NCBI GenBank assembly: GCA_017415455.1
Contig: JAFQGS010000106.1
Span: 1-37,433, forward strand
DNA: 37,433 bases
From: Prevotella sp.
GTDB lineage: Bacteria; Bacteroidota; Bacteroidia; Bacteroidales; Bacteroidaceae
Reading direction: 5' to 3'
Shown here: piece after piece, positions 1 through 37,433 of the stretch
Layout: each line of letters starts with the position of its first letter
Numbering within the stretch: position 1 is the first letter of the stretch
Notes under the pieces: generated by a model
Told to the model about the DNA's origin: nothing
The model's input: the letters and a program-made list of their open reading frames with translations, nothing else
The model's database searches: none
Position numbers and translations under genes: made by a program

Positions 1-38
1 AGACCAAGAAGCTGTTTATCAATGGTGTGGAACATTAA
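1..38 (+). CDS. C-terminal end of an upstream protein (partial)
   Basis: The third frame is open from the window edge to a TAA at 36-38 and encodes a tail ending KLFINGVEH. A strand ending in 'I-N-G-V' is common at the end of LamG/concanavalin-like or sugar-binding beta-sandwich domains of secreted Bacteroidetes enzymes. With only about 11 codons visible, neither the frame nor the family can be proven. The esterase gene starts 55 bases downstream on the same strand, so this gene may head the same operon. Confidence 0.35.
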   Translation, partial: TKKLFINGVEH

Positions 39-93
39 TCTACAAGGCAAGCGGAACTTGCGAAACTTAAATTAAATAATATTAAAGATACAT

Positions 94-957
94 ATGAAAC
101 GTATGATAACCCTGGTGATGATGTGCTGGATTATATTGCCGGCAATCTCCCATACCATTAATACGGCATTCCTGCCTTTTGCATCCACAAATACTACAGG
201 TGCAAATCTCTTTGCCCATCCATGGCAAGGTAAGCGAGTTGCCTATTTTGGTGACTCCATTACCGATCCTCGTAACGATGGCTCAAAGATAAAGTATTGG
301 GGATTTCTTGAGCAATGGCTTGGCATAACCCCATATGTCTATGGTGTCAGCGGCAGGCAGTGGAATGATATTCCACGCCAGGCGGGTAAACTTAAGCAGG
401 AACATGGAGACGACTTTGATGCCATAATGATTTTCATAGGTACCAATGATTATAATAACGCTGTGCCTATAGGACGATGGTATGATGAGCGAATGGAGCA
501 GGTAGAGTATGCCCACCGTTACACAAAGAGAATGGAAAACAGAATGAGACGTGTTCCTGTGATGGATGAGAATACCTATCGCGGTCGCATAAACATTGCT
601 CTTGATACCTTGAAAAAGATGTTCCCCAAAAAGCAGATAATCCTGTTGACACCTATTCATCGCGGCGGTTTTTATCGTAGTGATACCAACTGGCAGATAG
701 CAGAAGACTATGCCAATAGATGCGGTGAGTATCTTGACGCTTATGTGCAGTCAGTGAAAGAGGCCGGAAATATCTGGGCTGTACCTGTAATTGATATGAA
801 TGCCCTTAGTGGACTTTATCCCATGACAGAGGCGCATGGACAGTACTTCAAAGACGGAAAGACCGACCGCCTGCATCCTAACGATGAAGGTCATAAGCGT
901 ATGGCGCGTACACTTATGTATCAGCTGCTCACCTTACCTTGTGGCGATTTTCAATAA
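94..957 (+). CDS. Secreted SGNH/GDSL-type esterase (possible rhamnogalacturonan/xylan deacetylase)
   Basis: This 287-aa protein has the SGNH hydrolase blocks in order. Block I is YFGDSITD with nucleophile Ser55, block II is a Gly around residues 84-87, block III is IGTND with Asn118, and block V is DRLHP with Asp258 and His261 completing the triad. The hydrophobic N-terminus (about residues 1-25) is a signal peptide, so it should act in the periplasm or at the surface. Such enzymes remove acetyl or other acyl esters from polysaccharides. The GH2 gene follows 27 bases later and pectin enzymes lie further on, so deacetylation of a plant cell-wall glycan is the likely role. The exact substrate cannot be read from the sequence. 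Confidence 0.85.
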   Translation: MKRMITLVMMCWIILPAISHTINTAFLPFASTNTTGANLFAHPWQGKRVAYFGDSITDPRNDGSKIKYWGFLEQWLGITPYVYGVSGRQWNDIPRQAGKLKQEHGDDFDAIMIFIGTNDYNNAVPIGRWYDERMEQVEYAHRYTKRMENRMRRVPVMDENTYRGRINIALDTLKKMFPKKQIILLTPIHRGGFYRSDTNWQIAEDYANRCGEYLDAYVQSVKEAGNIWAVPVIDMNALSGLYPMTEAHGQYFKDGKTDRLHPNDEGHKRMARTLMYQLLTLPCGDFQ

Positions 958-984
958 TATCTTCTATATATAAATCTGATTTTA

Positions 985-3426
985 ATGAAACGGATATATC
1001 GCATCTTTGCCATTGTGGCGATGTCTGCCTTTTGTTTTGATACAGCAGATGTTATTGCGGCTGAAATATCAGCCACAGAGTCAAGGACTGTCGTGAATAT
1101 GAACCGTGACTGGCATTTCCGTTATGGCGACATCCCTGTTGCGGAGGCACGTCCTGATAATGGGGAATGGCAGATTGTGCATCTGCCTCACGACTTTCAG
1201 ATAAGTCAGCCTTGGGTGGAACCAGATGCTTCAGAGAGGGCAAATCTCAAGGATAATGCCAATAATACAAAGAGTCGTCTCAGTGCGCGTGGATTCAAGG
1301 AGATGGGAGTGGGATGGTATTGTAAGGTATTTGTTCCCGACTCTTCAATGCTTGGCAAGCGTGTGCTTCTTGACTTTGAAGGTATAATGCTTGTCGGCGA
1401 TGTTTATCTTAATGGTATCCGTGTGGGCGGAACCGATTACGGCTACCTTGGTTTTGAATGTGATATATCCAAACAGATTAAAATTGGCAAGGAGAATGTT
1501 GTTGCAGTAAGGGCAGATACCCGTGAACCCAAAAATTCAAGATGGTACACCGGTGGCGGACTATACAGGGATGTTCATCTTGTTGTTACTGATACCAAGG
1601 AGCATTTCGCCCGTCATCCGTTGTATATCACAACTCCAAAGGTAAGCGAGAGCAATGCCACTGTAAGTGTCAAGGCTGAGATAACACATCGTGGCAAGGA
1701 AGACAGCATCAGAGTGGCGTATGTCATTAAAGACCCTGACTGGAAAGAGGTGGTCAGAGGTGTCAGTGTTGTAAAGACAAACAGGAAATGGCGCACACGC
1801 GAATATGATATAGCGGAGATAAATATTGCCAATCCATTGCTGTGGAACTGCGAGACACCGCATCTGTACAGCATAGAACTGTCTTTGCTGAAGGCCGATG
1901 GCGGCATATACGACCAAGTGTCATCCACCTTTGGCATCCGTCAGGTGGAATATTCGCCAGAGTACGGACTGCGTCTTAATGGTAAGAAAGTGCTCCTCAA
2001 AGGCATTGCCAATCATCACACTCTTGGGGCACTTGGTGCCGCTGCATACCCGCGTGCCATAGAGAAGCGGATAAGGATGCTTAAGGAGTGGGGTGTAAAT
2101 CACATACGAACCTCTCACAATCCTTACAGCACATCATTACTCCGGTTGTGCGACATGTACGGTATTCTTGTTGTGGATGAGTTGTATGACAAGTGGCTTA
2201 CGCAATATGCGGGAGGGCGTAAGGAGTGGACAGCGCTATGGCAGCATGACATACCGGAGTTTATCCGTCGCGACCGCAATCATCCTTCTGTCATAATGTG
2301 GAGTCTGGGTAATGAACTGCAGCAATATTCCTCATTGCCATTCAATGACTGGGGAGTGACTGCTTATCATCTCCAGCGTATGCTGCTCAGTCGTTACGAC
2401 GATACCCGTCTGGTAACAGTGGCAATGCATCCACGCTACCGTAGTCTTGAAACCGACTCCATACCGGCACCGCTTGCACTTGAGACAGACGTTGCGTCAT
2501 ACAACTACCGGTATATGTATTTCCCAACAGATGCAAAGCGCAATCCCAACATGATATTCTATCAGAGTGAGGCAAGTACTAATAATATAGGCACAAACTA
2601 CTATGGTATGAATCTTGACAAGGTTGTAGGTCTTGCATATTGGGGTATGATAGACTATCTTGGAGAGTCTCAGGGCTGGCCGGCAAAAGGATGGGCTCAG
2701 GGCATGTTTGATATCTCGCTTGAGCCAAAGCCCATAGCATGGCTTATGCGCAGTATGTTCAAAGACGAGCCAATAGTGCATGTTGCTGTTGTTGACAACG
2801 GACAGGAGGACAACACATGGAATGGCATACAGGTAGGAACAGAGCGTCTGTCAAGTCATTGGAACCGCAAGCCTGGCACGTCTCTTTCACTCTATACATA
2901 TACCAATGCCGATGAGGTGGAACTGCTTGTTAATGGCAGGAGTATGGGCCGTAAGGCCAATGATAAGCATGATGCAGGCAAACGCAACCGGGTGCGCTGG
3001 GACAATATACCATATAAATCGGGATATGTTGAGGCTGTTGCCATAACTGGTGGCAAGGAAGTAGCGCGTCATAAGGTGGAGACAACAGGCAAGGCGTCAA
3101 GGCTTAAGGTGGTGGCAGATGGTCATCCGTGGTATGCCGGCGGTGCGGATATCAAGCATGTACGTGTCATAGCCACCGACAGAAAGGGCAGGAGAGTACA
3201 TAATGCAGACGATGTTGTGACATTCAGCGTAGAGGGCGATGCGGAAATTATTGCAGTCTCCAATGGTGATATCACTTCAGACGAGTTAAGCAGTCAGAAT
3301 CATATCCGCCTTTTCAACGGCTCTGCAATGGTGATACTTCGTTCTGGTATGTCACCAGGAGAGATAAAACTTAGTGTTTCGTCTAAAGGATTGGGAGAAA
3401 AAGCAATAATACTTTCTTGTGAATAA
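985..3426 (+). CDS. Secreted GH2 glycosidase, beta-galactosidase-like
   Basis: The 813-aa protein has a signal peptide (about residues 1-26) and the full GH2 plan: jelly-roll sugar-binding domain (GVGWYCKVF, YLNGIRVGG), Ig-like domain, TIM barrel, then a DUF4982-like segment (YTNADEVELLVNG) and a C-terminal Ig-like GH2_C5-type domain. The acid/base is Glu444 in MWSLGNEL and the nucleophile is Glu529 in FYQSEAS. The HIRTSHNP motif before the active site is typical. Beta-galactosidase is the most likely activity, though beta-glucuronidase and related specificities occur in this subfamily. It lies 27 bases after the esterase and ends just before a strong hairpin, so it closes that operon. Galactan or galactose side chains of pectin are a plausible target. 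Confidence 0.88.
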   Translation: MKRIYRIFAIVAMSAFCFDTADVIAAEISATESRTVVNMNRDWHFRYGDIPVAEARPDNGEWQIVHLPHDFQISQPWVEPDASERANLKDNANNTKSRLSARGFKEMGVGWYCKVFVPDSSMLGKRVLLDFEGIMLVGDVYLNGIRVGGTDYGYLGFECDISKQIKIGKENVVAVRADTREPKNSRWYTGGGLYRDVHLVVTDTKEHFARHPLYITTPKVSESNATVSVKAEITHRGKEDSIRVAYVIKDPDWKEVVRGVSVVKTNRKWRTREYDIAEINIANPLLWNCETPHLYSIELSLLKADGGIYDQVSSTFGIRQVEYSPEYGLRLNGKKVLLKGIANHHTLGALGAAAYPRAIEKRIRMLKEWGVNHIRTSHNPYSTSLLRLCDMYGILVVDELYDKWLTQYAGGRKEWTALWQHDIPEFIRRDRNHPSVIMWSLGNELQQYSSLPFNDWGVTAYHLQRMLLSRYDDTRLVTVAMHPRYRSLETDSIPAPLALETDVASYNYRYMYFPTDAKRNPNMIFYQSEASTNNIGTNYYGMNLDKVVGLAYWGMIDYLGESQGWPAKGWAQGMFDISLEPKPIAWLMRSMFKDEPIVHVAVVDNGQEDNTWNGIQVGTERLSSHWNRKPGTSLSLYTYTNADEVELLVNGRSMGRKANDKHDAGKRNRVRWDNIPYKSGYVEAVAITGGKEVARHKVETTGKASRLKVVADGHPWYAGGADIKHVRVIATDRKGRRVHNADDVVTFSVEGDAEIIAVSNGDITSDELSSQNHIRLFNGSAMVILRSGMSPGEIKLSVSSKGLGEKAIILSCE

Positions 3427-3440
3427 CAGCAAAGCGGATT

Positions 3441-3488
3441 GCACAAATAAATCGACCTACATTCTCATGCAGGTCGATTTATTTGTGC
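3441..3488. terminator. Bidirectional Rho-independent terminator
   Basis: A perfect 18-bp stem (3441-3458 with 3471-3488) surrounds a 12-base loop. It sits between the end of the GH2 gene and the end of the convergent outer-membrane protein gene, where one hairpin can serve both strands. A/T-rich stem ends supply partial U-tracts on either strand. Confidence 0.85.
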
Positions 3489-3578
3489 ACATTTTATTAA
3501 TAACTTTACATTCTACATGTGTTTCAGAACCATTGGGTGTTGTGTGAGCACTGCTGGCATGTGGTTTGCCTGAGGACA

Positions 3579-6362
3579 TCACTTCTTGTTAGGTTTCTTG
3601 TTGAACTTATATGCCAGCGACAGCATTACATATCGTGGCACGCTACGATACCATGTCTCTGTTCTTCCCTGTGCGTTTACGCTATAGCTTACGGTTGATA
3701 GTTTCTTCAGCAGGTCGTAAGCGGTAAGCTTTGCTGTCAGTCTGCCTTTGAAGAACGAGCGCGACAGCTGGGCGTTCCATATCAGTTCGTCGGTGTTCAT
3801 ATTGTCGCTGTTATATCCGCGTCTGCAGAAGTTGTTCATATCTGTAGAGATATTCAGTTGCAACACAGGAATAGTATATTGCAAATTCATGCCATACTGA
3901 AAGTCATAGACATCTATCTCCTGGAAGTTCTCCCTGTTTCCTTTGCTATGTCGTGCTGTAAGCTTGCCTGTTGTCCCTACCGTAAGCTTACCTAAGCGGT
4001 AGGTCAGTTTAGCCGTTGCGGCAGCAATGGTGGTATTCACTTTGCTCAGTGCCACCGGTTCATTGTCGTAGGCTATGTCAAAATCCACGCTACGCTCATA
4101 TTTCACTCTTCCGTCAAGACTATATCTCAACCGTCTTTTCTTATCGAAAGTACCATTGATGCCGGCAGACAGTTGCCCATGCCAGTTAGGCTTATCCACA
4201 TTGTCTGACATATATGTGTATGCACCCGTTGTGGTGTTATAGTTTGTACGTGTTCCCTGTGCGTCATTAGTCAGTCTTCCTTCAAAGCCAAACCAGTATG
4301 CCAGGTCTATAGAGTCGCACTTTATGTTCAGTTTCGCTTTCAGATCGTGACGTCTGCTGCCTTTCACGTTCGGGTTGTTTATGTATATTGCAAGCGGATT
4401 GCTGTTATTATACACAGGCATAAGACTCCTCATCGACGGCTGCCTTAAGCTTGTTGAATACTGGACGTTTATCTTTTTCTTGCCCATTTTTATAAAATAC
4501 AGATTGGGCTGAAAGGCAGACCACGAGCGATGTGCCGTAGTGTCAAGAGCGGCATGCCGATAGTCTGTCTTCTCTTTGTTGAAGTACCACGGCAGAGACA
4601 AGTAGAAAAACGATTTTCTGCTTCCTCTCTGTATTCTCAACCGCGGCACAAACTGCTGCATGTGGCTTTCCTCGTCATAGCTGTTCTTGGTATCAAACGC
4701 CTGCAGCATGGCTTCTCGTGAAGAAGGCAGCAGTCCCAACTCGTCGTATTCCTCTGCATTGTCAAGACTATCCAGACGGTATAAACTGTTGCGGGCGTGG
4801 GTGTATTGATACACATAATTGAAAGCCGGACCTATTTCCCACGAATCGGGCAACCTGTAGAAATAATCAATATTTGACGAGCCTTGGTATTTCTTTTCGA
4901 AACGATCGGTATAATTGTTTCTTAAGTCATCATTTCCGTTCGCTGCATAGTAAGTCCGGCTTATGTCATGTGTAATGTCGGGTTTTGAAATATTCACATA
5001 AGGTCGGATATTAATTGAAAGCCGGTCACCTGTCTCCCACCTTTTGTAGAAGGTAACCCATCCTTGAAGTTCCCAATATTTATTCTTTCCCATCACATCC
5101 CTTGTGGTGCGGTTTGTAAGCGAGGTTACGTACGTTGAGTCGGCATCATATCTCCGCATATCTTCCTTGCCATATATGAAATTTACTTTTGAATATAATT
5201 TACTGTTAATGTAAAAGTCGTTTTTCACCTCAAACTTAAAATCATCCACGTTGTTCAGCGAATAGCGTCTGTTAAATATGTTTCCGCTTGTGGCAAACGT
5301 CTCGTGCAGTCGGTTTGTCTCCTCTGTCTTGTCGTTCCATTCCAGCGTTACGTCCAGGTCCTCCTCATATTTTTTGTCTTTATCCTGATTGTGCAGATGC
5401 AGACCTGCCTGATGAGTGGTGACAAGCGATTTTGATTGCTTAGACGGCGACCATTCTCCGTCGCTTCCCGGCTTGCGTGTCTCGTTCACGTTGTTGGCAT
5501 TTGCAAACACCGCCAGACGAGTGTTGTCGTCGTAATAAAGTCCGAAGAGTCGTGCCATCCAGCGGTCTTCGGTGCCTATGCCAGCCTCTGCGTTGGCAAG
5601 ATATCCGCGCGCATATTCACGTTTCAGGTTTACGTCCATCACAAAGTCGCGCTCTTCAATGTCTCTCCCCGCCATTTCGCTCTCTTTAGTCATCTTGTTA
5701 TACACCTTAATATTCTTCACGGTGTAGTAAGGCAGGTTGTCGAGCATCACCTTGTTCTTGCCTTTAAAGAAGTCGGTGCCGTTCAGCGTCAGGTAATCCA
5801 CCTTCGTTCCGTTCACATATATGTCGCCGTTGTCCTTCAGTTCCGCTCCCGGCAACTGTCGCACCAGTTCGTCGAGCATGGAACCCTCGGGGATGTTGAA
5901 CGCCGCCGCATCATACACTATGGTATCTCCTCGATAAGCCATCTGTATGCGTGTGCCCACCACCTCCACACCGTCAAGGTCGTAGGAGCGGTGTATTGCT
6001 TTCTTCATATATATATCTGGTACACCATAACTAAGATTGTAGCGCTGACGCTTAAGAGTGTAGTCTGTATAAAGATCCTCATAGCCGTCGGCAGTGGCTC
6101 TGATGATATATTTACCCTCCACTAAAGGTATCTTGAAAGCGAAATATGAGTAATTACTATACTTGTTCGGGCGCGAACTTATGGTGTCTACCACGGTAGA
6201 GTCTTCACGCATAAGTGTGAGGTGTGCCTTGAGTTTGTTCTTAGTGAAAGAATCGTACACCGAACCATAGAGTGATATCATGCGCACTTTCTTCTCCTTT
6301 TCTTGTGCCTGCACTGTCATAACGAGTAGCAGCAACATGGCATACAACAGAGTTTTCTTCAT
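3579..6362 (-). CDS. Outer-membrane beta-barrel protein (TonB-receptor-like, OMP_b-brl_3 type)
   Basis: From the ATG at 6362 the product is 927 aa and begins MKKTLLYAMLLLLVMTVQAQ, a clean signal peptide. The reading frame is open for 30 more codons upstream, but that extension buries the signal and is not used. After the signal comes a carboxypeptidase-regulatory-like beta-sandwich (about residues 25-110), then a plug-like region (AFNIPEGSMLDELVRQLPG), then a long run of alternating aromatic and polar strands ending in a C-terminal strand typical of outer-membrane barrels. Proteins of this type are annotated as outer-membrane beta-barrel or TonB-dependent receptors; the ligand is unknown. The gene stands alone, with the ECF sigma operon divergent from it across about 680 bases. 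Confidence 0.85.
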   Translation of the reverse strand: MKKTLLYAMLLLLVMTVQAQEKEKKVRMISLYGSVYDSFTKNKLKAHLTLMREDSTVVDTISSRPNKYSNYSYFAFKIPLVEGKYIIRATADGYEDLYTDYTLKRQRYNLSYGVPDIYMKKAIHRSYDLDGVEVVGTRIQMAYRGDTIVYDAAAFNIPEGSMLDELVRQLPGAELKDNGDIYVNGTKVDYLTLNGTDFFKGKNKVMLDNLPYYTVKNIKVYNKMTKESEMAGRDIEERDFVMDVNLKREYARGYLANAEAGIGTEDRWMARLFGLYYDDNTRLAVFANANNVNETRKPGSDGEWSPSKQSKSLVTTHQAGLHLHNQDKDKKYEEDLDVTLEWNDKTEETNRLHETFATSGNIFNRRYSLNNVDDFKFEVKNDFYINSKLYSKVNFIYGKEDMRRYDADSTYVTSLTNRTTRDVMGKNKYWELQGWVTFYKRWETGDRLSINIRPYVNISKPDITHDISRTYYAANGNDDLRNNYTDRFEKKYQGSSNIDYFYRLPDSWEIGPAFNYVYQYTHARNSLYRLDSLDNAEEYDELGLLPSSREAMLQAFDTKNSYDEESHMQQFVPRLRIQRGSRKSFFYLSLPWYFNKEKTDYRHAALDTTAHRSWSAFQPNLYFIKMGKKKINVQYSTSLRQPSMRSLMPVYNNSNPLAIYINNPNVKGSRRHDLKAKLNIKCDSIDLAYWFGFEGRLTNDAQGTRTNYNTTTGAYTYMSDNVDKPNWHGQLSAGINGTFDKKRRLRYSLDGRVKYERSVDFDIAYDNEPVALSKVNTTIAAATAKLTYRLGKLTVGTTGKLTARHSKGNRENFQEIDVYDFQYGMNLQYTIPVLQLNISTDMNNFCRRGYNSDNMNTDELIWNAQLSRSFFKGRLTAKLTAYDLLKKLSTVSYSVNAQGRTETWYRSVPRYVMLSLAYKFNKKPNKK

Positions 6363-7042
6363 AACTGATGATATTTTTTTATAAGTCTTAAATAATCCGA
6401 TATTGCATTTTCGCATATTTAACGAAGCAGACAGTTGGATGTTAACTGCCATTAACTTTGTTTAACAATGACACATTATATCCAGTCTTAGTCCGTCCCA
6501 GTCCGTCCACGCCTCAACCTGTCATCTTTTGCATCGCGAAAGGTTATCTGTTGTAACGCGTTTGATTATCAAGCGCAACCCGTCTGAGCATCAAATGAAA
6601 AAGCAAGCATGATGCATGGTTCTCATAAGTATGCTGTTTACGGTTCATAAGTATGGTATTTACGACCCGTAAGTATGGTATTTATGATCCGTAACTACCA
6701 TAGTTACGACAGATAAGCCGCATGCTTTCAGATTGTTTCTGTCACAGATATGTGAGGTGACGAATGGTGATGTGCCATTTCTCTATGTCACCCGTCGCAT
6801 CACTCTAAGCGTCAGACAGTTATGACGATAAGTGACGTATCCGCTTTTTCGGTGCTCAGAAAAAATCATATATGGTCTCTGACATACAGTCAGGGAAGTA
6901 CGTAGGGTAGAAGCCTGCTTAATGACTCCTGACTAATGGGGGATATATGGGCAGACAAGAGTGTGATTAACAAAAATTATATATTTTCCTGCATTATGTC
7001 AGTTAACATTGAGGCATCTGATGCGTTATATAAGCAGAAAAG
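6363..7042. other. Long divergent intergenic region with repeats
   Basis: This 680-base stretch separates the minus-strand barrel gene from the plus-strand ECF sigma operon and contains no convincing gene. It holds a short direct repeat (agtccgtcc twice, about 6490-6509), the 22-bp dyad array listed separately, and A/T-rich sequence before the sigma gene. I could not assign a consensus TTTG/TAnnTTTG promoter to either gene with confidence. Confidence 0.6.
6624..6711. repeat. Array of four 22-bp units, each a degenerate dyad
   Basis: Units begin at 6624, 6646, 6668 and 6690. The first three share the core taagtatg, and units 2 and 3 differ at only a few bases. The fourth contains a perfect palindrome, gtaacta-cca-tagttac (6691-6707), and the others are imperfect versions of the same dyad. 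A 22-bp period is close to two helical turns, so the centres lie on one face of the DNA. Confidence 0.7.
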
Positions 7043-7546
7043 ATGACAATCGAACAATTTGAACATATAGCAACCGGCCTTAGACCACAACTGCTGCGTG
7101 TGGGCTATGACTTCTTCGGCAATAACGAGAAAGCCGAGGATGTGGCACAAGAAGTGCTTATGAGACTATATGTCAACTTAGACGATATTGAAGAAGACTA
7201 CATACTGCCAATGGCAATAAGAATGGCAAAAAACTATTGCGTAAGCGAGTGGAGAAAAGAGAAGAGGTTTGTTACGCTCGGCAGCCAGGAACCGCAGACC
7301 GATGTCGTAGCCGACGCATCGGCAACAATCAGCGGACAAGAGAAAGCAGAAAGACTTGACAAGGCAATGAAGAAGCTTACGCCAAAAGAGCAGCACTTGA
7401 TTGCCATGAGATATGAGGAAGACAGAAGCATAGACAGCATATCGGAAAGCATGAACATCAATCCGCAATCGGTAAGTGTCATGATAAGCAGAGCAAGAAA
7501 AAAACTAAAATCTTTTTGGAAGAAAGGAGAAAGACATGAAAGATGA
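7043..7546 (+). CDS. ECF-type RNA polymerase sigma factor
   Basis: The 167-aa protein has a sigma-70 region 2 (about residues 5-72, with the acidic helix EKAEDVAQEVLMRLY and the WRKEKR basic segment) and a region 4 helix-turn-helix (about 112-158, LTPKEQHLIAMRY followed by SISESMNINPQSVSVMISRARKKL). Length and the lack of regions 1 and 3 fit the extracytoplasmic-function group. Its last 11 bases overlap the start of the next gene, which encodes a membrane-anchored protein with the layout of an anti-sigma factor. ECF sigma genes of Bacteroidetes usually control envelope or stress functions and often their own operon. Confidence 0.9.
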   Translation: MTIEQFEHIATGLRPQLLRVGYDFFGNNEKAEDVAQEVLMRLYVNLDDIEEDYILPMAIRMAKNYCVSEWRKEKRFVTLGSQEPQTDVVADASATISGQEKAERLDKAMKKLTPKEQHLIAMRYEEDRSIDSISESMNINPQSVSVMISRARKKLKSFWKKGERHER

Positions 7547-8147
7547 CATCAAGAGACAGATGGAGAAGCGCATCTGCGGCAGAACTTTCACTGATGAGGA
7601 AAGGCTGCAATGGCTTACGGAAGACGAAACGGCAACATACGACAGAATTGTCTCGCAGCGAAAGAGAAGAGCAATGATGAGAAGATGGACTGCTGTGGCT
7701 GCCGTGGCAATCATCTTCATATCGCTTGGCGTGGTACTGCTTGGCAACAGCGGTGACACGCACCTGCAATATGCCTTGGATACTCCTGATACTGCCATTG
7801 GGAACAATAACGTAAGGAACATTGCCGAGGCAGAGCAGGCAACAACAGGCATAGAGGCTGGCAACGTCAGGGGCGGCAAAGAGCATGACGGCAATGCTGT
7901 TGACAGAGGAACGGCAAGAGCAAAGGCAAGGCAACTTGTCAAGACGACCAAGCCTGCCGACGGAGAGGAACTTAGCGAAGTGCTGGCAAGGCTGAACAGC
8001 AGGATGGACTTTATAGACGACAGCATAGAGGTGACTCATATAAAGCACTATATTGACAATAACGAGAACATGTATTATATAAGGAATGAGGTGTTGTCGC
8101 AGAATAACATTGCGGACAATAATAATGTAAACGAAATTATCAGATGA
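7536..8147 (+). CDS. Single-pass membrane protein, putative anti-sigma factor
   Basis: The 203-aa product has a charged cytoplasmic N-terminus (residues 1-50), one transmembrane helix (about 51-69, WTAVAAVAIIFISLGVVLL) and a periplasmic tail rich in Asn, Asp and Glu. This topology, together with the 11-base overlap with the sigma gene, is that of a Bacteroidetes anti-sigma partner that holds the sigma factor at the membrane. No zinc-type HxxxCxxC anti-sigma motif is visible, so the assignment rests on position and topology. It overlaps the next gene by 4 bases (ATGA), indicating translational coupling. Confidence 0.6.
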   Translation: MKDDIKRQMEKRICGRTFTDEERLQWLTEDETATYDRIVSQRKRRAMMRRWTAVAAVAIIFISLGVVLLGNSGDTHLQYALDTPDTAIGNNNVRNIAEAEQATTGIEAGNVRGGKEHDGNAVDRGTARAKARQLVKTTKPADGEELSEVLARLNSRMDFIDDSIEVTHIKHYIDNNENMYYIRNEVLSQNNIADNNNVNEIIR

Positions 8148-10159
8148 CTATGAGAAACATTATACTGCTCACATTGATGCTTGTTGCAATGGCTGCAACG
8201 GCTCAAGGCAATAAGGAAGACAAATTCTACACCATCAGAGAAGAGATGGAAAGCCTGCCTGAGACAAAGAACTGGCAGGTAAAGAAAAATCATCACACAT
8301 TGATGAGTGGATACTGGTTCAGGTATATTCTCAACGAAAAAGAAAGAAGCATAGAGGGCTTTATGCCGGAGAAACTAAGAAGCCTGTTGAATGCCTTTAA
8401 TGCTACGGAAGAATATGCGTCGGAAACCATATACGGACGGGAAAATAACAAAGACCAGAACGATGAAGACAGGTTCATTAAATTCATCCGCCCTGACAGC
8501 CATTTCCAAGATGGAGTTGTATTCGGATATAAGTTAAGTAACAACTATAAATACACTTGTCTGCAAAGATACGGCAATGAGTACAACCGCTATTTGATAA
8601 AATGGTGGAGAAACAGCTTTGTTGACTCAGATGGAAAGCCGTTTGACAGCATCGACGGGTATATATATGAGATGAGAGGCGACCAATGGAAGAAGTATGA
8701 TTGGCTGAGAAAGAAAAGTTCGGATATCAACCATAAGAAGGTTTCGGGAAACAGCGTTGATACAACCGAGTATGTCAAGACAAGAGAGAAACTGATTTTC
8801 CTAAGAAATCATCTCAATGCCAACATCAACAATGCTAAAGAAGTGAGCGGTGTGGCTTTTCTCACAAAAGAACTTTGCGAAAACCTAAAGCAAGCCACAA
8901 CAGCACTGCAGCACAAGAAGCTGGTTGACATTGTTACAGACATGAGGAAGAAGGCAGAAGAGCCGAAGAGCAAAAAGATGTTCCACCACGCAGTAAAGCT
9001 GTTGGAGAAGTTGGCTATGAGAAGTTTTAATTACAAGCGAATGAAAGTAAGGGGAACTTATCATAGAAGTTACTCTGGTGATCTGGTTAAAGAAGAATAT
9101 TGCAAGGACAGAAATGAGCATTATGAAATAAATCTCAATGACAGCAATCTTACAGACTGGCATCTGAAGGGCGTGACACCTTCAACGGCACCGTTCATAA
9201 AAATGACATTAGATCACAATCTTTGGTCGCAGAGATATTCCTACAAATATGAGAACGGAGAGATAAGTTTCCTGAAGTCATTACCCCAAGGCTCAGTTGT
9301 AGAGGTAAGCAACGGCAGCGGCGGTGATGAATGGATGCTGTTTGTAGACTCAGTGCCGGTATACGTCAATATGAAGACCGGAGACATTGTGGCGTCTGAT
9401 ATCAATGAGAGATTTATTGAATACCAGAAACGTATGAAAGTGATTGTTGGAGACAGAAGTAAATATGCCATAGGAGAAGACCATTCTACTGAACTAATAT
9501 TAGACGAGGAGGGATTTGACGAGTTGAGAAAGAAACTGAAAGACTTTAATCTGTCTACAATAAAGGCTAACAGGGGCAACAGGATTGCCGAATATATCAT
9601 CAGCAACGAATATCTCGGCATGACGTTTGAGGAACTTCACGACATTATGCAAGAACCGGCATACCGGAACAGTTCTATAACGCAGAACGCATACAGTTAT
9701 TATAAGGAAAAGGCAAGAAGACAGCCGGGACAGACATATTATGACGTGACGCTTGAGGACAACGAAGGCAATATGCGCTCGCTGAGCGAATATGTGGGGA
9801 AGAGCAAATATGTGGTGGTGCACTTCTGGAGTCCTAACAGTTGGTGGAGCAGACGTAATATGAGGGCAAACAAGAATATAGCTGACGATTACGACGACAA
9901 AGACATTAAGGTAATAGGCATTGCTGTTATCAAAGAAAAGGATAAAGATAAATTAAAGGAAGACTGGAGAAGCTATACGAAAAGCAGAAAGATGCACTGG
10001 ACGCAGATGGTGACAAGCTTCAACAGTGATGTGACCGAAAAATATGGCATATCTGCACTGCCTGAGACAATAATCATCGATGCCGAAGGAAAGATTGTTG
10101 CGGAGGGACTGCATGACAATAGTCTGAAAAAGAAAGTGGCAGAATTACTGGGAAATTAA
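8144..10159 (+). CDS. Secreted protein with C-terminal thioredoxin-like (TlpA/AhpC-type) domain lacking CxxC
   Basis: The 671-aa product starts with a signal peptide (MRNIILLTLMLVAMAATAQ; the ATG at 8150 is an equally good start). Residues about 25-520 are a family I do not recognise. From about 520 to the end there is a thioredoxin-like domain: YYDVTLEDNEGN, the VVVHFWS strand, and the ALPETIIID loop with its cis-Pro640. Where redox-active relatives have W-C-x-x-C-R, this protein reads S566-W-W-S569-R, so both Cys positions are occupied by Ser. Disulfide chemistry is therefore unlikely, and a binding or structural role is more probable. It is translationally coupled to the putative anti-sigma gene. 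Confidence 0.8.
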   Translation: MTMRNIILLTLMLVAMAATAQGNKEDKFYTIREEMESLPETKNWQVKKNHHTLMSGYWFRYILNEKERSIEGFMPEKLRSLLNAFNATEEYASETIYGRENNKDQNDEDRFIKFIRPDSHFQDGVVFGYKLSNNYKYTCLQRYGNEYNRYLIKWWRNSFVDSDGKPFDSIDGYIYEMRGDQWKKYDWLRKKSSDINHKKVSGNSVDTTEYVKTREKLIFLRNHLNANINNAKEVSGVAFLTKELCENLKQATTALQHKKLVDIVTDMRKKAEEPKSKKMFHHAVKLLEKLAMRSFNYKRMKVRGTYHRSYSGDLVKEEYCKDRNEHYEINLNDSNLTDWHLKGVTPSTAPFIKMTLDHNLWSQRYSYKYENGEISFLKSLPQGSVVEVSNGSGGDEWMLFVDSVPVYVNMKTGDIVASDINERFIEYQKRMKVIVGDRSKYAIGEDHSTELILDEEGFDELRKKLKDFNLSTIKANRGNRIAEYIISNEYLGMTFEELHDIMQEPAYRNSSITQNAYSYYKEKARRQPGQTYYDVTLEDNEGNMRSLSEYVGKSKYVVVHFWSPNSWWSRRNMRANKNIADDYDDKDIKVIGIAVIKEKDKDKLKEDWRSYTKSRKMHWTQMVTSFNSDVTEKYGISALPETIIIDAEGKIVAEGLHDNSLKKKVAELLGN

Positions 10160-10251
10160 ATGATTTGTGAATTTAAAGCATTACTTTTGTAGCAAGAATA
10201 GGAACAAATTACAGAGGTGACAGATAAAGAACACTGGCAAAAAGAAGAACT

Positions 10252-10977
10252 ATGACAATAAGAAGGGTTATAACAGCAATGATAATGTGTATTGCTTCAT
10301 TTGCATTAGCACAAGCAACAACACAAAACGAGAAAGATAAGGCAGACACTTACCGGCCTACAACCAACTGGCCGTATGTAAACGCAGACTTTCAGGAGGG
10401 TACGCTGCTGCTGGCTGACAGCACGCAGAGCCGTACAAGGATGAACATTCATCTTTATGGCAGTGTGCTGCAATGCATAGATGCTGAAGGAAAAGTTGCA
10501 AGAGTGACATTCCCAGACCTCCTTGAGATAAGGATAGGGGATAAGAAGTATGTTATGACAAAGGGCAGGACTATGCAACTGATATCTGTAAGCAGTGACG
10601 GCAAGGCAATGATGCTGATGGAGCTTGAGCCTGATTTTGACGAGCTGCTACGCTCAAACTCATCTTATTATATGAACATGGGTACAACGGCAACAGTGAA
10701 AGTGCAGCAGCTGAATCTTAAAGGCAGGGCTAACGAAAAGCATGACGAGATGAAAGAGGTGTGGTATGACGGCAGGGCCATTACAACAAAATGCCAGTAC
10801 TACTTCCTTAAAGGCACCGAGCTGATTACAGCCTCGCGTAATGGCAAGTTGGCTACTTGCCGGACTTCTCTTGAGAAAAAGAACATGAAGGCGCTGCATA
10901 AAAAGAATAAGACAGACTGGGACAGTGAGGAGGATGTGAGAAAGATATTCAACATCCTGTTCAGACAGAAGCCTTGA
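10252..10977 (+). CDS. Secreted protein of unknown function
   Basis: I do not recognise this 241-aa protein's family with certainty. It has a signal peptide (about residues 1-23, ending ALAQA). The following region (YVNADFQEGTLLL, MNIHLYGSVLQ) looks like a beta-rich periplasmic domain, and the C-terminus is strongly basic and helical. It lies 92 bases after the thioredoxin-like gene on the same strand and is probably the last gene of the ECF sigma operon, since a strong hairpin follows. It may be part of the envelope response controlled by the sigma factor, but this is inference. Confidence 0.7.
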   Translation: MTIRRVITAMIMCIASFALAQATTQNEKDKADTYRPTTNWPYVNADFQEGTLLLADSTQSRTRMNIHLYGSVLQCIDAEGKVARVTFPDLLEIRIGDKKYVMTKGRTMQLISVSSDGKAMMLMELEPDFDELLRSNSSYYMNMGTTATVKVQQLNLKGRANEKHDEMKEVWYDGRAITTKCQYYFLKGTELITASRNGKLATCRTSLEKKNMKALHKKNKTDWDSEEDVRKIFNILFRQKP

Positions 10978-11087
10978 CACAGTTCAGTTTACACTACCAT
11001 TTACACTGCCGTTTGTTTTACAGTCTCTGACACAATTCAACATGCACTACTACAACACCGACAGTAAATGGCGGCTCCAATCATACC

Positions 11088-11126
11088 GAATGCAGGCTCC
11101 AAACGCCACGTTTGGAGCCTGCATTC
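11088..11126. terminator. Long hairpin between convergent genes
   Basis: An 18-bp perfect stem (11088-11105 with 11109-11126) closes on a 3-base loop (cca). It lies between the ends of the convergent ECF operon and peptide operon. A second small dyad with the same cgtttgg/ccaaacg arms follows at 11131-11149, and further dyads (gttaaac/gtttaac at 11262-11284, tttggg/cccaaa at 11272-11290) approach the end of the minus-strand gene. No long U-tract is visible, so it may be a transcript-end stabiliser as well as a terminator. Confidence 0.6.
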
Positions 11127-11293
11127 AGTGCGTTTGGGCCCTCCAAACGAGTTGTTTCTGACTCTGAGTTGTGTTATTGTTTGAATGATATTTCAAACAG
11201 ATTAATACTTTCTATTCTGCTCAACCAGCCTAACGAAACGAATTCAAAACGAGAGGCGTCCGTTAAACTTTGTTTGGGTTTAACCCCAAATCA

Positions 11294-13117
11294 TTACCAC
11301 CACACTTGTTTGCCATCCTCAAATGTGAACGGTCGTTCTTCTGTTCCATCTGTATAGTCTCTCAACCAAAGTAAGGCATTGGATGGAACGTTGTCAAAAG
11401 TAAGTGAGTCTGTCCTGGCTATTTGTCTTCCCAATGATTTCCATTCCATGTCAAAATAGAACAATTCGTATTCATGTCCTTTTCTTATCATGTTCATATC
11501 GTGCCGCGGGCAGAACTCTATACAACCGATAGTGTCTCTGTTTTCTTTTCCCAAATCAAGTCCCACCCAATATCCATGTATGGCCTTCTGGGCATATGTC
11601 AGATAATTGTTGTCGAAAATATTTCTTACTGTTGAATCCGGCACATTGTAATATATTATTTCTCCTTTCAGAACCTTCTTTCTTTTACTGGTGAATACTT
11701 TTAATTCTGCTATTTCGGGTCTTTCGGCAGTTGTTGTCTGTATACGGATACACCTATATGGTCTGTCCAGTTTTAAAGGGATTTCCAATATTGATTCCGG
11801 AGGCGTGTTGAATGTATATACAACCTTTTTGTGTCTGAAAGTGGTGTCATCTGCTACTTCCACGGTGCTTCCCAACATCATTCTCCAACGGTTATACCAT
11901 TGCTTGCGCAAAGGATATTTACGCCAGATTGTTATCGCTTGTAATTTCTGATAGTCTGGTTTGAATGTATGTGAACGTCCGTTACCATCCAATATGAACG
12001 GATTACCGATGGAGTTTCTTTCCCCATTGTGGCAATTTAGAGGTAGATAAACCATTCTCCTTGGTAAATCTCTGAATGTCGTTTCATTAGCTTTTACTTC
12101 ACCTTCTGTCACAGCCTGCCATCCCCAACCTGTTTTGAATGCTGACAGATAAGCCTTTCCTTCATGTCGGTTAGGTAATGTTATACTGAGATTATAACCA
12201 TATTGACGGGAGACGTTTGCGGAAAAAGGAGCTTTTAATTCCTGTGGAATATCTTTGTCGTAATATGTTGATGATGATTGCTGCTTTTCGTAACATATCC
12301 GTTGTATAACAGGGGCTCTTTTTATAGAGTCCCACTGTTGATGAGGATGTATCAGTATTCCATTGTCGTTGAAACTCTCTCCGTCAATGCGGTTGAATTC
12401 TTTTGCTACAGAATCGTCCCCATATACCGTATGTGTCTTATTGTGGTTTACATACGCAGCCCATGAATGTCCGTTACTGCTATAGTTACCCCAGAAAGGA
12501 ACATAGTCGTATGCGGCAGGAATACCGAGTGCCCGCATTACAGAGACGATATAAATGCTTCGTTGGTCACAAGTGCCTTGATGTAGATGGTGCAGTGTCA
12601 TGGCATCAAGTGATAAATGCTTTGTAGAACCCAATTTGTTGAATTGTCTGATGATAATAGAGTGTACCTTTGCAAATGCTTCTATAGGGCTGTCTATACC
12701 CGTAATCAAATGGCTATATTCATTTCTTAGAGAGTCTCTCCAACAGGATAGAGGCTCGTTGCTTACCCTGTATGGAAGTATGAAGTGGCAGAATGTTTCA
12801 AAATCAACATCATCTTTCCATGCAGACTGTTTCCAACATTCGAATGCCAAATCAATGTCCCTTATCAAATAGTCTGCGGTGATGTGCTGGGCGTCATATA
12901 AAATACCGCTGTCCTTATGACAATAGTGGTACATGTTTTCAACCAAAAACATTGCAGCAGCTGATTTCAAAGAGTCTTCCTTGTAATGTTCCAGTACTTT
13001 GATAAGTTCACTTCGGTTTTCTCCTGCCATTTCCATGACTTCCCCGAAACGTTCATTGCACGAGATTATTAACTGCATAGTCAGCAATATAACGATGTAA
13101 GAATATATTTTTTGCAT
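11294..13117 (-). CDS. Lipoprotein with transglutaminase-like domain and C-terminal F5/8-type sandwich
   Basis: The 607-aa product begins with a lipoprotein signal (LIIS-C, Cys20), so it should be tethered to a membrane facing the periplasm or surface. A transglutaminase/cysteine-protease fold spans about residues 145-240, with Cys183 in GTCDQRS, His217 in GHSWAAY and Asp234 as the likely triad. The C-terminal part (about 450-600: PYRCIRIQTT, GYWVGLDLG) resembles a discoidin/F5-8 carbohydrate-binding sandwich. Bacterial proteins of this type can be proteases, amidases or crosslinking enzymes, so the name does not prove transglutamination. It is the last gene of the peptide operon, 23 bases after the O-antigen-ligase-like gene. 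Confidence 0.8.
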   Translation of the reverse strand: MQKIYSYIVILLTMQLIISCNERFGEVMEMAGENRSELIKVLEHYKEDSLKSAAAMFLVENMYHYCHKDSGILYDAQHITADYLIRDIDLAFECWKQSAWKDDVDFETFCHFILPYRVSNEPLSCWRDSLRNEYSHLITGIDSPIEAFAKVHSIIIRQFNKLGSTKHLSLDAMTLHHLHQGTCDQRSIYIVSVMRALGIPAAYDYVPFWGNYSSNGHSWAAYVNHNKTHTVYGDDSVAKEFNRIDGESFNDNGILIHPHQQWDSIKRAPVIQRICYEKQQSSSTYYDKDIPQELKAPFSANVSRQYGYNLSITLPNRHEGKAYLSAFKTGWGWQAVTEGEVKANETTFRDLPRRMVYLPLNCHNGERNSIGNPFILDGNGRSHTFKPDYQKLQAITIWRKYPLRKQWYNRWRMMLGSTVEVADDTTFRHKKVVYTFNTPPESILEIPLKLDRPYRCIRIQTTTAERPEIAELKVFTSKRKKVLKGEIIYYNVPDSTVRNIFDNNYLTYAQKAIHGYWVGLDLGKENRDTIGCIEFCPRHDMNMIRKGHEYELFYFDMEWKSLGRQIARTDSLTFDNVPSNALLWLRDYTDGTEERPFTFEDGKQVWW

Positions 13118-13140
13118 CTTTGATTATTTTAGTTGGTCAT

Positions 13141-15114
13141 TTATTCTAATCTTGTTTTATACCACGCGGTGAACAGAAACCGGTAGTCATGTCTCAATAT
13201 TGTCTCAATATCAGGTTTCTCACGCAATTTAGGGTCTCCTTCGATGAAAATTCCTTGTTCCAGCAGATTCATCCGTTTGCGATATAGCATGCCCTTCTCG
13301 TCATTGCTTTTCTTCTCTTCGATAGCTGCCAGATTTCCCCATACACGAGAAAGATTGGGAAGTTGCTTGTTAGCCTGAGTCAGATATGTTTCAGCTAACC
13401 GCATGTCACCCAGCCGCAGGGCTATGCTGCCATATTTGGCAAGCTGTATTACATCTTTCGTGGCTGATTGGATGGAATCCCTCAATTTCATTTGAACATC
13501 ATTTGTCATCTTGAACTCTTTCTGCCGTAGTTCTTCCCAATAGCCCGTCTCCAACAGGGACGGATGCCGCAGTATGCACCTTGTCAGTTCGTTTGTCGCC
13601 TTGTCTGTCAATCCATCCTTTCTGTACCATTCATAGAGTGTCCAACGGAACAGAAGCCTGTCTGGATAGTCAGATGACAACGCTGCCAACCAGACAGTAT
13701 CTCCCATTTCCACCGCCTTGTAATAATGCAGTTGTATGTCCATCGGACTTTGCAGCAACGCCCTATCCAGAGTAGCTTTCGAATGACTGTCCAGATATTC
13801 CCTTATCAGGGCAGGGGTGCTCCCTGTGCTGTCGTGTCTCTGTCTGCAATAGTATAATCCAGTCCAGACAAGCAATGGAATTAAAGCAATAAGTCTCCGT
13901 CTTTTTGAGTCCTCAGCCTTGCCGCAGTCTTGCTGGACGTATGCCAACAGCAAGAATACTGACAGTTGGATGATTCCCGAATCATAAAAGGTGGGAAATG
14001 TCACCTCCTTGATGAGAAAGCCAAGCAGGAACGGGAAAATCATCCAATAGTTTCTTCTTTTTACACGGATCAGCCACACAAACACAGAAAGGATGACCAT
14101 AATATATAGGAACAGACCAGTATAACCTCCTTCAACCAAAGCCTTTGCCACGATGTTGCCCGCATAAGAGGTAAAACTGTCGCTTCGTGTCTCGCCTTGC
14201 CGGTAATAGTCGTTAGCGATAGTATAGTTTCCTTTACCCACTCCCCACGGATGGCTGTCTGTTACATCTTTTGCAAAGTCCACTGCCTCTAATCGTCCTG
14301 CGGTACTGCGTTGTTGGGATAGTGTCTCGTTCATGCAGAAGGTCTGTGCCACCTCTGCTCGGTATTGCCAACAGAGAAATGAGGTAAGCAGGACGAAGCA
14401 TCCGCCGACAATCCATCGTGACAATGATGATTGCCCGGATACAGATTTATCTTTTATAGACAATATGACAAGTGTCAGTATTCCGCAAATCAATACAGCA
14501 ATATATCCACCTCTTGAAAAGGACAACAATATGGTAGCCCACACCATCAGTCCAGCAAACAGACACAACAACCTGATGCGTTTATCTGTCGTTTGCATAT
14601 AAGTCAGCGTTATCAAACCACCCCACAGCCATTGCAGGGAATTCCATTCGTTGGAGGGAACTCCCAAGGGACGATAGAGGAACCTGAAATCATAGAGTGA
14701 AGCAAAACCGACATCATGTATGTTGTGGTCGAAGACACTGAACTGATAGAGAGCAGACAGTGCAAGCATCGCAACGCATATTGTCAATGTTTGACACAGG
14801 CTCTTACCTCCTGCCTGTCTCTGCACAAAGAGGCATCGCACTAAAAAATAAGCAGACAGACTGACTGCCATATCGGTAGCGCTCATCAACGAGCCGGCAC
14901 GGTTGACGGATGGGGAACAAAGCCCGTATCCCCACAGCAAAAGCAGAGCAATGTCAATGAGGGAGACACGTATCGGGAATTTCCACAGGCAGACAGACAA
15001 ACATATCGCCAAGGGTAGTGCGAACAGCAGTTCGGGATCTGGCACATGGAAGAACCGCATCATATAGGTTATGACCCATACGAAACAGATGCACACGCTC
15101 AAGCCTTTGCCCAT
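13141..15114 (-). CDS. O-antigen ligase/polymerase-like membrane protein with C-terminal TPR-like region
   Basis: I use the ATG at 15114, giving 657 aa and a 16-base overlap with the protease gene. The frame is open 87 codons further upstream, but that part runs inside the protease's coding frame. About ten hydrophobic helices fill residues 1-440. The Wzy_C family marks are present: SFSRGGY (residues 198-204) after a transmembrane helix, and HPWGVGKGNY (288-297) in the large periplasmic loop. Residues about 460-657 form helical repeats of TPR type. Family members transfer or polymerise glycan chains from undecaprenyl carriers at the periplasmic face. No LPS genes are nearby; the position inside a peptide-maturation operon is unusual and suggests a tailored acceptor or donor. 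Confidence 0.8.
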   Translation of the reverse strand: MGKGLSVCICFVWVITYMMRFFHVPDPELLFALPLAICLSVCLWKFPIRVSLIDIALLLLWGYGLCSPSVNRAGSLMSATDMAVSLSAYFLVRCLFVQRQAGGKSLCQTLTICVAMLALSALYQFSVFDHNIHDVGFASLYDFRFLYRPLGVPSNEWNSLQWLWGGLITLTYMQTTDKRIRLLCLFAGLMVWATILLSFSRGGYIAVLICGILTLVILSIKDKSVSGQSSLSRWIVGGCFVLLTSFLCWQYRAEVAQTFCMNETLSQQRSTAGRLEAVDFAKDVTDSHPWGVGKGNYTIANDYYRQGETRSDSFTSYAGNIVAKALVEGGYTGLFLYIMVILSVFVWLIRVKRRNYWMIFPFLLGFLIKEVTFPTFYDSGIIQLSVFLLLAYVQQDCGKAEDSKRRRLIALIPLLVWTGLYYCRQRHDSTGSTPALIREYLDSHSKATLDRALLQSPMDIQLHYYKAVEMGDTVWLAALSSDYPDRLLFRWTLYEWYRKDGLTDKATNELTRCILRHPSLLETGYWEELRQKEFKMTNDVQMKLRDSIQSATKDVIQLAKYGSIALRLGDMRLAETYLTQANKQLPNLSRVWGNLAAIEEKKSNDEKGMLYRKRMNLLEQGIFIEGDPKLREKPDIETILRHDYRFLFTAWYKTRLE

Positions 15115-16298
15115 CGTATCCGTCGGATTAAAGGTGACAATATCTTGTATGTCATGAAGAGGAACAGGAAGAAGAACAGCAGTTGCAGGATAATCTGCTG
15201 CATGTTGCTCCATGAAGGCATCTGCTGGTACGACAGTTCCGTCATTAACTGTAGGAAGCGATCGGGAAACGTCTTGTAGAAGTAGATGAAGAATTGTGGT
15301 ATCACATAGAAAAAGTAGAAGCAGAAAAAGATATTTACTACGATGGTGTATATAGCAAGCCCACATTTCGCCCAAGGAGATAGCGAGAGAATATAGGGAC
15401 GCACCGAAATCTCTTTGCCTCGTATTTTGTTAACAACGTATTTTATCCATTCGTTCCCTTTCTTTCTCAGATTAGCTACGCCTAATATGTCGGTCATCAT
15501 CCAATAACCGTCAAATTTGAAGAATGGGTTCAGTGTAAGTGCAAAGTTGAAGTTTATCAGCAGAATCATATAGTCCAGCAATCCGTTTCCGCCAATTATT
15601 GCTGCTGTGAGTAGCGGGATAAGCAGGAGCATTTGGAAATAGACACCGCCAAAGTTGACCACACATCGTTGTTGCCGAGAGAGTTTCCATACATGTGTCA
15701 CGTCAGTATAGAACACCGGCAAGTTCAGATACAGACCCAGTCCTATGTTCCCGTGCGGCACGCCGTAGTGTCTGCACGCTGCGGCATGGCCTATCTCATG
15801 CACCAACGAAGAGAAAGCCATGAAAAGGTAAAGCCCTGCTATCAGATAAATGCTGATTGGTGTCTGCTCCAGCAGGTCACGATAATGTAAGAAGTAAGCC
15901 GCTTCAAGTCCTGCAAACACTACCACCACTGCTCCCATCAGCCATGGACGGAATAGATTCTTCAATACTTCCGAATATTTTCTTAAGGTCGTAGCCGAAA
16001 TGAAATCCTTGTGATAAAGGAACGATTTCCTTTGGTCACCGTTGCTGTTCCTGCCCGATTCAAGCCGTTTCTCTAAACCATCCAAAAAACACACAATCTC
16101 CTCTTTAGATAGCATCCCTTTGTGCACTTCCGCATATCGGCTGATGCTCTCCTCGTCACCTCCATTCGCTTGCAGGTATTCAAGAAGTTTCGCAGTGTCT
16201 TTGCCTATCTCAAAGAAACGACCTTCCGTTTCCAACAAATAGGTGTCATGTCTGGAAGCAGTGGGGAATGGGCGGATAGTCAGTTGGCGCAGATTCAT
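15099..16298 (-). CDS. M50 (site-2 protease-type) membrane metallopeptidase with N-terminal PqqD-like domain
   Basis: The ATG at 16298 gives 399 aa and places the start one base after the stop of the upstream barrel gene; a start at 16334 would overlap that gene and adds no domain. Residues about 1-85 resemble a small winged-helix PqqD/RiPP-recognition domain (YLLETEGRFFEIGKDTAKLLEYL, then acidic helices). A membrane region follows with the zinc motif HEIGH (His167, Glu168, His171) and the partner motif N257-P...D263-G. Several more helices complete it. Such proteases cleave substrates in or at the inner membrane. Next to a rSAM maturase and a precursor, leader removal from the modified peptide is the likely task. 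The exact cleavage site is not known. Confidence 0.85.
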   Translation of the reverse strand: MNLRQLTIRPFPTASRHDTYLLETEGRFFEIGKDTAKLLEYLQANGGDEESISRYAEVHKGMLSKEEIVCFLDGLEKRLESGRNSNGDQRKSFLYHKDFISATTLRKYSEVLKNLFRPWLMGAVVVVFAGLEAAYFLHYRDLLEQTPISIYLIAGLYLFMAFSSLVHEIGHAAACRHYGVPHGNIGLGLYLNLPVFYTDVTHVWKLSRQQRCVVNFGGVYFQMLLLIPLLTAAIIGGNGLLDYMILLINFNFALTLNPFFKFDGYWMMTDILGVANLRKKGNEWIKYVVNKIRGKEISVRPYILSLSPWAKCGLAIYTIVVNIFFCFYFFYVIPQFFIYFYKTFPDRFLQLMTELSYQQMPSWSNMQQIILQLLFFFLFLFMTYKILSPLIRRIRWAKA

Positions 16299-16299
16299 A

Positions 16300-18615
16300 T
16301 TATTGTTCTGATATTGTCGTTTTGTTAACGTCAATTACTTGCGTATTGTCAAACTTATGTTTCTTCTTGCCATAGTTGAAGCGGTAACTTACGCCGAGTA
16401 TACCCCAATTATCATAGAAACGATGTCTTTTATTTACGACATATTGTTTGTATATGCCTAAATCAATTTCATCACGTCCTTCAAAACTGTAGGGATTACA
16501 ATATGCAATCCTGAAATTCCAGTTATCTATACTGTAAGAAGCACTCATGTCTATATTGACGGGATTACGAGTAATCCTACCTGTTTGGCTATCTATATAC
16601 TTAGGCTGTGTAAGAAAACCTATCCTTGCTCTCAGCCCTTTATTTTGATAAACAACATGTCCCATGCCATAGAGGGTATGGTGATAGATTGTTTCCCATA
16701 CTTTTATTTTGGTATAATCATAAAGTAATCCAGTGCGGATATACAAACGTTTAGGAATGATATTCCATTGAAGTGCTGTTTCATAGTGTTGCACCCAATT
16801 AGTACCACTGTTTTGCACTCGCCAGATTATGGCATTGCGATCGGCATCATAAGTGCATTTCTTATATATATAGTTAGTGTTTAGGTTGAGACTGCCATAA
16901 CATAACCAAGTGAAATACTTATTAATGTTCCATGTGTAGAAGAGTGACACGTTATAGTTCATGTAATCTTTCAGATCAGGATTTCCTTGCGTAATCTCAT
17001 ATTCATTATTTCTGTATTCATCACCAGTGCGGTTACTATTGCTTACCTCGCAACTTTTGGCTTCTCCTTGTAGATTGAACGAATGGTTCTTGTACATATA
17101 GGAGAGGCGGAGGGAGGGCGTAAGGAATAGGTTGGTTACCTCGTTACCACTTGTCTCTACATGTGAAATATGCCCGGCTATACGAGCTTGTAGGTTCAGG
17201 CGTTTCTTGATGCGGTAGTTGTATGTGGCATTTAGGTAGGTGTTGCTCTTGTCAAGCGATACGTTGTAGGTGTTTCCGCCACGCAGATTGAGGTTGGCTG
17301 TGTGGGTGAAGTCCTGACTGAGGTCAATGTTCAGAGATGACTTGTTCCTGAATGTTTTTGTATAGTTAACTTTGCCACTTCCGTAATAACTCTCCTCTGC
17401 TGTACTATTCCTGTAGGCATCCACCACAACACCGTCATCGCTGTATTCATACCAGCGGTCATAGTCGTTGTTACCATAGCTTCCATAAAATTCAGCACGT
17501 AGGCGTTGGTCATGAGGTAGAGTGCGGGTGTATTGCAATTTCAATCCCGGATTCAGTTTCTTTATCTGCTTGTGTTCCTGCATAGTGAGTAATGTGGGAT
17601 TGTTACTGTATTGCAGACTGTTCCTGTCGTCCTGTTCTGAGTCGTTATGATTCATTCGGAACGATACATAGAAGTTCTGTACTTTGTCGTTGTAGATATA
17701 GTTGACATACCCATTCAGATTGCCGGCGTTGATGTCAGAACGCAGACCCTTGAGTGTGCGTGTTACCGTCTCGTTTGGAAAATTATAGGTGCTAATCATA
17801 TATCCCTCGTCTTTCCAATTATTATTATTATATCCTCCTGAGACAGATACAGCGAATTCCGACTTCCCTTGAAAATATTGTGTGCTTATCCGTCCATTAC
17901 CCTTCAGGGATGTAAAATCATGGTTTGTATTGAAGGCTGTTGTGCCGGCATAGTCACGTTCCTTCATAACATAGTCTATTACAGCGCCAGCTTGCGGAAA
18001 CTCAGCTTTACCTTTAGGGTAGATGTCAACTCTTTTTATATATTTAGCATTCAGATCACGTACTTCATCTTGCGTGGCTTCTCGCCCGTTGATGCATAGC
18101 AATACCGTCTGGCTCATATAATTTATTGAATTGTTGAAAGTATTGACATTTAGTCCAGGTACCATCAAAACATCCAATGCACTGTATCCATCGTAGGCAT
18201 GGCGAAGTTCTTCTTTGGTGGGATATACCATCAGTTTGTCTTCAGTGCGCACCTGATTCTCGCTCAGAACGGTAACTTCTTGTATCTGCATAACATCCTT
18301 CTTCATAACGATGTCGCCCAAACGGATAGTTCTTTCCTTTGTCGGTTGGATTTTTATTGCCAGTTCTTTATAACCTAAGTAACTGAAGACGAGACGTTGC
18401 ACTTTGTCTGTTTGAGGTACCTGCAGCTTGAAGTCTCCATTGGCGTCTGTGATACATCCCTTTATGAAGGTGGAATCTTCAACGTAATAGCGCACGGTAG
18501 CAGATGTTAATTTGCTTTTCTCGGTATCTGTGACTTGACCAGTTATAATTAGATTATTTTGCCCTCTTAAAGAGTGGGCAAGCAATATAAACAAGACTGT
18601 AATTAAGACTTTCAT
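16300..18615 (-). CDS. Outer-membrane beta-barrel protein of the peptide operon (TonB-receptor-like)
   Basis: The 771-aa product has a signal peptide (MKVLITVLFILLAHSLRGQ), a carboxypeptidase-regulatory-like domain (about residues 22-110), a plug-like segment (GYSALDVLMVPGLNVNTFNNS, NGREATQDEVRDL, about 140-215) and a long barrel made of alternating Tyr/Asn-rich strands ending in a typical last strand. It is of the OMP_b-brl_3 / TonB-dependent type. It lies between the precursor and the M50 protease, so it may carry the mature peptide, or a molecule the peptide binds, across the outer membrane. Import versus export cannot be decided from the sequence. A large stem-loop separates it from the precursor gene. 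Confidence 0.85.
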   Translation of the reverse strand: MKVLITVLFILLAHSLRGQNNLIITGQVTDTEKSKLTSATVRYYVEDSTFIKGCITDANGDFKLQVPQTDKVQRLVFSYLGYKELAIKIQPTKERTIRLGDIVMKKDVMQIQEVTVLSENQVRTEDKLMVYPTKEELRHAYDGYSALDVLMVPGLNVNTFNNSINYMSQTVLLCINGREATQDEVRDLNAKYIKRVDIYPKGKAEFPQAGAVIDYVMKERDYAGTTAFNTNHDFTSLKGNGRISTQYFQGKSEFAVSVSGGYNNNNWKDEGYMISTYNFPNETVTRTLKGLRSDINAGNLNGYVNYIYNDKVQNFYVSFRMNHNDSEQDDRNSLQYSNNPTLLTMQEHKQIKKLNPGLKLQYTRTLPHDQRLRAEFYGSYGNNDYDRWYEYSDDGVVVDAYRNSTAEESYYGSGKVNYTKTFRNKSSLNIDLSQDFTHTANLNLRGGNTYNVSLDKSNTYLNATYNYRIKKRLNLQARIAGHISHVETSGNEVTNLFLTPSLRLSYMYKNHSFNLQGEAKSCEVSNSNRTGDEYRNNEYEITQGNPDLKDYMNYNVSLFYTWNINKYFTWLCYGSLNLNTNYIYKKCTYDADRNAIIWRVQNSGTNWVQHYETALQWNIIPKRLYIRTGLLYDYTKIKVWETIYHHTLYGMGHVVYQNKGLRARIGFLTQPKYIDSQTGRITRNPVNIDMSASYSIDNWNFRIAYCNPYSFEGRDEIDLGIYKQYVVNKRHRFYDNWGILGVSYRFNYGKKKHKFDNTQVIDVNKTTISEQ

Positions 18616-18630
18616 AAATTATTTAATTAA

Positions 18631-18698
18631 GAGGGGTCAAAATGAAGCGCCGCAGAAGTCTTAGCCCCACCTTTTAGGGCTTTTCATTTTGTCCCCTC
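18631..18698 (-). promoter_or_regulatory. Large stem-loop between precursor and outer-membrane gene
   Basis: The arms 18631-18646 and 18683-18698 pair at 15 of 16 positions, and a smaller gccc/gggc dyad (18664-18667 with 18677-18680) lies inside. Read on the minus strand it begins 8 bases after the precursor stop, and A/T-rich sequence (ttaattaaataattt) follows it, giving a weak terminator-like end. The likely effect is partial termination or protection of the upstream mRNA, so that the short precursor message is made in excess over the downstream genes. Confidence 0.7.
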
Positions 18699-18706
18699 CA
18701 AAAAAA

Positions 18707-18943
18707 CTATATATTAACACCGCAATTGGCACTATTTTTGCCACAATATGCAAAATTTTCATCACAGTGACCTGTGTTTACTTGACAGGAACCATAGTTT
18801 TCAGTACAACTTAAAGGCATAATTTCATCTAATAATCCTCCAACGGCTAATGGGTCTGTTTCCAAACGCATCTCTAACTCTTCAGCATACAGTGCTGGAA
18901 GTTCCTGATTCAAGGAACGAAGTTCTACTTTTGTTGTTTTCAT
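18707..18943 (-). CDS. RiPP precursor peptide with five Cys in a heptad repeat
   Basis: This 78-aa peptide has an acidic, helical leader-like N-terminus (residues about 1-40, with ELPALYAEELEMRLE and a Gly-Gly at 35-36) and a core in which Cys lies at 46, 53, 60, 67 and 74, exactly seven apart. Each Cys has Asn three residues later (49, 56, 63, 70, 77), and the first four heptads have Gly or Ala at position six (51, 58, 65, 72). The consensus is C-x-x-N-x-[GA]-x, the last unit being cut to five residues by the stop codon. No secretion signal is present. The gene starts 24 bases after a rSAM/SPASM maturase gene. This matches the precursor of a sactipeptide or ranthipeptide-like product. I cannot match it to a named family. 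Confidence 0.85.
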   Translation of the reverse strand: MKTTKVELRSLNQELPALYAEELEMRLETDPLAVGGLLDEIMPLSCTENYGSCQVNTGHCDENFAYCGKNSANCGVNI

Positions 18944-18967
18944 AACTTTAAATTTTTAAGTTTGTAA

Positions 18968-20299
18968 TTAATTATTAAAAATGGTGTAAGTCCTGTTGAT
19001 AGTATGATGTACTATTTCTTCTATATGCGCACATTGCTTGTTGTCCAACTGATGTGCAGGGCAACCACCGCGGCAGAGGAATGCATATTTGCATTTAATA
19101 CATCCTTCCATCACTATGGCGCAATTTCTCCATGTCTGTCTTACTTGATTGTTCCAAATGGTGTTTTCTTTGTTGTACATACCAAGTAGATGTTCTTTCT
19201 GATTGACAACTTCCCAACAAGGATAGATACTCCCCAATGGATCCATCACGAAACCTCTGTTCTGTGCTCCGCAGAATGACGTGCCCAATGAAATAGGCCT
19301 GTTTTGCCTGATGGCTGTAGATATCTTATTAGATAATCCATAGTCGTGATGTGAACATTTTACGCCAATGTCCTTAATTTGTTTGATATATTCTTTTTGG
19401 CTTAATATGTTTTGTGGTACTTTGCCTTCATCATGGTGCCTTAATAAGGCAGAATATATGTAAAACAATTTGTTTTCTGTGAATCCCTTTTCGGCAAATA
19501 GATGCTGTAATTCATTGAGCTGTTGAATGTTGTTCTTGTCTGTATTTACCCTGATGGATACGCTGACCTCATTTTTAAGAGCAAGACCTACATTCTGAAC
19601 GATTTTATTAAAAGTAGGTGTGCCACACCGATGTATTCGTTTTTGATTATGAAGATCTGGCATTCCGTCAATGGTAATTTGAAGATGGCAAATCTTGTCC
19701 GGCCCTAACAAGTCTTCATAAGCATCTAAATCATATCCATTGGTGATGGCGGAGAACTTAAAGCCATACTCCCTACCTTTTTCCACAAGGTAAGTGACGG
19801 CATCTTTGTTTTCTTTTAATAAAGGCTCTCCGCCATATAGTGTGATTGTGTTGTTGCGCAGTTTCTTCTCGGGTGCAATCTCCAAAATGGTTTTATAGAG
19901 TTTATCCGTCATTTCTTTAGTGAAAGTGGTAGTGTCCTTTTTTATACCTTTCTCAAAGCAATAGGGACAGCGGAAATTACAGTCGTAGGTGACAACCACC
20001 GTGAAATTGTTGTTGAGGATATTCTCTTTACGATATAGGGCATTTGCTAATCGTTTGGCATATTCCACCTCTTCCTCCTTGCTCCATTTTGTAATGTAGC
20101 CTCTTTTTTCTAAAGCCTCCACAGTAGTTTCAGAACATGGTATCTCCTCCTTGGAGAAATGAGAATGATTTTGCAGGTACTCCGCAATCTCTTTGCTGAG
20201 CACATCTATAGCTCCTGTATAACCATGCATCATAAATACATTGTCAGGCTCGCTTTCAAGGGGCACAACGATAGAGTAGGATGAAAAACGATAGTCCAT
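18968..20299 (-). CDS. Radical SAM/SPASM peptide maturase
   Basis: The ATG at 20299 (MDYRFSSYS) gives 443 aa and leaves 26 bases after the upstream gene; an in-frame ATG at 20356 would overlap that gene. Residues about 1-90 look like a PqqD-type peptide-recognition domain. The radical SAM core has C107-x3-C111-x2-C114 and GGEP at 156-159. The SPASM half is complete: C343-x12-G-x4-C361, then C400-x2-C403-x5-C409-x3-C413 and a last C423, the pattern for two auxiliary 4Fe-4S clusters. Such enzymes install thioether or C-C bonds on ribosomal peptides. The precursor lies 24 bases downstream and is the obvious substrate. Cys393 is extra to the motif. Confidence 0.92.
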   Translation of the reverse strand: MDYRFSSYSIVVPLESEPDNVFMMHGYTGAIDVLSKEIAEYLQNHSHFSKEEIPCSETTVEALEKRGYITKWSKEEEVEYAKRLANALYRKENILNNNFTVVVTYDCNFRCPYCFEKGIKKDTTTFTKEMTDKLYKTILEIAPEKKLRNNTITLYGGEPLLKENKDAVTYLVEKGREYGFKFSAITNGYDLDAYEDLLGPDKICHLQITIDGMPDLHNQKRIHRCGTPTFNKIVQNVGLALKNEVSVSIRVNTDKNNIQQLNELQHLFAEKGFTENKLFYIYSALLRHHDEGKVPQNILSQKEYIKQIKDIGVKCSHHDYGLSNKISTAIRQNRPISLGTSFCGAQNRGFVMDPLGSIYPCWEVVNQKEHLLGMYNKENTIWNNQVRQTWRNCAIVMEGCIKCKYAFLCRGGCPAHQLDNKQCAHIEEIVHHTINRTYTIFNN

Positions 20300-20325
20300 A
20301 ATCAGAATATATTGATAATATTCGT

Positions 20326-20703
20326 TTATATGACTGTTACAACCCCATAATAGCAAGTATTGCCATTGATAATTCTCAGTTCATATTCGCCTGAAAGATT
20401 GTTTGGTAATACCAACTCGTTTGTTCCCATAGGAATAACCAATTCATAACAGATGTTTTCGGCTTCATCTACAATCTGTAATGTGCAACCGTCGCATGGG
20501 GTGGCAAAGAATAATGTACTGCCATTGAAATAGATGGTGGGGATTGTTTCAGGGGTGCGAGGCCTTGAAGAACCAATGGGCAAATCTTTAATATAACCAA
20601 CCTCCAACTCTAATTGCTCGCCAATAAAATCAGGTTCTCCATTTGCAAACGACATCACCGACATCATAAGAATAATAATCGATAAAATTGTTTTCTTTTT
20701 CAT
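20326..20703 (-). CDS. Small secreted DUF3244-like protein
   Basis: The 125-aa product has a signal peptide (about residues 1-21, ending SFANG) and a short Ig-like beta-sandwich with the DUF3244 pattern: IPTIYFNGSTLFF, then TPCDGCTLQIVDE (Cys70, Cys73), and LSGEYELRIINGNTCYYG near the end. DUF3244 proteins are small Bacteroidales exported proteins of unknown function, often next to TPR-HTH membrane regulators, as here. It is the first gene after the promoter region and is 26 bases from the maturase gene, so it is likely made together with the peptide. It might be an immunity, chaperone or sensing factor; no direct evidence chooses among these. Confidence 0.75.
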   Translation of the reverse strand: MKKKTILSIIILMMSVMSFANGEPDFIGEQLELEVGYIKDLPIGSSRPRTPETIPTIYFNGSTLFFATPCDGCTLQIVDEAENICYELVIPMGTNELVLPNNLSGEYELRIINGNTCYYGVVTVI

Positions 20704-20729
20704 AATTATTATAGTTTAATTAACACTGG

Positions 20730-20737
20730 CAAAATTA
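20730..20737 (-). promoter_or_regulatory. -7 element of the peptide operon promoter
   Basis: On the minus strand this reads TAATTTTG, matching the Bacteroidetes -7 consensus TAnnTTTG, and lies 27 bases before the DUF3244-like start codon. The -33 TTTG partner is not well formed (an ATTG sits at a short spacing of 16 bases). A promoter that needs an activator would fit this weakness. Confidence 0.55.
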
Positions 20738-20770
20738 TGATAAAGAATTAAAACAATAAAAAAAAATCGA

Positions 20771-20859
20771 GTACATAAAGTACACGATTTTCAATAGAGA
20801 TGGTAGGTAAAGTATTGTAATACAATGTATTACGACTAATAGTACATAAAGTACACGAT
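20771..20859. promoter_or_regulatory. Paired 18-bp direct repeats and dyads upstream of the peptide operon (putative operators)
   Basis: The sequence gtacataaagtacacgat occurs exactly at 20771-20788 and again at 20842-20859, 71 bases apart, and each copy contains gtac-n5-gtac. Between them lies a clean dyad, gtaatac-aat-gtattac (20817-20833), that also overlaps gtatt-gt-aatac (20812-20823). All lie upstream of the -7 element of the peptide operon and just after the TPR-HTH regulator gene. They are likely binding sites of a regulator; the neighbouring one is the first candidate. Confidence 0.65.
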
Positions 20860-20865
20860 AGGCAT

Positions 20866-22608
20866 TTATAAGTGTCTGATATTAGAATCTAACGATTTTG
20901 TGCCTTCTTGATGGAACAACTTGTGGTTGATGTTTGTGCGGATGTTAGAAACAACTTGCTTGGAACACTCTAACAAGACCGCGATTTCTGATGGGGTAAA
21001 CCGTAGTTTAATAAGAATACAGACAATAATTTCTCTTTCTGATAGACCATGTTTTGATGCTGTAATATAATCTTGGAAAGTTGAAAGATGATGGGATGAA
21101 AGTTCTATAAGTTTTCTAAATTCAGTATCAGTAGCACATGTGCCTTTGCATGTTAAATTGTGAAGATTTTTAATCATATCACAGTTGAGCAGGTATTGCT
21201 CAGCATCCCATTCCTCTTTAATTCCTTTGCCATTGGTATAAAAAGCTAATTCTTGACGAAGATTTTCAGTCTCTTTTTCCTTTTCGGTCTTGAACTTGTT
21301 TATGTCGTCATTCAGCAATTGCAAGTCTTTCTCGGATTGATTGTATTTGTCTAAGGTCTCAAAGTATCTTGTGTTTAATTTCAGGAAGTCAGATTTTGTT
21401 TTTCGCCTATACCTTATTATAATATATGTCACTAAGGAAATGACGACTATGAATAAGATGCAACCTACAGCTATAGTGTTTTTGTATTTCTCTGCCTTTT
21501 GCTTCATCGCATCCGCCTGTCGCCTGCTTACATTATAGTTGTAAAGTGCGTTTGCTCTATTAATTTCCTCTGCAGAACTAATAAGGCATGCTGAGTCGTT
21601 GGCATTGGCAAAGAGTTGGGCGTATTTCATGACAGAATCAGGCTTGCCGAGTTTGTGGTAAGCTTCCATCAGACCTTTTGATGCGGCTTCAATGTTACAG
21701 ATATCTGATTGAAAACTTAATAGTTTTCTAAAATAAAAGCAAGCAGAGTCAATCATGTTTATACCTATAAAATATTGCCCTTTTCTATAATAATACATTT
21801 CATGTCCAGAAAGAATATCCCCATTATTATAGAATAAGTTTGACTTGGTTTCAAAATCATTCATTAATAGTTTTGCTTTGTCATATTCTTGCTTTTCCAA
21901 CAAATGACCAAATTGGATATGTAGAAAACCATACTTGTATTCAGATAGTTTATACTTGTCTAGGAGTTTGCATGCATTAACGCTGATAATATAAGCAGAA
22001 TCTTTATCTCTACTTAAACTATACACCCCTGCCAAATGCGCATAAAAATTCAAAGCAGACAAGGTGTCCTTGGCTTTCCAAGCCATGCGGATCGCATTAA
22101 GTTCTGCCTCTTTTTCAAATTGTGGTGAACGCTGATTATAAAACAAATCTGCCATCTGTCCATATATCCTACTCAGTCGTTGGAAGTCGCAGTCGGCACT
22201 TGTGGTATCGGCGAAGCTGACTGCATCATGATAGCACTCAAGGGCACGGGGTGCGTCGCCCATGTCGCGATAGGTGCAGCCGAGGAGATAGTGGGCGCGC
22301 ATGCGTTCCTGGGCTGTGCCGTGAGCGTCGTAGTAGGCTGTCACCTCACGCATCACGCTGTCTGTGGTGAAGTTGACATACGACTTGTTCTGTGCATCGG
22401 CACGCAGCAGCTCAAGGCGCATCTTTTGGCGTCGGCTCATCTTACCTGCAGCGCTGTCGTAAAGAGCGTTGAGAAGGGTTAGGGCAGAATCAGGCTTGTC
22501 TTTCATCAGACTGTCTGCCACGGCAAATACACTGTCGGCGCGGCGGTCACCGCAGCCGTGCATGCCAACAAGCACGCATAATATAATAAGGTGTAATAAA
22601 TATTTCAT
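20866..22608 (-). CDS. Membrane-anchored TPR protein with C-terminal HTH (DUF6377-like regulator)
   Basis: The 580-aa product has an N-terminal signal with a possible but poor lipobox (Cys19), TPR-type helical repeats at about residues 25-350, a transmembrane helix at about 378-400, a coiled coil at about 405-460 and a C-terminal LuxR/sigma-4-like helix-turn-helix (about 521-565: LSEREIIVCILIKLRFTPSEIAVLLECSKQVVSNIRTNI). This is the layout of Bacteroidetes membrane regulators that sense a periplasmic signal and act on nearby promoters. It is directly upstream of the peptide operon, so it probably controls it. Base composition shifts sharply inside the gene: lines near the 5' end are 53-60% GC, while lines around 21780-21900 are 23-28% GC. 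Confidence 0.8.
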   Translation of the reverse strand: MKYLLHLIILCVLVGMHGCGDRRADSVFAVADSLMKDKPDSALTLLNALYDSAAGKMSRRQKMRLELLRADAQNKSYVNFTTDSVMREVTAYYDAHGTAQERMRAHYLLGCTYRDMGDAPRALECYHDAVSFADTTSADCDFQRLSRIYGQMADLFYNQRSPQFEKEAELNAIRMAWKAKDTLSALNFYAHLAGVYSLSRDKDSAYIISVNACKLLDKYKLSEYKYGFLHIQFGHLLEKQEYDKAKLLMNDFETKSNLFYNNGDILSGHEMYYYRKGQYFIGINMIDSACFYFRKLLSFQSDICNIEAASKGLMEAYHKLGKPDSVMKYAQLFANANDSACLISSAEEINRANALYNYNVSRRQADAMKQKAEKYKNTIAVGCILFIVVISLVTYIIIRYRRKTKSDFLKLNTRYFETLDKYNQSEKDLQLLNDDINKFKTEKEKETENLRQELAFYTNGKGIKEEWDAEQYLLNCDMIKNLHNLTCKGTCATDTEFRKLIELSSHHLSTFQDYITASKHGLSEREIIVCILIKLRFTPSEIAVLLECSKQVVSNIRTNINHKLFHQEGTKSLDSNIRHL

Positions 22609-22659
22609 CGTCTTTTTTCTATTCTATTCTGTTGAGATAATGCAAACGTGACAAAATGC

Positions 22660-25317
22660 TCACTCTCTTTCTCTATTGTCATCCATCATGTATAGCACAA
22701 CATCAGAGTTTAGTCCGCTCTTCACGGACTCCCATTTGTCGTATGTCGTCTTTTTATATTTGAGATCAACAAAGTTTATTTCCTTGAACTTACGCCATGC
22801 CACTCCCTGACGGTCTAAATGGCTGATGCGGTTTGCGGGAAGGTTGGTAACCTCTATGCGTATGGTGTTGCTTCCCCGTTTAAGAAAGTCTTTGCAGTCA
22901 AGAGCGAAAGGTGCAGCCCATGCGCACCCCACGAACCTGTTGTTTATATATACTCTCGCACTCTCTCTTACATCACCAAGCTCAATAACCCATCTCTTCT
23001 TGGCCTGCTTGCGGCTTAGGCTCACGGTAGTGGTATATACACCTGTTCCCATCGTCACTCTTACGGAGTCGTCGTCAAGTGTCTCCCATGTCTGAAGACG
23101 TGGGAGCAGGAATGTCTTACTTACGTATGGCTCAGAATGGATAAACTCCAACGACCAGCTGTTATCAGTAAGATTGATGCTGTCCGTCACCTCGCTGCGC
23201 TGCTCCTTTGCTATGGCATGCGTATTGTCCAGAGGAGTGTTGAATGTCTGAAGGATGCGTGACTCTCCGGAACGGAGCGTCATCCGTATGCCCTTACTGC
23301 TGATGTCGGCACGTGTGATGCTGCCTGTCAGCGGATTAAACCATAACGCATCGCTGAACTCTACAGCCAGCGGGCATATCGTGTCGATGTCGTTGGGTGT
23401 CAGGTTGGCAATGAAATAATGATGTCCCGAACTGTTGCTGCGCCGTATGTAACGCAGGGCATGAGCCGTCTTCATCTGCTCTGGCTCCGCACATTGTCTC
23501 ATGGCGTTATTGTCAGTGCCGTAGATGATTACCGCACCGGCAGCCTTCAGCTGTCTGATATGTTCCATGGTGGCATCTGCCATCCTGCCGCTTCCCGGAA
23601 TGATGAGTGCTTTGTAGCGTGCGCCGCCTGCCGTCTGAAGCCTGCCGTTGCGGAAAGTAGTGGTCTGAAGGTATTTGTCGCTGATATAGTCGCAGTCGAA
23701 TCCGCAACTGTCAATGCTCATTATGCTCTGTATGAAAGCGGGTGCCTTGCGCTCCATGGAGTGAATGTCGAACATCATAAGCAATCCGCGCTCGCCCTCA
23801 CGCTCACGCATAGCCCACATGTCTCTTATAGGGAGATAGACAAGGAAGTCGTTGTCAGGAGCGCCCATCTGCAGGAAACTCTGACAGCGTTCTATATACT
23901 TCATCATATATGGCGCGTCATGCCAGATGCTGTTGGTGGGACTCATGTCCACAGATGCATAAAACTTACGGCCGGGCCATGGCTCTGACGATGGTGAGTA
24001 GCAAGTGCCGTGGAAGAACATACGGTTGACACCGCATGTGAACATCAGGTCGATGTCGGGCTTCATCTGTGAGAGCGACGTGCGGAAGTGCTCGGTAAGC
24101 CATGTGCACGTCTCGCTGCTCGTAAGCGGCTTTCCTGTGATGTGTGCGGCAGATGAAGCATATTTGAGCATAGACACATCGCTGAAGTTCTTACGTGTGA
24201 ACCCCTGGTCGGTGCGTAGTCCCTTGATGCCGAAATCAGAAAGTCCGAAGCCTTCAATCTCCGGAATGTCAACAGCTGCATAAAGGTCGATGAGATTGCC
24301 CGGTGAGCCATGTGCCTGACTGCGCGTCAGTGCTCCGTGCCTGTGCGCCCATTCTGTCCATTGCTCGGTGAAGTTCTCCAACAGCAGTTCGCTGACGGTC
24401 TCACGGTAATCAGAGAGAACCTTCGTGTCCTTGCCATACAGGAGCTCGGGAAAGTGGTACTCCAGCCTGTAGCCTCTGCGCTTATGAAACTCATCAAGCA
24501 GCGTTGGCGTCCAGTTGGCTCTCTCCACCTCGTAAGAGTCATTGAAGAAAGCATGAGGATATGGAGTCTGTGATTTCCCGAAGGCATCATCAAAGCGCTT
24601 AAGATAGTTCTTGAGAGCATTCCTGTCAAAGTGGTCGATTACAAGTCCCTCGCCGCCAGGCGCCGCACGCTCCACCTTGAGCCGTGTCCTGCCTAAGTAT
24701 AATGTTATGACAAGCCATTCTCCCTCCTCCTGCCGCCATGTGAGCCGGCTGCCCTTTGCGTGTGAGGTGATGTCCTTGGCAGCACCCCATGTGCCGTCGC
24801 TGTTAAGCCTGTGAGCCATCACACGGTGGAGCACAGCATGTTTGCGCTCTTTCTGTGGCGCACTGATGTCCAATGTTATGTCACCCCTGTCGTCAGCGGT
24901 TAGACTCTTTGTGTTTATGGTGTCAACTCTGAACACCGTCTTGCATGCAGCCTCTTCTATAGGGACGTTGGGACCGCCGAAGGGCCATCCTGTGCCGTTG
25001 TTCATGTCAACGATGATACTGTCGCGCCTGCCCTCGTCCTGAATATCCTGAAGCAGTTGCATCCATTGCGGAGACAAATATTCAATATCATTCTTCTCGT
25101 TACCCTTTACTCCATAGATAGGAGTTATCTCCACGGTGCCTATCCCTGTGCGTGAGTACTCACGCATGCTTTTCTGCATCTCCTCTTTGGTAAGGGCGGA
25201 GCCATGCCACCACCAGCGTGTGCCGGCTTTCGTCTCATTGCTTGTCTGTGGCCATGTCTGTGCCGCCAGAGTCTGCGATATGAATATTGTGAGTAGGCAA
25301 AGAATGATACGTGCCAT
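22660..25317 (-). CDS. Secreted GH106 alpha-L-rhamnosidase-like enzyme
   Basis: The 885-aa product has a signal peptide (residues 1-20) followed by the characteristic GH106 opening TRWWWHGSALTKEEM (33-47), GIGTVEITPIYGV (58-70) and DMNNGTGWPFGGP (104-116). Further family-like blocks are FFNDSYEVERANWTP (257-271), SSETCTWLTEHF with Glu402, and FFHGTCYSPSSEPWPG (434-449). The C-terminal region (about 720-880: RVYINNRFVGCAWAAPF, IRIEVTNLPANR) is a GH2-like galactose-binding sandwich. GH106 enzymes cleave alpha-L-rhamnose from pectin fragments such as rhamnogalacturonans. It lies 47 bases after the GH105 gene, and both probably work on the same oligosaccharides. No susC/susD pair is present in the window. 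Confidence 0.87.
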   Translation of the reverse strand: MARIILCLLTIFISQTLAAQTWPQTSNETKAGTRWWWHGSALTKEEMQKSMREYSRTGIGTVEITPIYGVKGNEKNDIEYLSPQWMQLLQDIQDEGRRDSIIVDMNNGTGWPFGGPNVPIEEAACKTVFRVDTINTKSLTADDRGDITLDISAPQKERKHAVLHRVMAHRLNSDGTWGAAKDITSHAKGSRLTWRQEEGEWLVITLYLGRTRLKVERAAPGGEGLVIDHFDRNALKNYLKRFDDAFGKSQTPYPHAFFNDSYEVERANWTPTLLDEFHKRRGYRLEYHFPELLYGKDTKVLSDYRETVSELLLENFTEQWTEWAHRHGALTRSQAHGSPGNLIDLYAAVDIPEIEGFGLSDFGIKGLRTDQGFTRKNFSDVSMLKYASSAAHITGKPLTSSETCTWLTEHFRTSLSQMKPDIDLMFTCGVNRMFFHGTCYSPSSEPWPGRKFYASVDMSPTNSIWHDAPYMMKYIERCQSFLQMGAPDNDFLVYLPIRDMWAMREREGERGLLMMFDIHSMERKAPAFIQSIMSIDSCGFDCDYISDKYLQTTTFRNGRLQTAGGARYKALIIPGSGRMADATMEHIRQLKAAGAVIIYGTDNNAMRQCAEPEQMKTAHALRYIRRSNSSGHHYFIANLTPNDIDTICPLAVEFSDALWFNPLTGSITRADISSKGIRMTLRSGESRILQTFNTPLDNTHAIAKEQRSEVTDSINLTDNSWSLEFIHSEPYVSKTFLLPRLQTWETLDDDSVRVTMGTGVYTTTVSLSRKQAKKRWVIELGDVRESARVYINNRFVGCAWAAPFALDCKDFLKRGSNTIRIEVTNLPANRISHLDRQGVAWRKFKEINFVDLKYKKTTYDKWESVKSGLNSDVVLYMMDDNRERE

Positions 25318-25364
25318 AGTGATTGGTGTGTTAATTAGTTAAACCGTTTATGCTGTAATGCTGT

Positions 25365-26492
25365 CTATTTCATGGATGTAAGCAGTTTGTAATATTCCGC
25401 TGCGCCAAGAAGGAAACATCCTGTGCCGTAATCCTCAAAGTCGGGAACGCTGGAGTAGGTTACAGGCTGTCCTGCCGACGGGTCTTTGCCTGTGCCTTGA
25501 ACATATCCGAGAAAGCCATTGGCATGAACAGCATCCTCCTTCATCGCCCTCCATGCCTTGTCGCATGCAGGCAGATAGGTGTCTTTGTCAAGAATGCCTT
25601 GCTGTATGCCCCATGCCATGCCGTAAAGGAAGAGGGCAGTGCCCGTAAGCTCCTTGCCGCCGAATGTCACAGGTGACACAAGACTGACGTTCCAGAATCC
25701 GTCCTCGCGCTGGCACTTCCTTATGGCGTCGCTCATCAGCAGGAAGTCCTTCAGCAGCGGCTCATAGTATTCGTTTTTCGGACCGATGTCGCTGAGCACC
25801 TTCACCAATGCAGCGTAAACCCATCCGTTGCCGCGGCTCCAGTAGCAGTTCTGTCCGTCTTTCTCCTTGTAAGGCGGAACATAGTCGGCATCACGCCACC
25901 ACAGTCCTTCCTCAACGTTAAACAGTCCGTTGCCGCAGGTGTCTCTCGACCATGTGTATAGCTTCATTGCATAGTCCATATATTCCTTCTCTCCGGTGAG
26001 TTTATACATCTTTGAATATACGGGCATAGCCATCTGTATGGCGTCAATCCATGTCCAGTAGTCGCATCTGCCTGAATTCATCTGTTTGTGCAGATTCAGT
26101 TTCACGCTGTCAATCTTCTCCTCTCCGCCAACCATGTTATATCTGTCAATATACGTCTGTCCGCAGCATTGGTCGTCGGCATGCGTTGTCTTTGTGCCGT
26201 AGCGAGGTGTCCATTTGTGGAAAGCCGCCCATCTGTCGGTATATTCCATGTACTCATTGCGCGGTGCAATCTCGTTGAGCGCCATGAGCCCTTCATAATA
26301 TACGGCTCTTGTCCATAAGCTGCTGGGGCGTTTGCGTCTTACGAAGGTCGGTTCTGTGGGGTCCTCCCACATCTTCATGAAGTAACTGTTAACAGCAACC
26401 GCAGTTTCTAATACCTTTGCGGCCTCCTCTTTCTGTGCGTTCATGCATAATGCCGACATTATCATTACAGCCAGCGTCAGTGTTCTTCTCAT
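25365..26492 (-). CDS. Secreted GH105 unsaturated rhamnogalacturonyl hydrolase
   Basis: The 375-aa product has a signal peptide (residues 1-20, ending MNAQ) and the alpha6/alpha6-barrel pattern of the GH88/GH105 group. Catalytic Asp is probably Asp150 in YWTWIDAIQMAMP, with THADDQCCGQ (103-111), CYWSRGNGW and GTGCFLLGAAEYY as other conserved blocks. These enzymes remove the 4,5-unsaturated uronic acid left by pectin lyases, by a hydration mechanism. It is the first gene of the GH105-GH106 pair. On the minus strand a TATCTTTG -7 box (plus-strand 26529-26536) lies 36 bases before the start, although the -33 partner is not clear. Confidence 0.88.
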   Translation of the reverse strand: MRRTLTLAVMIMSALCMNAQKEEAAKVLETAVAVNSYFMKMWEDPTEPTFVRRKRPSSLWTRAVYYEGLMALNEIAPRNEYMEYTDRWAAFHKWTPRYGTKTTHADDQCCGQTYIDRYNMVGGEEKIDSVKLNLHKQMNSGRCDYWTWIDAIQMAMPVYSKMYKLTGEKEYMDYAMKLYTWSRDTCGNGLFNVEEGLWWRDADYVPPYKEKDGQNCYWSRGNGWVYAALVKVLSDIGPKNEYYEPLLKDFLLMSDAIRKCQREDGFWNVSLVSPVTFGGKELTGTALFLYGMAWGIQQGILDKDTYLPACDKAWRAMKEDAVHANGFLGYVQGTGKDPSAGQPVTYSSVPDFEDYGTGCFLLGAAEYYKLLTSMK

Positions 26493-27129
26493 ATCTATAT
26501 ATATAAAATAGGTGTTATAATATCATTGCAAAGATAATATAAAAAGTTGAAGAAGATTGTTTGTGAGTGCTACTTTTATCTTGTCCTGTTCAATAATTGA
26601 TTTTGTATGCCATTAGTTCGCGCTGATTGCGTTTTTTATTACAGCGTTCCAAAAAGTGTGCCAGGCAAAGAGACTTTTAGGTGCGGAAGGCATCATTGCA
26701 TAGTTATGGCGGTGCCATGGCATAGTCATCGCCGCATCATCGCTTTTAGATGGCGGTAGGATGGCGTTGTCATGGCAGTGCGATAAAATAGCTATCGTGC
26801 TGCGATTACGTTGTAATCATAGCATGATAAAGACGTAATCGCACCGCCTTCTCATATGAAACGGCGTGACCATTAGATAGCAATGGCAGGCATTTCTATA
26901 TGAATTATAGGAAATATAGCGCATGTAGGGCTATGGATTTTATAAAAAATCGTGCTGAAAAAATCGCATTTCGGTCGTCCTCGGGCATCTTTTTGATTTG
27001 TTAACATGAAAAAAGAGCTGCCGCAGTGAGTGAACAAAAGTGCGAAAGGGCATCAAACGCACCGTTGGAATTTCTATTTTGAGAGTTGCGTTTGTCAAAA
27101 AAAGAGAATAAGTTTTTAGTAGACGAGTA

Positions 27130-27196
27130 GACAAGTTGATTGATTAAGTTGACAAGTTAACAAGTTGACAAGTTAACAAGTTGATTGATCAATCAA
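27130..27196. repeat. 16-bp tandem repeat ending in a palindrome
   Basis: The unit gacaagttaacaagtt occurs twice, exactly and in tandem (27151-27166, 27167-27182), after a diverged copy (27130-27150). A perfect 16-bp palindrome, ttgattgatcaatcaa (27181-27196), follows. Such ttgacaagttaac runs are simple, slippage-prone DNA; they have no visible coding role. Confidence 0.8.
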
Positions 27197-27203
27197 TAGT
27201 TTT

Positions 27204-27237
27204 GTAGTTAAGAAGTTAGGGTAGTTAAGAAGTTAGG
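27204..27237. repeat. 17-bp tandem duplication
   Basis: The unit gtagttaagaagttagg is present twice without interruption or mismatch (27204-27220 and 27221-27237). Confidence 0.85.
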
Positions 27238-27275
27238 CCATGTGCTTTTTAGAAGGAGATTGAAGAGCGTTTGAA

Positions 27276-27303
27276 GTTTAATGGTTAAAGTTTAATGGTT
27301 AAG
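27276..27303. repeat. 14-bp tandem duplication
   Basis: Two adjacent 14-base units, gtttaatggttaaa and gtttaatggttaag, differ only in the last base. Confidence 0.8.
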
Positions 27304-27383
27304 GGTCTTTGGAAGAATATAGTAGGAGATAGAGGACACGTGTTGTTGAGCGAAGGCGAAAAATTGCGTGTCAAGCTATTGTC

Positions 27384-27431
27384 TGCACTCCTGCACTCCT
27401 ACACTCCTACACTCCTGCACTCCTGTACTCC
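27384..27431. repeat. 8-bp tandem repeat, six copies
   Basis: Six consecutive units of t-[ga]-[ct]-actcc fill 48 bases: tgcactcc twice, tacactcc twice, tgcactcc and tgtactcc. This is a microsatellite-like run of the kind that varies in copy number by replication slippage. Confidence 0.85.
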
Positions 27432-27560
27432 TTTAATAACTTTACGAGTTGATTGATTAAGTGAACAATTAACAATGAAAGGTGAAAAGTACAATGTTCG
27501 TTTTTCATTAACCAGTAACCGCTTCTTTCGTTCTCGTTGACGTTAATGAAACAAAATTAC

Positions 27561-27624
27561 TGACAAAAATGTCATATTGAGTGACAAAAATGTCAATTCT
27601 TCTGACATTGGCACGTTTTTCGCT
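27561..27624 (+). promoter_or_regulatory. groESL promoter region: paired dyads and a sigma54-like -24/-12 element
   Basis: The dyad tgacaaaaatgtca occurs twice (27561-27574 and 27582-27595), 21 bases apart and so on one helical face. A further tgaca half-site lies at 27603-27607. Next comes ttggcacgtttttcgct, in which GG (27610-27611) and GC (27622-27623) have the exact sigma54 spacing, with one mismatch to the TTGC part. No TTTG/TAnnTTTG promoter or CIRCE element is visible here. The predicted start would be near 27635, about 39 bases before groES. Confidence 0.5.
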
Positions 27625-27673
27625 TATACTTATAGTGATATGATGTAATTAATAACAACTAAAAATAAAAGAT

Positions 27674-27943
27674 ATGAATATTAAACCATTAGGAGACAGA
27701 GTGCTTGTACTTCCAGCACCTGCAGAAGAGAAAGTAGGAGGAATCATCATTCCTGACACAGCAAAGGAAAAACCATTGAACGGAACTGTTGTAGCAGTGG
27801 GTAATGGAACAAAGGACGAGGAGATGATTCTCAAGGTTGGCGATAATGTTCTCTATGGCAAGTATGCAGGAACAGAACTTGAGTTTGAAGGAGAGAAATA
27901 TCTAATCATGCGCCAGAGCGACGTTTTGGCTGTTGTTGGTTAA
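27674..27943 (+). CDS. groES: Co-chaperonin GroES
   Basis: The 89-aa protein begins [34 protein letters not shown]. This is the standard GroES start with its mobile loop (about residues 16-32), which docks on GroEL. The rest ([50 protein letters not shown]) matches the family to the end, and its length is only slightly shorter than the usual 95-97 aa. It caps the GroEL cavity during protein folding in the cytoplasm. groEL follows 92 bases downstream and must share its promoter. Confidence 0.97.
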
Positions 27944-28023
27944 TATATAAATAGGTGAGATTATGACACCTTTGCGGTTCTGCCGCCAGTGTTATGACTC
28001 AGACAATAAATGTAAAACGATAA

Positions 28024-29664
<1,641 letters not shown>

Positions 29665-29690
29665 TGTGTATTTGCAAAGTATAGATAACA

Positions 29691-29726
29691 AAAAGAGGGG
29701 TCTGTTTCTGGAACCCCTCTTTTTTT
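29691..29726 (+). terminator. Rho-independent terminator of groESL
   Basis: An 11-bp stem, aaaagaggggt (29691-29701) with acccctctttt (29713-29723), is followed by a run of T to 29726. The position 27 bases after the groEL stop and the GC-rich core make this a strong terminator. Confidence 0.92.
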
Positions 29727-29768
29727 GCATATAAAAAGTTAAAAACAGGAAAATAACGGAAGAAATAT

Positions 29769-29799
29769 TTTGAGGGTACTGTTTAAGTTCTTAACTTTG
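29769..29799 (+). promoter_or_regulatory. Consensus Bacteroidetes promoter with no gene directly after it
   Basis: TTTG (29769-29772) and TAACTTTG (29792-29799) are separated by 19 bases, matching the TTTG-N19-TAnnTTTG consensus fully. Transcription should start near 29805. The next strong hairpin with a T-run is at 29890-29926, and the next gene has its own promoter, so this one seems to serve a short transcript. Confidence 0.7.
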
Positions 29800-29804
29800 C
29801 AATG

Positions 29805-29926
29805 AAAATAATACATTCGAGTAAGATCATTAAAAATAGAGATTTTTTGATTTGTTTTAGTAGATTAGTTTTTAAGTAGTTTGTTTTTGAAAATCGGTTG
29901 TCGTGAGACATCCGATTTTTTTTGTA
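29805..29926 (+). ncRNA. Candidate small RNA (about 120 nt)
   Basis: The interval lies between a consensus promoter (29769-29799) and a Rho-independent terminator (29890-29926) and has no open frame of note. It is very A/T-rich, with one weak hairpin (aaaaat/attttt around 29832-29847) before the terminator stem. Start and end are predicted from the signals only. It could instead be a transcribed leader whose terminator acts as an attenuator for the kinase gene. Confidence 0.45.
29890..29926 (+). terminator. Rho-independent terminator of the orphan transcript
   Basis: The stem aaaatcgg (29890-29897) / ccgatttt (29912-29919), continued by tgtc/gaca (29899-29902 with 29907-29910) after one mismatch, closes on a gtga tetraloop and runs into eight T. 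Confidence 0.85.
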
Positions 29927-29942
29927 CCTTACAGTAAAAGCA

Positions 29943-29974
29943 TTTGTGAGTTTGAGCTATTATTATTACTTTTG
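29943..29974 (+). promoter_or_regulatory. Promoter of the kinase-RapZ fusion gene
   Basis: TTTG (29943-29946) and TACTTTTG (29967-29974) are 20 bases apart, a good TTTG/TAnnTTTG promoter. The predicted start near 29980 leaves a leader of about 30 bases before the ATG at 30010. Confidence 0.7.
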
Positions 29975-30009
29975 TGCAGTAATGACAGCTTTGAGCTATA
30001 AATAGAAAT

Positions 30010-31617
30010 ATGCAACAACTCAGTGAACTTTATAAGCGATGGGCGGGTGAGGAAGCCCAGTCTGTAGAGAAACTTGCCGGTGCGGGGAGTAACCGCAGGT
30101 ATTATAGAATCACGAATGCCAAGGGAGAAACGGTGATTGGCGTAGAAGGTACAAGTGTAGAGGAGAATAATGCTTTCGTGTATTTGTCAAAGCATTTCAA
30201 GGCTTGTAACTTGCCAGTGCCGGAGGTATATGGTGTCAGCGAAGACAAGATGTGTTATATACAGCAAGACCTTGGCGGGTTGTCGCTCTTTGATGCCATC
30301 AAGCAGGGACGAGAGGCTGGAGGTGTATATAATGAATACGAGGAGAGTCTTCTTGTTGACGCAATAAGACTGTTGCCGGAAGTTCAGTTTGAGGGTGCGA
30401 AGGACTTAGACTGGTCGGTATGTTATCCTCAGCAGGAGTTTAATACCGACAATGTTATGTTCGACCTTAACTATTTTAAATATTGCTTCCTTAAGACATC
30501 GGGTGTGGACTTCCACGAGATGAGGCTTGAGGAAGAGTTCAGGAGTTTCGCGAAAGACTTGGTGACAGACAAGAACAACACGTTCCTCTATCGTGACTTC
30601 CAGGCCCGTAACATAATGCTGGTGCCGGTAGGGTGTGTTTCAGCCATAGCCAATCCGGAACAAGAGTCTGGATGTTGTTCCTCTAAAAGACCTGCACCAG
30701 AAAACAAGGATGCCTATTTGCCTTATCTGATAGATTTTCAAGGCGGCAGACGAGGACCCTTCTATTATGACCTTGCGTCTTTTATATGGCAGGCCTCGGC
30801 ACACTATTCACCGGAGTTGCGTGATAAGCTGACAAAGGAATATTATAATTCCCTGCAGCAATATACAGACGTTCCCTCATGGGAGCATTTCTCTGAGCGC
30901 TTGAGTCTTTTTGTCCTTTTCCGCATCATGCAGGTTCTTGGAGCATATGGTTTCCGCGGTTACTTTGAGAAGAAGAAACATTTTATAGACAGCATTCCTC
31001 CTGCGCTTGAAAATCTTAGCAATATATTAGCCAAAGGTAACTTTCCGTATCCTTATCTGACAGACGTCCTCAAACGCTTGGCTTGTAAGTGTGGTAACTC
31101 TGAGACGAATGCCTCATCAGGACTACTCCCACAAGATGGAATGGCTCCTGTGACGTCAAATAAGTCTGATACAGCAGACAAGGCGGATGAAGGCCGAAAG
31201 AGTTCTCTTGTGGTGAGGATATTCAGTTTCTCATACAAGAAAGGAATACCAGAGGATGAGAGTGGCAACGGTGGCGGATATGTGTTTGACTGCCGCAGCA
31301 CCCATAATCCTGGCAGGTATGAGCCTTATAAACAGATTACGGGCCTTGACGAGAAGGTCATACGTTTCCTTGAGGATGATGGAGAGATAACAACCTTCCT
31401 GGATTCTGTTTACAAGTTGGCCGACGCACATGTACAAAGATATATAGAAAGAGGATTTACCTCGCTGATGTTTTCTTTTGGATGTACAGGAGGACAGCAT
31501 CGTAGTGTCTATTCAGCCCAGCATCTGGCGGAACACCTGCATGAGAAATTTGGAATTGAAGTGAGGTTGGTTCATCGTGAGCAAAATATAACACAGATTT
31601 TCAAACCGGCAAAATAA
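30010..31617 (+). CDS. APH-family sugar kinase fused to a RapZ C-terminal domain (AmgK-like)
   Basis: The 535-aa protein joins two parts. Residues about 1-355 are an aminoglycoside-phosphotransferase-type kinase, with a nucleotide loop (GAGSNRRYYRI), the catalytic FLYRDFQARNIM (Asp196) and the metal-binding IDFQGGRRGP (Asp242). Between these lies a low-complexity insert with several Ser, Pro and Cys (about 208-235). After a polar linker (about 362-398), residues 400-535 match the RapZ C-terminal domain (VRIFSFSYKKG, GGGYVFDCRS, FGCTGGQHRSV at 490-500). In E. coli that domain senses glucosamine-6-phosphate. AmgK kinases phosphorylate N-acetylmuramic acid and GlcNAc at the anomeric position in wall recycling, and a MurU-like gene lies nearby. 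That substrate is therefore likely. Confidence 0.8.
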   Translation: MQQLSELYKRWAGEEAQSVEKLAGAGSNRRYYRITNAKGETVIGVEGTSVEENNAFVYLSKHFKACNLPVPEVYGVSEDKMCYIQQDLGGLSLFDAIKQGREAGGVYNEYEESLLVDAIRLLPEVQFEGAKDLDWSVCYPQQEFNTDNVMFDLNYFKYCFLKTSGVDFHEMRLEEEFRSFAKDLVTDKNNTFLYRDFQARNIMLVPVGCVSAIANPEQESGCCSSKRPAPENKDAYLPYLIDFQGGRRGPFYYDLASFIWQASAHYSPELRDKLTKEYYNSLQQYTDVPSWEHFSERLSLFVLFRIMQVLGAYGFRGYFEKKKHFIDSIPPALENLSNILAKGNFPYPYLTDVLKRLACKCGNSETNASSGLLPQDGMAPVTSNKSDTADKADEGRKSSLVVRIFSFSYKKGIPEDESGNGGGYVFDCRSTHNPGRYEPYKQITGLDEKVIRFLEDDGEITTFLDSVYKLADAHVQRYIERGFTSLMFSFGCTGGQHRSVYSAQHLAEHLHEKFGIEVRLVHREQNITQIFKPAK

Positions 31618-31634
31618 CCATTTGGGTAGAGAAT

Positions 31635-34600
31635 ATGATTAGATGTATCATTCTAAGTATAATCACGCTTCTTCTTTCTATCACACCGTTGCAAGCTCAG
31701 AAGCGGATGGCAGAGAATATTTTTGCAGGGTCGCATAATGACAGCACTGACTCACTAAGGATGATGCAGTATTATCCGGAGGGTGATTATTTTGTATGTG
31801 TCAATGGTAAAAACCGCTATACGCGTGCTCTTTATGGGGGCTATACGGATTGGCGCTTGGAGACAAGTGATGTCCCGGCGTTTGCTATATACAAGAAAAA
31901 CAATTGTCGTAGTATAATTCTTTCTGTAATCAGCAAAGGTGATACTCTAAGGCTTGACAATGTGGATTACTGCAAATCATGGTATGGACGGGGAAAACGT
32001 ATTTATGAGCTTCGTGACAGCAGATGGGATAATAAGCCTCTGCTGATAACAGCGATGGCAAATCACAATACGGAAGAGGCTGTTTTCTATATCCAGCCAG
32101 GACAATCGTGGACTGATAGTCTGATGTGGCAGACAACGTCATTCGCTGATATGCGGATGCAAGTAGAGATAATGGGTATAGCCCGTGAGAAACTTGCAAG
32201 GAATGGTGATATAGGAGCTGACCCTCCAGGTGTATTTGAACCGGCTCCGGACAGAAAGGGATATAAGTCTCTGACCTATGATATTAATGCTGCCTCTGTA
32301 CTTACAATAACCGATGTTGATGTGTTAAGCGTGGAGACTTGTGACCCTGACTGTCAAGGCTGGCTGTCGGCTGTGGCAAAGATGGAAGATATCTCTCAGT
32401 ATTATGAGGATTTAACCTCACGTGTTACGTTTATAACCCCAGACCCTTATGTTAATTCCATAGGTGGCGCTCTGACTCTTGCGGCTGATGGCGTGTGGGA
32501 CGGAACAACATGGCTTCATGGCGCAGTGGGATGGCGTATGCCTCTTGCTGGCTGGAGGGCAGGGTATCTTGGAGATGTGCTGGGTTGGAATGACAGGGCC
32601 TTGAGTCATTTCAATGCGTATGCCGCAAGTCAGGTGACATCTGTTCCGCCGGTATTGCCACATCCGTCACAGGATGTGAAACAAAATCTGGCACGTGCTG
32701 CAAAAAAGTGGGGCACGCAGATGTATTCAGACGGATATATCTGTCGTAATCCTTATAGAAACAATCAGATGCATCATTATGATATGAATCTGAATTACAT
32801 AGATGAACTGCTATGGCATTTCCAGTATGATGCAGATACAAGTTATATGAGAAAGATGTGGCCTGTTGTTGAGCGCCATTTAGCTTGGGAGAAACGTAAC
32901 TTCGATCCTGACGGAGACCACCTTTATGATGCATATTGCTGTATATGGGCAAGCGATGCTCTGTATTATAGCGGCGGTGCGGTTACACATAGTTCTGCGT
33001 ATAATTACAGGGCCAATAGGGTTGCGGCAATCATCGCAGATAAGCTGGGTGTCCCGTCAGAACGATACCATAAAGAGGCAGATGCTATAAAACGTGCAAT
33101 GAATGACGGTCTGTGGCTTAATGACGGACACTGGGCAGAGTATCGTGATTTGATGGGACTGCAGCGTGTGCATGAAAATGCTGCGCTATGGTCTGTTTAC
33201 ACTCCGATAGATTGTGGGGCAGGTTCTCCACAGCAATATTATAATGCCACACGTTACGTGGATTCAAAGATACCTCATTTGCCGGTAAGATGGCAGTCGA
33301 ATCCGCTTTATGACAGGATTTCTGACTGTGGAGCAGATACATTATATACAATCTCAACATCTAATTGGATGCCTTATTCATGGAGTATAAACAATGTTGC
33401 ATCTGCGGAAGTCATGAATACGGCACTTGCTTTCTTTAATTCAGGCAGGAGTAATGCTGGTTTTAATCTGATGAAAGCAAACATAATGGATCAGATGTAT
33501 CTTGGTTCCAGTCCTGCCAATTTTGGTCAGGTTAGTTATTATGATGCGGCGCGTGGTGAATGCTATCGCGATTTTGGAGATAATGTGGGCGTCTCTGCAC
33601 GTACACTCTTGCAAGGACTTTTTGGAATTCAGCCAGATGCTCTCAATGGAAAGTGTGTTATCCGACCTGGATTCCCTGCAGAATGGGACAGCGCTTCGGT
33701 AAAAACGCCATATCTGTCATATACGTATAGAAAGAGAGGAGATAAGGCAGAGCTTACTATAGAACAGAATTTCAGTAAACCGCTTGATATAATTGTTCGT
33801 GTGAACAAAGGAGAAGGACTATATTCCGACTATCATGCAACGTCAGAACGTATTCAGACTGTTACGGTGGATATACCAGACGGAGGAGAACTGTACACCG
33901 CATCATCAATTAAGGCAGACTCTCATGACGCAGATCGTTTAGGATTGTCAGAGCCAAATGTAGACGCCCCGTTCCGCATGATAGATATAAGCAAGGATTT
34001 TAATGCAGAGGTAGATGACATATATAAGAATGAATACCTTTCTCCACGTCCTCCTTATACAACGCTGCAGATGCCATTGCAGGGAATAGGAGAGTGGTGT
34101 CATCCTAAATATTGCCCAGAGATAAACGATTCTGTTTTCCGCACACTGATAAGCGAAGAAAGTTTCATTGTTGCCGGTGTGCCGTTCCGTACTCCAAAAG
34201 TTGGTATGAACATAGCATATACCTCGTTGTGGGATAATTATCCGGATAGTATTGTGCTTAAAATGAAAGGGAAAGCAGAACGTGCCTATTTGTTAATGGC
34301 AGGATCAACTAACCACATGCAAAGCAGAATAGACAATGCTCTTGTTATCGCCTCTTACAGTGACGGAAGTACAGACACCTTGCGACTTATAAATCCATAT
34401 AACTGGTGCCCGATAGAGCAAGATTACTATGTTGACGGCAAAGCTTTTGCAACAATTCATCCGCGCCCGTATCGTATATGTCTGTCAACGGGTACTGTAA
34501 GTCGTGACTTGGGGAAGGAACTTGATATCAAAGGTGTCTATGGCAGGGAAATACCTGGCGGCGCACTTCAGATGTTGTCCATGCCTTTAAATCCTCAGAA

Positions 34601-34676
34601 ACGATTACGTTCTATGACTCTTCGTACCCTTTCCAATGATGTTGTAGTAGGTCTGATGGCAGTCACGCTTCAATAA
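31635..34676 (+). CDS. Secreted DUF4450/six-hairpin glycosidase-like protein
   Basis: The 1013-aa product has a signal peptide (residues 1-22, ending LQAQ) and an N-terminal beta-rich part (about 25-280) like DUF4450. An alpha/alpha barrel of the six-hairpin glycosidase type follows (about 320-690: MNLNYIDELLWHFQYDADTSYMRKMWPVVERHLAWEK, YSGGAVTHSSAYNYRANRVAAI, LWSVYTPIDCGAG), then beta-sandwich domains to the end. Related enzymes act on plant or host glycans, but the substrate is not predictable and no catalytic pair can be named safely. It starts 17 bases after the kinase gene and may be cotranscribed. Its role next to wall-recycling genes is unclear. Confidence 0.65.
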   Translation: MIRCIILSIITLLLSITPLQAQKRMAENIFAGSHNDSTDSLRMMQYYPEGDYFVCVNGKNRYTRALYGGYTDWRLETSDVPAFAIYKKNNCRSIILSVISKGDTLRLDNVDYCKSWYGRGKRIYELRDSRWDNKPLLITAMANHNTEEAVFYIQPGQSWTDSLMWQTTSFADMRMQVEIMGIAREKLARNGDIGADPPGVFEPAPDRKGYKSLTYDINAASVLTITDVDVLSVETCDPDCQGWLSAVAKMEDISQYYEDLTSRVTFITPDPYVNSIGGALTLAADGVWDGTTWLHGAVGWRMPLAGWRAGYLGDVLGWNDRALSHFNAYAASQVTSVPPVLPHPSQDVKQNLARAAKKWGTQMYSDGYICRNPYRNNQMHHYDMNLNYIDELLWHFQYDADTSYMRKMWPVVERHLAWEKRNFDPDGDHLYDAYCCIWASDALYYSGGAVTHSSAYNYRANRVAAIIADKLGVPSERYHKEADAIKRAMNDGLWLNDGHWAEYRDLMGLQRVHENAALWSVYTPIDCGAGSPQQYYNATRYVDSKIPHLPVRWQSNPLYDRISDCGADTLYTISTSNWMPYSWSINNVASAEVMNTALAFFNSGRSNAGFNLMKANIMDQMYLGSSPANFGQVSYYDAARGECYRDFGDNVGVSARTLLQGLFGIQPDALNGKCVIRPGFPAEWDSASVKTPYLSYTYRKRGDKAELTIEQNFSKPLDIIVRVNKGEGLYSDYHATSERIQTVTVDIPDGGELYTASSIKADSHDADRLGLSEPNVDAPFRMIDISKDFNAEVDDIYKNEYLSPRPPYTTLQMPLQGIGEWCHPKYCPEINDSVFRTLISEESFIVAGVPFRTPKVGMNIAYTSLWDNYPDSIVLKMKGKAERAYLLMAGSTNHMQSRIDNALVIASYSDGSTDTLRLINPYNWCPIEQDYYVDGKAFATIHPRPYRICLSTGTVSRDLGKELDIKGVYGREIPGGALQMLSMPLNPQKRLRSMTLRTLSNDVVVGLMAVTLQ

Positions 34677-34714
34677 TTTTTTTTATTTGATGCCTAAAAA
34701 AAAATTAATTAATT

Positions 34715-34745
34715 TTTGTAGTTAATATGACTTTCTGTAACTTTG
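34715..34745 (+). promoter_or_regulatory. Promoter of the MurU-like gene
   Basis: TTTG (34715-34718) and TAACTTTG (34738-34745) are 19 bases apart, a full match to the Bacteroidetes consensus. The start would be near 34751, about 20 bases before the ATG, so this gene can be expressed apart from the two genes upstream. Confidence 0.75.
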
Positions 34746-34770
34746 CATCCAAATTTAAAAGCATAGTGAT

Positions 34771-35667
34771 ATGATGCAAGCAATGGTATTTGCGGCAGGG
34801 CTTGGAACCCGTCTCAAACCGCTTACGGACAAGATGCCTAAGGCATTGATTAAGGTGGACGGAGAACCACTGCTTAAGCATGTGCTGTTGAAAATTGCAG
34901 AAGCCGGCGTAAGTCGTGTTGTTGTGAATGTACATCACTTTGCGGAGGATATAAAGAACTATCTTATAGAGAACGGCAATTTCGGTCTTGATGTATGTGT
35001 AAGCGACGAGACAGGAATGCTACTGGAGACAGGTGGCGGCATAAAGCATGCTGCCTCTTTTTTTTATAAGGATGAGCCGATATTGCTGCATAATGTTGAT
35101 ATTCTGAGCAATGTTAATCTTGCTCAATTTTATAGCGAGTCATCACGTTACGATGCCGCATTGCTGGTGAGCAGACGTCAGACAAAGCGCTATTTGCTAT
35201 TTGACGGGGATATGTATCTTGTTGCTTGGATAAATATTGAGACCGGTGAGGTTAGAACTCCGTATCCAGAACTGAAGAGTATGATGGTGGAGGGATTGAA
35301 AGACGGTTGTGTACAGGAGCTTAGAAACGTCAGGGTCTCATCATTAATGCACAAAGAAAAAGAGCAGAATATAAGTCTAACGACGTTCACTATACCGACA
35401 TTCTCATTCCTCCAGGCATCTATATTCAGATATCTTAATCTCCAGCCTTATGCCTTTTCCGGCATTCATGTGCTCTCTCCGTCAATGCTGCCATTAATGG
35501 ATAGCTATCCGGACAAGTTTGGAATCATTGATTTTTATCTTAAGAATTGCGCAACGTCACGTATACGAGGTATTGTGAAGGATGACCTTAAACTGATGGA
35601 TGTGGGCAAGCTTGATACTTTGGCAGAGGCTGATAGCTTTATAAGGAATTTACAAACAGACAAATAG
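34771..35667 (+). CDS. MurU-like sugar-1-phosphate nucleotidyltransferase
   Basis: The 298-aa product opens with the NTP-transferase signature QAMVFAAGLGTRLKPLTDKMPKALIKVDGEPLL (residues 3-35, containing the nucleotide-binding G-x-G-T-R and the P-K-A-L loop). Later blocks, LLHNVDILSNVN and FSGIHVLSPSM, fit a Rossmann-like sugar nucleotidyltransferase. MurU makes UDP-MurNAc from MurNAc-1-phosphate and UTP in the wall recycling route that starts with AmgK. The AmgK-like fusion at 30010 supports this reading. At 298 aa it is longer than Pseudomonas MurU (about 225), the extra part lying in the middle (about residues 130-220). Other NDP-sugar pyrophosphorylases are possible. Met at 34774 is an alternative start. 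Confidence 0.7.
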   Translation: MMQAMVFAAGLGTRLKPLTDKMPKALIKVDGEPLLKHVLLKIAEAGVSRVVVNVHHFAEDIKNYLIENGNFGLDVCVSDETGMLLETGGGIKHAASFFYKDEPILLHNVDILSNVNLAQFYSESSRYDAALLVSRRQTKRYLLFDGDMYLVAWINIETGEVRTPYPELKSMMVEGLKDGCVQELRNVRVSSLMHKEKEQNISLTTFTIPTFSFLQASIFRYLNLQPYAFSGIHVLSPSMLPLMDSYPDKFGIIDFYLKNCATSRIRGIVKDDLKLMDVGKLDTLAEADSFIRNLQTDK

Positions 35668-35708
35668 GTAAGAAGAAATATTTATTAATAACTTATTACA
35701 TAGGATTT

Positions 35709-37019
35709 ATGAAACAAGACATGATTGTCATTCTTGACTTGGGAAGTCACGAGAATACAGTGGTAGCCCGTGCAATCCGTGCGTTAGGTGTTTATAGTGA
35801 GATCTATCCGCACGACATTACTGCAAACGAATTGAAGGCATTGCCAAATGTTAAGGGTATTATTATTAATGGTGGACCGAACAATATTATAGATGGAGTT
35901 GCCATAGATGTGTTGCCTGAGATATATGAGGCAGGCTATCCAGTTATGGCAGCCGGACATGATAAAGCACTTTGTGATGTGAAACTTCAGCAGTTTGAAA
36001 ACGACGAGGAGGCTATAAAGAATGCAGTTAAGTCTTTCGTTTTTGATACATGTAAGGCTGAGGCAAACTGGAACATGAAGAACTTCGTGGCCGATCAGAT
36101 AGAGCTTGTTCGCCGTCAGGTTGGAGACAAGAAGGTGCTGCTCGCTCTTTCTGGTGGTGTTGACAGTTCTGTTGTTGCGGCTCTCTTGCTTAAGGCAATC
36201 GGTGACAACCTCGTTTGTGTACACGTGAACCATGGCTTGATGCGTAAGGGTGAATCAGAGAATGTTATTGAGGTGTTCAAGAACCAGCTTAATGCCAATC
36301 TTGTTTATGTTGATGCTACCGACCGTTTCCTCGGTTTGCTTGAAGGTGTTGCAGATCCAGAGCAGAAGCGTAAGATTATTGGTGGTGAGTTTATCCGCGT
36401 GTTTGAGGAAGAGGCTCGCAAACTTGCCGGTGGTATTGACTTCCTTGGACAGGGCACAATCTATCCGGATATCGTTGAGAGTGGAACAAAGACAGCAAAG
36501 ATGGTTAAGAGTCATCACAATGTTGGTGGTTTGCCAGAGGATTTGCAGTTTGAGTTGGTAGAACCTCTCAAGCAGTTGTTCAAAGATGAGGTTCGCGCTT
36601 GCGGCGTAGAGCTTGGCTTGCCATACGAGATGGTTTATCGTCAGCCATTCCCTGGACCTGGTCTTGGTGTTCGTTGTCTTGGTGCAATCACACGCGACCG
36701 TCTTGAGGCTTTGCGTGAGAGCGATGCTATTCTTCGTGAGGAGTTTGCAAATGCGGGTCTTGACAAGAAGGTATGGCAGTACTTCACCGTTGTGCCAGAC
36801 TTCAAGAGCGTAGGTGTAAAGGACAATGCCCGCAGCTACGACTGGCCTGTGATTATCCGTGCCGTGAATACCGTAGATGCTATGACTGCTACTATTGAGC
36901 AGATTGAATGGCCTATCCTGTTGAAGATCACCGATCGAATACTGAAGGAAGTTCCTGGCATCAACCGCGTATGCTACGACATGTCGCCAAAACCAAGTGC
37001 GACAATTGAGTGGGAGTAA
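35709..37019 (+). CDS. guaA: GMP synthase with shortened, degenerate glutaminase domain
   Basis: The 436-aa protein carries a complete ATP-pyrophosphatase and dimerisation part of GuaA. It has the PP-loop SGGVDSS (148-154), GQGTIYPD, KSHHNVGGLPE, PFPGPGL and the C-terminal end KPSATIEWE. It converts XMP to GMP. The N-terminal class I amidotransferase domain is only about 120 residues instead of about 190. Where active enzymes read G-I-C-Y-G, it reads A-A-G-H-D (81-85), and the block containing HPE is absent, so glutamine hydrolysis looks impossible. The enzyme should then use ammonia or a separate glutaminase. Length of active GuaA is usually 505-525 aa. The gene lies 41 bases after the MurU-like gene. 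Confidence 0.9.
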   Translation: MKQDMIVILDLGSHENTVVARAIRALGVYSEIYPHDITANELKALPNVKGIIINGGPNNIIDGVAIDVLPEIYEAGYPVMAAGHDKALCDVKLQQFENDEEAIKNAVKSFVFDTCKAEANWNMKNFVADQIELVRRQVGDKKVLLALSGGVDSSVVAALLLKAIGDNLVCVHVNHGLMRKGESENVIEVFKNQLNANLVYVDATDRFLGLLEGVADPEQKRKIIGGEFIRVFEEEARKLAGGIDFLGQGTIYPDIVESGTKTAKMVKSHHNVGGLPEDLQFELVEPLKQLFKDEVRACGVELGLPYEMVYRQPFPGPGLGVRCLGAITRDRLEALRESDAILREEFANAGLDKKVWQYFTVVPDFKSVGVKDNARSYDWPVIIRAVNTVDAMTATIEQIEWPILLKITDRILKEVPGINRVCYDMSPKPSATIEWE

Positions 37020-37040
37020 AAAGTATCTGAAAGTATATAT

Positions 37041-37076
37041 GAAAAGGGCTATGCCAAATCTGGCATAGCCCTTTTC
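37041..37076. terminator. Rho-independent terminator after guaA
   Basis: A perfect 16-bp stem, gaaaagggctatgcca (37041-37056) with tggcatagcccttttc (37061-37076), closes on a 4-base loop. T-rich and A-rich ends allow it to act on both strands. Confidence 0.9.
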
Positions 37077-37240
37077 ATTATATGACATATCTTATTATAT
37101 TCAGAGAATAGATATATGATGCTGTGAGTTACAGAGTGTTTTTGCTTATAAGGAACGGTGATTTAGATTCCGTTTCTGTGTCTATTATAATAGTCCCCTG
37201 TATATGTGATATGTATCTCCGGTATCTATTGTAACGGTCT

Positions 37241-37280
37241 AAAAAAACATTGGCACTTAGTTTGTTGCTAAATGCCAATG
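37241..37280 (-). terminator. Rho-independent terminator of the SulP-type gene
   Basis: On the minus strand a 13-bp stem (37280-37268 with 37260-37248, one U-G pair) is followed by seven T (37247-37241). It lies 13 bases after the stop codon of the transporter gene. Confidence 0.88.
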
Positions 37281-37293
37281 CCTATATGCGTTT

Positions 37294-37433
37294 TTAGAGA
37301 ATTTCCTTTGCCCTGTTCAGAGCGTCGTCGATATGACTGCAGATGTTTTCTTTGCCGACAAGATTGTAGAATCCGGCTTTCTCAAGCACCGCATGAACCT
37401 TCGGGTTTACTCCGGAGAGAACAATCTGTATGC
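37294..37433 (-). CDS. SulP-family anion transporter, C-terminal STAS end (partial)
   Basis: On the minus strand the frame is open from the window edge to a TAA (37294-37296) and encodes the last 45 or so residues. The tail reads IQIVLSGVNPKVHAVLEKAG, then FYNLVGKENICSHIDDALNR. This matches the end of the STAS domain of SulP/SLC26 transporters, in which L-x-G-x-x-P-x-V-x-x-x-L-x-x-x-G is typical. SulP proteins move sulfate, bicarbonate or other anions across the inner membrane. The membrane part lies outside the window. A stand-alone STAS protein is less likely but not excluded. Confidence 0.75.
   Translation of the reverse strand, partial: IQIVLSGVNPKVHAVLEKAGFYNLVGKENICSHIDDALNRAKEIL

Follow-up and report, generated by a model that had tools for sequence, protein, structure and literature searches.

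A Prevotella precursor peptide with five Cys-x-x-Asn motifs at a seven-residue period beside a SPASM radical SAM enzyme, a candidate multi-ring thioether RiPP

INTRODUCTION

In the NxxcA/NxxcB system of Streptococcus, a SPASM radical SAM enzyme joins Cys to Asn across three residues through a thioether on the Asn β-carbon (PMC8326336 and PMC13361665, both in excerpt). According to the same excerpts, NxxcA carries a single ring, and its Asn precedes its Cys (Asn20-Cys23). Freyrasin, the ranthipeptide of the PapA/PapB system, contains several β thioethers per peptide, each running from a Cys to a downstream residue; the excerpted account gives a C-x3-D spacing with Asp or Glu as the acceptor and reports that PapB accepts C-Xn-D with n from 0 to 6 (PMC9413430). 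Both the Asn thioether of NxxcA (Cys23-Asn20) and the Cys-Asp thioethers of freyrasin are described as S-C-β in the available part of PMC8326336. Streptosactin (GGG), also streptococcal, has two four-residue thioether rings in one peptide, formed by links to α-carbons (PMC13361665, in excerpt). For the Bacteroidales, the accessible portion of a RiPP survey stresses PCAT clusters (PMC10352776).

Here we analyze a contig of 37,433 nucleotides from Prevotella sp. (NCBI GenBank assembly GCA_017415455.1, contig JAFQGS010000106.1), referred to throughout as the window. It encodes a small Cys-rich precursor next to a SPASM-type enzyme. The product that we propose would resemble NxxcA in a Cys-Asn thioether across three residues, freyrasin in carrying several links to downstream residues, and streptosactin in having more than one four-residue ring. 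The locus differs from NxxcA in its five serial motifs with Asn after Cys, the core reading Cys-x-x-Asn and not the Asn-x-x-Cys order of NxxC RaS-RiPPs. It differs from freyrasin in its Cys-X2-Asn spacing, and its product would differ from streptosactin in the carbon most likely to accept the sulfur.

RESULTS

A precursor with a heptad core

The precursor is encoded on the minus strand at 18707..18943, has an ATG start and comprises 78 residues; a 70%-identical homolog adjoins an orthologous maturase in another Prevotella MAG locus (G523, the same as L033). The ORF translates as MKTTKVELRSLNQELPALYAEELEMRLETDPLAVGGLLDEIMPLS-CTENYGS-CQVNTGH-CDENFAY-CGKNSAN-CGVNI. Residues 1 to about 45 (ELEMRLETDPLAVGG) form the leader, as judged from an alignment of the leader family (alignment A2), and residues 46-78 form the core. 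As the preliminary description of this DNA had stated, Cys is at positions 46, 53, 60, 67, and 74, Asn follows at +3 of every Cys (5/5), and a secretion signal is lacking: by eye, the leader is charged and has no hydrophobic signal stretch. Direct reading, shuffles, and a pattern scan delimit the repeat with its stop codon at 18707..18808 (minus strand), as four C-x-x-N-x3 heptads followed by C-x-x-N-I. The Gly/Ala preference claimed for heptad position six holds in the window, where the complete heptads have G, G, A, and A, but only for 3/5 complete heptads in G523, the other two having Tyr and Ser.

When residues 46-78 were put in random order with composition kept, equal Cys spacing arose in 120 of 200,000 trials; with the Cys fixed, every Cys had Asn at +3 in 10 of 200,000 shuffles of the same residues. 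At the DNA level, a pattern of two consecutive C-x-x-N heptads matched the window four times, always within the precursor ORF (0.18 matches expected), and 0 of 100 shuffles reached four matches. The shuffles and the G523 relative rule out a chance repeat. Codons vary between repeats, as had been noted: any two of the four full heptads agree at only 9-14 of 21 bases, and both Cys codons (TGT and TGC) and both Asn codons (AAT and AAC) are used. A recent tandem duplication at the DNA level was set aside on these grounds. A precursor search of the window's own genome (91% complete) returned one copy. The five-Cys, period-seven C-x-x-N precursor next to a SPASM enzyme is thereby confirmed as a real feature.

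Conservation in the nearest relative

The maturase of G523 is 77% identical to that of the window, and its precursor has six heptads, with Asn at +3 in 6/6. Comparison of the two precursors, with one G523 heptad left out, showed identity at 38/45 leader positions, at 10/10 Cys and +3 Asn positions, and at 8/23 other core positions, so Cys and Asn are kept as the residues around them drift. C-x2-N at period seven with a changing number of copies, which had been put forward as a check, is thus found in one relative (six copies versus five), but other relatives use other spacings; the Cys/Asn heptad is confined to these two among the 49 Cys-bearing precursors that we tabulated.

This conservation bears on a reading in which the enzyme performs epimerization, C-C linkage, or backbone chemistry and the Cys stay free, available to bind metals or form disulfides. 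Metal binding is a known property of some Cys-rich repeats. SPASM enzymes, for their part, perform several chemistries (PMC11002830, in excerpt). We regard this reading as distinctly unlikely, as both Cys and Asn are kept at every repeat of the two heptad peptides. The heptad cores also have no conserved aromatic residue of the kind that cyclophane enzymes need, and cyclophane chemistry was set aside for that reason.

A SPASM radical SAM maturase

The maturase is encoded at 18968..20302 on the minus strand (444 aa from ATG; an ORF opening with TTG at 20356 would give 462 aa). The earlier identification of this neighbor as a SPASM-type radical SAM protein was borne out by matches to PF04055 (52.5 bits, cut-off 29.5) and TIGR04085 (57.8 bits, cut-off 27). 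In alignments of 22 maturase sequences (alignments A1 and A3), the motif CNFRCPYC and Cys 344, 362, 401, 404, and 410 are invariant, and Cys 414 and 424 are nearly so. The nearest sequence with a solved structure is 5wgg (E = 1.8e-27), named as CteB in the accessible portion of PMC10352776.

The top profile matches of the maturase are RiPP SPASM families, and the 25 of 59 matches listed include the thioether formers PapB and SCIFF. Among these 25 of 59, every specific peptide-maturase model scored far under its cut-off: TIGR04463, the best match, gave 150.9 bits (cut-off 525), CefB 133.3 (cut-off 600), Clo7bot TIGR04334 130.2 (cut-off 600), the PapB family NF047865 115.5 (cut-off 340), and SCIFF TIGR03974 83.2 (cut-off 425). 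With scores this low, the chemistry of the enzyme is not readable from family membership. The PapB profile matched 8/8 maturases scanned. The position of a SPASM enzyme by Cys-rich cores, the PapB and SCIFF matches, and 5wgg as the nearest solved sequence point to radical thioether formation.

A leader family with varied Cys spacing

A BLAST search with the precursor matched 11 of 299 genomes of the genus: the window's own, three convincing relatives (G523, G671, and G515), and seven with weaker matches (E = 0.006 or worse). A leader profile matched 4/398 genomes of the genus, 3/393 of the order, and 2/395 of the class, and the maturase was found at E ≤ 1e-60 in 8/399 genomes of the family, the window's own genome being included in each count. 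From a named genome collection we kept the best 80 of 139 maturase relatives. By reading, 36 of these 80 loci (L033-L065, L095, L107, and L111) are of the window's type; they are mostly from Bacteroidota, with a few MAGs labeled Ignavibacteria, Gammaproteobacteria, Balneola-type, and Kryptoniota. A precursor with a conserved leader and a variable core was present in 32/36 (alignment A2; L064 judged by eye). The shared leader motif is ...LExRLETDPL..., which in the window reads ELEMRLETDPL.... The other 44 loci come mainly from Firmicutes and Spirochaetia, and their maturases are 28-34% identical. The recognizable precursors beside some of these 44 maturases, which we take to be Nif11-like, do not contain the C-x-x-N pattern.

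Homologs that retain the leader and lose the Cys/Asn period had been named as evidence against the original proposal, and such homologs exist. The other 47 Cys-bearing precursors place Cys every 3, 4, 5, 6, 9, or 12 residues, or irregularly, with Tyr and Asn still enriched at +3 (see below); by maturase, the next relatives are from Xylanibacter (two Cys) and Marseilla (seven Cys, one per four residues). The varied spacings mark the heptad as a local design and rule it out as the family signature. Of the 49 precursors, 24 have an even and 25 an odd number of Cys. This split argues against disulfide pairing and is a further point against an enzyme of other chemistry.

Several loci had unusual arrangements. 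Different precursors stand in arrays behind one maturase in L039 (11458-13072, six precursors, often with Leu at Cys+3) and L054 (11508-13134, four precursors). In Phocaeicola coprocola (L040 11357-11509, the same as L027 1059-1211), leader and maturase are kept and the precursor ORF stops before any Cys, possibly a decayed core. In L025 (11624-11998, minus strand), a 125-aa ORF runs from a short maturase remnant in frame into a precursor, adjoining a second precursor and a second outer-membrane-type gene; this looks like a rearranged, duplicated cluster. A related cassette, with a maturase 36% identical to that of the window, lies at about 13796-18787 of an 18.8-kb plasmid (L127, CP061010.1) of a Muribaculaceae isolate. 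The plasmid is typed as mobilizable, so such clusters may move; the precursor core of the cassette, CFTCTLCFTCGEFL, is almost the same as in Paraprevotella L060.

Residue preferences around Cys

With the two heptad peptides set aside, the other 47 precursors (32 loci) contain 216 Cys, and we compared the residues at offsets -7 to +8 of these Cys with shuffles that kept Cys places and composition (228 residue/offset cells, each with at least 4 expected). The two strongest cells were Tyr+3 (19 seen versus 6.1 expected; corrected P < 1/2000) and Asn+3 (31 versus 14.4; corrected P = 0.0005), followed by Pro+1 (P = 0.0025). The same two led with one precursor per locus (Tyr+3, 16 versus 4.8, P < 1/2000; Asn+3, 21 versus 8.3, P = 0.001); Pro+1 was then no longer significant, and Ser+4 was marginal (P = 0.05). 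Under a stricter null, in which 48 precursors (L064 added) were shuffled only from the first Cys onward, Tyr+3 was still first (P < 1/4000), and Leu-3 (z = 4.63) outranked Asn+3 (z = 4.17, P = 0.012), with Pro+1 (z = 4.09) and Leu+3 (z = 4.03, P = 0.02) close behind. How far Asn itself is singled out at +3 thus depends on the null chosen. As the loci are related to one another, the sequences are not independent and all these P values are optimistic, which the one-per-locus runs lessen but do not remove.

The counts leave out the L004/L040 precursor, which has no Cys; the L127 plasmid precursor, which has a non-ATG start; short peptides without Cys in L118 and L119; and a second precursor of G515, with C-L-K-D, C-N-I-D, C-K-E-R, and C-T-L-N, whose 125-aa ORF includes a maturase remnant. 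L064 enters only under the stricter null, and the counted row L058 is cut by a contig end. A first look had covered 47 rows, including the no-Cys precursor and without L117, which is in the counts. Targeted residue sets, including Asn-4 and Asn-3, were picked after that first look; the all-residue tests correct for this.

Instead of marking the acceptor site, the enrichment may reflect how the core is recognized or structured, which would be compatible with another ring topology. Leu at both +3 and -3, Pro+1, and Ser+4 are also raised, and Leu-3 stands above Asn+3 under the stricter null. We consider this reading unlikely, given that Tyr+3 and Asn+3 are the two strongest cells whether all precursors or one per locus are counted.

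A further reading keeps the thioethers and changes their topology, with Cys joined to Asn at -4 or in nested hairpin links. Asn is present at -4 of Cys 2-5 in the window, and nearly all known sactipeptides are hairpins, as stated in the excerpt of PMC8326336. The first Cys, however, has Met42 at -4 in the window, as had been pointed out, and -4 pairing fails for the first Cys of G523 as well. Among the 47 other precursors, Asn-4 is near expectation (15 versus 13.4) and Asn+3 is doubled, which agrees with the original preference for +3 over -4. Rings of another topology thus seem highly doubtful. Asn-3, which would correspond to the NxxC order, was not enriched in these precursors (11 versus 14.6).

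The main rival shares the topology of Cys(i) to residue i+3 and places the sulfur on the α-carbon, as in sactipeptides. Streptosactin, with its pair of four-residue sactionine rings, offers a precedent in the excerpted PMC13361665, and α-carbon chemistry needs no special side chain. It would therefore tolerate the varied +3 residues of the family, in which many Cys have K, Q, G, or A at this position. Against it, the +3 position is enriched in Tyr and Asn and poor in Gly, Ser, Thr, Pro, and Glu (z = -2.5 to -3.8 for these five under the stricter null, lower tail uncorrected), which suggests that the acceptor side chain matters; the profile matches of the maturase also include PapB and SCIFF, which form non-α thioethers. 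We judge a sactipeptide-type product to be unlikely.

The residue at +3 varies by locus. N, Y, F, W, or H at +3 exceeds expectation in 23/31 scorable loci and shows no excess in 8/31. In L107, C-F-V-N, C-V-F-N, and C-I-F-N follow one another with a period of twelve, which shows that C-x-x-N can occur apart from the heptad; L057 has C-x-x-[F/Y] at 5/6 Cys; and the +3 residues of the L012 core, which has period 4, are Y, H, D, Y, Y, Y, and N. Enrichment of Tyr and Asn across such varied spacings suggests that a three-residue step is favored in the family while Cys spacing is free. Asp, an acceptor in freyrasin, was at expectation at +3 in both the 47- and 48-precursor tests. With Asp not enriched and Leu enriched, a pure "activated β-carbon" rule (Asn, Asp, and aromatics) is weakened.

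Comparison with named peptide families

The preliminary description knew of no named family with this repeat. This stands insofar as no Pfam model matches the window precursor, no NCBIfam model matches it at E ≤ 1, and none of 34 precursors scanned against NCBIfam gave a match better than E = 0.01. Nor did the titles and abstracts of the open-license papers among the matches listed describe the leader family. Two named families, however, show related patterns with other spacings: Clo7bot (TIGR04333) and CefA (NF038108).

Clo7bot peptides include cores with C-G-T-N-S-G and C-G-T-Y-S-G. On one plasmid, +3 was Asn in 10/36 and Tyr in 10/36 (six of eight Cys-bearing peptides, two near-duplicates left out), a signal that is suggestive and not significant after correction. 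Clo7bot differs from the window in its short leader of the MKFIKKPARKFEEG kind, its irregular Cys spacing, and its nearby ABC transporters, and TIGR04333 does not match the window precursor. CefA, of the CefA/CefB system, likewise has a long Cys-periodic core, with C-G-A-D-A motifs and Asp at +3 in 13/28 in the one CefA analyzed, where the strict period lets other offsets score nearly as high as +3. It differs in its period of five (seven in the window), its Ala/Gly-rich composition, its length of 679 aa, and its gammaproteobacterial host; the CefA model does not match the window precursor. This CefA (L129 1873-3912, NZ_AP019784.1) shows a lectin-like match at its N-terminus, has 28 Cys in its core, and adjoins a radical SAM C-methyltransferase and a 2OG-Fe oxygenase. 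Since precursors of the Clo7bot and CefA types are served by maturase families among the best profile matches of the window's maturase, a shared Cys-x-x-acceptor habit is possible.

Gene neighborhood

On the minus strand, the genes run in the order TPR protein, small secreted-type protein, maturase, precursor, outer-membrane-type protein, M50-like protein, Wzy_C/TPR protein, and transglutaminase-like protein. The TPR protein (20866..22608), a possible regulator, also has a weak BT3442-family match, and similar genes occur in some relatives. The small secreted-type protein upstream of the maturase (20326..20703, 125 aa) matches DUF3244 weakly, below cut-off; tblastn found no match to it at E ≤ 1e-3 in the 84 loci searched, and its membership in the cassette is doubtful.

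The outer-membrane-type protein (16300..18615, minus strand, 771 aa) has a CarboxypepD_reg-like N-terminus (PF13715 and PF13620), and genes resembling it occur in many Bacteroidales loci. In Paraprevotella, a MacB-type ABC exporter adjoins the cassette (L026 3185-5100, on the same contig as L042), and L042 gave no match to the window's outer-membrane protein; by eye, genes at L117 13461-18606 look similar to the Paraprevotella exporter region.

The M50-like intramembrane metalloprotease (15099..16334, minus strand; TTG start, with an ATG at codon 13) is a candidate leader protease with the motifs HEIGH and NPFFKFDG, found by eye. Its matches to daptide_HExxH (E = 1.4e-28) and LiaK/YydH (E = 3.8e-12) fell short of the cut-offs, and its match to Pfam M50 was weak. 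Its gene was matched in 28/36 window-type loci and 2/44 other loci; the eight window-type loci without a match extend at most about 4.5 kb past the maturase. Next are an O-antigen-ligase-like (Wzy_C) membrane protein with a TPR tail (13141..15375, minus strand; PF04932, 50.5 bits, cut-off 31.7), found also in relatives and probably starting near 15114 by comparison with L022, and a transglutaminase-like, lipoprotein-type protein of 607 aa (11294..13117, minus strand; PF01841, 24.2 bits, cut-off 23) with homologs in Bacteroidales loci.

Just 3' of the precursor stop, before the outer-membrane gene, the minus strand can form a strong hairpin (18630..18699; MFE -30.4 kcal/mol, z = -3.74, 0/200 shuffles as good), a possible attenuator between the precursor and the later genes. 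Stems of different sequence also lie past several other precursors (e.g., in L033, L035, L045, and L057; energies without shuffle control), as if readthrough into later genes were limited.

Unlike the PCAT clusters stressed in the excerpt of PMC10352776, the window showed no C39 domain among nine proteins scanned; one cluster of that survey may be of the window's type. GG occurs within seven residues after ETDP/ETKP in 14/49 precursors, including the window's and not G523's. A defense system was set aside: of five window proteins compared with PADLOC, the maturase alone gave a match, which was to viperins and lay in the radical SAM core. Viral origin was set aside on three weak viral matches. 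As to plasmid origin, an unsystematic look noticed nothing mobile in the window; one related cassette, that of the Muribaculaceae isolate, lies on a plasmid.

DISCUSSION

We favor, with a probability of roughly 0.55, the reading of this locus as encoding a RiPP in which a radical SAM enzyme forms a series of four-residue thioether rings, Cys(i)-Asn(i+3), probably S-C-β. Such rings are favored by the Asn-β precedent of NxxcA, the Cys-Asp links of freyrasin, and the tolerance of PapB, as far as the excerpted accounts describe them. We infer the thioether chemistry, the β-carbon, leader binding and cleavage, and every biological role as follows. The leader (ELEMRLETDPL...) would be bound by the adjacent SPASM enzyme, which would link every core Cys through its sulfur to the Asn at +3, most likely at the Asn β-carbon. 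The product would be a string of five separate four-residue thioether rings, seven residues apart; the calculated monoisotopic mass of the full precursor, 8551.99, would fall to 8541.91 with these five links. The leader would then probably be cut off by the M50-type membrane protease of the same gene run, by analogy with daptide and epipeptide proteases, whose models it matched below cut-off. For the outer-membrane, Wzy_C, and transglutaminase-like proteins, a part in export, anchoring, or a final modification step is probable.

A broader proposal is more tentative, and we lean against it at present: one Bacteroidota maturase lineage may follow an "i to i+3" rule with Asn, Tyr, and perhaps Phe, His, or Leu as acceptors, the Cys being freely re-spaced (4, 5, 6, 7, or 12 residues). 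If true, this would yield programmable ladders of identical four-residue thioether rings, aromatic (Tyr) acceptors included; we know of no ranthipeptide precedent for Tyr acceptors.

If the +3 rule is right, ring positions would be predictable from precursor sequence alone in a RiPP family that no curated NCBIfam model covers and whose members come mostly from host-associated Bacteroidota, with a few from MAGs of other phyla. The recurrent gene set of maturase, precursor, and M50-like protease, often with Wzy_C and transglutaminase-like proteins, offers a means of finding further clusters. Native maturase-precursor pairs could separate ring size set by the enzyme from spacing set by the substrate, and the natural cores already sample both ring spacing and acceptor type, which bears on the design of multi-ring peptides. 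From these comparisons, the heptad peptide appears to be one design within a family that varies its Cys spacing and tends to keep the three-residue step.
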